A stretch of DNA of 56,395 nt from Thermotogota bacterium (GTDB lineage: Bacteria > Thermotogota > Thermotogae > Thermotogales > Fervidobacteriaceae). The translations under genes and the position numbers were made by a program. Below the pieces are notes generated by a model. That model saw nothing but the letters and a program-made list of their open reading frames with translations. It was not told where the DNA came from and ran no database searches. The DNA is taken from the NCBI GenBank assembly GCA_030550315.1, contig JAUQPP010000005.1:1-56395 (forward strand), in the 5' to 3' direction. Of this stretch, positions 1-56,395 are shown piece after piece; within the stretch, counting starts at the first letter, position 1; each line of letters opens with the position of its first letter.

Positions 1-473
1 CTTGGGAGCGAGACCGTCATCTGCTGTCCTTCGTTTGGACCGGTTTGAATTCGAAGGTTCCTTACCTCGCCACCGAGTACTCTGATGTTGTTGTACCGTG
101 TGTGCTCAACCGTTCTGTTAATGCTCTCTGCAAGTCTGGTAAATTCCTGTTGGAGGGTTTGGCGCTCAGCTTCTGTCAAGGTTGCATTCGAGGCTGCTAC
201 TGCCAACTCACGCATCCGCTGTAAGCTGTTTGAAATAGCCCTCAAACCACCTTCGGCAACGTTCATCATTCCTATGGCATAGTACGTACTTTGCATCGCT
301 TCGCGGTACCCGCTGATTTGTGCTCGCATACGCTCAGCAATTGCCGCCGCTGAAATGTTTTGTGCCAAGGGAATCGTTCCTTGAGCTAAAGCTCGAGCTT
401 GCTCTTGGCCGGTTCGCTGGAGTGTTTGCAAATACCTAATTGCCCACATTCCCACGTTGTTATTTATTCTCAC
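1..473 (-). CDS. Flagellin N-terminal part (cut by window edge)
   Basis: Only the first 157 codons lie in the window; the gene continues past position 1. Reading the reverse strand from GTG at 473 gives MRINNNVGMWAIRYLQT, then ERMRAQI, a stretch ending in QRMRELAVAASNATLT, and the RYNNIRVLGG and QTGPNEGQQM segments. These match the order of the flagellin N-terminal (D0/D1) domain, which polymerises into the filament. An AGGGG ribosome site sits about 10 nt upstream of 473; an in-frame GTG at 482 is too close to it. The usual flagellin block SSGLRIN..DDAAG is not recognisable here (ALAQGTIPLAQNISAAA instead), so this may be a divergent or minor flagellin. It lies 60 nt downstream of the epimerase gene on the same strand. 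Confidence 0.85.
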   Translation of the reverse strand, partial: MRINNNVGMWAIRYLQTLQRTGQEQARALAQGTIPLAQNISAAAIAERMRAQISGYREAMQSTYYAIGMMNVAEGGLRAISNSLQRMRELAVAASNATLTEAERQTLQQEFTRLAESINRTVEHTRYNNIRVLGGEVRNLRIQTGPNEGQQMTVSLP

Positions 474-533
474 AGTTACCACGCCCCTTTTTGGTCCTTT
501 CTTGGCCTCTTCAAAACGGTTCGTAGGTATCTT

Positions 534-1559
534 TCATTTTATTAGACCTTGAGGAGTGGTATTTCGTTCAAAGTTTTTGAGTTCATTCCGAGCCAAATTT
601 CTGCTCTCCAGCCATTTGAAAAAGTCATCTATGGATTCTTGTATCATTCTGGGTGTGTAGTTGACGAAACTCTCCAACTTTGCACGCGAATACCTGTAGG
701 CCATTCTCAGGTTGTGAACCGCATAAGGTACGAATTCGCTCTCGATACCAAGTGCGTTGAGTATTAAACCCCCGTATGAGACAATTTCGGCCGCGCTCCA
801 GCTGAGTACTTTAAATGATTTCGAGCCACACAAAACCGGCAGCTTTGAAAAATCAACCATCCTCCCGGAAATGATGAAGCTATCTCTGTTGATTTTCCCA
901 GAAAAGAAAAGTTCGAGTAAATCGACCACGGCATTGGCGCAATCTCTAACGTCTACAAAATCGAAGGAACCTGGAACTGTGTACCGAAGTTTGCCACTCT
1001 TGAAGTTTATCAAAACTCTTGAAAAGTACGATAACCTGTAATCGAAAGGTCCATAAATTCCAGTTGGGAAGAATACAAAACCATCGAGTCCTTGTTTAAA
1101 TGCGTCAAGTACAACTTTTGTTGCGATGGCTTTTGACTTTGCGTAATGACCGTGTACTTTCTCCTCGTTGATTTCGTCATCTTCGCTGTATTCACTCCCA
1201 GGAGCTTTATCAACAAAAACATGCACAGAGCTGGCATAAACAATTGGACAACCGCGAAATCTTGCTTGGTTTAGAATGTTTTTCGTACCATCAATATTCA
1301 CAGAGTAAACCAGTTTTTTATTCTTCGGGGTGATTGAAATAACCGAAGCTAGGTGAACTATTACATCCACATCAGCTGCTAAATCTTCGAGATCCTCGCG
1401 AATATCCCTAAAAACTTTTTCCGTTTCCAAACCTTCCAACGGGAGTATAGACGTTCTCGGTTCAATCAGAGCTTTCACTTTGAAACCTCTTTCCAGTAAG
1501 GTCTTGCAGAGCACGTTTCCAAGGTGACCGGTGGCTCCGGTGACGAGGATCTTTTTCAC
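534..1559 (-). CDS. NAD-dependent epimerase/dehydratase family protein
   Basis: This is a 341-residue extended short-chain dehydrogenase. The N-terminus has the Rossmann nucleotide motif (ILVTGATGHLG, residues 4-14), followed by VDVIVHLAS, a YASS segment, and a YAKSK motif that supplies the catalytic Tyr-Lys pair. These enzymes use bound NAD(P) to epimerise, dehydrate or reduce sugar nucleotides or related carbonyl substrates; the substrate cannot be read from the sequence. The GTG at 1559 was chosen because GGGAGG lies 7 nt upstream. Longer in-frame starts would run back into the tRNA gene. The gene sits between tRNA-Pro and flagellin, so a role in surface glycan or flagellin sugar supply is possible but speculative. 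Confidence 0.85.
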   Translation of the reverse strand: MKKILVTGATGHLGNVLCKTLLERGFKVKALIEPRTSILPLEGLETEKVFRDIREDLEDLAADVDVIVHLASVISITPKNKKLVYSVNIDGTKNILNQARFRGCPIVYASSVHVFVDKAPGSEYSEDDEINEEKVHGHYAKSKAIATKVVLDAFKQGLDGFVFFPTGIYGPFDYRLSYFSRVLINFKSGKLRYTVPGSFDFVDVRDCANAVVDLLELFFSGKINRDSFIISGRMVDFSKLPVLCGSKSFKVLSWSAAEIVSYGGLILNALGIESEFVPYAVHNLRMAYRYSRAKLESFVNYTPRMIQESIDDFFKWLESRNLARNELKNFERNTTPQGLIK

Positions 1560-1605
1560 AAATATGCCTCCCAAGCGAATGTCTATGCACAAGGTTAATA
1601 AAAAA

Positions 1606-1682
1606 TGGTCGGGGCGACTGGACTTGAACCAGCGACCTCTTGCACCCCAAGCAAGCGCGCTAGCCACCTGCGCTACGCCCCG
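1606..1682 (-). tRNA. tRNA-Pro (anticodon GGG)
   Basis: The reverse strand folds into a full cloverleaf of 77 nt. The acceptor arms are CGGGGCG and CGCCCCG with discriminator A and an encoded CCA at 1608-1606. The anticodon arm CTTGC/GCAAG encloses loop TTGGGGT, giving anticodon GGG. The T arm has loop TTCAAGT closed by GCTGG/CCAGT. GGG reads CCC and CCT proline codons. Confidence 0.95.
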
Positions 1683-1704
1683 ACTCATTTTTTAGCTCAG
1701 AAGA

Positions 1705-1733
1705 ATATTAGGTATTTGGATTTGGTCACAATA
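1705..1733 (-). promoter_or_regulatory. Possible promoter of tRNA-Pro
   Basis: On the minus strand a TAATAT -10-like box lies at 1710-1705, about 23 nt before the mature tRNA 5' end. The -35 region is weak: TTGTGA at 15 nt spacing or TATTGT at 17 nt. The position is right for a tRNA promoter but the match is only fair. Confidence 0.4.
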
Positions 1734-1799
1734 AAAATTTTAACACAGCTTTTGATAATTTCAAGTGGTACTTTCAGTGGATATTAAAGGCAATTTTAC

Positions 1800-2480
1800 C
1801 TATTCTCGTTGGAGCTTTTTACGATACCAGCAAGAGTTTATTAAGCAGCGGGTACACAGTGGTCTTGTTCTACATAACAATTTTGCGTGCTCTACGATTA
1901 ATCCGTGAAGTTCTTGGTAAAGTTGCGTGTTCGCGGGGTAGATTAGATGGAAGAGATTCTGGATTTGTTCGTAACTTTCAAGTTTCATGTTGAAAATCCT
2001 GTTCAACAGTCTTTTCGTGTAGGCATCAACTACAAAAACTGGTCTTTCGAGAGCGTAAAGCAATATCGAGTCAGCAGTTTCTTTTCCGACACCCTTAATA
2101 TTCAGGAGCTCTTCCCTTAAGGCTTTCGTATCCTTTCTTTCGATTGCCGTTAGGTCGAACCTATAGGTCTTGAGCCAGCTTAAAAGATGTCTTAGGCGAA
2201 CGGTTTTAACGTTGTAAAAACCAGCGGGTTTTATGAGTTCTGCCATCTGCTTATCATCCAGGTAATATAGAAATTCCAGCAGACTTGGGTGTGCTTTGGA
2301 ATTTTCATTCCAAGCACGCTTTATATTATCCATCGCCCTTTCAACGTTTACCCAGTTTGTGTTTTGCGTAAGGATAGCTGATACGAGGATTTCCTCTGAA
2401 GAACCAGGCCACCATTTGCCCTGAGGGCCATAGATTTCGAGTAGTTTTGCGTGAAGTTCATTCAGTTTCATAAGTTCCAT
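1800..2480 (-). CDS. Endonuclease III-like HhH-GPD DNA glycosylase
   Basis: This 226-residue protein belongs to the helix-hairpin-helix/GPD base-excision repair superfamily. It has the N-terminal LTQNT motif (37-41), the hairpin IKGVGKETA (128-136), the catalytic-type Asp152 in VVDAYTKRL, and four C-terminal cysteines (203, 209, 212, 217) like the iron-sulphur loop of Nth. The lysine of bifunctional Nth enzymes (LPGVGRK) is replaced by Glu134, so a monofunctional glycosylase resembling MagIII/MpgII alkyl-adenine enzymes is more likely than an AP lyase. The cysteine spacing (5-2-4) is shorter than that of E. coli Nth (6-2-5). It starts 9 nt after panB ends. ATG at 2480 has no clear ribosome site; ATG at 2471 is a close alternative. 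Confidence 0.85.
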   Translation of the reverse strand: MELMKLNELHAKLLEIYGPQGKWWPGSSEEILVSAILTQNTNWVNVERAMDNIKRAWNENSKAHPSLLEFLYYLDDKQMAELIKPAGFYNVKTVRLRHLLSWLKTYRFDLTAIERKDTKALREELLNIKGVGKETADSILLYALERPVFVVDAYTKRLLNRIFNMKLESYEQIQNLFHLIYPANTQLYQELHGLIVEHAKLLCRTRPLCTRCLINSCWYRKKLQRE

Positions 2481-2489
2481 AGTACGTAT

Positions 2490-3275
2490 TTATTCCAAAA
2501 ATACGTTCTTTTCTTCGGGGAACCTACGGCCTTTGACGTCTTCTTTGTAGTTTTTCACCGCTTCGAGCATTATATTGTAAACGTTTGCGTACTTCTTGGC
2601 GAATTTGAGTTCTTTATCTGTCAGCCCGACTACATCGTGGAAGACGAGTACTTGACCATCGCAATAACGTCCCGCGCCGATTCCAATCGTTGGGATCTTC
2701 AGCGCCTCTGTTATCTGTTTAGCCACGTTTTCAACAACAAGTTCGAGCACTATCGCAAAGCAACCAGCTCTTTCAAGAGCCAACGCGTCGTTGAGAAGTT
2801 TTTCACTACTTTCCGGAGTTCTACCCTGAACGCGATGACCTCCAATGAGGTTCACCGACTGTGGTGTGAAACCGAGGTGCCCCATCACAGGTATACCAGC
2901 GGAGATGATTTTCTTTATCGTTTCGATCTGCTCACTTCCACCTTCAAGTTTAACTGCGTTTGCTCCGGCTTTGAGCATAAGTCCGGCATTCTTCACAGCT
3001 TCTTCAGGACTAATTTCGTACGAGAGGAAAGGCATGTCACCGATGACGAATGCGTCCGGAGCACCACGTCGTACGGCCCGGATGTGTTCCAACATTTCCT
3101 CCATGCTTGCGGGTAATGTGCTGTCATAGCCTAGCACGACGTTGGCTAGTGAGTCTCCAACAAGTATAAGGTCCACACCGGCTTCGTTTGCAATCCTTGC
3201 GGTTGGGTAATCGTACGCCGTTATCATAACGATAGGTTCTTTTCCTTTCATCTGCAGTAGTTTAAGAATATTCAT
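2490..3275 (-). CDS. panB: 3-methyl-2-oxobutanoate hydroxymethyltransferase
   Basis: PanB transfers a hydroxymethyl group from methylene-tetrahydrofolate to 2-oxoisovalerate, giving ketopantoate, the first committed step to pantothenate and coenzyme A. The 261-residue protein has the usual family size and its conserved blocks: MITAYDYPTA near the N-terminus, LVGDSLANVVLG (metal Asp), IGDMPFLSYE, AVKLEGG, GHLGFTPQS and GIGAGRYCDGQVLV. ATG at 3275 was chosen because AAGGAGGT lies 5 nt upstream; an in-frame TTG at 3281 overlaps that site. No other pantothenate gene is adjacent; the downstream glycosylase gene is probably co-transcribed. Confidence 0.96.
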   Translation of the reverse strand: MNILKLLQMKGKEPIVMITAYDYPTARIANEAGVDLILVGDSLANVVLGYDSTLPASMEEMLEHIRAVRRGAPDAFVIGDMPFLSYEISPEEAVKNAGLMLKAGANAVKLEGGSEQIETIKKIISAGIPVMGHLGFTPQSVNLIGGHRVQGRTPESSEKLLNDALALERAGCFAIVLELVVENVAKQITEALKIPTIGIGAGRYCDGQVLVFHDVVGLTDKELKFAKKYANVYNIMLEAVKNYKEDVKGRRFPEEKNVFLE

Positions 3276-3315
3276 ATCCAACCTCCTTCGTTTTAGTTTG
3301 CGGAGCGTGATACCG

Positions 3316-4812
3316 TTACCACCTTGTCGTTAGTTCAAGTGATGTTTCCGGTAGAACTTTGTATTTTTCCAGCAGGTCGCGGATATCTTTCGTTACGTAT
3401 ATTCTTATTATCTGTATCATATTGTTTCTCATAAAATTGTACGCGGGATAGTTCTTAACGTATTCTTCAAAAGTCATCAGGTGATTCTTCTTTATGATGT
3501 ATATATTGCTCCTCAAAAATTCCTCTGGATGCACGATCGTAAGTTTGTACGGTGTGTCAACTTTGAATATTTCATCGAAGTTGCTCAGTATGTTTAAAAT
3601 TTGCTTCTTATCCTCCTCATCGGCAACGTCAATTGAACGTTCGAGTTTCAGTCTTATTTTTTGCAAGAGGTCACTTGCAATACCTTGGCTTACCAACGTC
3701 GGATCCACACCTTCGATAGAGAACGGGGTTTCAAGTACCAACTTCCACAGGTTCCGCGACTTGAGTCTCTCAACGATTTCGTAAGCCATCACTATATCGA
3801 GCTCAAGTGGCTGTAAATCTATTTCATACTTAAGAAGGCTCTCTTTTGTGTCTTCACCTCCGCCGTACGTTTCCACAAGTTCGTTAAATTTAAAAATGAT
3901 TTCGTTAATGATAGTTTGATCGGTTAAATCCATGAATGATTCGATATTCATAACTCGTTCATCGAGTTTGAGAGCTTTATACGAAAGTTCAAGAAGTTCT
4001 TGGATCATCATATCGACAGCTCGGGAGGTCTTATGAAAGTAAACGTTTTTGTACATCATAAACCTACCAAAAAGGATGGTGTATATTTCGTCGACAACCT
4101 TTGAGTCGTAAGCAAGAATCTCACGCCCTTCCTTTTTCACAATCCTCGAATTACGTATCAAACGGTCTATCGAGCCTGTGCCGAAACCTCTCGTTCCAGC
4201 GTAGTAGGAATCCCTAAGGACGAAATCGAGTCGGTCCGCACCGAGCGGCCCTTGGACTATGGCAAAGTCAATGGTACCGGATGTTTCTCCTTCGTAAACT
4301 TTCGAAACCTCTTTCATGAGGATGGCGAAGTTTTCCTCCATATCTGTGGAAAGCTCGCCAATCGTTAACCTTAAATCCTCGACCACTGCTTCACGCAACC
4401 TGTCGGGGGCTTCTTTAAACTTTCTAGCAAGTTCCTTTGGGAGATATTCTTCCAAAAGTTTGTGCCGGTACTCATCGTGGCCGTCGATGAAACCAAGCTT
4501 TCTATAAACAACATCATCGAATTGATGACTAAACGGTCCATGACCGATATCGTGGAGTAGTCCGGCGAGCCGGAGTATCCTGACCTTGTCTGGTGATTCG
4601 TATAGCCGTTCGGCGTATATCCCCGCCAAGTGCATCACACCGAGTGAATGTGCAAACCGGGTGTGTGTGGCACCAGGATAAACGTACTCTGAGCCAACAA
4701 GTTGGCTTAGGTATCTCAGACGCTGCACGGCTTTTGTATCGATTATAAGTATCTCGGTGGGATAGAGCATTATCTCCGAATATATAGGATCTCTTGAAAC
4801 TTTGTAGTACAC
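3316..4812 (-). CDS. HD-superfamily phosphohydrolase (dNTPase/SAMHD1-like)
   Basis: The 498-residue protein carries a complete metal-dependent HD domain: TRFAHSLGV (His55), LLHDIGHGPFSH (His87-Asp88, His91, His96) and a distal GADRLDFVLRDS (Asp193, Asp196). This arrangement is characteristic of the deoxynucleoside-triphosphate triphosphohydrolase/SAMHD1-like branch, whose members split dNTPs into nucleoside and triphosphate. The exact substrate here is not known. The long C-terminal part is not assigned. GTG at 4812 follows GGGAGGT by about 8 nt. A possible extended -10 (TGATAAAAT, reverse strand, 4897-4905) lies upstream. The gene is 41 nt upstream of panB on the same strand. Confidence 0.85.
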   Translation of the reverse strand: MYYKVSRDPIYSEIMLYPTEILIIDTKAVQRLRYLSQLVGSEYVYPGATHTRFAHSLGVMHLAGIYAERLYESPDKVRILRLAGLLHDIGHGPFSHQFDDVVYRKLGFIDGHDEYRHKLLEEYLPKELARKFKEAPDRLREAVVEDLRLTIGELSTDMEENFAILMKEVSKVYEGETSGTIDFAIVQGPLGADRLDFVLRDSYYAGTRGFGTGSIDRLIRNSRIVKKEGREILAYDSKVVDEIYTILFGRFMMYKNVYFHKTSRAVDMMIQELLELSYKALKLDERVMNIESFMDLTDQTIINEIIFKFNELVETYGGGEDTKESLLKYEIDLQPLELDIVMAYEIVERLKSRNLWKLVLETPFSIEGVDPTLVSQGIASDLLQKIRLKLERSIDVADEEDKKQILNILSNFDEIFKVDTPYKLTIVHPEEFLRSNIYIIKKNHLMTFEEYVKNYPAYNFMRNNMIQIIRIYVTKDIRDLLEKYKVLPETSLELTTRW

Positions 4813-5027
4813 ACCAAAGCACCTCCCAGATGGTTTGCGATGAAAATTCGATAATGGAATTCGGTGTTCAAGAGATATTCTCCGAACTTCAAATCTATTT
4901 TATCACAATCAATTTCGAAAAGGACCGAATACCAGAAATTTGTTCGGATTTTGTGCATCTTGTTATTTGCGTCTTTTTCTTCATAAGGATTGTTTTCAAA
5001 AATGTGATAATAGAATTTCAGAAGGAC

Positions 5028-5057
5028 TTGTCTGTGGAATTGGCTTTGTAGTATAAT
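5028..5057 (+). promoter_or_regulatory. Promoter of the family-5 ABC transporter operon
   Basis: TTGTCT at 5028-5033 and TATAAT at 5052-5057 are separated by 18 nt. The site lies 77 nt upstream of the binding-protein start in the 322-nt gap (4813-5134) between two divergent genes. Apart from this promoter and a weak reverse-strand -10 near 4900 I see nothing else in the gap. Confidence 0.7.
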
Positions 5058-5134
5058 ATAATTGCACGGTCGAATTTCCACTCATAGTTGTCAAGGGGGC
5101 CGTTGGCCTTATCTTAAAAAAGGGAGGGGTTCGC

Positions 5135-6955
5135 GTGAAGAAACTTGTTCTTCTTGGACTGTTGCTAGTTGGAGCTTTCTTGCTTGCAACACAGGTCAAC
5201 TACGGTATCTTTGCAGACATCACAACAACGAACGTGTGGAACTTGCTAGGTGCCGGTTCGACGAGCTGGAACTTCGCTGTCCAGATTTGGAAATACCCGT
5301 CGATTCTCGGAATGAACAAAGACGGCATGCTCATTCCGGCCGCGGCAGCGGAAATCCCGAAACTTGTTAAAGAAGGCAACATGTGGACTGTTACAGTCAA
5401 GCTTAGAAAAGACATGCGTTGGTCCAACGGTGCACCGTTCACGGCTGATGATGTTGTGTTCACTTACACGACTGTCAAAGAATTGGAGATTCCTGGTGGA
5501 AACTGGAGCGGTGCTTACGAGCCGGAAAAGGTTGAGAAAATCGATCAGTGGACAGTTAAGTTTTACTTCAAGGAAAAGAGGACCATTAGAATATTCTACG
5601 ACACACTCATGACCACCATAGTTTGTAGCAACTATTGGAAACCAATTGTCGAAAAAGCGAAAAAGCAGAAAGATCCCGTAAAATGGCTCCTTGCTCAGGA
5701 AGTTATTGATCCGGGCATCGCTGCACTGAACCTTGGAAAGATAGAGAAAGGTGCGTTTGCTCAAGTCACAAAACAAGTTTCTGACGATAAGTACTGGGCG
5801 TTCGGTGAAAAGAGCATATACTACAAAAATGGTGGCTTTGCTATCGTTAATCCGAAGACCGGGTTCAAGTGGCAGAGTGACAACCCGAAACCAACCGGCG
5901 CAGTTGATCTGGAAGTTGCTAATGGGCCTTTCGTGAACACCATCGTTTACAAGATATACGGTAATAAACAGGTTGCTATCCAAGCCCTGATCGCTGGAGA
6001 CATTGACTACATCTACAACCCCGTTGGACTCACCGCAGGTGAAGCGGAACAGCTTAGAGGTCAGAAGGACATAAAGGTTGTCTCCAACCCGCAGCTCGGT
6101 TTCAGGTACATCGCGTTCAACATGAGAAAGTTCCCAATGAGTGTTAAGGAGTTCAGGCAAGCGATTGCTGCTCTCGTTGACCGTGACTTCCTGTGCAACC
6201 AAGTGCTCAAGGGAAGGGCTATACCACTTGCAACACCAGTTCCACCAGCTAACACGTTCTGGTACAACTCCGCTGTTAAGACGATTGGTGAAGGCTTGAG
6301 CATGGGAGAAAGGTACCAGCTCGCCGTTAGCTTGCTCAAGAAGGCTGGATTCAAGTGGGATGTTGAACCGGTCATAGATCCAAAAGATACGAAGAACCCG
6401 GTTAAGACACCTGGTAAAGGTTTGAGGGGCCCGGATGGAAAGCCAGTTCCAGAAATCGAATTCCTGTCACCGGGTATGGACTACGACCCGATGAGGGCTC
6501 AGACGGCTATGTACATCGAGCAGTGGGCAAAGAACATTGGTATTCCACTCAAACTAAAACTGACCGACTTCAACGAAATCGTAACAAGAGCGTTTGAAGA
6601 GGTTAACTTCGACATGTATTACCTTGGTTGGGGTATCGGAAGGATACCAACCTACTTCAGGTCCTTCTTCCACAGTGCGGAAATGGCACCTGAGGGAAAC
6701 AACACACCTGGTTATGCTAACCCAGAATTCGACGCACTCATCGATGAATTCGAATTTGCCGATAACTTCGAACAGGCGAGGAAAGCAATATTTGAAGCTC
6801 AGAGGATTCTTGCTGAAGATCTACCATACATAGTTGTCTTCACAAACCCGATGATCGAGGCTTACAGAACGAACATCAAGTTCCCATACGACACAGTTCT
6901 CGGAGGAATCAACAACTACTACGGATTCCCGGAAAACGTCAAGAAGGTTCAGTAA
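5135..6955 (+). CDS. Family-5 (oligopeptide/oligosaccharide-type) ABC transporter substrate-binding protein
   Basis: The 606-residue exported protein starts with a Sec signal (MKKLVLLGLLLVGAFLLA) without a lipobox cysteine. It contains the SBP_bac_5 hallmarks WTVTVKLRKDMRWSNGAPFTADDVVF (quoted as the segment around residues 80-108 of the precursor), FRQAIAALVDR and a C-terminal EAQRILAEDLPYIVVF. It would capture solute outside the membrane and pass it to the two permeases encoded next. In Thermotoga, importers of this class carry oligosaccharides as well as peptides, so the ligand is open. GTG at 5135 follows GGGAGGGG by 6 nt. A strong promoter lies upstream and a stem-loop separates it from the permease gene. 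Confidence 0.93.
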   Translation: MKKLVLLGLLLVGAFLLATQVNYGIFADITTTNVWNLLGAGSTSWNFAVQIWKYPSILGMNKDGMLIPAAAAEIPKLVKEGNMWTVTVKLRKDMRWSNGAPFTADDVVFTYTTVKELEIPGGNWSGAYEPEKVEKIDQWTVKFYFKEKRTIRIFYDTLMTTIVCSNYWKPIVEKAKKQKDPVKWLLAQEVIDPGIAALNLGKIEKGAFAQVTKQVSDDKYWAFGEKSIYYKNGGFAIVNPKTGFKWQSDNPKPTGAVDLEVANGPFVNTIVYKIYGNKQVAIQALIAGDIDYIYNPVGLTAGEAEQLRGQKDIKVVSNPQLGFRYIAFNMRKFPMSVKEFRQAIAALVDRDFLCNQVLKGRAIPLATPVPPANTFWYNSAVKTIGEGLSMGERYQLAVSLLKKAGFKWDVEPVIDPKDTKNPVKTPGKGLRGPDGKPVPEIEFLSPGMDYDPMRAQTAMYIEQWAKNIGIPLKLKLTDFNEIVTRAFEEVNFDMYYLGWGIGRIPTYFRSFFHSAEMAPEGNNTPGYANPEFDALIDEFEFADNFEQARKAIFEAQRILAEDLPYIVVFTNPMIEAYRTNIKFPYDTVLGGINNYYGFPENVKKVQ

Positions 6956-6979
6956 TAATTTTTCCGAAATACCCCTTGT

Positions 6980-7000
6980 CCTCCCCCCGCAAGGGGGAGG
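6980..7000 (+). terminator. Stem-loop between binding protein and permease (attenuator-like)
   Basis: An 8-bp GC-rich stem, CCTCCCCC (6980-6987) with GGGGGAGG (6993-7000), closes a 5-nt loop and is followed by a weak TTTAATT tract. Its place between a binding-protein gene and its permease fits partial termination or 3'-end protection that keeps binding protein in excess over membrane subunits. Confidence 0.6.
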
Positions 7001-7047
7001 TTTAATTGGTAAAGTCTTGGCGAAGTCTGAAAAAAGGAGAGGTGAAG

Positions 7048-8433
7048 ATGACGAATCCGGTCCTGATATTCGTATTTGCAGGTCTTTTACCGGCAGTAGG
7101 TGTTGTTTACGCTATTTATAAAGGAAAAGCTCCGCAAAATTACATATTTTTAGCCATCTCACTTGCGCTCTATTACGGAGCGCTCACTAATTTTAGATAC
7201 CTTTACCTTTTCAGTCCTAGGTTTAATTACATACTCGCACCTATTATCTACTTCTACGGGTTCAACCTTTCAGGGCTTTCGAAATTCATCCGAAACAGAC
7301 TTGCACAAATTGTTTTGTTACTGGTGATTTACGTCACGGTTGTATTTTTCATTTTCCTCGCCATGCCAGGTGACTACACTACTAAGTTCCTGCAGGATCC
7401 AAAGATTAGGCAAAACCCAGAAGTCTACGAACGTATGAAACAACTCTTTGGAGTCGACGACCCGTGGTACGTTAAGTATTACAAGCACATGAAAAACTTC
7501 TTCAACCTTGAACTGGGAATATCTTTCAGTGAATACCCAAAGCGCGTTGAGGAAATAATTGCCGAGAGATTGCCGCGAACTTTGTTTCTTTTCCTTGCGA
7601 GTTCCGTGTTGTCCTTCCTACTAGGGTTCGATCTTGGAAAAAGAATAGCCTGGAAGCGTGGTGGGCTAACAGATAAAATGGCCACGTTCGTAGGTATTGT
7701 TTTCTGGACGATATTCACGCCATTCTATATGCTCATACTCATTTGGTTATTCGCTGTCACGCTGAGGCTTTTCCCGCTTTCAGGTTTCATTACACCAACG
7801 AAATGGTTCGATGCACCGTTCAGTGCGCAAGCGGTGTTCATTAGGTTACTCCTCACAGAATTGTTCATGCTCGTAATGTGGATTATCGGTATAGTGGTTG
7901 CTGGTAGGTTGAAAACTATAAGAGCGAAGAGAACTGCAATTTGGGGTTTCGTAATTGGCGGAGCAATTATTGCTTTCGTGTACTGGGCAGCGAACGGTAT
8001 GGGAACGTACGCACTTGATATTGTGCATCACTTGGCACTGCCAGTTATTGCACTTGTTACGCTGCACTTTGCGGGTGATATGCTGGTAATGAGAGATACA
8101 ATGCTTGAGGTCATTAAGGAAGATTACATTACGACAGCACGTGCAAAAGGACTCCCAGATAAGGTCATCAGAGACAAACACGCAGCAAGGACGGCACTCT
8201 TACCTCTTATGACGAGCTTCGTTATTGGACTTGCGTCGACCGTGAGTGGTGGAGTTATCACCGAGACGATGTTCTCCTGGAAAGGTATGGGATTGACACT
8301 CCTGGAAGCGACAACAGCTCAGGACACACCCCTTGCAATAGGTTGTCTTGTTTTCACCGGTGTGCTCGTTCTTCTCGCACACCTTGTGGCCGATATACTC
8401 TACGCGTTCTTAGATCCTCGAATAAGATACTGA
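7048..8433 (+). CDS. ABC transporter permease, DppB type, enlarged
   Basis: This is the first membrane subunit of the importer, 461 residues against roughly 310-340 for ordinary DppB/OppB. The family core begins near residue 85 (FIRNRLAQIVLLL), with the PGDYTTKFLQDP segment and the cytoplasmic coupling region VIKEDYITTARAKGLPDKVI that docks on the ATPase. Two additions are visible: about 85 N-terminal residues with hydrophobic helices, and an extra membrane segment around LFMLVMWIIGIVV and AIWGFVIGGAIIAFVYW in the middle. ATG at 7048 has GGAGAGGTGA just upstream; a TTG at 7006 has no such site. It is followed 18 nt later by the second permease. Confidence 0.9.
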   Translation: MTNPVLIFVFAGLLPAVGVVYAIYKGKAPQNYIFLAISLALYYGALTNFRYLYLFSPRFNYILAPIIYFYGFNLSGLSKFIRNRLAQIVLLLVIYVTVVFFIFLAMPGDYTTKFLQDPKIRQNPEVYERMKQLFGVDDPWYVKYYKHMKNFFNLELGISFSEYPKRVEEIIAERLPRTLFLFLASSVLSFLLGFDLGKRIAWKRGGLTDKMATFVGIVFWTIFTPFYMLILIWLFAVTLRLFPLSGFITPTKWFDAPFSAQAVFIRLLLTELFMLVMWIIGIVVAGRLKTIRAKRTAIWGFVIGGAIIAFVYWAANGMGTYALDIVHHLALPVIALVTLHFAGDMLVMRDTMLEVIKEDYITTARAKGLPDKVIRDKHAARTALLPLMTSFVIGLASTVSGGVITETMFSWKGMGLTLLEATTAQDTPLAIGCLVFTGVLVLLAHLVADILYAFLDPRIRY

Positions 8434-8451
8434 AGGAAGAGGTGAAAGGTA

Positions 8452-10926
8452 ATGGTGCAAACCGCTTTGAAGAGAGAATCAATAGCGAAGATAAAGTTTA
8501 AGCTTTTTATAAAGAACTTCAGGAAGAACTGGGCATTATTTAGAGAGAGCAAGATGGGAATGTTCGGCCTCTGGGTAATCATTGCCTTTGGTATATTCGG
8601 GGCCTTGTCTCCCATTGTACTCAACCTAGTTGATCCGAGTATCTACGATCCGGTTATCGGGCTTGATAATCGCGTTCTTTCATCAAAGTACATCACGGAT
8701 TTCCTCTCCACTCAAAATTTAATAAAAGGAATAGAGATACCTGCTGCGCAACTCTGGGTTTATTCCTTTATGGACCAAGGCGAAGATTTCAGGGCACGTA
8801 TGGAGGACTTAGTCAGAAGTGCACAATATGAGATCATGAACACTTACGCTCCGGATAGCATGAGACACTTTCTCGATACAATAGCCGACAGTTACATACC
8901 GGCAAAAGAACGAATGTATTTCCAAACGAGCATCTCTGAACTTGTTGACAAGGGTGTGATAAAGGTAGCCGCGATTACGTCGGTTAGGGACGTTGGTAAC
9001 AGGGACCGTTTTTCATTTGGCGATTTCTCAAGGCTTTTGGAAAACGTTGATTACAAAACTCTTGCGTTGGCAATATCCCCGTACAAGGATACGGACGAGT
9101 TTTCACGCGTGCTCTTGTGGTTCAGGGGACTTAACAGAAATAATCCAGAACTTGTCGCGGAGTTTGAGCGAATTGCTAACGGCTCCCATAGCGAGGAAGA
9201 AGTCAAGCGGGCTGAGGAAGAGGTTCTAGAGGTTGCCAGAAAGATCGTTGATGAAAGTTCAAAAGGAGGCCAGGTCAACGTATCTTCGAACACGCAACTT
9301 ATGGAGATCATTGCAACCGAAAGTGTTCCAGTCTCAGGATTGATTAACGCGGCAGCGTTCACACTTATATCGGATATTCTCGTCCTCTCAAAGGAAGACG
9401 AGGAACTTAGAAAGGCATTGGAAAACTCACGGTTTAAGGATTTGATAGCGATTGCCGAATCGAAGCTTTCGAACATTGATAATCCTGAAATATTGAAACC
9501 GGCGTTGGATAAAGCACGCACGAGTATCAGCAACATTTTGAAAGAGATGAATGAGCTCGGTTTTAATGTCAAAGTTGAAGATGTGGAAAGGTTCCTCGAG
9601 ATATACTCTGGTATGGAGCTTGCCAAAATATCCGTTGATATCGGTCCGGAGTACAGGGCAAAGCTCGAAGAGAAGCTCGCGGAAGTGTCGCGAGAAGTTC
9701 GCAAGGGTTATGTTGCGCAACTTAACAGCATATTCCTCAAAATCGCAATGGCGAGAACCTTTATGGCAAGCCTCCTTGGGACGAAAGATGTTCCCGGTTC
9801 GTACGAAACACTTGGTTCAAAGGTCATAGCGTCTCTGGCAGATCCGGTCGTTTCGTTGATGGCTTATGCGTTCGCTGGTAGTAGCAAGTTGCAAAAGGTG
9901 ATAAGTAATATAGAAAACTCCCAGCTTGACGATTTCCGACGGATGGATATTGTGGAAAAGCTGAAGAACCTCCAGGAACCTGTTGAGGCTGTGAGGTTCC
10001 TCATAGGAGAAGGAGACATAGACGATGAGATTTACGAAGCGCTCGTAATAGAACACGTTAGAAACTTGGTGGATCCTTCCGAATGGAACAATGTCAAAAA
10101 ACCGTCGGACATAGAAAAGAAAGAAAAAACAGTGTGGAACAAGACGTTTGCCGAAAAGAAATTGATAGAGATATTCAACACCATGTCTATTACCAACAAA
10201 ATTGGTATAGGTCATCCACTTCCACCAAGCAGGTGGCACTGGCTTGGAACGGATCCGGTAGGTAGAGATGTGCTTGTACAGTTGATGGTGAGTACTCCAA
10301 GCGAGTTCGTACTTGGTGTTCTTGCGGCGTTGATAACCGTTACAGTTGGTACAATCATCGGAACAGCGTCGGCGTACTACGGAGGAGTTGTCGATGCAAT
10401 TTTCATGCGAATTGCAGACCTCATGATGCTTTTCCCGACAATTGCGTTTCTGATTGTTCTCTCCGGATTCATGACGATGAACTTGTTCAAACTTGCTCTG
10501 ATACTTGGTTTGCTCGGAGGTTTCGGTGGAATCACGCTTGTTCTCAAGGCGCAAGCGTTGACCGTTAAGGTTAAACCTTACATAGATGCGGCACGTGTAT
10601 CCGGTGGTAGTCACGCATACATCATTTTCAACCACATAATTCCGAACGTTATGCCACTTTCGTTCCTTTACATGATGTTTAACGTCACCGGTGCGGTATT
10701 CTCCGAAGCTGTTCTGAGCTTCTTCGGACTTATGAAGGTACGAATGTCCTGGGGATTGATGATAAACACCGTATGGAGTTCCGGTTACCTTGGCTCGGGT
10801 AACATAGGGGCTTATTGGTGGCTCTGGGTGCCGGCCGGTGGTGCGATCACGATCTTTTGTTCGGCGTTTTACTTCCTTGGTAGAGGCCTTGAAGAAATCG
10901 TTAACCCAAGACTGAGAAAGAGGTGA
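8452..10926 (+). CDS. ABC transporter permease, DppC type, with ~520-residue extracytoplasmic insert
   Basis: The second membrane subunit has 824 residues; ordinary DppC/OppC proteins have about 280-300. The N-terminal helix (MGMFGLWVIIAFGIFGALSP) is followed by a long, mostly hydrophilic and helix-rich stretch from about residue 67 to 590. The normal permease then resumes at WLGTDPVGRDVLVQL (about residue 595), with four or five helices and the coupling loop YIDAARVSGGSHAYIIFNHIIP. Because the insert sits between helix 1 and the conserved GTDxxGRD block, it should lie outside the membrane. Its function is unknown; contact with the binding protein is an obvious possibility. ATG at 8452 follows an AGAGGTGA/AAGG site. 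Confidence 0.9.
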   Translation: MVQTALKRESIAKIKFKLFIKNFRKNWALFRESKMGMFGLWVIIAFGIFGALSPIVLNLVDPSIYDPVIGLDNRVLSSKYITDFLSTQNLIKGIEIPAAQLWVYSFMDQGEDFRARMEDLVRSAQYEIMNTYAPDSMRHFLDTIADSYIPAKERMYFQTSISELVDKGVIKVAAITSVRDVGNRDRFSFGDFSRLLENVDYKTLALAISPYKDTDEFSRVLLWFRGLNRNNPELVAEFERIANGSHSEEEVKRAEEEVLEVARKIVDESSKGGQVNVSSNTQLMEIIATESVPVSGLINAAAFTLISDILVLSKEDEELRKALENSRFKDLIAIAESKLSNIDNPEILKPALDKARTSISNILKEMNELGFNVKVEDVERFLEIYSGMELAKISVDIGPEYRAKLEEKLAEVSREVRKGYVAQLNSIFLKIAMARTFMASLLGTKDVPGSYETLGSKVIASLADPVVSLMAYAFAGSSKLQKVISNIENSQLDDFRRMDIVEKLKNLQEPVEAVRFLIGEGDIDDEIYEALVIEHVRNLVDPSEWNNVKKPSDIEKKEKTVWNKTFAEKKLIEIFNTMSITNKIGIGHPLPPSRWHWLGTDPVGRDVLVQLMVSTPSEFVLGVLAALITVTVGTIIGTASAYYGGVVDAIFMRIADLMMLFPTIAFLIVLSGFMTMNLFKLALILGLLGGFGGITLVLKAQALTVKVKPYIDAARVSGGSHAYIIFNHIIPNVMPLSFLYMMFNVTGAVFSEAVLSFFGLMKVRMSWGLMINTVWSSGYLGSGNIGAYWWLWVPAGGAITIFCSAFYFLGRGLEEIVNPRLRKR

Positions 10927-10931
10927 TGATT

Positions 10932-11933
10932 GTGCCGGTGATAAAGGTTGAGAATTTGAAAATGTACTATAAAACCAAAATGGGTTATGTCCAAGCGGTC
11001 GATGGTATTTCATTTGAGCTTGAAGCTGGTGAAAGTCTCGGTATAGTCGGAGAATCGGGTTGTGGTAAAACCTCGGTTTCTATGACTCTTCTTCGCACAT
11101 TACCTGAGAATGCCCATTTTATGGGAGGGCACGTGTGGTTTAATGACAACGGTAAAATGGTTGATTTGACACAACTACCTGAAGACGAGATGAGGCATTA
11201 CAGATGGCGCGGAATTTCGATGGTCTTCCAGGCTGCAATGAACTCGCTTAATCCAGTTTATAAAGTGGGAGACCAAATTGTCGAAGCAATTTTGAACCAT
11301 TATCCGGACACACCTATCGACCAAGCGAAAGCGAAAGTGGCAAAGCTCTTCGAGTTGGTCACGCTTGACCCTAAGAGAATGGAACAGTATCCACACCAGT
11401 ACAGCGGTGGTATGAAACAGAGAGCTGTAATTGCACTTTCCCTTGCTTGTGATCCGAAGGTTATAATTGCAGATGAACCAACAACGGCTCTTGACGTTAT
11501 CGTTCAGGATAAAATCCTGAGGGAACTGAAGAAAATACAAAAAGAGCTCAACATGGCAATGATATACATTTCACATGACATCGCAGTCATTGCCGAGGTT
11601 AGTGATAAAATTGCAGTTATGTACGCTGGAAAGTTCGTCGAAGAAGCGGACTCAACGACGATATTCAAACGTCCAATGCATCCCTACACATTCCTCCTTA
11701 TGAACGCGTTTCCAAGCCACGTGGGACCGAAGAAGAAGCTCTTTACAATACCTGGAGAACCACCGAACCTGTTGAATCCACCGAAAGGCTGTCGATTCGC
11801 ACCACGCTGTCCATGGGCGGACAATAGATGTCGAGAGCAGGATCCGGAGTACGTGGAAGTTGAAAAAGGCCATTATCTTGCATGTTGGCATCCGTTGACC
11901 GAAGAGGTGAGACAGAATGAGCTTAGAAAATAA
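10932..11933 (+). CDS. ABC transporter ATPase, OppD/DppD type
   Basis: The 333-residue ATPase energises import. It shows Walker A GESGCGKT (40-47), a Q-loop in SMVFQAAMNSLNP, the signature YSGGMKQR, Walker B VIIADEPTTALDV and a switch His in ISHDIAVIAE. The C-terminal oligopeptide-transporter extension has the cysteine pattern CRFAPRCPW, CREQDP and LACW, which in related DppD proteins can hold an iron-sulphur cluster. GTG at 10932 fits best with the GAGGTGAT site at 10920-10927; GTG 10923 and ATG 10926 are in frame but too close to it. The 3' end overlaps the next ATPase gene by 17 nt. Confidence 0.94.
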   Translation: MPVIKVENLKMYYKTKMGYVQAVDGISFELEAGESLGIVGESGCGKTSVSMTLLRTLPENAHFMGGHVWFNDNGKMVDLTQLPEDEMRHYRWRGISMVFQAAMNSLNPVYKVGDQIVEAILNHYPDTPIDQAKAKVAKLFELVTLDPKRMEQYPHQYSGGMKQRAVIALSLACDPKVIIADEPTTALDVIVQDKILRELKKIQKELNMAMIYISHDIAVIAEVSDKIAVMYAGKFVEEADSTTIFKRPMHPYTFLLMNAFPSHVGPKKKLFTIPGEPPNLLNPPKGCRFAPRCPWADNRCREQDPEYVEVEKGHYLACWHPLTEEVRQNELRK

Positions 11934-12930
11934 AGGAAAAAAGACGCTCCTTGAGGTAAAAAATCTCAAAAAGTACTTTCCTGCAGAACGCGCACTCTTT
12001 GCACGTGCAAAGCACTTCGTACACGCGGTGGACGATGTTTCATTTGAGCTTATCGAAGGTGAATCCTTGGGACTTGTTGGTGAATCCGGATGTGGAAAGA
12101 CCACAACGGGTAGGATGATTGTCAGGCTGGAAACCCCCACGGACGGTATAATAAAGGTTTACGAAAAGAATATAAACGAATACAACAGGATGGAATACCA
12201 CTCCATGGTACAGATGATATTCCAAGACCCTTACGAATCACTTAACCCGAGGATGACAATTTTTGACATCATAGCTGAGCCGTTAAACATCCACAACGTT
12301 GGTACTCTTGAAGAGAGAGAGGAAAGAGTGATGAAACTCCTTTCGGAGGTTGGTTTGACTCCTCCGGATAGCTTCCTCTGGAGGTATCCGCATGAACTTT
12401 CTGGTGGCCAGAGACAACGTGTAGCAATCGCAAGAGCACTTGTTTTAAACCCGAAGCTTATAGTTGCCGACGAACCAACTTCAATGCTTGATGTTTCTGT
12501 ACGAACGGGTGTTATGCAACTTATGATGCAACTTCAGGAGGAGCACAGTGTATCGTATCTGTACATAACCCACGACCTTGCCGTCGCAAGGTACATGGTT
12601 AACAGGATAGCGGTTATGTACTTGGGAAAGATCGTAGAACTCGCTGAAACCGAAGAGCTCTTGAGTCATCCACTACATCCGTACACGAAAGCGCTAATGG
12701 ATGCCGTTCCAGTACCGGATCCGGAGTATAAGCGCTCAGAGCCAAATATCGTAGGTAACATCAGCGTTCCTATCGATCCACCACCGATATGCAGGTTCTA
12801 CGACCGCTGCCCGTTCAGGGAAGTGCTCGGAAACAGATGTAAAGTCGAGGAACACCCTCCGCTAAAGGAAGTTGCACCGGGCCATTACGTGGCGTGTTAT
12901 GCGGTACACGAGGGGAAGATTATGAAATAA
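11917..12930 (+). CDS. ABC transporter ATPase, OppF/DppF type
   Basis: The partner ATPase has 337 residues. Motifs are GESGCGKTTTGR (Walker A), QMIFQDPYESLNPR (Q-loop), LSGGQRQRVAIARAL (signature), LIVADEPTSMLDVS (Walker B) and YITHDLAVARY (switch His). The C-terminal extension again has clustered cysteines (CRFYDRCPFR, CKVEEHP, ACY). It would pair with the preceding OppD-type subunit to form the nucleotide-binding heterodimer under the two permeases. The start is ATG 11917 behind GAAGAGGTGA, inside the end of the preceding gene. The operon ends at a strong hairpin 13 nt after the stop. Confidence 0.94.
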   Translation: MSLENKGKKTLLEVKNLKKYFPAERALFARAKHFVHAVDDVSFELIEGESLGLVGESGCGKTTTGRMIVRLETPTDGIIKVYEKNINEYNRMEYHSMVQMIFQDPYESLNPRMTIFDIIAEPLNIHNVGTLEEREERVMKLLSEVGLTPPDSFLWRYPHELSGGQRQRVAIARALVLNPKLIVADEPTSMLDVSVRTGVMQLMMQLQEEHSVSYLYITHDLAVARYMVNRIAVMYLGKIVELAETEELLSHPLHPYTKALMDAVPVPDPEYKRSEPNIVGNISVPIDPPPICRFYDRCPFREVLGNRCKVEEHPPLKEVAPGHYVACYAVHEGKIMK

Positions 12931-12943
12931 TATAAAACTCAAA

Positions 12944-12972
12944 GGGCTCCGGAGCACCGGAGCCCTTTTTAT
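12944..12972. terminator. Bidirectional rho-independent terminator
   Basis: A perfect 9-bp stem, GGGCTCCGG (12944-12952) with CCGGAGCCC (12957-12965), has a 4-nt loop. It is followed by TTTTTATTTT on the plus strand and, read the other way, by TTTGAGTTTT. It lies between two convergent genes. Confidence 0.92.
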
Positions 12973-12982
12973 TTTCAGGAAA

Positions 12983-14716
12983 TTACTCCCTGTACAGCCA
13001 GTCGAGGTTCCAGGTTGTTCCACCGAGCAGTCCAATTGCTACGTTTTTGACGGAATTTTTCCAAGCAAAGAGTCTGACGGAGATACAGGTGTAGACCACA
13101 GGGAGGTTATCCGAGACGAGTTTCTGGAACTTTGACCAGTAGTCTTTTACGACACCTTCATCGAGTATTCTCACATTTTCGGCAAAAATTCTGTCGATTT
13201 CCTTTTCAAAGTCTGGTACATAGTAGGCGCTGGGGTCAACCCATGCTGCGTTTTTCGGTGAAAGGTTCCACACGTGCAACGTTCCTTCTATCCTCCAAAC
13301 ATTGGCACCACCTTGGGGTTCGTCGGAACCTGTTAATCCCATGATCCTGGCATCCCAGTCACCAACGTTGAGTGTTCTGTGAACCAGCGTGTTGAAGTCC
13401 GTGGCAACGAATGTGACGTCCATTCCGAGTTGCTTTAACGCAGAAGTTACGATGTTTCCAACGCCCTCCCTGACGACATTTCCTGCGTTCGTCTCGATGA
13501 TGAATTTCACAGGTCTTCCCTTGCTGTCGATGAGTCTTCCGTTCTTATCCCAGCTGAATCCACCGAGTTTTAATTCTGCGCGGGCCTTATTCAAATCGTA
13601 CGGGTACTTCGTCACTACCTTGTCGTTGAAATAAGGAGATGCAAACGATACAGGCGACCACTGTTCGTATCCGAGTCCGTTGAAGAGTGTGCTGATTATC
13701 TTCTTCTTGTCAATGGCGTAAGCTACGGCCTTTCTGAAGTGAATGTTTCTGAACCAATCCCTCTTTGCCTCGTCTTTGTTGTTCCAATTAAATGAAATGA
13801 ACTCTGTTCCAAGTCCTGGGCCAGCTGATACAACGGTGATGTTTAAGCGTTTTTCGTTCTCTTTAAAATATGAGAATTCCGTTCCCCTCGGTGAGTAGAT
13901 ATCTACTTCACCTTTTTCGAAAGCGAGTTTCTGGGCATCTTGCGATGAGATTATCTTGAAGATTACCTCGTTGAGGTACGGCAGTTGTACGCCGTTCTTA
14001 TCCTTCTTCCAATAGTACGGGTTTGCCACAGCTTTAACATACTGGTCTGGAACGTATTCAACAGGGATGAACGGTCCAAGTCCGACGAGTTCTTTCTTGT
14101 TAATCGAGTCGACTGTCCAAAATTCAGCGAATTTCTTTTCCTTTACCCATTTTTCGGCAACGTGTTTCGGGAAAATGTACATACCACCAAGATACCTAAA
14201 CGCAAGTCTGAACGGTTCTGGATAGTACATCCTAACGGTGTAATCGTTAATCTTCGTAGCTTTTGGCAAATGACCGTTCGTACTCTTAATCACGTCTTTG
14301 TACGAGCTTGGGATATCCGGGTTGTTGTAGATCTCGTTCAGGCTATAAACAACGTCGTCCGCGGTGAACGGCTTGCCATCGCTCCACTTGACGTCCTTTC
14401 TAAGGTACCATATAATCTCCATTCCACGATCTTTTGTTAGCCTTGGACCATCCCATCTCTCAGCGAGTGCTGGATAGAATTCCTTATCGACGCCATGACG
14501 TTCGATGAGCGTCCCACCGTAACCCATGAATAGTGCAATGATGTCCGTTGAGCTCGTTTCTTTTGCAACCGTATAGTTCATCGTTCTTGGGCCAGTGAGT
14601 GTTGGAATAATAAGTGTTCCACCTTTTTTACCTGTGGCGTTCGAACCAATGTAGTTCCCAAATACCGTTCCAATCACCGCGATGATGGCGAGGACCGTCA
14701 AAAACGACTTCTTCAC
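12983..14716 (-). CDS. Family-5 ABC transporter substrate-binding protein (orphan)
   Basis: The 577-residue exported solute-binding protein has a hydrophobic signal (FLTVLAIIAVIGTVFG). SBP_bac_5 features include GGTLIIPTLTGP at the mature N-terminus, LRKDVKWSDGKPFTADDVVYSLNE, and a FRKAVAYAIDKKKII block. It has no permease or ATPase of its own nearby and converges on the complete importer, so it may serve that importer as an alternative receptor. GTG at 14716 was chosen because AGGGGGGAT lies about 6 nt upstream. A 32-nt quasi-palindrome lies 43 nt upstream of the start. Confidence 0.9.
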   Translation of the reverse strand: MKKSFLTVLAIIAVIGTVFGNYIGSNATGKKGGTLIIPTLTGPRTMNYTVAKETSSTDIIALFMGYGGTLIERHGVDKEFYPALAERWDGPRLTKDRGMEIIWYLRKDVKWSDGKPFTADDVVYSLNEIYNNPDIPSSYKDVIKSTNGHLPKATKINDYTVRMYYPEPFRLAFRYLGGMYIFPKHVAEKWVKEKKFAEFWTVDSINKKELVGLGPFIPVEYVPDQYVKAVANPYYWKKDKNGVQLPYLNEVIFKIISSQDAQKLAFEKGEVDIYSPRGTEFSYFKENEKRLNITVVSAGPGLGTEFISFNWNNKDEAKRDWFRNIHFRKAVAYAIDKKKIISTLFNGLGYEQWSPVSFASPYFNDKVVTKYPYDLNKARAELKLGGFSWDKNGRLIDSKGRPVKFIIETNAGNVVREGVGNIVTSALKQLGMDVTFVATDFNTLVHRTLNVGDWDARIMGLTGSDEPQGGANVWRIEGTLHVWNLSPKNAAWVDPSAYYVPDFEKEIDRIFAENVRILDEGVVKDYWSKFQKLVSDNLPVVYTCISVRLFAWKNSVKNVAIGLLGGTTWNLDWLYRE

Positions 14717-14759
14717 AACTATCCCCCCTACCTGGCAAGTTAAGTTCACTTGGTGACTG

Positions 14760-14791
14760 GAAGTTTGGAAGCCAACTTGGTTTCAAACTTC
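14760..14791. repeat. 32-bp imperfect inverted repeat upstream of orphan binding protein
   Basis: GAAGTTTG (14760-14767) pairs with CAAACTTC (14784-14791), and the inner bases continue the symmetry through CCAACTTGG, with one bulge and one wobble. There is no T-run on the side facing the downstream binding-protein gene, so an operator or mRNA leader structure is more likely than a terminator for that gene. Confidence 0.6.
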
Positions 14792-14811
14792 AATTTTTCC
14801 ACCTCGTTGTT

Positions 14812-15609
14812 TTAGCGTTTTTCTCTAATGCAACTTTCAAGTTGCCCGACCAAGTTTTTTAAGTATTCCAAGTCCGATATTATTTCTTCGAAAGAAGAGA
14901 ATGTGTAGATGAGCTTGGTAAGTGATTTTCGATCGACTGAGGAGAAGAGTCTATCGAGAATTCTTATCTTTTCTTTTGCTATTGAAAAAAGTTCTCCCAC
15001 TTTCGAAGTTAGGTATTCCGACAGTTTTTCAAAATCGTTGATGAATTTGTACGCCGTTTCGTATCTCGTTTTTGAAAGGTCGATTTGAAAAAGGAAAGGT
15101 TGCGGCATATGTAACGATAAATTGTAAGATTCTGTAAGCCTCTTGATTTCAAAGAAAACTAAAATCTCAAGTAACACTTCGAACTTTTTGTCCTCAAAGA
15201 ACTGTCTGTTTTGCAGCACGTACTCGGTGCAAAGAGAGATGAGCATATAGAGATTGTCGACGGAATTTTCTATCTTGAGCATTCGTTTGCTTGTTGAGAG
15301 CGTGTGTTGTAAGTGTTTCAGAGAAATGTGGTTGGAAATCTTGAATTTTTCGAAGTTCTCGTCGTTTAATTCAAAAACGTTGGGGTTGGGCTCGATGTCG
15401 GTTGCCAGTTCATCTGGAAATTCGAGCCACAAGAGGATTAAATCGTTTACTTCCGAGCTACCTTTCGTCGTGGGAGCCAGGCCAAGAAAATTTATAATAC
15501 TGAGCGAATGCAAGTCTATAAGGTTTCTTTCCCTCGACTGTATTATCACCGGTGCGTGGTATTCTATTAACTCGTTAAAAACAAAATTTGGATCGAACAG
15601 GACCTTCAT
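14812..15609 (-). CDS. Hypothetical protein coupled to reverse gyrase
   Basis: I do not recognise this 265-residue soluble protein. It has no signal peptide, membrane segment or cysteine cluster. The N-terminal third (LFDPNFVFNELIEYHAPVII) looks globular; the rest is rich in Leu, Glu and Lys and probably helical, ending with a likely coiled-coil-forming tail (SFEEIISDLEYLKNLVGQLE). ATG at 15609 has GAGGAA 5 nt upstream, and the gene begins 9 nt after the reverse gyrase stop on the same strand, so the two are almost certainly co-transcribed. A role linked to reverse gyrase is therefore possible but rests on position only. Confidence 0.8.
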   Translation of the reverse strand: MKVLFDPNFVFNELIEYHAPVIIQSRERNLIDLHSLSIINFLGLAPTTKGSSEVNDLILLWLEFPDELATDIEPNPNVFELNDENFEKFKISNHISLKHLQHTLSTSKRMLKIENSVDNLYMLISLCTEYVLQNRQFFEDKKFEVLLEILVFFEIKRLTESYNLSLHMPQPFLFQIDLSKTRYETAYKFINDFEKLSEYLTSKVGELFSIAKEKIRILDRLFSSVDRKSLTKLIYTFSSFEEIISDLEYLKNLVGQLESCIREKR

Positions 15610-15618
15610 ACAAATTCC

Positions 15619-18600
15619 TCAATCTCCCTGGCTTTCCACCATGTTTTTCAATTCCAGGTAAATCTCATTAAGTATTGCTTGGTAGTCAGCCCCATTTTCC
15701 ACCAAATCCATCTCAGCTTCGAGTTGTCTCGTTCTCTCTTCAGAAACGAGTTGAGCAAACTTTTTTGAAACGTAATCGTAAACCTTGACACCGAGTTCCG
15801 TGGGTATAAGCTTTCCGCGTTTCTTAGTCTCCGTTACGTACAAGCGTTCAAGTAGTACCTTGACAATTTTCGAGTATGTGGATGGACGTCCGATTTTCCT
15901 TTCCTTCATCAATTCTACCACATCTCCCTGCGAAAAGAGTTGGTATTTTGGTGAGAACCAACGCTTCACGGAGGCGATTTTAATTTGGTTTCCTTCGTAA
16001 AGTTTCACAACCTTTGGGATGTTAAGTGGTAAAATGAGATTCCAACCGTGTTTTATTATCTGTAAGTATCCTTTGTATTCAAAAGTCAGTTCTTTTGTTG
16101 AGAGTACCGCTTCCTGGAAGAGAACTTGTGTTGGGGTCATTTGTGAGGCAATGAATCTCCTGAATATCATCTCATACAGCTTTAAGTGATCAGGTGATAA
16201 TTTTTGGCTGGTGGTGAGTGTTTTTGTTTGTAGCAGCTGCTGTAACTTTATTGCATCGATCGGTCTTGTTGGTCTTATACACTCGTGCGTTCCCTCTCCA
16301 GCCCACTTTCGTGGGAAGAAGTACTCGATTCCGTGCTTTTCAGAAATGTATTCCTTCGCTATTTCAACGCCAACGTTACTTACGTGTGTTGAGTCCGTTC
16401 GAATGTAGGTTATCAAGCCTGTTTCAAAAAGATCCTGAGCAAGATTCATTGCGTAGTCTGCGGGAAATCCAATTTGAGAAGCATCTCGGAGTAACGTGGC
16501 TGTTATGTACGGTGTTGGAGGCTGGAGTTCTCTTTCTTCCAATTTGACAGCCGATACAAACACTTCTCCATCTTCTAATGTTGGTTTGAAGTCCGGTTCC
16601 AACTCTGCGCTCAACTTCACACCGTTTTCAAGGAACACAACTACGGTTTCGACCTTCTCTTTGAGAAATTTGTTGTACCGTTCGATTATCCAACCGAGTA
16701 CCGGAGTCTGTACTCGTCCAGTTGATAGCCTGTTGTTTTTGAAAGTTTTCCAAAGCTTTTGGCTGAGTCCGAAACCGATCCAGCGGTCCTCAATTCTACG
16801 CACAAGTTGTGCTTCGACCTTTGGCAGGCTTATTTCTCTCGCTTCGTTTATAGCCTTAATTATTGCATGTCTTGTGACTTCGTGAAATTCCGTTCTCTTG
16901 ATGGTCTTTGCGTAAGGCTTTAAGGTGTTCGCAACATCCCAAGCAATCTTTTCACCTTCTATGTCCGGGTCCGTTCCAATTAGAACTTCATCTACTTCTG
17001 ATGCAAGTTCTATCAGCGCTTTTAACGTATCGGCGCTGTTCACGATATTTTCGGCCCCGCATCTAGGACAGACTAGAGGGTCCTGTGCGTCAACAAATTG
17101 GTATCCACAAGACCTGCATCGTTTAATTGTGTCATACACTGGATAAAAACGACTTATGCCGTCCTTTTTTGTGACCAACACACCGTGGTAACCTTCATTC
17201 GTCACTAAATCGACCACGTGACCTCCGGTGGCAACTATTGTGATAATTTTGTCACCGGCTGTGACTTCGTAGGTTAATACGTTTCCCACCTTACGTCGTG
17301 TTGGCTGACCAAAGAAACTTGCAATTGTGCGTGCTTTGTTCGGTGACTCTACTATGAAGAGTGAAGATTTCACAAGGTCCCTCGTGTGTTCAGTTACTTT
17401 ACTTTCCATGATGTCTCGCACACGTTTTCGATCCGTGTCTATTTCGTGCATTAACGACCCAATATCAACATCTGCAAGAGGTATCAAATTGAACTCTGGG
17501 TAATACCACCTCATGTGTCTTGTTAATCCCTTCAGAAGCTTCTCATCGTCAAGCATGATTACAGATAATCCTTTTGTGACACCGCCAACGAAGAGTCTTG
17601 AAGCTCTCCCAGTGGCTTGGATGTACGTACGTACATCTGGTATCTTTACACATAACCTGTTGCCGTTGCGTTCAACTGACAAGAACTTGCTTTCACCGAG
17701 TTTGGCGATGAAATCAGGTTTTTCGAATAACTTGAGAATGAAATTCGCAATTTCCTCGAGCTTCAATGCTTCTTTAGGATGAATTCTTTCACGGCTTGCA
17801 AGTCCTTTAAGGAATTCGATGTATCGTTCGGCCTTTTTTTCCTCGGAACCGGTGAGTAGGTCGATAAGATCTTCAAGAACGCTCATCAACTTTAAAATAT
17901 CGGGTCGTTCCAGTTCCACATTGAATTTGAACTTTGGAACACCGGTGAATACCACGTACCTCACGATGTGCGGGAGATCTATGCCGCGTACAAGTAGACC
18001 GTAGTAAGTGGCTACGCCGACAAGTACGTCAAGTTCGCCCTTTTCAAATCTCTCGATATCTTTTTTTTCCGAATGAACCACGACACCTGCCGGCACACCT
18101 TTTTGATTGAGATGTTTGGCAATCTCTTGAGCGAGTTCGGTTCCCTGGTCCACAGGTACGAATATCAACCCACCCTTCCCAAGCTTGCTGACGATAGAGC
18201 TCAACTGTTCGAGAATATCATGTTCAATGGTAACATACGTATCAACGACGTTCCTAAGCGAGCTCTTTCCGCTTCCAATTTCGAATCCGAGTAATTCCCT
18301 AAGGAGCCTTACCCTATCACCCTCGGCCTTCGCCGTCGCGGACGCCACAACGAGCAAGCCGGTCTCATTGGTTTTTTTGAAGTTTTCGATTTTCTCTTCA
18401 AGGTACTCTATGTGTTTGATTATTTCTTCTATTTTCTCTGACCTTCCTGACGCGCCACCTTTTTTATCTGTTTGATTATCGAGTAGATACCTTGCCATTT
18501 GTGTTCTGAAGTTCAAAAGTTCCCAGGCAGTTTCGAGAATGTAGTCCGGAAAACCTATCAAAGTGAGTACACGTTCTACATTTTTTGACGCTTTTAAAAA

Positions 18601-19236
18601 TGCATCTACATCGTCGACGAAAACAAAGTGAAACCTCTGATTTGAAAGTAGCTCAAAATTTTTTGCAAGGAATTGCGTCGAAGTTATTAGAACGGAATAT
18701 TGACCGCTGTTGATTTTTTCTAAGGCAGTGTGTTTTTCCCTGCTATTCATGGACGAGTGGTAAGCAACAATAGGAACATCAGCGTTTAACCTCACGGCAA
18801 AATCTTGAATTCTCCGTAGTGTTTGAGTCACGAGCGTAGTTGTAGGTACGAGGATGTAGGATCTTTTGTTCTCAAGGGCCATCAAAAGACTGGCAAAAGT
18901 GCCAAAGACACTTTTTCCCATTCCAGTTGGTGCAACGATGGAAAAACTTTGTTTCTTTAATACGCGTTTTATCCAGGAACGTTGCGCACTCCAAACGGAA
19001 AACCCTGTAGCACGCAAAAACTTTTCTTCAGCCTCGCGACACTTTTTCTCCAGCTTAACAACACGAGCCCAATCTTTTATGTTACCTGATTCTTCAAGTG
19101 CTCGTGCGATACGTTCGGCGGAAGGATTTTCAAGCGGTTCCGGAAGGCATTTTTCACACAAGTTTCCTGAAGATAAACGTTCATCAGATATGGTTCCTCC
19201 ACAGTTTGGACACAACCCCAAATACAGTGCACGCAT
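15619..19236 (-). CDS. rgy: Reverse gyrase
   Basis: Reverse gyrase introduces positive supercoils into DNA using ATP and is the marker enzyme of hyperthermophiles. The 1205-residue protein has an N-terminal zinc finger (Cys9, Cys12, Cys27, Cys30), a helicase-like half with APTGMGKS (Walker A), VDDVDAF (DEAD-box equivalent) and a QATGRASR motif VI. Its type IA topoisomerase half starts at LFIVESPNKARTI, with a second zinc finger (CRSCGYQF, CPRCGAEN), GTDPDIEGEKIAWD, STGRVQTPVLG, and the catalytic tyrosine in ITYIRTDSTH (about Tyr944). No intein is seen. ATG at 19236 follows GGGGGAT. It is somewhat longer than the roughly 1100 residues I recall for T. maritima. Confidence 0.98.
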   Translation of the reverse strand: MRALYLGLCPNCGGTISDERLSSGNLCEKCLPEPLENPSAERIARALEESGNIKDWARVVKLEKKCREAEEKFLRATGFSVWSAQRSWIKRVLKKQSFSIVAPTGMGKSVFGTFASLLMALENKRSYILVPTTTLVTQTLRRIQDFAVRLNADVPIVAYHSSMNSREKHTALEKINSGQYSVLITSTQFLAKNFELLSNQRFHFVFVDDVDAFLKASKNVERVLTLIGFPDYILETAWELLNFRTQMARYLLDNQTDKKGGASGRSEKIEEIIKHIEYLEEKIENFKKTNETGLLVVASATAKAEGDRVRLLRELLGFEIGSGKSSLRNVVDTYVTIEHDILEQLSSIVSKLGKGGLIFVPVDQGTELAQEIAKHLNQKGVPAGVVVHSEKKDIERFEKGELDVLVGVATYYGLLVRGIDLPHIVRYVVFTGVPKFKFNVELERPDILKLMSVLEDLIDLLTGSEEKKAERYIEFLKGLASRERIHPKEALKLEEIANFILKLFEKPDFIAKLGESKFLSVERNGNRLCVKIPDVRTYIQATGRASRLFVGGVTKGLSVIMLDDEKLLKGLTRHMRWYYPEFNLIPLADVDIGSLMHEIDTDRKRVRDIMESKVTEHTRDLVKSSLFIVESPNKARTIASFFGQPTRRKVGNVLTYEVTAGDKIITIVATGGHVVDLVTNEGYHGVLVTKKDGISRFYPVYDTIKRCRSCGYQFVDAQDPLVCPRCGAENIVNSADTLKALIELASEVDEVLIGTDPDIEGEKIAWDVANTLKPYAKTIKRTEFHEVTRHAIIKAINEAREISLPKVEAQLVRRIEDRWIGFGLSQKLWKTFKNNRLSTGRVQTPVLGWIIERYNKFLKEKVETVVVFLENGVKLSAELEPDFKPTLEDGEVFVSAVKLEERELQPPTPYITATLLRDASQIGFPADYAMNLAQDLFETGLITYIRTDSTHVSNVGVEIAKEYISEKHGIEYFFPRKWAGEGTHECIRPTRPIDAIKLQQLLQTKTLTTSQKLSPDHLKLYEMIFRRFIASQMTPTQVLFQEAVLSTKELTFEYKGYLQIIKHGWNLILPLNIPKVVKLYEGNQIKIASVKRWFSPKYQLFSQGDVVELMKERKIGRPSTYSKIVKVLLERLYVTETKKRGKLIPTELGVKVYDYVSKKFAQLVSEERTRQLEAEMDLVENGADYQAILNEIYLELKNMVESQGD

Positions 19237-19304
19237 AGGCTATCCCCCTTATAGAATGGGTTGAAAGGAGAGCCAAGACTGGAAACTAAAGAGGATGACG
19301 CACA

Positions 19305-19835
19305 TTAGGAGAGCGTTTGAATCCAGAGGATAATTGCTTTCTCTTTTCCGGGATTTCTCAGGTAATGAACGCAGTCACCAGAATAGTAGAAGCAATCCCC
19401 CTCGTTGGCTTTGTACTTCTTGCCATCTATGTAAAGTTCAACACCACCCTGAATCACGTAACCAAATTCATCTCCATCATGGTACTCTTCAGGTTCTGTT
19501 TGTGCTCCAGGCTCAAGCTCAACGATTTTCGCGTCGAATTCTTTATCTTCGACAGCGTCCATCAGGATCTCCATCTTCACGCCCTTGGGAAGTTCGTAAA
19601 CCGGAACGCGCTCATTCTTTTTGAATATTATCTTTTTCTGCTCTTCCGAAAAGAAGTGTTTTAAATCCGTTCCCAGGACTCTTAAAATGCGCTCAAGCGT
19701 TTCGACAGATGGTGAAACTTTATCGCTTTCGAGCTGGGAGATGAAGCTTCTTGAAAGATCACATCTGTCAGCTAACTCTTCTTGTGTGTAACCTTTTGCG
19801 AGTCTCAACCTTTTAATCTTTGAACCGAGTTTCAT
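19305..19835 (-). CDS. XRE-family transcriptional regulator with cupin domain
   Basis: The 176-residue protein has an N-terminal helix-turn-helix (KIKRLRLAKGYTQEELADRC, then SRSFISQLE, residues 5-40) and a C-terminal cupin barrel (VELEPGAQTEPEEYHDGDEF and EGDCFYYSGDCVHYLRNPG). Regulators with this layout often sense small metabolites through the cupin. It lies just downstream of speD-speE, on the same strand but beyond their terminator, suggesting control of polyamine genes; this is inferred from position. ATG at 19835 has AGGGGGTGA upstream, whereas an earlier in-frame start near 19901 has none. Confidence 0.88.
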   Translation of the reverse strand: MKLGSKIKRLRLAKGYTQEELADRCDLSRSFISQLESDKVSPSVETLERILRVLGTDLKHFFSEEQKKIIFKKNERVPVYELPKGVKMEILMDAVEDKEFDAKIVELEPGAQTEPEEYHDGDEFGYVIQGGVELYIDGKKYKANEGDCFYYSGDCVHYLRNPGKEKAIILWIQTLS

Positions 19836-19905
19836 TGGTTCACCCCCTAAATTGCCGGTACCTTTCAAACAATCTGGATCAATTTCGGCACACGTGAACA
19901 AGATT

Positions 19906-19938
19906 GAACAACAAAACGGCAGGTGATACCTGCCGTTT
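19906..19938 (-). terminator. Terminator after speE
   Basis: A perfect 11-bp stem, AAACGGCAGGT (19914-19924) with ACCTGCCGTTT (19928-19938), has a 3-nt loop. On the minus strand it is followed by TTGTTGTT, suitable for stopping speD-speE transcription. Confidence 0.85.
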
Positions 19939-19956
19939 CATCAAAATTCAGAACAC

Positions 19957-20832
19957 TTAGTCTTCTATCATTTTCTTAACAAATGTCGGAAGTGCGAACG
20001 CTGCAACGTGTACCTCTTCGTTGTAATACCTTAGCGGCTCCTTAAATTTGCGTACCTTATCTGGGTTGAAGTCCTTAACTGGATCAAGTCCCGCTTTCGA
20101 TGCGAACGTGTAGGACCACATACCTCCTGGGTAAGTTGGCATGAATCCCAAGTACATCCTTGCAACCGGGAAGTTGGCCTTAATTCTCCTATAAGCTGTT
20201 GCACCCCACTCGTAGTCGTAGAATATTCCTTCAGTTTGTGCACAGAAAACCCCATCATCCTTCAGCGCTTCGCTGCAAGCTTTGTAGAAGTCTAAGGTGA
20301 AAAGGTGACCGCCTTGTCCAGCTGTCGGGTCGGTTGAATCAATAATTATGACGTCGAACTCGTTCTTGAACTGCTTTATAAATTTCGAACCATCTTCGAA
20401 AACCAACTCAACCCTTGGGTCGTCAAGTTTGTTTGCAGTATAGTGGAGGTATTCCTTTGCCGCTTTAACGACAAGTTCGTCTATTTCGCACATGACAACT
20501 TTTTCAACGGTTGGATGCTTCAAAACTTCTCTAACACTTCCGCCATCTCCACCACCGATCACTAGTACCTTTTTTGGATTTGGATGCATGAACATGGGAA
20601 CGTGTACTAGCATCTCATGGTACATGAACTCATCGCGTTCAGTGGTCATTGTGATACCGTCGAGGGAAAATACCCTACCGTAAAAATCCGATTCGAAAAT
20701 GTCGATTCTTTGATACGGACTCTTTGCGGCAAATAAATGTCGGTTCATTTTCATAAAAAGTCCGCCAACATCGCGTGAATACCATTCCATATAAATCAAA
20801 TGGCGTCCAGGTGTGAGTTCCTTGTCAGACAT
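19957..20832 (-). CDS. speE: Spermidine synthase (polyamine aminopropyltransferase)
   Basis: SpeE transfers the aminopropyl group of decarboxylated S-adenosylmethionine to a polyamine acceptor. The 291-residue protein has LDGITMTTERDEFMYHEML, the nucleotide-binding VLVIGGGDGGSVREVL, VMCEIDELVV, and the catalytic-loop IIDSTDPTAGQGGHLFT. Thermophile enzymes of this family can accept several polyamines and make long-chain products. ATG at 20832 has AAAGGGGGCT upstream. It follows speD by 38 nt and precedes the terminator at 19906-19938; together they form a two-gene polyamine operon. Confidence 0.97.
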   Translation of the reverse strand: MSDKELTPGRHLIYMEWYSRDVGGLFMKMNRHLFAAKSPYQRIDIFESDFYGRVFSLDGITMTTERDEFMYHEMLVHVPMFMHPNPKKVLVIGGGDGGSVREVLKHPTVEKVVMCEIDELVVKAAKEYLHYTANKLDDPRVELVFEDGSKFIKQFKNEFDVIIIDSTDPTAGQGGHLFTLDFYKACSEALKDDGVFCAQTEGIFYDYEWGATAYRRIKANFPVARMYLGFMPTYPGGMWSYTFASKAGLDPVKDFNPDKVRKFKEPLRYYNEEVHVAAFALPTFVKKMIED

Positions 20833-20870
20833 ACTTTAGCCCCCTTTCTCAAGGATTTCCTTTTCCGAGC

Positions 20871-21299
20871 TTAGAAGCTCTGTGCGTACTCCTTTTTCTT
20901 CGATTCCTCGACCGTGGCCTTGTGAGGGGCATTCTCTGGTATCCCAACTTCGTCGTATTTTCCTCTCAAATGTTCGACAACGTGGACTCTTTGAGATTTA
21001 AATATTTTCTTGAGATAAGCGAAAGCTTTCCACGGGTCGACGTGGTCACCGCAGGTGAAAAGGTCAACCGCCGCATAACCATATTCCGGCCAAGTGTGTA
21101 TTGTGAGGTGCGATTCGCTTACAATCACAACACCGCTCACTCCGTAGGGGAGGAACCGGTGAAACGAGGAATTAACTATCGTAGCGCCTGTTTCATAAGC
21201 TGCTTGTTTCATGTGAAACTCGATTGCATCGATGTCATCTAGAATCCTCTTGTCACAGTCGTAGTACTCTGCTATGATGTGCCTACCCAAACTTTTCAT
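20871..21299 (-). CDS. speD: S-adenosylmethionine decarboxylase proenzyme
   Basis: SpeD makes decarboxylated S-adenosylmethionine for SpeE. This is the short prokaryotic type, 142 residues, which self-cleaves between Glu62 and Ser63 in [12 protein letters not shown] to form the pyruvoyl cofactor. His68 and Cys83 (LFTCGDHVD) are also present at the positions known from the T. maritima enzyme. ATG at 21299 follows GGGGAGGG by about 6 nt; the longer frame from 21329 would read through that site. Confidence 0.97.
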
Positions 21300-21381
21300 G
21301 TTAATCCCTCCCCTCAAATGATTTGTCATTGGATTGCGCTACCTTCACAGCGGATGAGTTTCTCAAACACTGTTTGTTCAA

Positions 21382-21462
21382 AATTATGCTCACTCTAAGT
21401 TCATTTACATTGACATGTCTAGTTAAATGAGCATATTACGTCAGTAACGCAAGCATATTATA
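21382..21462 (-). promoter_or_regulatory. Probable speD promoter region with repeated GAGCATA motifs
   Basis: On the minus strand a TATAAT -10 box lies at 21462-21457; no good -35 is visible. GCATATTA occurs twice on the plus strand (21431-21438 and 21453-21460, 22 nt apart), the second overlapping the -10. A third copy, GAGCATAATT, appears on the minus strand at 21391-21382. Such spacing fits a repressor bound on one DNA face. The whole 331-nt gap 21300-21630 otherwise holds the leader of the next operon. Confidence 0.5.
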
Positions 21463-21550
21463 TAACCCGATTCGGTTCTTTTTGGTTAAGCTTGTGTAAC
21501 TTTTGCTATACATTTCCCAAAACCAAACAGGTTAAATCGAGTGGTTCGAG

Positions 21551-21599
21551 TATAATATTTAGGCTTGTTAGATTCTCAGCTCACCAGAGACAAAATCTA
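21551..21599 (+). promoter_or_regulatory. Promoter and structured leader of the queuosine-precursor transporter operon
   Basis: TATAAT at 21551-21556 predicts a start near 21563. Immediately after, TAGAT (21569-21573) pairs with ATCTA (21595-21599), and TCTC (21574-21577) pairs with GAGA (21587-21590), around loop AGCTCACCA and an A-rich CAAA. A small hairpin with a C-rich loop and A-rich tail resembles preQ1-I aptamers in outline, but the pseudoknot pairing is poor and the ribosome site is about 15 nt further on. Confidence 0.4.
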
Positions 21600-21630
21600 T
21601 CCGGTACGGTTGACGGAGGAGGATTTGCAA

Positions 21631-22227
21631 ATGGTAAGTGGAAGCGAGAAAAAGCTGATGGTGTTCACCACTCTGTTCATCACAGGAATAGTTATTTCAA
21701 ACGTATTGGCCGCCAAGATTGTCAAGATGGGCGTGTTTGTATTTCCAGCTTCGATTATTAGTTACACTTTCACGTTCATCCTTATCAACATGCTTTCAGA
21801 TGTGCTCGAAAGCAAGTACTCGAAGATGCTTGTATACCTGGGTTTCTTGGCACAAGCTGTTGCGAGTTTGTTGATTTTGATGGGATTGTTCATGCCATCA
21901 GCTTCTGTGGAACGTGGAGAAGCTTATAGACTCCTTCTTGGAACTAACTGGAGGTTTACGCTTGCAAGTTTATCGGCTTACGGGGTTTCGCAGTTTGCGA
22001 ATTTTTACATTTTCAACCTGAAATTTTTGAATAACCCGCTTTTGATGAATCTTTTTTCCGTTGCGATAGCACAATTACTTGATACGGTGGTATTCACAGT
22101 AATCGCTTTTTTGGGAGTGTACAAAGGGCTCTTTCCAATGATATTGTCACAATACCTTATAAAAGTTATAATTGTCATGGTAGCTAACCCTATCTTCTTG
22201 TTAACACGGAGACTCAAGGAAAGGTGA
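21631..22227 (+). CDS. VUT-family (YhhQ-like) queuosine precursor transporter
   Basis: The 198-residue membrane protein has about six hydrophobic segments. It matches the DUF165/VUT family through ISNVLAAKIVKMG near the N-terminus, the SYTFTFILINMLSDVLE segment and the C-terminal YLIKVIIVMVANPI helix. YhhQ-type members import queuosine precursors such as preQ0, preQ1 or queuine for tRNA modification; which one is not readable here. ATG at 21631 was chosen because GGAGGAGG lies 8 nt upstream; an earlier frame opening at 21565 starts at or before the predicted mRNA 5' region. It is followed 6 nt later by the lipoate-ligase-like gene. Confidence 0.82.
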   Translation: MVSGSEKKLMVFTTLFITGIVISNVLAAKIVKMGVFVFPASIISYTFTFILINMLSDVLESKYSKMLVYLGFLAQAVASLLILMGLFMPSASVERGEAYRLLLGTNWRFTLASLSAYGVSQFANFYIFNLKFLNNPLLMNLFSVAIAQLLDTVVFTVIAFLGVYKGLFPMILSQYLIKVIIVMVANPIFLLTRRLKER

Positions 22228-22233
22228 TAAAAA

Positions 22234-22968
22234 TTGTATTTCATTCAAACGATGAATTTACCAGGTCATGAGAATATGGCCTGGGATTGTGTTTTAGGGG
22301 AATTGTCGGAAGATGTTACTCTAAGGTTTTACAGTTGGAAGAAACCAACCCTATCTTTAGGAAAACACCAGAATGATTCTGATTTGGACTGGGAGTACGT
22401 TAAAATCAAAGGTTTTGATGTTGTGAGAAGGCCTTCTGGAGGACGGGCTGTTCTCCATTGGGACGAAATAACGTATTCTTTCTTGATACCGCGCACCTCT
22501 GAACTTTTTGGAATGGGCGTGCTTCAGTTGTACAAACTCATCTCCGAGCTCATCGTGGATGGTCTAAGAAATCTTGGATATCCTGTTGAGATTGTTGATG
22601 GGCGAAGGAAGGCTCTTACAAGTGTTTGCTTCCAAGTTCCGTCCGCTTATGAGATTGTACTGAAAGGTATAAAAGTCGTTGGTAGTGCGCAAACTCGAAC
22701 TGGGAATTACATACTCCAGCATGGTTCAATAATCTTAAAACCCCACGAAGAGGTAAAGTATTGCTTTAACTCGACGAAAAATGTGGAGATTCCTCTTGTG
22801 GGACTTTACGATGCCTTTGATGTACCTGTTGAAAGTATTGTTAAATCGATAAAGGAGAGTTTTGAAGATTACTTTGGACCTTCAAAACTAGTACCACCAG
22901 ATTTGCTGGTGAAAGCGGAAAATTTGGTTAAAGAGCGTGCGTGGAGGTTCTTATGGAGGATATCGTGA
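22234..22968 (+). CDS. Lipoate-protein ligase/octanoyltransferase family protein (LipM-like)
   Basis: The 244-residue protein belongs to the BPL_LplA_LipB superfamily, which loads lipoate or octanoate onto carrier proteins. It has the acyl-binding VVRRPSGGRAVLHWDEITYS, the lysine loop KGIKVVGSAQTR and LQHGSI. A cysteine in SVCFQVPS sits where LipM-type octanoyltransferases have their acyl-thioester Cys, so transfer from octanoyl-ACP may be favoured over ATP-dependent ligation. TTG at 22234 has AAAGGTGAT upstream; the next ATG (22252) has no site. The 3' end overlaps rsmI by 16 nt. Confidence 0.85.
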   Translation: MYFIQTMNLPGHENMAWDCVLGELSEDVTLRFYSWKKPTLSLGKHQNDSDLDWEYVKIKGFDVVRRPSGGRAVLHWDEITYSFLIPRTSELFGMGVLQLYKLISELIVDGLRNLGYPVEIVDGRRKALTSVCFQVPSAYEIVLKGIKVVGSAQTRTGNYILQHGSIILKPHEEVKYCFNSTKNVEIPLVGLYDAFDVPVESIVKSIKESFEDYFGPSKLVPPDLLVKAENLVKERAWRFLWRIS

Positions 22969-23687
22969 ACACAAAAACCAACGTGTATTCTGTCGAGCCT
23001 GGTACACTTTACATAGTGGGCACTCCCATAGGCAACTTGATGGACATGACGATAAGGGCCATCGAAGTTTTACGAAGCGTGGATATTGTGCTGGCGGAGG
23101 ACACCAGAAGAACATCAAAACTGCTGAAATCTTACAATATCTCCACAAAACTAATTACGTTCAACGAGCATTCAAGTAATAAGAAAGTTGAAGAAATCAT
23201 CTCTGTTTTGAAATCGGGAAAGTCCGTGGCATTGGTTTCGGATGCGGGAATGCCCATTGTGTCGGATCCTGGTGCGAAGCTTGTTCGAAATTGTCGTGAG
23301 CAAGGATTAAAGGTGCAAGTTATACCGGGACCGAGTGCATTAACCAGTGCTGTGGCGGTATGTGGTTTGTCAGGAACTCACTTCTATTTTGTGGGGTTTA
23401 TGCCGCGGGATAAGAAACGAAGAAGATTTCTTAAAAGATTGAAAGAATGTGACTTAATTCATACTGTAGTGTTTTTCGAGAGTCCAGAAAGGCTAAGGAA
23501 AACATTGGAGGATATTCTATCGATTCTGGGTGATGTGGAAATTTGCATAGCACGTGAACTTACGAAAGTTTACGAAGAGGTGTTCTGCGGGACAGTTTCA
23601 CAGGCGCTTGTGCATTTTAAGGAGCCCTTAGGAGAGATCACGGTAGTACTCAAAACAGGGCGGGATAATTCGGATGTTGAGGATTGA
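22953..23687 (+). CDS. rsmI: 16S rRNA (cytidine-1402-2'-O)-methyltransferase
   Basis: RsmI methylates the ribose of C1402 in the decoding centre of 16S rRNA. The 244-residue protein has the tetrapyrrole-methylase fold motifs LYIVGTPIGNL, VLAEDTRRTSKLL, ALVSDAGMPIVSDPG, VIPGPSALTSAV, FVGFMPR and FFESPERL. ATG at 22953 follows GGAGG by about 6 nt; GTG at 22965 also has GGAGG in front and cannot be excluded. It overlaps the end of the LipM-like gene and its own end overlaps rsmD by 14 nt, so the group is tightly coupled. Confidence 0.95.
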   Translation: MEDIVNTKTNVYSVEPGTLYIVGTPIGNLMDMTIRAIEVLRSVDIVLAEDTRRTSKLLKSYNISTKLITFNEHSSNKKVEEIISVLKSGKSVALVSDAGMPIVSDPGAKLVRNCREQGLKVQVIPGPSALTSAVAVCGLSGTHFYFVGFMPRDKKRRRFLKRLKECDLIHTVVFFESPERLRKTLEDILSILGDVEICIARELTKVYEEVFCGTVSQALVHFKEPLGEITVVLKTGRDNSDVED

Positions 23688-24210
23688 AACTGGTAATTTC
23701 AAAGGAAGTGTTATAGACACGGTTAATGACTTAAGGACAAGATACACACCTGCCATTATCAGACGAAGCCTTTCGAGTATGGTCGATTTTGAAGGTAAAA
23801 AGTGCTTGGACTTGTGTTGTGGTAGTGGTGTGGTGGGATTTGAAATGCTGAGTAACGGAGCAGACCATGTGACATTCGTTGACGTTTCGGAACGTGCGTT
23901 GAGCACTGTCAAAAGAAACGCACTTAGACTCAACGTAACGGATAAGGTTGTTTTGAAGAAGATGGACGCGCGAAGGTTTTTGGAATTGTCTGTTGAGAAA
24001 TTTGACATAATCTATTCGGATCCCCCGTATGAGTTGGGACTTGTTTTGGATATAATCTCCCGGGTTACCAGAGTGATGCACGAGGATACCTTGTTGATAA
24101 TACAGTGCTCAAAGAGGGAAAGGCCTTTCCAACCAGAAAACTGGCATTTGAAAATTGTGAAGGAAAAAGAATATGGCGATACATTTCTGATTTTTCTGCA
24201 AAAAGTTTAA
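23674..24210 (+). CDS. rsmD: 16S rRNA guanine-N2 methyltransferase, RsmD family
   Basis: The 178-residue SAM-dependent methyltransferase has the RsmD pattern: RIETGNFKG, RYTPAIIRRSLSSM, CLDLCCGSGVVGFEMLSNGA (SAM motif I), TFVDVSERAL, and the catalytic DPPY in YSDPPYELG. RsmD methylates G966 of 16S rRNA. ATG at 23674 lies inside the end of rsmI, giving two neighbouring ribosome-modification genes read together. No terminator follows, but a promoter appears immediately after the stop. Confidence 0.88.
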   Translation: MLRIETGNFKGSVIDTVNDLRTRYTPAIIRRSLSSMVDFEGKKCLDLCCGSGVVGFEMLSNGADHVTFVDVSERALSTVKRNALRLNVTDKVVLKKMDARRFLELSVEKFDIIYSDPPYELGLVLDIISRVTRVMHEDTLLIIQCSKRERPFQPENWHLKIVKEKEYGDTFLIFLQKV

Positions 24211-24215
24211 TTTTG

Positions 24216-24224
24216 TGGTATAAT
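24216..24224 (+). promoter_or_regulatory. Extended -10 promoter upstream of DUF47 gene
   Basis: TGG plus TATAAT at 24216-24224 forms a TGnTATAAT extended -10 directly after the rsmD stop. No convincing -35 is seen. The start would fall near 24231, leaving a very short leader containing GAGGTGAT. Confidence 0.6.
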
Positions 24225-24241
24225 TACTCCGAGGTGATTAC

Positions 24242-24889
24242 ATGTCTTTTTCTTTCGCAAAAAAAGAACGGGAAGTAATTAAAAACCTCATCGAACTGAC
24301 AAAAAAATCCATAGAAGCCCCACAAACGCTGAGAGAATTTTTCGAATGTTACTTTGATGGAGGTTGTGAAGGGTTAGGCGGGTTGTTCGACCGTGTGAAA
24401 GAAGTCGAGCGTTCGGCTGACGAACTTCGGCGAGGTATAATATCCGAAATATACAAAGGACTATTCCTTCCCGATATAAGGGAAGTAATCCATTCTTTAA
24501 CCGAATCGATTGATAAGGTAATCAACAAGTGCGAGTCGGTGAGTAAAATTATCAAATTGCAAAAGCCGATGATTCCCGTTCAATTCAGAACGGGAATAAT
24601 TTCGCAAATCGAGTGTGTAATAAATGCTTCCATAGCATTTTCGAAGTCGGTAGAGTTACTCTTTGAGAACGTTGATGAAGTTCATCATTATGTACTCGAA
24701 GTGGAACGTTACGAACACGAGGAAGACCTGATTGAGAACCAGTTGCTTGAGGAAATATTCAAGATGGATCTACCGCTTGCTGAAAAGTTACAGCTCAAGG
24801 AACTTGTAATCAACATTGGGGACATCGTCGACCGAACAGAAGATGCGTCGGATATACTCGAGGTTCTTTTACTAAAGCTAAGTTATTAA
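24242..24889 (+). CDS. DUF47/PhoU-like protein (TIGR00153-type)
   Basis: The 215-residue, almost entirely helical protein fits the DUF47 family, distant relatives of PhoU usually paired with Pit phosphate permeases. Typical signs are the heptad-like VKEVERSADELRRGIISEIYKG (about residues 47-68) and a mirrored second half with EVERYEHEEDLIENQLL and IGDIVDRTEDASDILE, the last carrying the acidic metal-contact pattern of PhoU repeats. No Pit gene is adjacent, so its partner is elsewhere or absent. ATG at 24242 follows GAGGTGATTAC. Confidence 0.82.
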   Translation: MSFSFAKKEREVIKNLIELTKKSIEAPQTLREFFECYFDGGCEGLGGLFDRVKEVERSADELRRGIISEIYKGLFLPDIREVIHSLTESIDKVINKCESVSKIIKLQKPMIPVQFRTGIISQIECVINASIAFSKSVELLFENVDEVHHYVLEVERYEHEEDLIENQLLEEIFKMDLPLAEKLQLKELVINIGDIVDRTEDASDILEVLLLKLSY

Positions 24890-24930
24890 GATATCTACTA
24901 CAATACGACGGTACCTGGAGGGACAAAGAA

Positions 24931-25449
24931 GTGTACCTGGAACGTTATGAACGAATCTTTAAAGGTATGAAAAAGGCTGTGATAATCGCCGTATCGCTGT
25001 TAGCGATTCTGAGCTTATCAAGCTGTGCTGTGCCTTTCATTCCCGAGGTACCGCCTTCCAGCTACTCTTTGGAGGCAGCCATCAACGTTATTGCAGGGAA
25101 GTATTATCTTTTAGACTCTGGACCTGTCGAGGGGTTCGGAGACGTAAATTTGGGAGACGGTTGGTACGCAACCTTCGCGGATGTTGATGGGATATTGCTT
25201 GTGTTCAAGTACAATTCGGTTGATGAGGCCAAAGAAAAATGGGATGTAATAACGAAAAGGTACGGTAACCCCCTTAAGCTCAAATACTTCAAAGTGAGTA
25301 TGGGAGATTATGGAATTTTCACAATAAGACTCGATAAGAGCGATTTATACGTATGGTACAGGGACGACTGGTTGATAGTTGTTAACGGCGATAACGTGGA
25401 AAAATTTGTGCGGGATGTGAACAACATATACAAGACTATAAAAAGATGA
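24931..25449 (+). CDS. Putative lipoprotein of unknown function
   Basis: The 172-residue protein has a lipoprotein signal: a charged N-terminus, the hydrophobic core AVIIAVSLLAILSL and the lipobox LSSC, placing the acylated cysteine at residue 33. The mature part is small with several aromatic strands (WYATFADVDGILLVFKYN, LYVWYRDDWLIVVNGDN) and no motif I recognise. GTG at 24931 has GGAGGG 8 nt upstream; ATG at 24967 is possible but its purine-rich site is adjacent to the codon. It lies between the DUF47 gene and rnhB on the same strand. Confidence 0.78.
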   Translation: MYLERYERIFKGMKKAVIIAVSLLAILSLSSCAVPFIPEVPPSSYSLEAAINVIAGKYYLLDSGPVEGFGDVNLGDGWYATFADVDGILLVFKYNSVDEAKEKWDVITKRYGNPLKLKYFKVSMGDYGIFTIRLDKSDLYVWYRDDWLIVVNGDNVEKFVRDVNNIYKTIKR

Positions 25450-25467
25450 AAATGGTGATCTTTAAAT

Positions 25468-26187
25468 ATGTTCGAAACGATTGATTTTTCGATAATCGGT
25501 GTAGACGAGGCTGGTAGGGGTCCGTTATTTGGACCTGTTGTAGCTGCGGCGGTTTATTTTCCCGGGGGAGAGTTGATAGAAGGTGTCGATGACAGCAAGG
25601 CCCTTGACGAAGAAAGGCGTGAGAGGCTCTTTGAAATAATCGTTAACAAGGCGATTTACGGAATAGGAACGGCAACCCCGGAAGAGGTGGATATACTTAA
25701 CATATTCCACGCTACAGAGCTGGCCATGAATCGTGCCTTGGACTCGTTAGCCGAGAAGGTACAAATTGGAACGGTGTTGGTAGATGGTAAAAATCTAAAA
25801 CTGAAGTATCCAGCAAGATGTGTGGTCCACGGTGATTCAAAAATATATCAGATAGCAGCTGCTTCCATAGTTGCGAAAGTTTACAGAGATAGGTTGATGC
25901 GACAATTTCACGAAAAGTTTCCTCATTACGGATTAGAGCGAAACAAGGGCTATCCCACCCCGGAACATCTTGAAGCGCTGAAAAAGTGCGGCCCTACGCC
26001 TTTTCATAGGTTAAGTTTTGAGCCGGTTCTCAAGTTACTCACTTTTGAACGGTTGAAGATATGGGTTGAGAGCAGAGAAATCTCATTTGATAGGTACAAC
26101 AAGTTGGTCAAGCTTTTGGAGGTGGACCTCTTTGGAAACACCAAATACGCGATTAAAAAAAGACAGAAATCACGTGGTGGAAAGTGA
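25468..26187 (+). CDS. rnhB: Ribonuclease HII
   Basis: RNase HII removes ribonucleotides embedded in DNA and RNA-DNA hybrids. The 239-residue protein has the catalytic acids in [15 protein letters not shown], the [12 protein letters not shown] segment, [30 protein letters not shown] and a C-terminal [19 protein letters not shown] substrate loop with the GxPTPxH pattern. ATG at 25468 has GGTGAT upstream. Its 3' end overlaps the start region of thyX. Confidence 0.97.
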
Positions 26188-26875
26188 AAAGGAAATTCGG
26201 GAAATTAAAGTGCTTGATAGGGGTTTTGTAAGACTGGTAGATGCCATGGGTGATGATTACACGGTCGTGCGGGCAGCGCGCGTATCGTACGGCCAAGGTT
26301 TAAAAACCCCGGAACGTGACAAAGCACTTATCATGTACCTTATGGAGCACAAGCACGAAACACCTTTTGAGCATATCGTCTTTACCTTCCACGTTAAAGC
26401 ACCGATATTTGTTGCGAGGCAGTGGTTTAGGCATCGTATAGGTTCTTTCAATGAGATAAGCCAAAGGTATACGGAAATTAAAGAGGAAGAGTTTTATTTG
26501 CCAGAAAACATTCGTGTGAACGTACCCGAAGATCGACAAAAAGCTGTGGAAATTGAAGATGAGCAACTTTTAAATCTTGTAAGGGAAAGGCTTAGTAGTA
26601 CTTTTGAAAATCTGTACAGAGTATACAAAGAATTGCTAGAACTTGGTGTGGCCCGTGAGCTTGCTCGAATTGTGTTACCATTGTCGACCTACACGCAATT
26701 CTATTGGACTGTCAATGCGCGGAGTTTAATGAACTTTTTGAGCTTGAGAGCGGATTCACACGCGCAGTGGGAAATTCAACGCTACGCGCTGGCCATCGCG
26801 CAGATTTTCAAGGAGCGTTGCCCTTGGACGTATGAAGCGTTTGTAAGATTTAGCTATCGAGGTGACCTTCTGTGA
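26174..26875 (+). CDS. thyX: Flavin-dependent thymidylate synthase
   Basis: ThyX makes dTMP from dUMP using FAD, NADPH and methylene-tetrahydrofolate. The 233-residue protein contains the diagnostic RHRxxSxNExSxR motif as [13 protein letters not shown], together with [23 protein letters not shown] and the C-terminal [23 protein letters not shown] segment. The start is uncertain: tandem GTG codons at 26174 and 26177 lack a clear ribosome site, and GTG further in (at the V of KVLDRGF) would still keep the domain. It overlaps rnhB by 14 nt. folD, which interconverts its folate cofactor, lies two genes downstream. Confidence 0.95.
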
Positions 26876-27231
26876 AGTTGATCGACGTCTTAAGGTTGGT
26901 TGATGGTGAGATTGTTGTTGGGGCTGATAGGGCTGATGTGGTGGACATAGAGATAGAAAAGGTGGCAGCTTCAGATTTAATGAGCGACGTCCTAGCTTTA
27001 TCCGAACCAGGCTCGCTACTGGTCACGGGTCTTGCCACACCTCAATGCGTGAGAACAGCGGGGGTTGTGGGAATTCCAGTGGTACTTATCGTGAGGAACA
27101 GGGACATTATGCCCGAAACGAAGACTGCAGCGGAACTCTCAGGTGTTGTCTTATGCGTTACAAAGAAAGGCATGTACGAAGTTTGCGGAATACTATACCA
27201 GGCAGGATTAAAACCTGTCTTTCAAGGATAA
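26872..27231 (+). CDS. DRTGG-like domain protein
   Basis: The 119-residue protein resembles stand-alone DRTGG-like domains: [21 protein letters not shown] followed by a small-residue sheet ([12 protein letters not shown]) and [18 protein letters not shown] (quoted as separate pieces near residues 33-105). Such small proteins occur in anaerobes, sometimes beside hydrogenase genes, but their biochemical role is not established. GTG at 26872 has GAGGTGA upstream and overlaps the thyX stop by 4 nt (GTGA), so it is translated together with thyX. Confidence 0.7.
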
Positions 27232-27267
27232 GTTTGTACCTCAGGATGCGTTGGGAGGAAAACGGCC

Positions 27268-28092
27268 ATGTTTGTGAATGTGGAACCACTTTACGCGTCA
27301 ATAGTCGAGGATGTGCGAACACGTGTGTCAAATTTGCCGAGGCCTCCGAAATTGGCGGTGGTCACGTTTCAACCGGACCCATCAACCCAAAGTTACCTGA
27401 AGAGCCAGGAGAAAATGGCTAAAAGACTCGGGATTGAATACGCAGTTTTTGAGGTTCCAAAGGTAACGGAATTAAAGCAGATTCTTTCAAAGCTTTCAAC
27501 GGACATCAACATCGATGGTATACTCCTCACACACCCGTTGCCAAATGGTGTTTCCGAGTTTGAACTTGTTTCTTTAATCTCGCCGGAAAAGGATGTTGAG
27601 GGTCGTAATCCCCACAGTCTCGGTAGCCTTATGTACGACGCATTTGCGTTTGCACCGTGCACAGCCGAGGCAGTTGTTAGGATTATTAAATATCTGACAG
27701 AACCTGCAGGAAAGCGGGTTGTCATAGTTGGTAGGAGCGTAACAGTGGGAAAACCTGTTGCCATGCTCCTTGCTCAAAAGGGTGTGGATGCGACAGTTAC
27801 AATCTGCCACTCACGTACGCCTGACATTCAGTTGATTACGAAGGAAGCGGATATCGTTGTGGTGGCGATCGGTAAGGCTAAGCACTTAACGAAAGAATAC
27901 TTTAAACCTGGAGCGCTTGTTGTCGATGTCGGAATCAACGTGGAGGAAAACGAGATAGTTGGTGACGTTGAACCATCGGTTGCGGAAATTTGTGAGTTAA
28001 CGCCAGTACCGGGTGGTGTGGGAAAGATTACGACCGTTGTGTTGATGGAACATGTTGTGAAGGCCGCTGAAAGAAGAATATTGGGAAAATGA
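27268..28092 (+). CDS. folD: Methylene-THF dehydrogenase/methenyl-THF cyclohydrolase
   Basis: FolD oxidises methylene-tetrahydrofolate and hydrolyses methenyl-tetrahydrofolate. The 274-residue protein shows SYLKSQEKMAKRLGI (42-56), GILLTHPLP, SPEKDVEGRNP, the Rossmann motif VVIVGRSVTVGKP, VVVAIGKAK, VDVGIN and TPVPGGVGKITTVVLMEH. The YxxxK lysine needed for cyclohydrolase chemistry is Gln47 here (Tyr43-x3-Gln47), so the cyclohydrolase step may be weak or lost; I recall a similar SYLKSQ in T. maritima FolD. ATG at 27268 follows GGGAGG by about 10 nt. The nearby thyX uses the same folate pool. Confidence 0.95.
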   Translation: MFVNVEPLYASIVEDVRTRVSNLPRPPKLAVVTFQPDPSTQSYLKSQEKMAKRLGIEYAVFEVPKVTELKQILSKLSTDINIDGILLTHPLPNGVSEFELVSLISPEKDVEGRNPHSLGSLMYDAFAFAPCTAEAVVRIIKYLTEPAGKRVVIVGRSVTVGKPVAMLLAQKGVDATVTICHSRTPDIQLITKEADIVVVAIGKAKHLTKEYFKPGALVVDVGINVEENEIVGDVEPSVAEICELTPVPGGVGKITTVVLMEHVVKAAERRILGK

Positions 28093-28125
28093 TATTTCTT
28101 CAATTCAAAAAATGGAGGTGTAGGC

Positions 28126-28491
28126 ATGAGACTTATTTACGCGGGAGTTCCGGACTCGGGCGCGCAGGGTACGGCAGCCTCAGGAGGAGCAGGTGCTATG
28201 TTGCAGCTGCTCATAATGATGCTCATTTTCTTCGCGATGATGTACTTTCTTGTTATACTTCCGCAGAGAAGACGGGAGAAAGAGTACAAACAGATGATAG
28301 AGAGCTTGAAAAAGGGTGACATAGTGATAACGACTGGAGGGATCGTTGGTAAAATTATAGATATTAGGAAGGACACGATAAAGATTAAGAGTTCAAACAC
28401 CACGGAAATAGAAGTGCACAAAGCTTATATTGCAAAAGTTGTACGCGAGAAGGAAGAGTCCAAAGAGGAGGAAAGCACTTCTTCGCAGTGA
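28126..28491 (+). CDS. yajC: Preprotein translocase subunit YajC
   Basis: YajC associates with SecDF in the inner membrane. The 121-residue protein has one membrane helix (MLQLLIMMLIFFAMMYFLVI) directly followed by LPQRRREKEYKQMIESLKKGD and DIVITTGGIVGKI, the family signature. The C-terminus is acidic and low in complexity (KEESKEEES). The N-terminal part is glycine- and alanine-rich. ATG at 28126 has GGAGGTG upstream. It begins the yajC-secD-secF cluster. Confidence 0.95.
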   Translation: MRLIYAGVPDSGAQGTAASGGAGAMLQLLIMMLIFFAMMYFLVILPQRRREKEYKQMIESLKKGDIVITTGGIVGKIIDIRKDTIKIKSSNTTEIEVHKAYIAKVVREKEESKEEESTSSQ

Positions 28492-28531
28492 AAGCAGTAT
28501 TTGGAATATACTTTAGGGGAGGGTTTTGTGA

Positions 28532-29956
28532 ATGCGCGGTGACAGGGCAAGACTCATAGTGTCCTTAGCTCTTTTGGTTGCAGCAGTCGTTGCGATGCTG
28601 TTGCCTGGCGGAAAACCAGCGAAAGGTTTAGCAAAGCTTTTCAGCAGGCTCAAACTTGGCCTGGACCTCAGCGGCGGTGTACGCTTGGAGTACCGTGTGG
28701 AGATCGATAAGTCGGCTGAAAATCCGAGTGCCGTTGTTGACGATGTCTGGACGGTTCTTCGCAACAGGCTGGACTCAGCTGGCTACACGGAAGCTGCTGT
28801 AAGAAAGAGCTTTAGGGAAGATAAGTCGTTCATCATTGTGGAAATACCGGAAGCAACAGATACAGCAGCAGCGGAAAAGCTTGTTGGCTCCACTGGTTTG
28901 CTTTGGTTCGGCCAGGCGATCGATGAGAGAGATTACAATCCTCTCGACAAGTCTGATGATGTCAACTTGGCTCTCAGGGAAGGTGGACAATGGTATCAGG
29001 ATAAAGATGGAAAGAAATGGTACCTCATAAAGAAAGAAATCAACAACAGGAAAGACCTGATACTTGTTGGTCCAAAAGTTGCCCAGGCTCTTCCAGAGAT
29101 TGATAGAAAAGGTGTGGCGAATTACGTTGTGTCGTTTACTCTCGACCGTGCATTTGTTGAAGTTTTCAAAAATATAACGAAGGAACTTTACGTTCCTGAA
29201 CAACTACTCAGCAACCCAACTCAAGTCCAGATAGCTGCGCGCAAGAGATTGGCCATCATCCTTGATGACAAAGTTCAGTTCGTCGGGTACGTAGTGAGCC
29301 CAATTGAAGATGGACGTGGGCAGATTAGGGGTAACTTTACGTTCGAGCAAGCGCGCGAGCTGGCTGCGATTCTCCGGAGCGGTGCATTACCGGCAAGGCT
29401 CGAAAAGGTCAGTGCGATTCTCATTTCGCCTTTGCTTGGAAAGGACGTACTTGAACAATCGCTCAGGGCAGGAATTATCGGTGCTATCACAGTCATGGTG
29501 TACATGATTCTCTTTTATGGAATCATGGGAATTGTTGCAGTGATTGGAATTTTCTACGCCTTGGCGGTTATTTTTGGCTACCTTTCCGGAACTGGCACCA
29601 TCCTCACACTCCCTGGTATTGCCGGTATTATTTTCACAATCGGAACACTCGTGGATGGTAACATAATCATTTACGAACGAATCAAAGAAGAAATCAGAAC
29701 TGGAAAGACCACGAAAGCAGCAATTGAAGTGGCGTTCTCCAGGTCATTCTGGACACTTTTCGATGCCAATCTAACCACGATCATTGCTGCACTTTTCCTC
29801 TATTACTTCGGTACGGGAACAATTAAGGGCTTCGCTATCACGACAATTGTTGGTATCTTTGCGGCAATGTTCATGAACCTGGTCTTCAGTAAAGTCATTC
29901 TCGATGGAGTTTCCGACCTTATCAGAGTCAAGAAATTAGGGGGTGCCCAGAGATGA
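28532..29956 (+). CDS. secD: Protein translocase subunit SecD
   Basis: SecD works with SecF as a cation-driven motor that helps pull exported proteins across the membrane. The 474-residue protein has an N-terminal helix (LIVSLALLVAAVVAMLLP), the hallmark LKLGLDLSGGVRLEY, a large periplasmic domain, and a C-terminal six-helix block with SLLGKDVLEQSLRAG-like (ISPLLGKDVLEQSLRAG), GTLVDGNIIIYERIKEE and AFSRSFWTLFDANLTTIIA. ATG at 28532 has GGGGAGGG upstream. Its stop overlaps the secF start by 4 nt (ATGA). Confidence 0.97.
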   Translation: MRGDRARLIVSLALLVAAVVAMLLPGGKPAKGLAKLFSRLKLGLDLSGGVRLEYRVEIDKSAENPSAVVDDVWTVLRNRLDSAGYTEAAVRKSFREDKSFIIVEIPEATDTAAAEKLVGSTGLLWFGQAIDERDYNPLDKSDDVNLALREGGQWYQDKDGKKWYLIKKEINNRKDLILVGPKVAQALPEIDRKGVANYVVSFTLDRAFVEVFKNITKELYVPEQLLSNPTQVQIAARKRLAIILDDKVQFVGYVVSPIEDGRGQIRGNFTFEQARELAAILRSGALPARLEKVSAILISPLLGKDVLEQSLRAGIIGAITVMVYMILFYGIMGIVAVIGIFYALAVIFGYLSGTGTILTLPGIAGIIFTIGTLVDGNIIIYERIKEEIRTGKTTKAAIEVAFSRSFWTLFDANLTTIIAALFLYYFGTGTIKGFAITTIVGIFAAMFMNLVFSKVILDGVSDLIRVKKLGGAQR

Positions 29957-30849
29957 AGATAGATTTTGTCGGAAAAAGGTACTTCTTCATATCAGTTTCG
30001 CTAGTTTTAGTAGCCGTTTCTATCGTGAGCATCCTCGTTAGAGGCTTCAATTTTGGGTTGGAATTCCTTGGTGGAAGTGAGATAATTGTTAAGACGAGTC
30101 AAGCAATGAGCATTTCCGAAATCAGGGCGAAGGTCAAAAACGTAGCTCCAGAGTTTGAGAAGGCGAGAATCCTTGAGACAAGGGCAATGGGTGCAGGGGA
30201 TGAACATACTTATTCGATTGTGGTAGCTCCGAGAGATGAGAAGGGAAGATTACGAAACTATCAGCCAGATGAGAAGACAACGATCGCGTCCAAAATTGAA
30301 GAAGTGTTGAGGGCGAAAGTTGTCTCTTTCAGCGAAATAAGCGGAGAGGCTGCGGACGAGATAAAGAGTTTAACGTGGAAAGCGATAGTTTTCACACTAC
30401 TTGGAATACTCGTCTACGTTGCACTGAGGTTCAAGTTTGCGTTTGGTGTCGGTGCAATTCTTGCAATTGTTCATGATGTGATCATAACTTTGGGATTCTT
30501 TTCGATATTTGGAATTGAACTAAACGTGGCGGCTGTTGCGGCACTTTTGACACTCGTCGGTTACTCGGTTAACGACACCATCATCGTGTTTGACCGGATA
30601 AGAGAGTTCGGAAGGAAATTCAAAGGTAAAGATATGGCTTCGATCGTAAACGACAGTATAAACTCAGTTATAGTTAGGACGATCAACACCTCGTTGACGA
30701 CCTTCTTTGTTGTGTTGATGCTCTTACTGTTTGCAACTGGTAGTATCAAATCCTTTGCGTTTGGTATGACCGTTGGAGTTGTTGTCGGAACGTATTCATC
30801 AATTTTTATTGCTTCACCTGTTGTCATCAAATGGGTTAAGTCCATTTAA
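29953..30849 (+). CDS. secF: Protein translocase subunit SecF
   Basis: The 298-residue SecD partner starts with the first helix (YFFISVSLVLVAVSIVSIL) and the conserved FNFGLEFLGGSEI. The membrane block includes AILAIVHDVIITLGFFSI, LTLVGYSVNDTIIVFDRIRE and NTSLTTFFVVLMLLL. It is translationally coupled to secD by an ATGA overlap and the gene group ends at the terminator at 30883-30927. Confidence 0.97.
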   Translation: MKIDFVGKRYFFISVSLVLVAVSIVSILVRGFNFGLEFLGGSEIIVKTSQAMSISEIRAKVKNVAPEFEKARILETRAMGAGDEHTYSIVVAPRDEKGRLRNYQPDEKTTIASKIEEVLRAKVVSFSEISGEAADEIKSLTWKAIVFTLLGILVYVALRFKFAFGVGAILAIVHDVIITLGFFSIFGIELNVAAVAALLTLVGYSVNDTIIVFDRIREFGRKFKGKDMASIVNDSINSVIVRTINTSLTTFFVVLMLLLFATGSIKSFAFGMTVGVVVGTYSSIFIASPVVIKWVKSI

Positions 30850-30882
30850 TAGACTCAAGAAAACTATCGCACACTTTGAAGG

Positions 30883-30927
30883 AGGACACCGCCTGGCGTT
30901 TGGAGTAGCTGGCGGGTCCTGTTTTTT
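30883..30927 (+). terminator. Rho-independent terminator after secF
   Basis: AGGAC-CCGCC on the left (with one bulged A, 30883-30893) pairs with GGCGGGTCCT (30911-30920), followed by GTTTTTT. It separates secF from the pyrophosphatase gene. Confidence 0.85.
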
Positions 30928-30978
30928 ATCCTGAAGGGCTCTTAAGTGTTCAACACTGATAAAAGGGAGGTGTTTTCG

Positions 30979-32922
30979 TTGGTGTTACTTATAATCTCGC
31001 TTACTGCGGGTTTTGCCACTTTACTGTACCTAACACTCGCAGTTTTGGATAAAAGTCCTGGTGACGAGAGAATGGAAAAGCTGTCGCGTATAATCCAGCG
31101 TGGTGCAAGGTCGTTCCTTTTTCAGGAGTACGTCGTATTCTTTCCTATAGTGCTCGCACTTGCAATTTTATTCTTTTTGACAATGGGCTACAAATCGGCC
31201 ATCTCCTTTATCATTGGTTCCGTATTCTCCGTGCTCTCCGGCTTCTTTGGGATGACCATTGCAACCAAGTCCAACGCGCGCACCGCGTGGGGAGCAATGA
31301 AAGGTGTCGGCGAGGCGCTCGACATAGCATTCTCCGGTGGTGCGGTGATGGGACTTACAGTCTCTGTTTTAGGATTACTGGGTCTTTTTACCGTTTACAA
31401 ATCTTTCGGTTTAGAGGCTGTTAGTTTCTACTCTCTTGGTGCGTCTTTTGTTGCTCTCTTTGCAAGAGTAGGTGGAGGAATTTACACGAAAGCGGCGGAC
31501 GTGGGTGCCGACATTGTTGGTAAGGTGGAGGCAAACCTGCCCGAAGATGATCCGCGAAATCCAGCTGTCATCGCGGATAACGTTGGGGACAACGTTGGGG
31601 ACGTTGCCGGCATGGGAGCTGACCTCTACGAATCTTACGTTGGTTCCATATTCTCCGCGATATCGTTAGGTCACGTAATCCTTGGTCAACGCGGAATTGG
31701 CAACACGCTTTCCATAGTTTCGTTCGGTTTGATCGCTTCTATCATAGGAATCGTATTTGTCAAAGTACTTTCGAAGTTGAACGTGGAACCGGCCGTTGCG
31801 TTGAGAAGTGGTACGATAATCTCGAGTACTGTGTTCTTGATACTGTCGTTCGCTTTTTCCTTTGTGGAGAAAGATCTTAAACTCTTTTGGACCGTTCTTA
31901 TCGGTAACATAGTCGGCGTCTTGATAGGCCTTATAACTGAGTGGTACACATCAGGCAAGCGAGTCGAAAAGCTAGCACATTCGGCTGCCATGGGGCCGGC
32001 TAACGTGATCATCAGTGGTACGGCACTTGGGATGGAATCTACCGCAATGATAACGATTTTAATCGCAATCGGAACCTTGCTTTCTTACAAAATCAACCAG
32101 CTCTACGGTATTGCCATCGCTGGTGTAGGAATGCTCGCCACTTTGGCTATGAACCTTTCGGTTGACGCCTATGGTCCAATAGCGGATAACGCCGGTGGTA
32201 TTGCACAAATGGCTGGCCTTGAAAAACACGTGCGAGAAATAACCGACAAGCTTGATGCACTCGGTAACACAACAGCGGCAATGGGAAAGGGATTTGCAAT
32301 CGGTTCCGCGGCACTCACCGCAATCGCGTTGTTTGCGAACTTTGGTGCAACAGCGCGCGTTGAACAGGTCTTGCTTAGGGATCCAAGTACATTCATTGGA
32401 GCGTTGATAGGTTCGATGTTAACTTTTTACTTCTCCGCGCTTACGATGAACGCTGTTGGTGATGCTGCAAACGATATGGTGGAAGAAATAAGAAGACAAA
32501 TTCGTGAGATTCCCGGCATACTTCTGGGCACAGCCGAACCTGATTACGAAAGCTGTATTCGCATTGCCACAAAGGGTGCGCTTAAGAGAATGGTTACTCC
32601 CGCATTGCTTGCAATAATTTCACCGATTGTGCTTATGAAATTCCTTGGCGTTCAAGCTGTTGCGGGACTTCTCATTGGATCTACGGTATCCGGTGTCGCA
32701 CTTGCGATCTTCATGGCGAACTCTGGAGGTGCGTGGGACAACGCGAAAAAATACGTTGAGGAAGGTCATCTGGGTGGCAAAGGTTCGTTCACACACAAGG
32801 CCACAGTTGTTGGAGACACCGTTGGAGATCCTTTTAAGGACACCGCTGGTCCGTCTCTCAACATTCTCATCAAACTCATGGCTATCACCGCGATAGTTTT
32901 TTACCATTTGGCTGGAAAATGA
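30979..32922 (+). CDS. hppA: Membrane-bound ion-pumping pyrophosphatase (K+-dependent type)
   Basis: This integral membrane enzyme couples pyrophosphate hydrolysis to Na+ or H+ pumping. The 647-residue protein has the catalytic blocks VGGGIYTKAADVGADIVGKV, NLPEDDPRNPAVIADNVGDN with VGDVAGMGADLYES, SVDAYGPIADNAGGIAQM and ANSGGAWDNAKKYVE plus GDTVGDPFKDTAGPS. The GNTTAA sequence has Ala where K+-independent enzymes have Lys, indicating a K+-dependent enzyme. Whether it pumps Na+ or H+ cannot be decided from this. TTG at 30979 follows GGGAGGTG by 6-8 nt; the frame opening at 30946 runs through that site. The next gene, a PFK homologue, is 38 nt downstream. Confidence 0.95.
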   Translation: MVLLIISLTAGFATLLYLTLAVLDKSPGDERMEKLSRIIQRGARSFLFQEYVVFFPIVLALAILFFLTMGYKSAISFIIGSVFSVLSGFFGMTIATKSNARTAWGAMKGVGEALDIAFSGGAVMGLTVSVLGLLGLFTVYKSFGLEAVSFYSLGASFVALFARVGGGIYTKAADVGADIVGKVEANLPEDDPRNPAVIADNVGDNVGDVAGMGADLYESYVGSIFSAISLGHVILGQRGIGNTLSIVSFGLIASIIGIVFVKVLSKLNVEPAVALRSGTIISSTVFLILSFAFSFVEKDLKLFWTVLIGNIVGVLIGLITEWYTSGKRVEKLAHSAAMGPANVIISGTALGMESTAMITILIAIGTLLSYKINQLYGIAIAGVGMLATLAMNLSVDAYGPIADNAGGIAQMAGLEKHVREITDKLDALGNTTAAMGKGFAIGSAALTAIALFANFGATARVEQVLLRDPSTFIGALIGSMLTFYFSALTMNAVGDAANDMVEEIRRQIREIPGILLGTAEPDYESCIRIATKGALKRMVTPALLAIISPIVLMKFLGVQAVAGLLIGSTVSGVALAIFMANSGGAWDNAKKYVEEGHLGGKGSFTHKATVVGDTVGDPFKDTAGPSLNILIKLMAITAIVFYHLAGK

Positions 32923-32960
32923 AAAGAATAAATTTTTCTTAGAAAGAGGGGGGTAAAGTC

Positions 32961-33962
32961 ATGCGTAGAATAGGTGTCCTCTCGGTTGGAAACGACTGTC
33001 CCGGGTTGAATGCTGCGATAAGGTCAATAGTTGTTAACGCGATCGAGCGTGAAATCGAAGTCATGGGAATTCACGACGGGTTCGAGGGACTGAAAAACGA
33101 TAAGGTGGACATACTCGTTAGAAACAACGTTTCAGGAATCCTCCACCAGGGAGGTACGATACTTGGGACATCATTACAGATACCTGAGAAAGATGAAGAC
33201 CTAGTACTTGTGAAAAATAAAATCACCCAATATGGTATCTCCGGGCTCATCTTACTAGGCGGTAGACACGCTGTTAGGGCAGCGTTGAACCTTCAGAGAT
33301 ACGGTATACCCAGTATCATCGTCCCTGCAACAATAGACAACGATTTATCGTTTACGGATTTCTCGATAGGTTTCATCACCGCACTTGAGCATGTTACCCA
33401 AGCACTTGATATTATACACTCGACAGCGGAATCTCACCATAGAGTGATGATTGTTGAAACAATGGGAGCTCCAGGTGGGTGGCTCGCAACGTTCGGAGGA
33501 CTAGCTGGAGGTGCGGACTTTGTCATTACGAGTTCGGATGCTTTGGAACCGGAAGAACTCTTGAGGGTTATAAAACACAGGTACGAATCTGGAAAGAGAT
33601 TCTCAATCGTTGTCGTTGAATCCGGTGTGCAACTTCCTCAAGAAATTATCGATGAATGCAAATGTTCTTACGAAACCGACCCCGCCGAAGTGATAGGAAT
33701 ATACATTGGCAAGAAACTCAACTTGGAATGGAGATACACGAACCTTGGATACATCCAGCGAGGTGGAACACCCGCAGCTCTCGATAGAATAATTGCAACC
33801 CAGATGAGTGCAAGGGCTGTGGAACTTGTAAAAATGGGCAAGTTCTACCACGCTGTTGGTATCAAAGGATTTGTTGTAACCGAAGTGCCATACAGCGAAA
33901 CGCTTCTCAACGTAAGACCCGTTGATTACTACGCAAAGCAACTCGCAAAATTATTCTTCTGA
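32961..33962 (+). CDS. Divergent 6-phosphofructokinase family protein
   Basis: The 333-residue protein is clearly of the PfkA fold (IGVLSVGNDCPGLNAAIRS, VMGIHDGFEGL, GGTILGTS, PATIDNDLSFTDFSIGF, LGYIQRGGTPAALDR), and the catalytic TIDND aspartates are present (Asp126, Asp128). The nucleotide site is altered: GGDG becomes GGRH (Arg102-His103), GGD near residue 11 becomes GND, the Arg72 position is not Arg, and MGR becomes MGA. The PPi-dependent signature (Asp at 104, Lys at 124, E. coli numbering) is absent too: those residues are His and Ala. Substrate and donor are therefore open. ATG at 32961 has AGAGGGGGG upstream; it probably shares a transcript with hppA and ends at a terminator. Confidence 0.85.
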   Translation: MRRIGVLSVGNDCPGLNAAIRSIVVNAIEREIEVMGIHDGFEGLKNDKVDILVRNNVSGILHQGGTILGTSLQIPEKDEDLVLVKNKITQYGISGLILLGGRHAVRAALNLQRYGIPSIIVPATIDNDLSFTDFSIGFITALEHVTQALDIIHSTAESHHRVMIVETMGAPGGWLATFGGLAGGADFVITSSDALEPEELLRVIKHRYESGKRFSIVVVESGVQLPQEIIDECKCSYETDPAEVIGIYIGKKLNLEWRYTNLGYIQRGGTPAALDRIIATQMSARAVELVKMGKFYHAVGIKGFVVTEVPYSETLLNVRPVDYYAKQLAKLFF

Positions 33963-33996
33963 GATTCCTTACAAAAAACGCTAAAAACTGAACATG

Positions 33997-34029
33997 AAAA
34001 AAGAGGCCTACTACGGGCCTCTTTTTTTG
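33997..34029 (+). terminator. Rho-independent terminator after the PFK-family gene
   Basis: AAGAGGCC (34001-34008) pairs with GGCCTCTT (34016-34023) around a 7-nt loop, followed by TTTTTT and preceded by AAAA. Confidence 0.92.
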
Positions 34030-34122
34030 TTTTCCGTGATGTGCGAAGACGAAATACCTAAGTTTTTGATGTTAATCCCCGTTTTTCGTTGTTTTTGGGT
34101 TTCAGCGAAAACGAGATTCCCA

Positions 34123-34156
34123 TGTTATATTTATCATAGTGATTGGTAACGTTACC
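34123..34156 (+). promoter_or_regulatory. Extended -10 promoter with LacI-like operator
   Basis: TGT plus TATATT at 34123-34131 is an extended -10; the start would be near 34138. Directly downstream lies the perfect 12-bp palindrome GGTAACGTTACC (34145-34156) with a central CG, the pattern of LacI-family operators. A repressor here would block transcription of the sugar symporter. Confidence 0.65.
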
Positions 34157-34193
34157 GAAGATGAGCATAATTGAAAGACGAGGGGGATGCTCC

Positions 34194-35561
34194 ATGCCAG
34201 AAAGATTACCAATGTGGAAGAAGTGGATGTACGCACTAGGCCAACTGGGTTGGTCATTGGCGAGTTTTGCTGTGGGGAACACGCTTGTTTATTTCTATAT
34301 GCCCCCAGAAGGGGTTGAAATACCACAGTATATTCAGAGGGGAGCTGTTTTCCTTGGACTCACGATAATCGGTCTTGTGCTTGGCACTTCGAGGTTATTT
34401 GATGCTGTAACGGACCCCATCGTTGCCACACTTTCGGACAGAAGCAAGATGAAACTCGGGCGACGCAGGGGCTTTTTGGCCATCAGTGTTTTACCATTCG
34501 CTGTTTTCTCTTTCCTGCCGTTCTTCCCACCATCGCAAAACTACACTGTCAATACGATTTGGCTCTTTGTTACGGTCATAGCGTTCTACTGGTTTATGAC
34601 CATGTACGTAACCCCGTTTTTCGCTTGGATGAGCGAGCTAGGACACGACCCGAACGAAAGGCTTTTGTTAAGTACCCTAATCTCCGTGACTTGGGCCATT
34701 GGATACGTAGCAGGAACGCAGATTTATCTCTTTCAAACGCTACTTGAGAACACTGGTTTTAGTTCTGTGAGGGCCTTCCAACTTGTAACCGTAGCGTACG
34801 GTGTTGTTGGCTTTTTCCTGATGTTACTCCCGGTGATGTTCATAGACGAAAATAGGTACTGTGAAAAGCATTCGGTAAACGAGGGTGGCCTCGAAGCCAT
34901 AGTTAACGCGTTTAAGGATAAGAATTTTCTTGTGTTCGTGCTTCAAGACTTACTTTATTGGGTAGGGCTTACTGGAATAAGCTTAGGACTTGTTTACTAT
35001 GTCACTGTTCTCCTAAGGTTACCCAAAGAACAAGCCTCCAGCGTCCAGTTGATGATGTTCTTGCTTTCTTTCCTTTTCTACGTGCCCATAAACATATTAG
35101 CGCGTAAGATAGGTAAGAAGAAACTCCTGATGGTGGGATTCATCGTCTTTTCGGTAGACTTTGTATTTACTGCGTTGCTAGGACGCTTGCCTTTGTCTCC
35201 TCAGGTACAGAGCTACATCGTTGCGGTTCTTTCTTCCATTCCACTGGCCATCTTTGGCATACTACCTAACGCAATGGTGGCGGATATCGCAGAAGCCCAT
35301 GGGAGGGAGACTGGAAATTACAAAGCTGCAGTCTTCTTTGGTGCGAGGACTTTCATGCAGAAGATGGGACAAACGGTCGCCGGTTTGGTATACCCATCGA
35401 TATTCATTCTTGGAAGGAATGAAATCAACGAGTTCGGCTTAAGACTAAGTGCCGTTATATCACTCACTTTTATGGTGCTTGGTTATGTGCTCCTGATGTT
35501 TTACAATGAAACCAAAATCCTCAAAACTCTGGCTAACGAACTCACCGCTACTCGTGATTAA
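34194..35561 (+). CDS. GPH-type (MelB-like) sugar:cation symporter
   Basis: The 455-residue protein has about twelve hydrophobic helices and fits the glycoside-pentoside-hexuronide symporter group of the major facilitator superfamily. Signs are YALGQLGWSLASFAVGNTLVYFY, TSRLFDAVTDPIVATLSDRSK-type loop (split here: SRLFDAVTDPIVATLSDRSK), GRRRGFLAIS and ILPNAMVADIAEAHGRETG. It would import a sugar with Na+ or H+; the sugar is not evident. ATG at 34194 follows GGGGGAT; earlier in-frame starts lie within the operator/leader. The 3' end overlaps the convergent kinase gene by 14 nt. Confidence 0.87.
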   Translation: MPERLPMWKKWMYALGQLGWSLASFAVGNTLVYFYMPPEGVEIPQYIQRGAVFLGLTIIGLVLGTSRLFDAVTDPIVATLSDRSKMKLGRRRGFLAISVLPFAVFSFLPFFPPSQNYTVNTIWLFVTVIAFYWFMTMYVTPFFAWMSELGHDPNERLLLSTLISVTWAIGYVAGTQIYLFQTLLENTGFSSVRAFQLVTVAYGVVGFFLMLLPVMFIDENRYCEKHSVNEGGLEAIVNAFKDKNFLVFVLQDLLYWVGLTGISLGLVYYVTVLLRLPKEQASSVQLMMFLLSFLFYVPINILARKIGKKKLLMVGFIVFSVDFVFTALLGRLPLSPQVQSYIVAVLSSIPLAIFGILPNAMVADIAEAHGRETGNYKAAVFFGARTFMQKMGQTVAGLVYPSIFILGRNEINEFGLRLSAVISLTFMVLGYVLLMFYNETKILKTLANELTATRD

Positions 35562-36867
35562 GTGGGGCAGAAATGACGATCGTTATTCCCTTTCCAGGTT
35601 CGCTGTAAAGTTCGATGTCGCCATGAAGTACCTCCACAGCGAGTTGGTGAACAATGCTCAACCCTAGGCCCGTGCCATGTAGAGGATCTGTTGTAAAGAA
35701 TGGTTCGAAAGCACGGGCCTTTGTTTCTTTGTCCATTCCTTTGCCGTCATCTCTGTACTCCAGAATCAGTTTACCGCTTTTCTCGTACAACGAAATGTAT
35801 ATATTTCCTGGATTATCGTACTCAAAACCGTGTATCACAGAATTATCTATAAGATTCATGAGGATTTGAACCCACGCACCGGGAATTGTTCGGACGGTCA
35901 GATTGTCGGGGACGTTCACGTGGATCTGTACCTTGGTTTTTCTCAGCCTTGGATGCATCGTTCTAAGAACATCATCAATAAGGTCTTTAAGCTTTACCGT
36001 CGAGTGAACCTGTGTAACTTCCTGCATGGCGACCCTTTTTAAGCTTTGCACAAGTTGTTTTATCTTTTCAGAATTGCGCACGATAATGTCCAGCAGTTCC
36101 CTACAGGTGGCGATGAATTCTTCGAAGTCTTTTTCGGTGAGCTCATCATTGAGGTATTTCTCATGGATTCTTTCCAAACGCGTTAATAACTCCGTTGACG
36201 AGCCGTATATAACCCCCGTCGGTGTGTTAACATCGTGTGCAATGTTCACCATTAATTTTCCAAGCGCCGCCATCTTTTCGGAGTTTATCACCTTTTGCTG
36301 AGTTGCCTCAAGTTCGTTAAGTGTTAATTCCAGCTCGGCGTTCGCATCACTTAGTTCCTGAAGAGTGGATTTAAGCTTGCTGTTCTTTTCAAGATTGTCT
36401 ATAGCAAAATATGCTGAGGTTAAGAAAGATACGAAAACAACGGTGAGGAGTAAGAGAAAGGTAGTGGCACTGTAATAATAGTACCTAAAGTACACTTGCC
36501 CTGCAAAGAAATCTTTGTAGTAAATTGGAAACCTCTTCACACTTTTCTTCAAATTCATGAACTTTTCAATATTGGTGCTCAACCTCTCATCATGGGTCAC
36601 ATGCGCGAGCACTTCACCTTTATCATCAAGCACCAAGATCTCCAATATGTCATCTACGTAAATCATGTTCCTTATTGAGGCTTCTATCAATTCCTTGTTC
36701 AATGTCCAGACGGCGTGAGATAGAGTTTTTGAAAACGACTCGAGGGTAGTGTAAAGGTTGTTTTCCCAGTCGGTTAGATAAATCTTCGAGATTAAATAAA
36801 ATAAAACGATTAGCAAAATAAAGCTTATTATCTTCCAAGCGGAAAATGAACTCATCTTGGCGCTCAT
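35548..36867 (-). CDS. Sensor histidine kinase
   Basis: The 439-residue kinase has a helix at about 12-27, an extracytoplasmic region of about 105 residues, a second helix near 135-155, a coiled-coil linker (SDANAELELTLNELEATQQK) and the kinase core. The phospho-acceptor His is in NIAHDVNTPTGVI, with the N box NLIDNSVIHG, G1 DDGKGMD, F box FEPFFTT and G2 GTGLGLSI. No response regulator is encoded nearby. The gene immediately upstream encodes a tandem solute-binding protein, 69 nt away on the same strand, which is its likely sensory partner. ATG at 36867 follows GGAGAGGTGG. Confidence 0.93.
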   Translation of the reverse strand: MSAKMSSFSAWKIISFILLIVLFYLISKIYLTDWENNLYTTLESFSKTLSHAVWTLNKELIEASIRNMIYVDDILEILVLDDKGEVLAHVTHDERLSTNIEKFMNLKKSVKRFPIYYKDFFAGQVYFRYYYYSATTFLLLLTVVFVSFLTSAYFAIDNLEKNSKLKSTLQELSDANAELELTLNELEATQQKVINSEKMAALGKLMVNIAHDVNTPTGVIYGSSTELLTRLERIHEKYLNDELTEKDFEEFIATCRELLDIIVRNSEKIKQLVQSLKRVAMQEVTQVHSTVKLKDLIDDVLRTMHPRLRKTKVQIHVNVPDNLTVRTIPGAWVQILMNLIDNSVIHGFEYDNPGNIYISLYEKSGKLILEYRDDGKGMDKETKARAFEPFFTTDPLHGTGLGLSIVHQLAVEVLHGDIELYSEPGKGITIVISAPLNHE

Positions 36868-36936
36868 TCGCCCACCTCTCCACTGGTAACTTCATCAAGC
36901 GAAGGTGGAAAAACCATCTAGAGTCCGTTTAAATAG

Positions 36937-38358
36937 TTACCAGTTTACGATTCCGTATTTTCCGAGGACTGTGCTGTACTCACTCGAGGATTTGAATTTC
37001 TTTAGACCCTGTGAAAAGAGCTGGGAGAGGATTTTTCCATGAATGGTCTTACTAAAAGCTAGGTACTGCGGTCTTTTTTCCTTCGAAACAGGGATGAATG
37101 AAAGCTTTTGATTGTAACCGAGTTTCTCCACCCAGTAGAGCCCACTTCTGTAATCTGTTGCGAAAGCTCCAACTTTTCCTCTGTAAACCAACTTGATTCC
37201 TTGCTCATCAGAATCGACTTGCAACCGTGAACACTTGAACGTTTCGAATGTTCTATCATAGCCGTAGCCGTTGACAAAGGCGCAAATGAAATTGCGATTG
37301 TTTAGTAGGTCGTGGATGATCATCTCGTTCTCTTTTAAGTACCAGAAACCTTCCCTTGTAAAGCTCAAAGGTTCAGTGGAGTACTCGAGTATTTCTTCCC
37401 TTTCCGCTGTTTTCCAAACGGAAAAAATACCGTCAACGGTCTTTTGGACCATCATCTGAAGGGCTCTCGGTGGAGGTAGAACCTGTATTGAAACTACGAA
37501 TCCAAGGTTAATGAAAACCTTCTCGATTACCTCTACATCAACGCCGCGAACTTTGTTGTCTTCTAGGTAATGGTAAGGTGGCCAGTTGACAGTTACAAGT
37601 TCGACGAGGTTTCCCTGCTTAACGTAACGGTCAACACCATAAAAACTCAAAATACGCGTTACCTCATTCCGAGAAATTATACTTCTGAGAGCACTCTCCA
37701 CAGCTTGTACGATTTTGTCGGGCACATCTTTTGAAAAGAGAATGTAATGATAATACTTTTCGGCTATTAACGGTACGAGTTCGAAATTTTCGAACTTGGA
37801 AGCGTAGTATCCCAAGCTCAGACTTGTGTAGAAAATTGCGTCTATGGAACGTTTGGAAAGAGCATCCAGCGCTTCTATAATCGTGCTGTATGTAAACGTT
37901 TTGCCATGCGGAAAAATGCGTTCAACGTTAAGTGATGTAAGTGTGGAGCCTATTACACCAACTTTTGGGTTACTCTTGGTAAGAACTTGCGTTGCATTTC
38001 CTTTAAGCACGAGAAGAGCTTCATTAAGGCCGTAGAGTGGTACGCTTATGTACTTGTATTCCTTGACACGCTCTTCGTTCAATCCCAGTCCAACGAATAT
38101 CTGGATCTTTCCTTTTTTCAGATCCTCGAGTATCTCTGCGTTTGTTTTTGCCTTTAGATCGCGGTATACGATCCTTATCCTTTGTTTTGAAAGTTCTCTG
38201 TTGAGCGCCTCGACAATGTCACCGCAGATTCCCTTTACCGTTCCTTTTTCCACTATGTACTTTGGTTCAGCAGCTTGCACGTACGTATAGAGAACCGTCT
38301 GGGAAAACGCCACTTCCATGAGAAAGAAAGCAAAAATTACCAACGCTATTTTTTTCAA
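36937..38358 (-). CDS. Tandem family-3 solute-binding-domain protein
   Basis: The 473-residue exported protein (signal IALVIFAFFLMEVAFS) holds two family-3 extracellular solute-binding modules in series. The first runs from YVQAAEPKYIVEKGTVKGIC with DIVEALNREL to about residue 250. The second starts at LVTVNWPPYHYLEDNKVRG with DVEVIEKVF and ends at FSQGLKKFKSSSEY. Such Venus-flytrap pairs usually appear fused to sensor kinases; here the kinase is a separate downstream gene. No ABC permease is nearby, which argues for sensing over transport. TTG at 38358 follows AAGGAGGAA by about 6 nt. Confidence 0.85.
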   Translation of the reverse strand: MKKIALVIFAFFLMEVAFSQTVLYTYVQAAEPKYIVEKGTVKGICGDIVEALNRELSKQRIRIVYRDLKAKTNAEILEDLKKGKIQIFVGLGLNEERVKEYKYISVPLYGLNEALLVLKGNATQVLTKSNPKVGVIGSTLTSLNVERIFPHGKTFTYSTIIEALDALSKRSIDAIFYTSLSLGYYASKFENFELVPLIAEKYYHYILFSKDVPDKIVQAVESALRSIISRNEVTRILSFYGVDRYVKQGNLVELVTVNWPPYHYLEDNKVRGVDVEVIEKVFINLGFVVSIQVLPPPRALQMMVQKTVDGIFSVWKTAEREEILEYSTEPLSFTREGFWYLKENEMIIHDLLNNRNFICAFVNGYGYDRTFETFKCSRLQVDSDEQGIKLVYRGKVGAFATDYRSGLYWVEKLGYNQKLSFIPVSKEKRPQYLAFSKTIHGKILSQLFSQGLKKFKSSSEYSTVLGKYGIVNW

Positions 38359-38440
38359 AAGTATTCCTCCTTCACCCGTTTATCAAAATTTATTATACCA
38401 CCTTTCAACCACATTTAACAAGTCTCCCAAAATAATTTTA

Positions 38441-38478
38441 TTATCACTCTTGACAAAAGAGTGCTAATATAGTATAAT
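38441..38478 (+). promoter_or_regulatory. dnaK promoter with CIRCE operator
   Basis: TTATCACTC (38441-38449), a 9-nt spacer, and GAGTGCTAA (38459-38467) form a CIRCE element with one mismatch to TTAGCACTC-N9-GAGTGCTAA, the HrcA repressor site. The spacer contains TTGACA (38450-38455), which with TATAAT (38473-38478) at 17 nt makes a near-consensus promoter, so HrcA binding would cover the -35. Confidence 0.93.
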
Positions 38479-38548
38479 GAAACCGTGAGGACTGATGAAA
38501 ATCTTTTAAGGATAAAAGGGTAAAAAATAAAGTGTGGAGGTGAGATTC

Positions 38549-40339
38549 ATGGCTAAAAAGGAGTTTGTAGTTGGTATTGACCTGGGTACGACAAACTCTG
38601 TGATTGCTTGGATGAAGCCCGATGGAACTATCGAGGTCGTTCCGAACGCGGAAGGTAGTAGGACGACACCGTCCGTCGTTTCGTTCACCAAAACTGGCGA
38701 GGTTATCGTTGGTGAGCCAGCTAAGAGGCAGTTGATACTTAACCCAGATAGAACGATAAAGTCCATCAAAAGAAAGATGGGAAGCGACTACAAGGTGAGG
38801 ATCGATGATAAGGAGTACACTCCACAACAGATCAGTGCATTCATACTCAAAAAGCTCAAAAAAGATGCCGAAGAGTACCTCGGTGGTGAGATTAAAAAGG
38901 CGGTCATTACTTGTCCAGCTTATTTCAATGATGCTCAACGACAAGCCACCAAAGAGGCTGGTATCATAGCAGGTCTTGAGGTTCTCAGGATTATCAACGA
39001 GCCGACGGCTGCGGCTTTGGCTTATGGACTCGATAAGATGGAAGGCGAGCGTAAGGTTCTTGTTTATGACCTCGGTGGTGGTACGTTTGACGTATCAATT
39101 CTCGAAATCGGTGGTGGTGTCATCCAAGTCATTGCAACTAGTGGTAACAACCACCTTGGTGGTGACGATTTCGACCAAAGAATCATAGATTTCCTCGCAG
39201 AGGAATTCAAAAAGCAGTACGGTGTAGACCTGAGAAACGACAGGCAGGCACTTCAGAGACTAAGAGACGCGGCGGAGAAGGCGAAGATCGAGCTTTCATC
39301 GAAGCTTGAAACGGATATCAGCTTACCATATATTACGGCAACGGCCGAGGGACCACTCCACCTGGAGATGAAACTCACGAGGGCAATGTTTGAATCACTC
39401 ACAAGGGACCTTGTTGAGAAGACTAGGGAACCAATAGAAAGGGCTCTTAGTGATGCTAAGCTTAGACCACAAGACATTGATGAGATCATCCTTGTTGGTG
39501 GAATGACCAGAGTACCGATGGTTCAGAGATTCATAAGGGACATCTTTGGTAAAGAGCCGAACAAGAGTGTTAACCCTGACGAAGCGGTTGCAATAGGTGC
39601 AGCAATCCAGGCGGCAATCCTTGCCGGTACCGAAGGCGCAAAAGATAAGGACGTTGTACTTGTTGACGTTACACCCCTTACGCTCGGTGTTGAAGTTAAA
39701 GGTGGATTAATGGAGCCAATTATTCCGAGAAACACCACTATACCGGTTAGAAAGAGCAAGATTTTCACCACCGCAGAGGATGGTCAAACCGAGGTCGAAG
39801 TCAGGGTCTATCAAGGTGAACGCGCGATGGCACGAGACAACATATTCCTCGGTAGCTTTAGGCTCATTGGTATTCCACCAGCACCACGTGGAGTTCCTCA
39901 GATCGAAGTCACGTTTGACATAGACAGCGACGGTATTGTGCATGTATCCGCGAAAGAGTTGAGCACCGGTAAAGAACAGTCGATGGTCGTTACTGGTAGG
40001 CATCAGCTAAGTAGCGAAGAAATTGAGAGAATGATACGCGAGGCACAGATGTACGAGGAACAAGATAAGAGAAAGAGGGAAGAGGTCGAACTCAAAAACC
40101 GTGCCGACGACCTTGCTTACCATATCGACAAGGTGCTCAAGGAAAACGGCGACAAAGTTCCAGCCGACATCAAGACCAGGCTCGAAGACCTCATCAGAGA
40201 TTTGAGAGATGCAATAAACAAGGACGATATCGCACGCGTGAAGATCCTCTACGACGATCTCCAGAGGGAAAGTCTCAAGATAGGTGAATACCTGTACAAA
40301 CAACAAGCGCAAGGTGGAACTAGTGGGGAAACAATGTAG
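38549..40339 (+). CDS. dnaK: Molecular chaperone DnaK (Hsp70)
   Basis: The 596-residue chaperone has the ATPase signatures [30 protein letters not shown] and [13 protein letters not shown], plus [15 protein letters not shown], and a substrate-binding domain starting near [15 protein letters not shown]. The C-terminal lid is complete and ends in a short Gly/Gln tail ([12 protein letters not shown]). It helps folding together with DnaJ and GrpE, whose genes are not in the window. ATG at 38549 has GGAGGTGA 4-5 nt upstream; the GTG at 38534 overlaps this site. It is transcribed alone from a CIRCE-controlled promoter to a terminator. Confidence 0.98.
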
Positions 40340-40361
40340 AAAGATAAATTGCAAAAAGAAA

Positions 40362-40396
40362 AAAGGTGGTCGATAAAATCGACCACCTTTACTTTT
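40362..40396. terminator. Bidirectional terminator between dnaK and TPR gene
   Basis: A perfect 13-bp stem, AAAGGTGGTCGAT (40362-40374) with ATCGACCACCTTT (40378-40390), has an AAA loop and is followed by ACTTTTT; on the minus strand it is followed by TTTTTCTTTTT. It overlaps the TAA stop of the convergent TPR gene. Confidence 0.93.
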
Positions 40397-41963
40397 TCGT
40401 TAACTCCAGGAAAAATTTACCTATGGTCTTTAGGGTAGTGCATGAAATGCTTTCCAGCTCATCATCAGTCGGGGTGTATCCGATCAGTTTTACTAAGTTC
40501 AAGATTAACTCGTCATATCTGTTGCTTTCCTCTTCAAAGAAATCATCTAATGGTTTTTCCGTTAACGAAGCTAATGCGCGAGAAAAGTTAAAATGAAGTT
40601 CTTCAAGTTCCGGCACCACGCTTTCAATGAAGTCATCAATATCTCTTCCTTTCGAAAGTATAAACTGATACAACCTAAGTAGTGTGGTACTGCAGGCCAA
40701 TGCGAGACCTGCACCGTAGGTTGCTATTGTAGCTAAGGTTGTGTTCTTTTCCATCATGATAGGATCCGTACCTGCAATGTACATAGCGGCTAAAACATAC
40801 GGAATCCAAGTCAAGTCTGGTTCTTGATTGTCCATGCTCTTTGGCGTAAGACCGAGCTCTTCAGCAAATTTATCAACAAGCAAGTTTCCCTCGTCATCGG
40901 TTGTTTTCAATATGACTTCAAGAGCCTCGGGGAACGGAAATTCTACATGTTCGAGAACCCTTTCCGCATCTTTAAGTTCGTTTACAAAGTCTTCTTCAAA
41001 GGACTTTTTACCAACGAAGTATTGTATTCGTTCGTAATTTTCCCTGAAATCATCCTGGACTTTCTGGAAGGTTTCGTAAGCCTCTTCGTAGAGTCCAAGT
41101 CTACGCTGAATGATTCCCAGTTCATTGAGAACCTCTGGAACAGGGTATTCTTTCGACAACTCGAGCAACAGCCCGTAAGCTTCGAAATGTTTGCCAAGCT
41201 TCATGAGTGTGTAAGAAAGATTGTAAATAATCTCCGGCTTCTTGGATAATTTTAGTCCCTCTTTGAAGATTTTCTCGGCTTTCTCGTGTTGTTGCCGGAT
41301 GTTGTACACCACGCCAAGTCTTAGGTAGACCTCAGGAATCGGTTGGAGATTGAATCCTTCAAGATGAGCACCTTTGAACTTCTGGATTACCATGTTGTAA
41401 ACGATCTCGGCGTCGTCGAGTTGGCCGAGTTCGGTATAAATATCTCCGATCTTCATCAACGGCAACAAAAACTCAGGGTTCAATTCGTAAGCCCGCTTGT
41501 AATATTCAAGAGCTTCATCGTAGTCCTTTCTTGCAAATAACACATTGCCCAATTCGTAGTGTGCAAGAGAAAATGTTGGATTCAGTGTGATAGCTTGCTT
41601 GAACTCAATCTCCGCAAGCTCGTAATTGCTTAATTTTGCTTGGAGCAGGGCGTTATAGAAATGGAATCTGTAGTCATAGGTCAAAGCCTTAGCTTTGTTC
41701 AGGTACTCTCCAGCCATAGTGTATTCAGCTTTGTTGATGAGGTCTTTGAATTTTTCGTAATAAAAGAAAACAAGATAAGACTTCCAGTAGTCATCCGGTG
41801 TGACCTCGTACTGTGCTTCGAGGCCGCGAAGTATCACATCCAATGGAATGTTGTTTTGGTCAGTTATCAACAGAAGGTCTTCAGCGAGTACAGGAAGCTT
41901 GACTGGAAGATTGAGTGATTTCGCCACTTCAGGTCTCAGTGGCAAGTAAACTATTGCTTTCAC
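40389..41963 (-). CDS. Tetratricopeptide-repeat protein
   Basis: The 524-residue protein has several TPR units, the clearest being FYNALLQAKLSNYELAEIEF, AHYELGNVLFARKDYDEALE, PLMKIGDIYTELGQLDDAEI and VYLRLGVVYNIRQQHEKAEK (about residues 100-260), with further weaker repeats to about 330. TPR arrays bind partner proteins. The last 180 residues are not recognised and include a moderately hydrophobic stretch (WIPYVLAAMYIAGTDP and ATYGAGLALACSTTLLRL). No signal peptide is seen, so it is probably cytoplasmic. GTG at 41963 follows AAGGGGAG. An extended -10 promoter lies just upstream. Confidence 0.85.
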   Translation of the reverse strand: MKAIVYLPLRPEVAKSLNLPVKLPVLAEDLLLITDQNNIPLDVILRGLEAQYEVTPDDYWKSYLVFFYYEKFKDLINKAEYTMAGEYLNKAKALTYDYRFHFYNALLQAKLSNYELAEIEFKQAITLNPTFSLAHYELGNVLFARKDYDEALEYYKRAYELNPEFLLPLMKIGDIYTELGQLDDAEIVYNMVIQKFKGAHLEGFNLQPIPEVYLRLGVVYNIRQQHEKAEKIFKEGLKLSKKPEIIYNLSYTLMKLGKHFEAYGLLLELSKEYPVPEVLNELGIIQRRLGLYEEAYETFQKVQDDFRENYERIQYFVGKKSFEEDFVNELKDAERVLEHVEFPFPEALEVILKTTDDEGNLLVDKFAEELGLTPKSMDNQEPDLTWIPYVLAAMYIAGTDPIMMEKNTTLATIATYGAGLALACSTTLLRLYQFILSKGRDIDDFIESVVPELEELHFNFSRALASLTEKPLDDFFEEESNRYDELILNLVKLIGYTPTDDELESISCTTLKTIGKFFLELTKK

Positions 41964-42009
41964 CGCGTTTCTCCCCTTTGTTTGAAATTTTATAGACTTG
42001 TCCAGGTCG

Positions 42010-42018
42010 ATTATACCA
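42010..42018 (-). promoter_or_regulatory. Extended -10 promoter of the TPR gene
   Basis: On the minus strand TGG plus TATAAT (42018-42010) matches TGnTATAAT, about 47 nt before the GTG start. The -35 region (CAATCC at 17 nt) is poor. It abuts the end of znuB, so the TPR gene is separately transcribed. Confidence 0.6.
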
Positions 42019-42021
42019 TAC

Positions 42022-42828
42022 TTAACATCGCCGGATTGCTAGTGAAAAAATCAAGCTCAAGAAGGATAGTAAAACGATGGTAGGTCCCGGTGGTAGGTCA
42101 AGGTAGTAAGCGATAAGAAAACCGAAAACGGAATTTATTACGTTGAATATCACGGATCTCATGATAGAATTTTGAAAACTACGTGCACAACTTTTGGCGA
42201 AAACCCCAGGAATGACGAGAAATGCTCCCATCACGACGACACCAGCCACTTTCAACGTTGCGACAACGGTGAAGGAAATTAGTATAAACACAAGCAACTT
42301 GATTCTTTTGACATTCACACCGTAGAAACTCGCCATTTCTTCGTCGAAAATCCAGTAGGCAATTTCGTATCTGAGGTTGTAAGAAATAAGGGCCGTGGCG
42401 ATAGCTGTCAGAAGAATTAAAAGAATATCCTGCTTTGTTACAAGAAGTAAGTTACCGAAAAGGTAAGACGTCACATCTGTGGTGTACCTGTCGGTCTTGG
42501 AAAATAGTACAACACCAACAGACATGAAGACTGGTAATAAAAGTCCTATGGCTGTGCTTTCAGACACGAATTTTTCCTTGTTCAGTTGGTAAATCAAAAA
42601 GGCAAAAAGGAATGTGGCCAAAAATGCTCCCGTCAAAACGTCAAAATTCAGCAACACGGAGAGAGCTACACCAGCAAAGATTGCGTGTGCAAGCCCATCA
42701 CCTATGAATTCCATCCTCTTGTACACAATCACGGGAGATACAATTCCGGAAAGAGTGGAACTAAGTACGACTATCATCAGTGCGTTTCTCAGAAATTCGT
42801 ACTTTACCAAATCCTTAAGAAACCCCAT
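42022..42828 (-). CDS. znuB: Zinc/metal ABC transporter permease (ABC-3 family)
   Basis: The 268-residue membrane protein is a metal-type ABC permease with seven or eight helices. Family marks are VIVYKRMEFIGDGLAHAIFAGVAL near the N-terminus (around residues 33-56), LFGNLLLVTKQDI, the DEEMASFYGVNV region and KVAGVVVMGAFLVIPG. It forms the pore for the znuA/znuC system. ATG at 42828 was chosen for its GGGGAG site; ATG at 42867 would overlap znuC by 14 nt but has no ribosome site. It is the last gene of the zur-znuA-znuC-znuB group. Confidence 0.9.
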   Translation of the reverse strand: MGFLKDLVKYEFLRNALMIVVLSSTLSGIVSPVIVYKRMEFIGDGLAHAIFAGVALSVLLNFDVLTGAFLATFLFAFLIYQLNKEKFVSESTAIGLLLPVFMSVGVVLFSKTDRYTTDVTSYLFGNLLLVTKQDILLILLTAIATALISYNLRYEIAYWIFDEEMASFYGVNVKRIKLLVFILISFTVVATLKVAGVVVMGAFLVIPGVFAKSCARSFQNSIMRSVIFNVINSVFGFLIAYYLDLPPGPTIVLLSFLSLIFSLAIRRC

Positions 42829-42853
42829 TCGTTTCTCAACTCCCCAAGCTGCT

Positions 42854-43570
42854 TCAATGAGTTCCATGTTCTATTTCGAAGTGATCATCGGACCTGATCC
42901 AAATATCGAATTCACCGAAAAGCTTCTTGACTTCTAACGGAGATATCTCTTTCGATGGACCATGGCAGTGCAGGGTTTTGTTCAAGCACATGATCGTTGT
43001 GCACTTCTTGAATATAAGGCCGATGTCGTGGCTAACCATTACTATTGTCACGCCACGCGTTTCTCGAAGTTCGTCTATGAGCTCGTAAAATTTCGCTTTT
43101 CCCATCTCGTCTATTCCCGACTCCGGTTCATCAAGGAGAAGTATATCAGGTTGCGATACGATAGCCCTTGCCAAAGCGATCCTCTGAAATTGCCCACCGG
43201 AGAGCTGGCCTACCAATTTGTGACCAAATCCCTTCATACCAACACTTTCTAGTGCTTTTTCGACTTTCTCCTTCCACTTATGCTCTTTCCTAACTGGTAG
43301 CTTCACAAATTCGTACACCGTTAGAGGAAACTCCCTGTTGAAAGTAGGCAGCTGCGGAACGTAGCCGACGGAACCGTAAATTTCAACGAGCCCGCTGTAA
43401 GGTACTCGGCCAAGGATGGCACGTATGAGCGTAGACTTCCCCGCCCCGTTCGGACCTATTATACCAACGAACTCACCTTTGGTTACACTGAAAGAAATGT
43501 CTTTGAGCACATCAACTTCTCCAAGCTTGACTGTTAGATCCTCAACTTTCAATACGACTTCCCGAGTCAT
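42854..43570 (-). CDS. znuC: Zinc/metal ABC transporter ATPase
   Basis: The 238-residue ATPase has Walker A GPNGAGKST, the Q-loop VGYVPQLPTF, signature LSGGQFQRIALARAI, Walker B ILLLDEPESGID and switch His in MVSHDIGLIF. This matches the ZnuC/MntA branch. ATG at 43570 lies 6 nt after the znuA stop, with GAAAAGGA directly upstream; the two genes are tightly coupled. The metal assignment comes from the neighbouring binding protein and Fur-family regulator. Confidence 0.92.
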   Translation of the reverse strand: MTREVVLKVEDLTVKLGEVDVLKDISFSVTKGEFVGIIGPNGAGKSTLIRAILGRVPYSGLVEIYGSVGYVPQLPTFNREFPLTVYEFVKLPVRKEHKWKEKVEKALESVGMKGFGHKLVGQLSGGQFQRIALARAIVSQPDILLLDEPESGIDEMGKAKFYELIDELRETRGVTIVMVSHDIGLIFKKCTTIMCLNKTLHCHGPSKEISPLEVKKLFGEFDIWIRSDDHFEIEHGTH

Positions 43571-43576
43571 TCCTTT

Positions 43577-44452
43577 TCACTTCTCTTCCTTTACGGCTTG
43601 TTCCAAAGTTTTGTAGGCATTTTGGAAAAGCTCTCCTATAGTTGAAACATTGTACCCGAGCGGATCAAGGATGTGGTAGTTCCTGCCAAGTTCTCGCGAG
43701 ATAATTTCTATGGCCGATTTGTTGAACTGAGGGCCGACGAATATCCCGAGTAAATTCTTCTCTTTCACCGTTTTGATTATAGACTTTATCTTCTCTGGAG
43801 ATGGTTGTTTTCCGTGACCTTCTTCGAGTGAAAGAAGTTGTATGCCACTGAGTTCGAAAAGGTAGAAGTACGATGGATGTTCGAGTATGACAACGGATCC
43901 TCTGAACGAGCTCAAGAGTTTTGAAAAGCGTCTATCCAGATTGTTTAGCTCTCCAATTAGTTTCTCAGCGTTCCTTCTGTAAAGTGTAGCGTTTGACGGA
44001 TCGATGCGACTTAATTCGTCCCTTATGGCCGGAATTATGTAGTTTGCCAGGAATTGCGGGTACAGCCACACATGTGGATTGACATTTCCATGTTCGTCAT
44101 CCTGATGCACTTTGTCGGTCTTGAGAAACTTTTTTGGAATTTTCTCTGCCACGTAGAGCACGTTTTTGTAGTTCTTTAGGTAAGCGTTGTCCAGGCCCAG
44201 TCCATTGGCCACAATAAGATCAGCATTACTTAGCATCTTTGCATCGCTAACGGTAGGGCTGAACGTGTGAGGGTTTGCTCCGGGTTTTATCAGAAGGCCA
44301 ACGTCCAATTTGCCAGCGGAAATCTCTTTCACTATCAGAAAGTACGGATTCAGTGTGCAAACGACTTTTTTCGTTGCAAATGTGTTCGTATTCAAGAATA
44401 ATAGGAACAGATTGAGTAGAAGAACTAATAGAAACAGTAGTGCATTCCTCAT
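43577..44452 (-). CDS. znuA: Zinc/metal ABC transporter substrate-binding protein
   Basis: The 291-residue exported protein (hydrophobic N-terminus LFLLVLLLNLFLLFL) belongs to the cluster-9 metal-binding family. Likely metal ligands are the His in GANPHTFSPTVSDAKML, the His of NVNPHVWLYPQ, Glu/His in SLEEGHGKQPSPE and a late Asp in HILDPLGYN. A short acidic-histidine stretch (HQDDEHGN) matches the His-rich loop of zinc-type proteins. Zinc is likely but manganese cannot be excluded. ATG at 44452 follows GGGAGGG. It lies 14 nt after the regulator gene. Confidence 0.9.
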   Translation of the reverse strand: MRNALLFLLVLLLNLFLLFLNTNTFATKKVVCTLNPYFLIVKEISAGKLDVGLLIKPGANPHTFSPTVSDAKMLSNADLIVANGLGLDNAYLKNYKNVLYVAEKIPKKFLKTDKVHQDDEHGNVNPHVWLYPQFLANYIIPAIRDELSRIDPSNATLYRRNAEKLIGELNNLDRRFSKLLSSFRGSVVILEHPSYFYLFELSGIQLLSLEEGHGKQPSPEKIKSIIKTVKEKNLLGIFVGPQFNKSAIEIISRELGRNYHILDPLGYNVSTIGELFQNAYKTLEQAVKEEK

Positions 44453-44466
44453 CTTCTCGCCCTCCC

Positions 44467-44841
44467 TTAAATCCGAACGCGTAATTTCTCGTTACACTCA
44501 TTGCACAGCCCAGTGATAAGTATTAAATGGTCACTAGGAATCATGCCTCTCTCACGCAAGTTTTGTTCGTACGAACCCGCAAGACACTCGAGCTGGAAGA
44601 ACTTCCCACACGAAGTGCAAAGAAAAAAATCTTCGTGGCGCTCGCTTGGTAAAAAATACGTGTACTGGTTGAAGGTGAAACTCTTTACTTGACCCTTTCT
44701 TACCAGATAATCAAGCGCTCGGTATATAGTGGTCAGGCTCATCTCTGGACACTCTTTGCTTATATCGTAAGCGGTCAGTGGGTGCTCGGAACTGAACAGT
44801 ACCTCTCTGACCCTCTCTCTGTTTTTTGTAAGACGCTCCAT
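44467..44841 (-). CDS. zur: Fur-family metal regulator (probable Zur)
   Basis: The 124-residue regulator has an N-terminal winged helix (RERVREVLFSSEHPLTAYDI, then SLTTIYRALDYLVRKGQV) and a C-terminal metal/dimerisation domain with His in ERHEDFF and two CxxC pairs (CTSCGKF, CNEC) that would hold structural zinc. Placement as first gene of a zinc-importer operon suggests Zur: with zinc bound it would repress the importer and itself. ATG at 44841 has GGGAGGAAAGGG upstream. A matching operator overlaps its own promoter. Confidence 0.9.
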   Translation of the reverse strand: MERLTKNRERVREVLFSSEHPLTAYDISKECPEMSLTTIYRALDYLVRKGQVKSFTFNQYTYFLPSERHEDFFLCTSCGKFFQLECLAGSYEQNLRERGMIPSDHLILITGLCNECNEKLRVRI

Positions 44842-44873
44842 ACCCTTTCCTCCCGCTCGTAACGTACTAAAAA

Positions 44874-44928
44874 TGCAAATCATTTTCATTTGCAATAAAA
44901 TACTACCACACACGCTCTGGCTTGTCAA
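44874..44928 (-). promoter_or_regulatory. Promoter and Zur/Fur-type operator of the zinc operon
   Basis: On the minus strand TTGACA (44928-44923), a 17-nt spacer and TAGTAT (44905-44900) form a strong promoter. The 21-bp inverted repeat 44874-44894 has perfect 7-bp arms, TGCAAAT and ATTTGCA, and covers the predicted start point. Its AT-rich symmetric form and place suit autoregulation by the encoded Fur-family protein. Confidence 0.85.
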
Positions 44929-44958
44929 CTGTGGATACGCATGCTTTGGAAAATTCAC

Positions 44959-44996
44959 GAAAAAAAGAAGGCATGCCTCAAATGGCATGCCTTCTT
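44959..44996 (-). terminator. Terminator after the secreted 179-residue protein
   Basis: A 13-bp stem, AAGAAGGCATGCC (44965-44977) with GGCATGCCTTCTT (44984-44996), has a 6-nt loop. On the minus strand it is followed by a run of T (TTTTTT), so it stops the gene at 45022-45561 before the zinc promoter. Confidence 0.9.
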
Positions 44997-45021
44997 GACT
45001 TGAATCTTTCTGCGCTATGCA

Positions 45022-45561
45022 TTACCTTCTCCAGCCGCAGGCTACACGCTTCTGAGCGAATCTGTTTGCTTGCCTGTTCTGAATCAGCTCTTCAAATGCG
45101 ATGGTCTTTCCGCCGGTCGTGACGCTGTCGGCTAGGATGAACTTTCCAGAACTTGAGGTGACAAGTCTGCCTTTAACTTCTATTTCTTCTCCGGTTTTGA
45201 GTGAGACCTGCTTGAAGAGTGGACCAGCGTGAACAGTGTAAGAATCGTTGTCAACTTGGATTGTGAGTCTGAAGCCGTCGTTTGGATCCCACGAAATATC
45301 CCTTATAGTTCCTTTGAAGGTTCTCACTTCGCTAATCGTTGCATCTTCGGGTATCTGAAGATTCCTATAGCGTGCCGTCGTTGTTTGAACGGCTCTGATT
45401 TGCTGCTGTACTTGTCCTTGGGTTTGTGTCTGAATTTGCGAACTTGTCATAGGATAGTTCCATCTGCCAGGAGCGGGAGCGTTTAGTCTGCCAGGACCGA
45501 AGGCGAACGAAACACTTGCGAATAAAACAACCGCTGTAAGAAGTGTCAGAAGTCTTTTCAT
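45022..45561 (-). CDS. Secreted protein of unknown function, OB-like
   Basis: The 179-residue protein has a clear Sec signal (LLTLLTAVVLFASVSFAFG). After a Gln/Thr-rich linker (SSQIQTQTQGQVQQQI) comes a beta-rich domain, with VRTFKGTIRDI, FRLTIQVDNDSYTVHAGP, GEEIEVKGRLV and GKFILADSV, which looks like an OB-fold of the kind seen in small exported stress proteins. The function is unknown. ATG at 45561 follows AAAGGAGGT by about 8 nt. It stands alone between a palindrome-bearing promoter and a terminator, divergent from the encapsulin operon. Confidence 0.83.
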   Translation of the reverse strand: MKRLLTLLTAVVLFASVSFAFGPGRLNAPAPGRWNYPMTSSQIQTQTQGQVQQQIRAVQTTTARYRNLQIPEDATISEVRTFKGTIRDISWDPNDGFRLTIQVDNDSYTVHAGPLFKQVSLKTGEEIEVKGRLVTSSSGKFILADSVTTGGKTIAFEELIQNRQANRFAQKRVACGWRR

Positions 45562-45614
45562 AAATCTTACCTCCTTTTTTGCAGCTTACTCTGTCTTCTT
45601 GACTTGCCAACCTT

Positions 45615-45646
45615 TCCTTCGCGCGAAGGACGGAACGAGTATACCA
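45615..45646 (-). promoter_or_regulatory. Promoter with 16-bp perfect palindrome
   Basis: On the minus strand TGG plus TATACT (45646-45638) is an extended -10. The predicted start is directly followed by TCCTTCGCGCGAAGGA (45615-45630), a perfect 16-bp palindrome, which would be in the first 16 nt of the transcript. It could be an operator or a 5' mRNA hairpin. Confidence 0.6.
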
Positions 45647-45710
45647 GTGCAAGCTTAAAAAATCCTTTTTTCCAGCTTTGAAAAAGCTTAGAATTTTTGA
45701 ACCGCCGGTG

Positions 45711-45719
45711 TGGTATAAT
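45711..45719 (+). promoter_or_regulatory. Extended -10 promoter of the encapsulin operon
   Basis: TGG plus TATAAT (45711-45719) lies 77 nt upstream of the ferritin-like start. No clear -35 is seen. A short inverted repeat (AGCTTTGAAAAAGCT, about 45674-45688) lies just upstream. Confidence 0.65.
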
Positions 45720-45795
45720 AGTATCGAGGTTTTTCTATGTCAAGAAGCTCAAGTCAAGAAGTCGGATGAAAGCTTGAATGAAAGGAGGCTGGAGT

Positions 45796-46128
45796 ATGAC
45801 GTATCATGAACCTTATGAACTCCTCGGGGGTGATGCTCGAGATCTGTCGCGGCTGCTTAGAAGTCTCATTGAGGAACTCGAGGCGATCGATTGGTACAAT
45901 CAAAGGATGTCCGTATCAAGTGATCCGGATGTGAGGGCCGTTGTCAAACACAATAGGGATGAAGAAATGGAACATGCGGCGATGGTACTAGAGATAATTC
46001 GGCGTAGAGTTCCAGAGTTCGATAAAGCGTTACGAACTTACCTGTTCACCGATGGTCCGGTTACTGAAATTGAAGCGGAAAGTCAAGAGAATTCAAGCGA
46101 TAGTGAAAACCAGCTACTCAGGCCGTAG
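45796..46128 (+). CDS. Encapsulated ferritin-like protein (EncFtn family)
   Basis: EncFtn proteins oxidise ferrous iron inside encapsulin shells. The 110-residue protein has the family core EELEAIDWYNQR and HNRDEEMEHAAM, giving ferroxidase ligands Glu27, Glu57 and His60 with Trp33 and Tyr34, and the conserved LRTYLFTDGPVTEIEAE. Two such short chains are known to build one four-helix site. The C-terminus (ENQLLRP) should be the cargo-loading peptide but does not look like the usual LGIGSL-type tag. ATG at 45796 follows GAAAGGAGG by 7 nt; an ATG at 45778 precedes that site. Encapsulin starts 14 nt after its stop. Confidence 0.9.
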   Translation: MTYHEPYELLGGDARDLSRLLRSLIEELEAIDWYNQRMSVSSDPDVRAVVKHNRDEEMEHAAMVLEIIRRRVPEFDKALRTYLFTDGPVTEIEAESQENSSDSENQLLRP

Positions 46129-46142
46129 ATGGAGGTGGAACC

Positions 46143-46937
46143 ATGGAATTCTTAAAGAGAAAATTTGCGCCCATTACGCAACGGAGTTGGATGGAAATCG
46201 ATAGGAGATTCTTCGAGGTAATGAAGTCGAACCTCTACGCACGAAGGGTAGTTGACCTTTACGGCCCCATGGGCTGGGAATTCTCCGCCTTGCCACTAGG
46301 AGAGGTGGCGATCAAATCTTCGACCGGTGAAAAAGTTCAGTGGGGAATCCGGAGAGTTCTACCAGTTATCGAATTGAGAGCGTCGTTTTCGTTGGAGATA
46401 TCGAAACTTGACGATGTTGAAAGAGGTGTCAAAAATGTTGATTTGGCTGAGCTTGAAGAAGCGGCCAGAAATGTTGCTGCTTTCGAGGATGAGATTGTTT
46501 TCTACGGTTGTCCGGAGTTCGGTATAACGGGGATACTGGATGTGGTAAGAACTCGATACGTTACCGCTGAAAAACAGGTGGAAAAGTTTACCGTTAGCTT
46601 GTTCAGCGCTGTTAACATTCTTAAAGAGGACGGTATAGCAGGACCGTATAATCTGCTTGTGAACAGAGATATTTGGAGTGCTGTTATATCGTCATCGGAC
46701 TTCGCTCAGCGCCAAAAGGTGATTGAGCGATTGCTCGATGGAGGTTCCGTAATTCCCACGCCAAGGATACCTGAAGCACTGGTTTTAGCGCAAGGAGGAC
46801 ACTTCAAGCTTTACATCGGGCAGGACCTTTCGATAGGATACGAAGGCCATACAAATGAGAGGGTGAATTTGTTCATTACCGAAACACTCACATTCCAGTG
46901 TGTTAACCCGTTGGCTGGAGTCTTGATTAAGTTTTAG
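46143..46937 (+). CDS. Encapsulin shell protein
   Basis: Encapsulin has the HK97 phage-capsid fold and forms a protein cage that stores iron oxidised by the cargo. The 264-residue protein resembles the T. maritima encapsulin along its length: MEFLKRKFAPIT at the N-terminus, GPMGWEFSALPLGEV, VQWGIRRVLPVIELRA (containing the Trp that stacks on flavin in the T. maritima shell), NVDLAELEEAARNVAAFEDE, GPYNLLVN, and the C-terminal GQDLSIGYEGH and LFITETLTFQCVNP. ATG at 46143 follows GGAGGTGG. The stop overlaps that of the convergent GGDEF gene with no terminator between. Confidence 0.97.
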   Translation: MEFLKRKFAPITQRSWMEIDRRFFEVMKSNLYARRVVDLYGPMGWEFSALPLGEVAIKSSTGEKVQWGIRRVLPVIELRASFSLEISKLDDVERGVKNVDLAELEEAARNVAAFEDEIVFYGCPEFGITGILDVVRTRYVTAEKQVEKFTVSLFSAVNILKEDGIAGPYNLLVNRDIWSAVISSSDFAQRQKVIERLLDGGSVIPTPRIPEALVLAQGGHFKLYIGQDLSIGYEGHTNERVNLFITETLTFQCVNPLAGVLIKF

Positions 46938-48622
46938 GAAGTTTTCGGTAAGTTCCGATAGAAAAAGTACTTCAGGTTGTTAGACTTGGCGTAGTACATG
47001 GCCTTATCGGCCTTTATAATTAGTTCCTCAAACTTATCACCATCTTCCGGGAAGGTGGCAATTCCAAAATTTCCGGAGATGTTTATCTTAAAGTACTCAT
47101 AGTATATGTCTTTCTCTATCTCGGAAATTAACCTTTCAACAAATGAGATATGTTCTTTGCAGTCGTACAAGACAAACCCAAATTCATCTCCACCTATTCT
47201 TGCAACAATATCACTCTTTCTAAGCGCATTTTCGAGGCGTTTTGCCACGATCTTAAGCACGTAATCGCCAACCTTGTGTCCGTATGTGTCGTTGACGGGC
47301 TTAAACTTTCGAAGGTCTAGATAAAGTACACAAACTTGCTTACGCTCCCTCCTGGCGAGTGCAAGTATTTTCTCAGCATGTTCCTCGAGAAGCCTCCGGT
47401 TTGGCAATCCGGTCAGTTCATCGTGGGTGGAAAGGTATTCAAATTTCTCCTTCTGCTTTTGAAGCTCCCTCTCCAGGGATATCCTCTCAAAGAGTACCCC
47501 TACCTGGTTTGCGAATATATTCGCTATCTGAATTGAGACGTTGGAGAAAGCATTGACATCTTCGAAGTTGTCCAGTGTCATAAAACCGACGATTTCGTCC
47601 CTTATGATTATAGGGATTGAAAGCATCGCCTTTATCCTGTTTATCTGGCCAGCATTTTTCAGTGTTTCAAGTTGCCTCTCGTCATTTAAGTGTTGCGCAT
47701 CGAAATCTCCAAGGTTGGTGATTATCTTCACTTTCTTATCCATTCCCTGCGCAAGCTGGTGTGGTTTGAATTTCACGTATCGTAGTTTTTCAAAATCATA
47801 TCCAACGCACCCGGCAAAGACAAATTCCTCACCGTTCCTTACAAGAATGCTCCCAGCTTGTGCTCCGGGGACTATTTCCACGGCTCGCTCAATCAGGTAT
47901 TGGTAGGAGGGTTCGAGTACGCCTTTCAGAATTTCGTTTGTAAATTCATTTATTGCACTGAGCGATTTCTTTTGAATTTCCAACGTACGGGCCAACTCGA
48001 GGTGTTCTCTCGCAGATTTTGTTTTGTCGATGACAAGAATTACGAGTAACCCGGTGGCAAGTGTTGAGAAAAGTAGGAGCGATATCAGGATTTGTACACG
48101 CGAGATTGCGAGTTTGACCTTTAGTCCGTAGGCAAGGGGTTCACCGTCTGTTGTAAATCTTAAGCCCATCCTTAGGATGTTTTTTGCTATTGTGGAAGTT
48201 GGAATCTCTACCACCGCCGTTTTAAACGGTAAGAATTTTGACGTTTCGGAGTTGAAAATTTTGAATCTGATTATCAGCCGGTCAAACTCTCCACGAATTT
48301 CGTATACGCCTTCTGGGGGTTCTTCGTTAAGTATTTTAACGTCTGTAACTTTGAAGTGCTCTCGTATCTGTAAAAAGTAATTTTTGAGAAAATCGTCCCT
48401 TCCATTTAGAACGGCATAGTACATATCATCCCATTGGAAAAAACTGAGACTGAGTGATGTTGCAAAAAACTCTGTTTGTTCAATGAACAAGCGCCTAACT
48501 ATCTCAAGTCTCTGCTGTTTCAATTGTACGTTGATTAGGAATGTGCCCAAAATGGATATTCCGATGGTTAAAAGTGTAAGGAAAATGGCATGTTTTTGAA
48601 TTACAGTTGTTTTGCTGTTCAT
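46934..48622 (-). CDS. Diguanylate cyclase with GAF-type domain and extracytoplasmic sensor
   Basis: The 562-residue protein has two membrane helices (about 12-33 and 180-202) around an extracytoplasmic region, a coiled stretch, a GAF-like domain (about 240-385, with AGSILVRNGEEFVFAGCVGY and IPIIIRDEIVGFMTLDN) and a C-terminal GGDEF domain. The active site reads ARIGGDEFGFV, preceded by RKSD, which fits the inhibitory RxxD site. It should make cyclic di-GMP. In the block usually written DxDxFKxxND the second Asp is Arg (DLRKFKPVND), a variation of uncertain effect. ATG at 48622 follows CGGAGGTG; the frame opening at 48640 passes through that site. Confidence 0.92.
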   Translation of the reverse strand: MNSKTTVIQKHAIFLTLLTIGISILGTFLINVQLKQQRLEIVRRLFIEQTEFFATSLSLSFFQWDDMYYAVLNGRDDFLKNYFLQIREHFKVTDVKILNEEPPEGVYEIRGEFDRLIIRFKIFNSETSKFLPFKTAVVEIPTSTIAKNILRMGLRFTTDGEPLAYGLKVKLAISRVQILISLLLFSTLATGLLVILVIDKTKSAREHLELARTLEIQKKSLSAINEFTNEILKGVLEPSYQYLIERAVEIVPGAQAGSILVRNGEEFVFAGCVGYDFEKLRYVKFKPHQLAQGMDKKVKIITNLGDFDAQHLNDERQLETLKNAGQINRIKAMLSIPIIIRDEIVGFMTLDNFEDVNAFSNVSIQIANIFANQVGVLFERISLERELQKQKEKFEYLSTHDELTGLPNRRLLEEHAEKILALARRERKQVCVLYLDLRKFKPVNDTYGHKVGDYVLKIVAKRLENALRKSDIVARIGGDEFGFVLYDCKEHISFVERLISEIEKDIYYEYFKINISGNFGIATFPEDGDKFEELIIKADKAMYYAKSNNLKYFFYRNLPKTS

Positions 48623-48732
48623 AAGACACCTCCGCATCAAAGGTGTAATTCCACGGAGTTCCTAATCTAAGAAGCAATTTTCTCCAAACATATCGCTCAT
48701 CAGATGTCGTTTGATGAATTTTTACCGAAACA

Positions 48733-48738
48733 ATTATA
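48733..48738 (-). promoter_or_regulatory. Possible -10 box of the GGDEF gene
   Basis: TATAAT on the minus strand at 48738-48733 is the only good -10 in the 227-nt gap (48623-48849). It would give a leader of about 105 nt in which I recognise no known riboswitch. Confidence 0.4.
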
Positions 48739-48768
48739 CTACGTGAAGCTAGTACTCATTATCGGAGT

Positions 48769-48800
48769 AAAAAAACACCGCGATGAGCGCGGTGTTTTTT
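48769..48800 (-). terminator. Terminator after the phosphohexomutase gene
   Basis: CACCGCG (48776-48782) pairs with CGCGGTG (48788-48794); A-runs and T-runs flank the stem (48769-48775, 48795-48800), so it can act in both directions. Its position suits the end of the HD-GYP/phosphohexomutase transcript. Confidence 0.88.
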
Positions 48801-48849
48801 CAATGGTTTCTCGAATCTGCAAAATGAAATTGTAAGGAGCCCTTGTTAG

Positions 48850-50295
48850 TCACTGGATATTATTGATGATGTTTCTCATCTCGCGCTCTAGCTTTTGAAG
48901 AGAATCTCTCGCGGCACCTTCGGAATCTCCCTTAACCATAACGTACGCTTTCAGTTTGGGTTCGGTACCCGAGGGTCTTACGTAAACAACTCCTTCGTCA
49001 AAATTCAACCTGATTGTTTCGTTTGGTATTACACCATCATAGCCACTTGAATAATCGATTACTTCCTTGACGTTTGGCAAGTGCAAGTCTTTCAATTTCT
49101 CGTAAATTTCTCTTGCATGTTCCACACTTCCAAGTTCGAAGTTGAGAAGCCGTTCGAGATAGTAGCCGTACTTTTTATAAAGCGTTTCCATATATTCTGC
49201 AAGGTGGTTCTTTGCTGCAACTTTCGCGACAAGTCCACACGCAAGAACGGCGTCTTTATCCCGAGCTAAGTTACCGGTGAGGTATCCACAACTTTCCTCG
49301 AATCCCAGTACGAAATCTAAATCCTTTCTTTTTTCGGCAAGATCACCAATGAATTTGAACCCCGTTGGTACCTCGAAAAGTTTCAGACCGAACTCTTCGC
49401 AAATAGGCTTAACCATGTCTGTTGAAACAATGGTCTTTATTATCATACCGTCACGCTTTCCCGAATCGTAGTACTCTTTCCCGAGTGCGTGGGAGAGTAT
49501 CACTCCTACCTGGTTACCCGTTAGCCGGATGTTCTTGTACATGACCCCCACCCTGTCTGCATCAGGATCCGTTGCCAGCCCGAGGTCCACTTTGTTCTTT
49601 TTCATGTATTCTCTGAGCAACTCCAGGGCACGGTCATCTTCCGGGTTGGGTGTCTTGGCCGTAGGAAAGTTACCATCGTGTGCCATCTGTTCTTCCACTT
49701 CGATAACGTTTGCCCCCAGGTTCCGCAGTAATTTGGGGACAAACCTGGCCCCGGTTCCGTGAAGTGGTGAGTAAACAATGGACAGACCACTTAATGATGT
49801 ATTCAGCAGTTTTGCGACTTCCTCCACGTAATCGTCAAGCAATTTTGAATCTAAAACGTGGTACTTCTCGTTGACCTGAATAGGTTGTTCCCACGCCTTC
49901 AACACAAGCTCTGAAAGTATATCAGTAACCTCTGGAATCGCTTGTACGCCGTTTGAAGTGTAAACTTTGTAACCGTTGTACTGGGGAGGGTTGTGACTGG
50001 CTGTGATGACGACTCCCATGTCCATTCCCAGTTTTCGTACAGCAAACGATAAAACAGGTGTTGGAACTGGTTGATCGAAAACATGAGCTTCCAAACCCTC
50101 TCCTGAAAAAACTGATGCTGAAAGTTTAGCATAATGCTCCGAGTTTAACCTCGTGTCGTAGGCGATTACTACGCTCTTTAGTCCGTTGGCCTTCATATAC
50201 TCGGCCACGCCCTTTGAGGCGACCATAACAGCTTTGTCGTCGAATTCTCCTTCCCTCATTATCCCGCGAATGCCACCGGTTCCAAAGAGAATCAT
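48850..50295 (-). CDS. Phosphoglucomutase/phosphomannomutase family protein
   Basis: This alpha-D-phosphohexomutase moves phosphate between C1 and C6 of a hexose phosphate, supplying glycogen, cell-envelope or GDP-mannose pathways. The 481-residue protein has all four active-site loops: phosphoserine TASHNPPQYNGYK, metal-binding DPDADRVG, sugar-specificity GFEESCGYL and phosphate-binding RPSGTEPKLK. GEES versus FEES-type loops do not settle Glc or Man preference here. ATG at 50295 has AAAGGAGTGA upstream; GTG at 50307 overlaps that site. It starts 4 nt after the HD-GYP stop, so the two genes are co-transcribed. Confidence 0.94.
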   Translation of the reverse strand: MILFGTGGIRGIMREGEFDDKAVMVASKGVAEYMKANGLKSVVIAYDTRLNSEHYAKLSASVFSGEGLEAHVFDQPVPTPVLSFAVRKLGMDMGVVITASHNPPQYNGYKVYTSNGVQAIPEVTDILSELVLKAWEQPIQVNEKYHVLDSKLLDDYVEEVAKLLNTSLSGLSIVYSPLHGTGARFVPKLLRNLGANVIEVEEQMAHDGNFPTAKTPNPEDDRALELLREYMKKNKVDLGLATDPDADRVGVMYKNIRLTGNQVGVILSHALGKEYYDSGKRDGMIIKTIVSTDMVKPICEEFGLKLFEVPTGFKFIGDLAEKRKDLDFVLGFEESCGYLTGNLARDKDAVLACGLVAKVAAKNHLAEYMETLYKKYGYYLERLLNFELGSVEHAREIYEKLKDLHLPNVKEVIDYSSGYDGVIPNETIRLNFDEGVVYVRPSGTEPKLKAYVMVKGDSEGAARDSLQKLEREMRNIINNIQ

Positions 50296-50299
50296 TGGT

Positions 50300-52087
50300 C
50301 TATTCACTCCTTTCTGCGTCTGTATTTTCGTAAAGCTTTATTAATTCCTCTGATTTTGATTTGAATATCTCGAGCAACTTTGGATCGAAGTGCGATGGCC
50401 CCACTCGGCCGTCACCTTCAAGGATAATTTTCATCGCTTCTTCATGTGAAAGCGCTCGTTTGTATGGACGACAGCTCCTAAGTGCATCGTAAACATCCAC
50501 AATCTTCACGATCCTTGCCTCGAGGGGAATATCTTCACCCTTAAGTCCTTCAGGATAGCCTGTGCCGTCGTAGTTTTCGTGGTGATAGAGTGCTATATTC
50601 AGAGCCACAGCGAAGTATGGATGCGTTAATAACCTTTTCGCGTAAATTGTGTGCTTCTTTACTTCCTCAAATTCTTCGGGTGTCAGTTTATCGGGTTTGA
50701 GCAAAATTTCTTTCGGAACGTAGATTTTTCCAATATCGTGAAGTGGGGAGAAGTTGACAATTTTTTCTTTGTATTCCTCATCGATTTCAATTTCATTTAC
50801 TATGAGGCGTACCAATTCCTTCGTTCGTTTTACATGTTGACCCGTTTCGCCTTCGATACCTTCGACGATATCAACGAGCTTTTCGGAAAAATCGAAGAAT
50901 GCGTTTCTAATTTCTTGTGAAAGCCTTTGAATGTTTCTGTAGTTCTCCTCGAGTTCCTCGTTCATCGCTTCGAGTTCTTCAACGTCCGCTGAAATGATAC
51001 TGCTGGCATCGTACAGTGCATCTTGGACATCAGCTATTTCTTCGATGATACTATCGTCATAACTTGGGGAAATGGAAAGGTTGTTTCGGAATTCGGACAC
51101 CATTGCTTTTAATGTTTTCAATTCTTTGCTCAAGAATTCAAACGTCGATTTGTTCACCAAAAACACAAGCAGCGCGGAAAGCACAAAAGCTGCCAACCAG
51201 AAGAACACGTGTATCAGGATACCGATGTAGCTTAGTCTGACCCACAAATAGAGCGTTTGCCCCTTTTCGGGAAATTCCACGTTCATATCTATAATGAAAT
51301 CTTCATATAATAACGTTTTTTTCAAGTCCGTGGGAAAATCGTCGAACTGATCTAAGAGTTTTTCTTTGGATACGGTGTATACTCCTTGTTTTAAAACGTA
51401 ACGATCCACTCTTACGAATTCTAAGAGATACTTTTCCACGAAATCTTTAGGAAAATAGAACACCGTTCCAAATATATAGTCCTGAAAGAGCGGAGTAAAA
51501 ACAACAAACGTTAGGCGTCTTTCATCAGCTTCAAACAATTTTCCTTGGGCAAAACCACGGTGTTCCATAAGAGATTTGATAAAAGTGACGTAATTCGTTT
51601 CACCCACCCGGATTTTTGAAAAGTCCAGACCGACTATACTTTTTGTGCGAGTGGAAATGACACATCTACCGGATGGCTCGATGACAAAATATCCCACGTC
51701 CCATTCCCAAGGTTTCTTCATCAGCATTGGTTCTATGGTTTTCAACAGAACCTCTTCATTTGAGATAGCGCTCAGCCCCATACTCTCGATAACGTTGCTA
51801 ATATCCGTCGCATATTGTATCAACTGCTCGAACTTTTTGGAAATGGTGTGGTTTGCTTCCTGGAGCAGGGCCAAAACTTTTTCTTTAGCCATAGATAGTT
51901 TTTGGGCAACTATGGTCTGTTTGAAAACACTCTGGAAGTATGCGTATATCAATACATTGAATACAACCAAAGCAATAATCAGAGGAAGGAGTATGTAGTA
52001 AATCTTTCGTTTCGCGAAATCGGAAAAACCAACCCGATTTTTCAATTCCTTCAAGTTCTCACCCGACCCTTCTGAATAGAACAACAT
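50300..52087 (-). CDS. HD-GYP domain protein with membrane-anchored sensor
   Basis: The 595-residue protein has two membrane helices (about 29-50 and 290-315) around an extracytoplasmic Cache-like sensor (VGYFVIEPSGRCVIST, VFTPLFQDYIFGTVFYF), then a coiled coil and a C-terminal HD-GYP domain. Catalytic motifs are LHDIGKIYVP, HHENYDGTGYPEGLKGEDIP and EARIVKIVDVYDALRS. HD-GYP enzymes hydrolyse cyclic di-GMP. It is a plausible counterpart of the GGDEF protein two genes away. ATG at 52087 lacks a ribosome site; TTG at 52054 has GGGTGAG in front and may be the true start. Confidence 0.92.
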   Translation of the reverse strand: MLFYSEGSGENLKELKNRVGFSDFAKRKIYYILLPLIIALVVFNVLIYAYFQSVFKQTIVAQKLSMAKEKVLALLQEANHTISKKFEQLIQYATDISNVIESMGLSAISNEEVLLKTIEPMLMKKPWEWDVGYFVIEPSGRCVISTRTKSIVGLDFSKIRVGETNYVTFIKSLMEHRGFAQGKLFEADERRLTFVVFTPLFQDYIFGTVFYFPKDFVEKYLLEFVRVDRYVLKQGVYTVSKEKLLDQFDDFPTDLKKTLLYEDFIIDMNVEFPEKGQTLYLWVRLSYIGILIHVFFWLAAFVLSALLVFLVNKSTFEFLSKELKTLKAMVSEFRNNLSISPSYDDSIIEEIADVQDALYDASSIISADVEELEAMNEELEENYRNIQRLSQEIRNAFFDFSEKLVDIVEGIEGETGQHVKRTKELVRLIVNEIEIDEEYKEKIVNFSPLHDIGKIYVPKEILLKPDKLTPEEFEEVKKHTIYAKRLLTHPYFAVALNIALYHHENYDGTGYPEGLKGEDIPLEARIVKIVDVYDALRSCRPYKRALSHEEAMKIILEGDGRVGPSHFDPKLLEIFKSKSEELIKLYENTDAERSE

Positions 52088-52105
52088 CAGTGCTTATCAA
52101 AAACA

Positions 52106-52114
52106 AGTATATCA
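52106..52114 (-). promoter_or_regulatory. Extended -10 promoter of the HD-GYP gene
   Basis: On the minus strand TGA plus TATACT (52114-52106) fits an extended -10. The start would be near 52099, leaving about 12 nt before ATG 52087 or 45 nt before TTG 52054. Confidence 0.55.
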
Positions 52115-52199
52115 CATAGAAGTTTGAAATTTTTGGTCGAAATATTGGGCCAGGTCTCAATTTTAATCTAGTTGAAGGCTTATTTCATCCAATCTCTAA

Positions 52200-52238
52200 A
52201 AATTCGAAACGGTTCCGGCGCACCAATCACCGGAACCG
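52200..52238 (-). terminator. Terminator of the sugar operon
   Basis: CGGTTCCGG (52210-52218) pairs with CCGGAACCG (52230-52238) around an 11-nt loop. On the minus strand it is followed by TTTCGAATTTTT, directly after the GH130 stop. Confidence 0.87.
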
Positions 52239-52252
52239 CAGGATTCGTACCA

Positions 52253-53140
52253 TTACTTTCTACACCACTGGAGCACTTTTTCCACATCTATTGTAGCAAG
52301 TGCGATGTAATTATCGGCTGCTCCGTAGTAGACGTAATATTTTCCTTTGTACTCCACCATCGCGTCGCTAAAGACTACGTTCGGTACGCCTCCGAAAATT
52401 TCCCATTCTTCCTCCGGTTCAAGGATTGGTTCTTCACTGCGTTTGAGCACCTTAGTTGGATCGTTCAAATCGAGTAACATAAATCCGAGTCTGTAGATGG
52501 GCCTTGGTGCATCTTCAACACCGTGGTAAAGCAAAAGCCAGCCGTAAGGAGTTTTAATCGGTGGTGCGCCGGCACCGATTTTCAGGTTATCCCAGTACCC
52601 CTGCCTTGGTCCAGCAACTTTTACATAATCTCCCCAGTGAATCAAATCGTCGGAGTACGCAAACCAGATGTCGGGTGGAAATCTGTGGATCATGACGTAC
52701 CGGCCGTTTATCTTTTCGGGGAAAAATGCGGCATCTTTGTTGTCTATTTCATCTTTGATGACGACTCCATAGCGCTCCCAGGTTATGAAATTCTTTGTTG
52801 ATGCCATTGCCACCCTTGGTCCTTTTGGAGAGTAGGCGGTGTAGAGCATGTAATATCTATCACCTATTTTTGTGATTCGTGGGTCCTCAACACCGTAGAG
52901 TTCATCCTGGGAGGCTGGACTAAAGACCGGTTTTTCCAACCTGTTAAATCTCACACCATCTGTGCTCACCGCGTACCCGATGCGAGAGACCATATCCTGC
53001 CCTTGTGCTCTGTAGAGCATGTGAAAGAGTTCTCCGTCGTAAACGACAGCACAGTTGAAGACAAACTTGTCCTCCCAGATGTGACCGGGTACGGGTGCAA
53101 GTATCGGATTAAGTGGGTGCTTCTCGAGTTTCAACTCCAT
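52253..53140 (-). CDS. Glycoside hydrolase family 130 (mannoside phosphorylase-like) protein
   Basis: The 295-residue protein has the five-bladed propeller pattern of GH130, enzymes that phosphorolyse or hydrolyse beta-mannosides. Visible features are HPLNPILAPVPGHIWE at the N-terminus, VFNCAVVYDGELFHMLYRAQG, GVEDPRITKIGDRYYMLYTA (catalytic-type Asp), KDAAFFPEKINGRYVMIHR and IGAGAPPIKTPYGWLLLYHG. It resembles the T. maritima protein TM1225. The exact substrate is open. ATG at 53140 follows AAGGAGGT by about 8 nt, 15 nt after the aglA stop. Confidence 0.92.
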   Translation of the reverse strand: MELKLEKHPLNPILAPVPGHIWEDKFVFNCAVVYDGELFHMLYRAQGQDMVSRIGYAVSTDGVRFNRLEKPVFSPASQDELYGVEDPRITKIGDRYYMLYTAYSPKGPRVAMASTKNFITWERYGVVIKDEIDNKDAAFFPEKINGRYVMIHRFPPDIWFAYSDDLIHWGDYVKVAGPRQGYWDNLKIGAGAPPIKTPYGWLLLYHGVEDAPRPIYRLGFMLLDLNDPTKVLKRSEEPILEPEEEWEIFGGVPNVVFSDAMVEYKGKYYVYYGAADNYIALATIDVEKVLQWCRK

Positions 53141-53155
53141 GCTCTCTGACCTCCT

Positions 53156-54577
53156 TCACTCTTGTTGTTCAACTTTTTTCTGCTCACTCAGCATAAGCGG
53201 ATAAAGCTCATCCATTACCTTACGCACCTGTTCACTGCTCTTCGTTCTTGGGTCTCTTTCAAGAATGTCTTCAAGAAGTTTCAAATTTTTAGTTTTAAAG
53301 ATCTCAAGTGCTTGTTTCGCAAGAAGTGTCCTGGGTTTCAGATACCAATCAAGAATCCTCTTGGGCAGTGAGACATCTTCAAACTCGAATTTTTCACCTT
53401 CAACGTACGCACAGATTTCCACGGCAATATCATCATCAAGTCCCTTGATTTTTCCATTGTTTAGAACGTTAACCACAAATCTTCTACGTTCGCCGTTGAC
53501 TACGCTGTCTATGAATGGTACATGTTGCTCGCGACTAAGCTTAGAAGGATCGAGTAAATCCGCTATCAGAGTCTTCCATTCTTCACTTACATGTGGAATT
53601 GCCTTGATTACCTCATCTTTTGCCTTCGTCAATTTTTGACCGTTTTTGACTGCCTTCGCAAAGAGTTCTATTACGCTCACCACAGCGTTTAGCTGACCAA
53701 CGTACCATTCCCAACCGAGTTCCGAATCCGCTCCTCCCCATGGTTCTCCGTACCATCGTTTCTTAGTTTCAAGGTTCCTGTGGTACTTCCATGTTGAGTT
53801 GCGAACGGTGTCTCCTATTGGGAAAAGACCGTACGTGCGGTACATATCCCACGCTACCGGAGAGAGTTGATCGTCGAAGGGCGTTGACGGTTTATGCGGT
53901 TTATCCGCGTACTTTACCAATTCTTCGTACAAATTCTTTCCATCGGGTGATTCAAATTTTGTCAGCCAGATGCCGTGGTTCACACCGGCAACCTGCCATT
54001 TGTAATCTTTAGCACCGACCACCTCGGCTAGCGTTTCCACCGAAAAATGCCCATGACAAAATCCTACCATCTTTATACCTGTTTCCGTCGATACAAGTGT
54101 TGTACCTTCCAAAACAGGATTTGCGGCTTGAAGGTACCAGGCGTCTGGAGCCAGTTCTTTGATAAGGTTCGCTATCTTTAAAAACAAGGTCATCTGGTTC
54201 CAGTTTGTCAGGTTAAGGTAGTCGGTTACAAAGTTATAATTTTGCGCATCGATGCCCCTGTAATATCCGTACTTCTCACCTATCGTCCTTACTTTGTTGA
54301 GGTATTCGTGTCCACCAGCGAGTGCCGTGTTAATTACGAAGTTGGCGCCTTCTATAGCTTTTCGGAGCGATAAGGTCTTTTCAAATTTTAAGTTCGCTCC
54401 GAAGAACTCGGTGAGTTCTCTTGCAAGAACTAGGACATTTTCAAGCCTCTCTTCGTTGATATCCATGAGGACAACTTCTGTGCCAGAGAGTTTGGGCATC
54501 TTACAAAGGTCTGAGATGATTCGCAATGAAAACACAGCGCTTCCAGCTCCAACGATACTGATGCGCAGATTAGTCAT
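53156..54577 (-). CDS. aglA: GH4 alpha-glucosidase, AglA type
   Basis: Family 4 glycosidases use NAD+ and a metal (often Mn2+) and cleave by an oxidation-elimination route. The 473-residue protein matches T. maritima AglA in sequence: ISIVGAGSAVFSLRIISDLC (NAD site), VLMDINEERL, INTALAGGHEYL, YGYYRGIDAQNYN, QAANPVLEGTT, the metal Cys in VGFCHGHF, WQVAGVNHGIWL and WYGEPWGGADSE. AglA hydrolyses small alpha-glucosides such as maltose. ATG at 54577 follows AGGAGG. It lies after the MalF/MalG permease genes, so its sugar is probably what they import. Confidence 0.95.
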   Translation of the reverse strand: MTNLRISIVGAGSAVFSLRIISDLCKMPKLSGTEVVLMDINEERLENVLVLARELTEFFGANLKFEKTLSLRKAIEGANFVINTALAGGHEYLNKVRTIGEKYGYYRGIDAQNYNFVTDYLNLTNWNQMTLFLKIANLIKELAPDAWYLQAANPVLEGTTLVSTETGIKMVGFCHGHFSVETLAEVVGAKDYKWQVAGVNHGIWLTKFESPDGKNLYEELVKYADKPHKPSTPFDDQLSPVAWDMYRTYGLFPIGDTVRNSTWKYHRNLETKKRWYGEPWGGADSELGWEWYVGQLNAVVSVIELFAKAVKNGQKLTKAKDEVIKAIPHVSEEWKTLIADLLDPSKLSREQHVPFIDSVVNGERRRFVVNVLNNGKIKGLDDDIAVEICAYVEGEKFEFEDVSLPKRILDWYLKPRTLLAKQALEIFKTKNLKLLEDILERDPRTKSSEQVRKVMDELYPLMLSEQKKVEQQE

Positions 54578-54612
54578 TTTTCAGACCTCCTTGGTTTAAA
54601 TTAAAGCTTTTG

Positions 54613-55437
54613 TTATTTAAGCGTAATCGAAATACCTTGCAGGAAGAATTTTCTCAAAGCAAGGAAAATTATGAGCATTGGCAGTGTTTGGATCACTGCA
54701 CCGGCCAAAACGGGTCCCACGTAACCGGCGTATTCGTGGTTGAAGCTTGCAAGTAAGACTGAAAGTGGCATCTTGTTGTAGTCTCTAATAACCATCAAGG
54801 GCCACATGAAGTTGTCCCAGGTACCTATAAAGGTGAATAAACCGACGATTGATGCAGTTGAACTTGCAAGTGGAAACATCACCTTAAAAGCTATCCATAG
54901 TTCGTTTGCTCCGTCAATTCTCGCAGCTTCTATGTAGTCCTTTGGAATGGATTTGTAGGATTGAGCAAACATAAACATACCCCAAGAACTAATGAGTGAC
55001 GGTACAATCAAAGCCTTGTACGTATTGAGCCAGCCCAGGTTCCGCATTAGCACGAACATTGGAATTATGAACATGAACCCAGGAAAGAGCATTTGATACA
55101 AAATAAAATTGAAAATTGCCTTTCCGAGTCCAAACTCTATCTTTGAGATCACATATCCTAACAACGCAGAGGTGAAAACAACCGAAAATGTTACTGTTAC
55201 CGTGACGAACAAGCTGTTCAAGAAGGCTCTGACAAAGGGTCTGTGCAGACGTTCGGATGCTTCCAAGATGAACCTGTAGTGTTCGAGAGTCAATTTCCTT
55301 GGCCAAAACCTTGTGTAAATATCTTCTACAGGTTTAAAGGATGAAAGTACAAGCCATACATACGGATAAATCCAAACGATGGCAAGCGCCAACATTACGA
55401 CGGTGATGATAATCGAATTGATTTTGTCCCTTTTCAT
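54613..55437 (-). CDS. Sugar ABC transporter permease, MalG type
   Basis: The 274-residue permease of the CUT1 family has six helices, the N-terminal WIYPYVWLVLSSFKP, and the EAA coupling motif EAARIDGANELWIAFKVMFP, then TWDNFMWPLMVIRD. It pairs with the MalF-type protein encoded upstream to form the channel of a sugar importer; ATPase and binding protein are not in the window. ATG at 55437 follows AAGGAAGTGA and overlaps the upstream stop by 4 nt (ATGA). Confidence 0.93.
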   Translation of the reverse strand: MKRDKINSIIITVVMLALAIVWIYPYVWLVLSSFKPVEDIYTRFWPRKLTLEHYRFILEASERLHRPFVRAFLNSLFVTVTVTFSVVFTSALLGYVISKIEFGLGKAIFNFILYQMLFPGFMFIIPMFVLMRNLGWLNTYKALIVPSLISSWGMFMFAQSYKSIPKDYIEAARIDGANELWIAFKVMFPLASSTASIVGLFTFIGTWDNFMWPLMVIRDYNKMPLSVLLASFNHEYAGYVGPVLAGAVIQTLPMLIIFLALRKFFLQGISITLK

Positions 55438-56306
55438 ACGAAGGTCACTTCCTTTTCGAAGAGTTTTCTGATCAGCATCACAAGACCGTAGCTCATTGCC
55501 GCTGTCACAATGGCGATGGTTGTTGCGTAAGATGGATTTATACGCTTGAAAGCGGTGTCGTACATGTACACCAAGAACGTCATAGTCCTATTCATCGGTC
55601 CACCACCGGTAATCATGTACGGTTCGGTGAAGATGCCGAACGTGAGTGTTGTGGCCAAGATTGTGACCGTTATAAGGGAAGGGTTGAGCAACGGTAACGT
55701 GATTTTCCAGAAAATCGTCCTCTTAGTTGCTCCATCGAGCTGTGCTGCTTCGTAGATCGACTGCGGAATACTTAAAAGCCCGGCGTACAGTATAAGTCCG
55801 TAGTATCCCATAAACTTCCACGTGATTATTAGACATATCGAAAACACTGCAAACTCAGGGTTGCTGAACCAAGGAATCGTGAATCCAAAAACGGAGTCCA
55901 AGAACCGATTGATGGGTCCGTTAACAGCGAACAAGTTCGAGAACAACAACGAGTACGCAACTCCCGACGAAACGTTCGCAAGCAAAAAGCTGAGCATTAT
56001 GAAGGTTTTTCCGAACTTGATTTTCGTTAGTGCCAAAGCAAAAAGCAAGGATGCGGTCAAGACCATGGGTATAAGAAAAGCAAGAAAATTCAGTGTATTT
56101 AGGACTATTCGCCAAAACATGTGGTCAGTGAACGTGTTTACGAAATTCATAACACCCACGAACTGAGGTTTTGTAAAATAGTTCCACTTAGTGAATGCAA
56201 GCACAATCATCCAGACAAACGGGTATCCCCAGAAGACCGCGGTGTAGAATAAGTATGGAACAATCGCCTAACCGAAAGCTCTTTCCTTCCAGCCAAGTCT
56301 TCTCAT
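55434..56306 (-). pseudogene. Sugar ABC transporter permease, MalF type, interrupted by an amber codon
   Basis: The intact reading frame runs from ATG 56306 (GGGAGTGAT site just upstream) for 291 codons, but codon 13 is TAG (56270-56268). Around it the frame reads MRRLGWKERAFG, stop, AIVPYLFYTAVFWGYPFVW, clearly the cytoplasmic tail and first helix of a MalF permease. The rest is normal: an EAA-type loop, YEAAQLDGATKRTIFWKITL, and YMITGGGPMNRTMTFLVYMY. The only later ATG (56210) has no ribosome site and would lose most of helix 1, leaving 258 residues. A recent nonsense mutation, a base error or readthrough could explain it. MalG follows with an ATGA overlap. Confidence 0.85.
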
Positions 56307-56349
56307 GTCTATCACTCCCGGGATCTACTGAAAGAGAAGGTACAAGTAA

Positions 56350-56376
56350 CGGGCGTGGAGGGGGTATCCACACCCG
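56350..56376 (-). repeat. Stem-loop upstream of the MalF-type gene
   Basis: CGGGCGTGG (56350-56358) pairs with CCACACCCG (56368-56376), nine pairs with one wobble and a 9-nt loop. There is no T-run. It lies where a binding-protein gene would end, just outside the window, and may limit read-through into the permeases. A second short repeat, GAAGCT/AGCTTC, sits at the very edge (56379-56395). Confidence 0.5.
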
Positions 56377-56395
56377 CTGAAGCTTTAACAGCTTC

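Follow-up and report, generated by a model that had tools for sequence, protein, structure and literature searches.

The handover between a substrate-binding protein (SBP) and its permease normally takes place via short loops. The locus described here lies in a window of 56,395 nucleotides from a Thermotogota bacterium (contig JAUQPP010000005.1, positions 1 to 56,395; the window designates the whole of this stretch), and it raises the question of why a DppC-type permease would place about 514 additional residues between its first and second transmembrane (TM) helices, whether these residues are a genuine and maintained part of the importer, and what they may do there.

The operon and its two permeases

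The permease is encoded in a five-gene operon (SBP-DppB-DppC-DppD-DppF), an organization that is kept with and without the insert and in this gene order at nearly all orthologous loci. The features of the locus are the following:

5135-6955, plus strand: DppA-type substrate-binding protein, 606 aa, first gene of the operon (Pfam SBP_bac_5, E 1.2e-48)
7006-8433, plus strand: DppB permease, 475 aa as called (BPD_transp_1 at residues 215-474; BPD_transp_1_N)
7048-7275, plus strand: N-terminal extension of DppB, about three extra hydrophobic helices, confined to the lineage with insert A
8452-10926, plus strand: DppC-type permease with giant insert, 824 aa, single unbroken ORF with ATG start
8665-10206, plus strand: predicted extracytoplasmic all-helical insert (insert A), residues 72-585, about 514 aa (alignment with insertless orthologues; AlphaFold2)
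8665-8964, plus strand: module R1, residues 72-171, best-conserved stretch of the insert (38% identity to family f11)
8965-9276, plus strand: module R2, residues 172-275, five-helix ARM module resembling the FliG C-terminal domain (profile and fold matches)
9277-10206, plus strand: remaining helical insert, residues 276-585, without recognised family
10213-10926, plus strand: normal DppC core, residues 588-824 (93% identity to Fervidobacterium, 60-71% to insertless orthologues)
10923-11933, plus strand: DppD-type ATPase (NCBIfam search; operon order)
11917-12930, plus strand: DppF-type ATPase (NCBIfam search; operon order)
12941-12968, no strand assigned: strong terminator-like hairpin of 12 pairs at the operon end, reading so on both strands

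Two characters place the protein among the Opp/Dpp importers, namely a BPD_transp_1 domain with the permease fold and an operon that also encodes a family-5 SBP, a B permease and two ATPases. BPD_transp_1 (PF00528) was matched by Pfam at residues 633-823 (E 7e-19) and the NCBIfam family Opp4C at residues 588-820; OppC_N over TM1 (residues 25-56) scored 18.9 bits, below its Pfam cut-off of 23.9. In a Foldseek search with the AlphaFold2 model, the core aligned with solved OppC/DppC chains at E values of 1.7e-6 to 7e-5. Operons of comparable type are represented by the solved E. coli DppABCDF (8z1y) and OppBCDF (8z21) and M. tuberculosis OppABCD (8j5t) and DppABCD (8wdb). The window DppC core matches these over about 235-240 columns with 26-31% identity and a target TM-score of 0.62-0.70; their C chains total 274-289 residues and thus have a short TM1-TM2 loop, where the window DppC adds 514 residues. 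An earlier note on this DNA had described an 824-residue protein with a single N-terminal helix and a normal DppC at its C-terminal end, and this description stands, the ORF being intact, with one TM helix at residues 42-60 and the core at 588-824.

The first 33 residues carry a net charge of +7 and are followed by this one strong TM helix, and the core that comes after the insert adopts the usual OppC/DppC fold and orientation, with a positively charged EAA-type loop. In this fold the TM1-TM2 loop is extracytoplasmic and, because the insert occupies this loop, it should face outward, as the same note had proposed. This topology can be regarded as well predicted. A hidden TM helix at residues 294-312 (Kyte-Doolittle 1.87) was considered and rejected, since one extra TM helix would invert the core; in the g4, g5 and f11 orthologues the value falls to 0.64-1.3, with charged residues present.

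The suspected enlargement of DppB was also found (475 aa against about 383 in orthologues). Two start codons come into question, TTG at 7006 (475 aa) and ATG at 7048 (about 461 aa); given the latter, the first 14 or so residues from the TTG may be untranslated. Insertless orthologues begin at about residue 83-93 of the window DppB, and the extra N-terminal helices are confined to the insert-bearing lineage, which bears out the link that had been drawn between the two enlarged subunits.

The SBP gene is present in the operon in essentially all orthologous loci with enough flanking DNA. The N-terminus of its product can be read as a signal peptide lacking the lipobox cysteine, so that the SBP is probably a free periplasmic protein. 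An enlargement of the SBP together with the insert was not seen (606 aa, orthologues having mostly 610-690). Among solved structures, oligopeptide-binding proteins are closest to the SBP, followed by sugar- and peptide-binding proteins, so the substrate could be a peptide or an oligosaccharide. Between the SBP and DppB genes lies a GC-rich hairpin (6979-7000, plus strand), possibly an attenuator or an mRNA-stabilising element that would give more SBP than permease. Just downstream of the operon, a convergent SBP gene (12983-14749, minus strand) shows 82% identity to the SBP of another importer operon of the genome, on contig C105, and has no adjoining permease genes in the stretch read. Further along, a 1205-residue protein (15619-19236, minus strand) looks like a reverse gyrase, with helicase and topoisomerase parts, which would be consistent with a hyperthermophile.

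The insert and its FliG-like module

Insertless orthologues read YDPxxGFDP, a few residues, and then HPxPPSxxHPLGTDPxGRD. Alignment with these proteins shows that in the window DppC about 514 residues (72-585) separate YDPVIGLD from HPLPPSRWHWLGTD, the aligned limits (8665-10206, 514 aa) being close to those first proposed (8650-10222, about 520 residues). The AlphaFold2 model of the insert has 69% helix and zero strand at a mean pLDDT of about 89, in line with the mostly helical nature attributed to it earlier, and the insert is acidic (net charge -19) and cysteine-free. The all-helical fold is well predicted by this modelling. The whole-chain model, built on a 32-sequence alignment, reached a mean pLDDT of 83 and a pTM of 0.64, the latter value making the seating of the insert on the core uncertain.

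Single-sequence searches of the insert against Pfam, NCBIfam and PDB returned no significant match, and a structure search with the whole DppC model gave only weak armadillo/karyopherin-type PDB matches for it. The insert is however not motif-free, although no motif had been recognised in it earlier, since residues 172-275 (R2) form a FliG_C-like module. FliG_C (PF01706) was matched in 10 of 16 orthologue inserts in a Pfam scan; with residues 172-276 alone the match was sub-threshold in 14 of 17 orthologues (best E 4.6e-4), the window R2 scoring 14.5 bits and thus falling below the Pfam gathering score of 23.3. Comparison of R2 with 29 Thermotogota FliG sequences in hhalign gave a score of 32.0 (P 3.4e-5), exceeding both the maximum of 100 column shuffles (17.7) and the score of FliG-M against FliG-C (15.9). 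Searched against all PDB sequences, the R2 profile had nine matches, five of them to FliG, including rank 1 (E 0.11). When modelled alone by AlphaFold2, R2 presented five main helices (pLDDT 90.7), and the first six PDB folds retrieved by Foldseek were all FliG (probability 0.89-1.00, E 0.12-1.3), with the next match at 0.08. These sequence and model comparisons, none decisive singly, jointly make a relationship of R2 to the FliG C-terminal domain well supported.

The two domains are alike in their five-helix layout and in the profile-profile and fold matches, and differ in that R2 is extracytoplasmic by prediction, part of a transporter, only 15-23% identical and below the Pfam cut-off. R2 sits in an ABC permease and not in the cytoplasmic flagellar switch, the true FliG of the genome being encoded on another contig. 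An insert made of five tandem FliG-like repeats was not supported; the match is clear for R2 only, and for R1-R5 the score of 23.7 exceeds the shuffle maximum (22.9) only marginally. For the other modules, no relatives were identified.

Distribution, origin and selection

A core orthologue was found in 47 of 103 Thermotogota genomes, and inserts related to that of the window in 18 of the 103 (15 in family f1, three in f11); two loci of this type, L030 and L031, come from Fervidobacterium MAGs. Insertless DppC orthologues of about 315-350 aa occur in other Thermotogota, Bipolaricaulota and Bacillota, with core identities of about 60-71%; beyond Thermotogota, occurrence of the insert was covered by a pattern-based search and by reading of orthologous loci. 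Most orthologues are without insert, so that it is not a domain shared generally by these permeases, and the finding that the earlier note had named as refuting its reading, a match to a known common domain, did not occur. An assembly artefact or frameshift as source of the insert was ruled out by an orthologue whose insert is 91% identical and by many others, and the recurrence in 18 genomes with dN/dS of 0.04-0.13 argues likewise.

A different insert B is present in family f3 (loci L144-L149, for example L144 1871-4750, minus strand), where DppC has 950-960 residues in five genomes and the copy of a sixth is contig-truncated. Its 638-648 residues precede a YDPVTGND motif, that is, another point of the TM1-TM2 loop than that of insert A, and no similarity to insert A or to FliG was detected. 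In the core tree, the 17 rows with insert A (100/99) and the 6 rows with insert B (100/94) fall in separate clades; two changes, the least possible, are required, making two independent gains the simplest history. On this phylogenetic evidence, insert A is shown to have arisen once within Thermotogota, in the ancestor of its carriers. Horizontal transfer between f1 and f11 is possible (core identity 83%, against 81% to g4/g5). DppB of clade B is longer by about 130 residues, with further helices, located elsewhere than the clade A extension, and insertless orthologues have a DppB with neither addition. That both gains are accompanied by additions to DppB suggests a function of these additions in support of the DppC inserts, though two events are few.

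Three more permeases of the genome (806, 723 and 576 aa; L011 3772-6189, minus strand; L012 3101-5269, plus strand; L013 2998-4725, minus strand) have large inserts after helix 1, without Pfam family and without detectable similarity to insert A. Overall, no homology of insert A with clade B, MalG-like or other DppC inserts was detectable.

For the computable pairs, dN/dS was 0.04-0.13 in the insert and 0.01-0.08 in the core; purifying selection on the insert is thus shown. R1 is the best-conserved module (79% identity to the Fervidobacterium-group genomes g2, 38% to f11), and R3 and the C-terminal part of the insert the least conserved (14% to f11). Identity to Fervidobacterium is about 60% for the insert, 93% for the core and 77% for the SBP. 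The insert therefore diverges far faster than the core and the SBP, which, R1 excepted, is unlike what could be expected for a rigid docking surface.

Possible roles of the insert

Large P1 inserts as such are already known from Thermotogales MalG, and Opp permeases with an enlarged extracellular part from AmiC. Thermotogales MalG1 and MalG2, with about 500 hydrophilic residues of unknown function between TM1 and TM2, were reported in 2008 (PMC2246101). Like the window DppC they are C-type permeases with a lineage-specific large TM1-TM2 region, but of the sugar permease family, and the MalG-like inserts of the genome itself showed no profile similarity to the DppC insert (hhalign probabilities of at most 1.5%). 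AmiC of Streptococcus pneumoniae is an Opp-type permease with extracellular residues 31-278 (ECD1 and ECD2) right after TM1, modelled as a wedge and platform clamping the SBP (PMC11192437). Likened to AmiC by description and not by sequence, the window DppC has a comparable position of its enlarged part after TM1, whereas AmiC is the partner subunit, from a Gram-positive organism, with about 250 residues or half the size. In the literature, searched largely without subscription journals, no equivalent insert was found for Thermotogota Opp/Dpp permeases, nor a FliG-like module in any ABC permease.

By analogy with AmiC ECD1/ECD2, the insert may constitute a permease-attached receptor-docking platform, a reading to which slightly less than an even chance is given; a receptor-docking or scaffold role in the wider sense is plausible. 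Between TM1 and TM2, DppC would permanently carry a helical periplasmic platform tethered to the membrane, with R1 beside the membrane, followed by the FliG-C-like ARM module R2 and then by further helices. The three added DppB helices would probably brace this platform, which would capture and orient the non-lipidated SBP above the channel mouth. Docking is favoured because of the location of the insert, with TM1 before it and the GTDxxGRD block of a normal core after it, the selection acting on it, the two gains accompanied by DppB helices, the non-lipidated SBP of the same operon, the R2 fold class known for stacking (PMC11870540) and the AmiC precedent. Insertless orthologues with similar SBPs presumably function without insert, which counts against docking.

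The main rival, considered unlikely, is self-association, in which R2 and the helices next to it would stack between adjacent transporters to form membrane arrays, much as the ARM domains of FliG and FlgY assemble into rings. R2 is FliG_C-like, and the ARM-like domains of FliG and FlgY do stack between molecules (PMC11870540, PMC13023049), those of FlgY in the periplasm (PMC13023049). FlgY/FlbB/MotE E-ring proteins (MgtE_N/FliG-like ARM) offer a precedent for the fold class as a periplasmic protein-protein module (PMC13023049), although these are flagellar proteins in their own right, bearing a coiled coil, and not permease inserts. Against arrays of this kind, the best-conserved module is R1 and not R2, and most of the insert is without FliG likeness.

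Thermotogota possess an unusual sheath. A somewhat less likely role than self-association would be that of an envelope tether, anchoring the importer to peptidoglycan, toga or another periplasmic partner, or spacing the channel from the outer sheath. Confinement of the insert to Thermotogota would fit this role, as would the unrelated large P1 inserts carried by several other permeases of the genome and by Thermotogales MalG (PMC2246101), but Pfam and NCBIfam searches of the insert revealed no known peptidoglycan- or polymer-binding family, and other Thermotogota have insertless orthologues. It is improbable that the insert is a gate or substrate-handling lid, covering the channel mouth to screen or pre-bind substrate: its position over the pore entrance and the conservation of R1 directly after TM1 would suit such a lid, but no ligand-binding family was found in it, and the SBP and core are conserved irrespective of its presence. 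Neutral or stabilising accretion, that is, growth of an insertion-tolerant loop in thermophiles without specific role, has an equally small chance, given that unrelated inserts at two points of one loop in two lineages and fast divergence are offset by retention in 15 f1 and three f11 genomes at low dN/dS, a well-folded insert model and co-occurring DppB helices.

The receptor-docking reading thus leads the alternatives. Related bacteria have this operon in three versions, one insertless, one carrying insert A and one carrying the unrelated insert B, and these provide a natural comparison set for the contribution of a large P1 domain. A FliG-type fold is predicted inside an ABC permease, and the unexplained inserts of Thermotogales MalG are now extended to a second importer family. 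As a tentative generalization, rated below the docking role itself, the P1 loop of type I importers may have been enlarged in Thermotogota several times independently by giant helical platforms outside the cytoplasm, each time together with additional helices in the other permease subunit. One of these platforms would have taken up an ARM module of FliG/MgtE type, either to capture the receptor in the periplasm or to cluster transporters, which would be a role undescribed for this fold.

Apart from the permeases, a 304-314 aa protein with an N-terminal membrane anchor, a coiled coil and a FliG_C/MgtE-like domain was observed at locus L154 (713-1627) and also at L155 and L156, and these are possibly FlgY/MotE-type flagellar E-ring proteins in Thermotogota.
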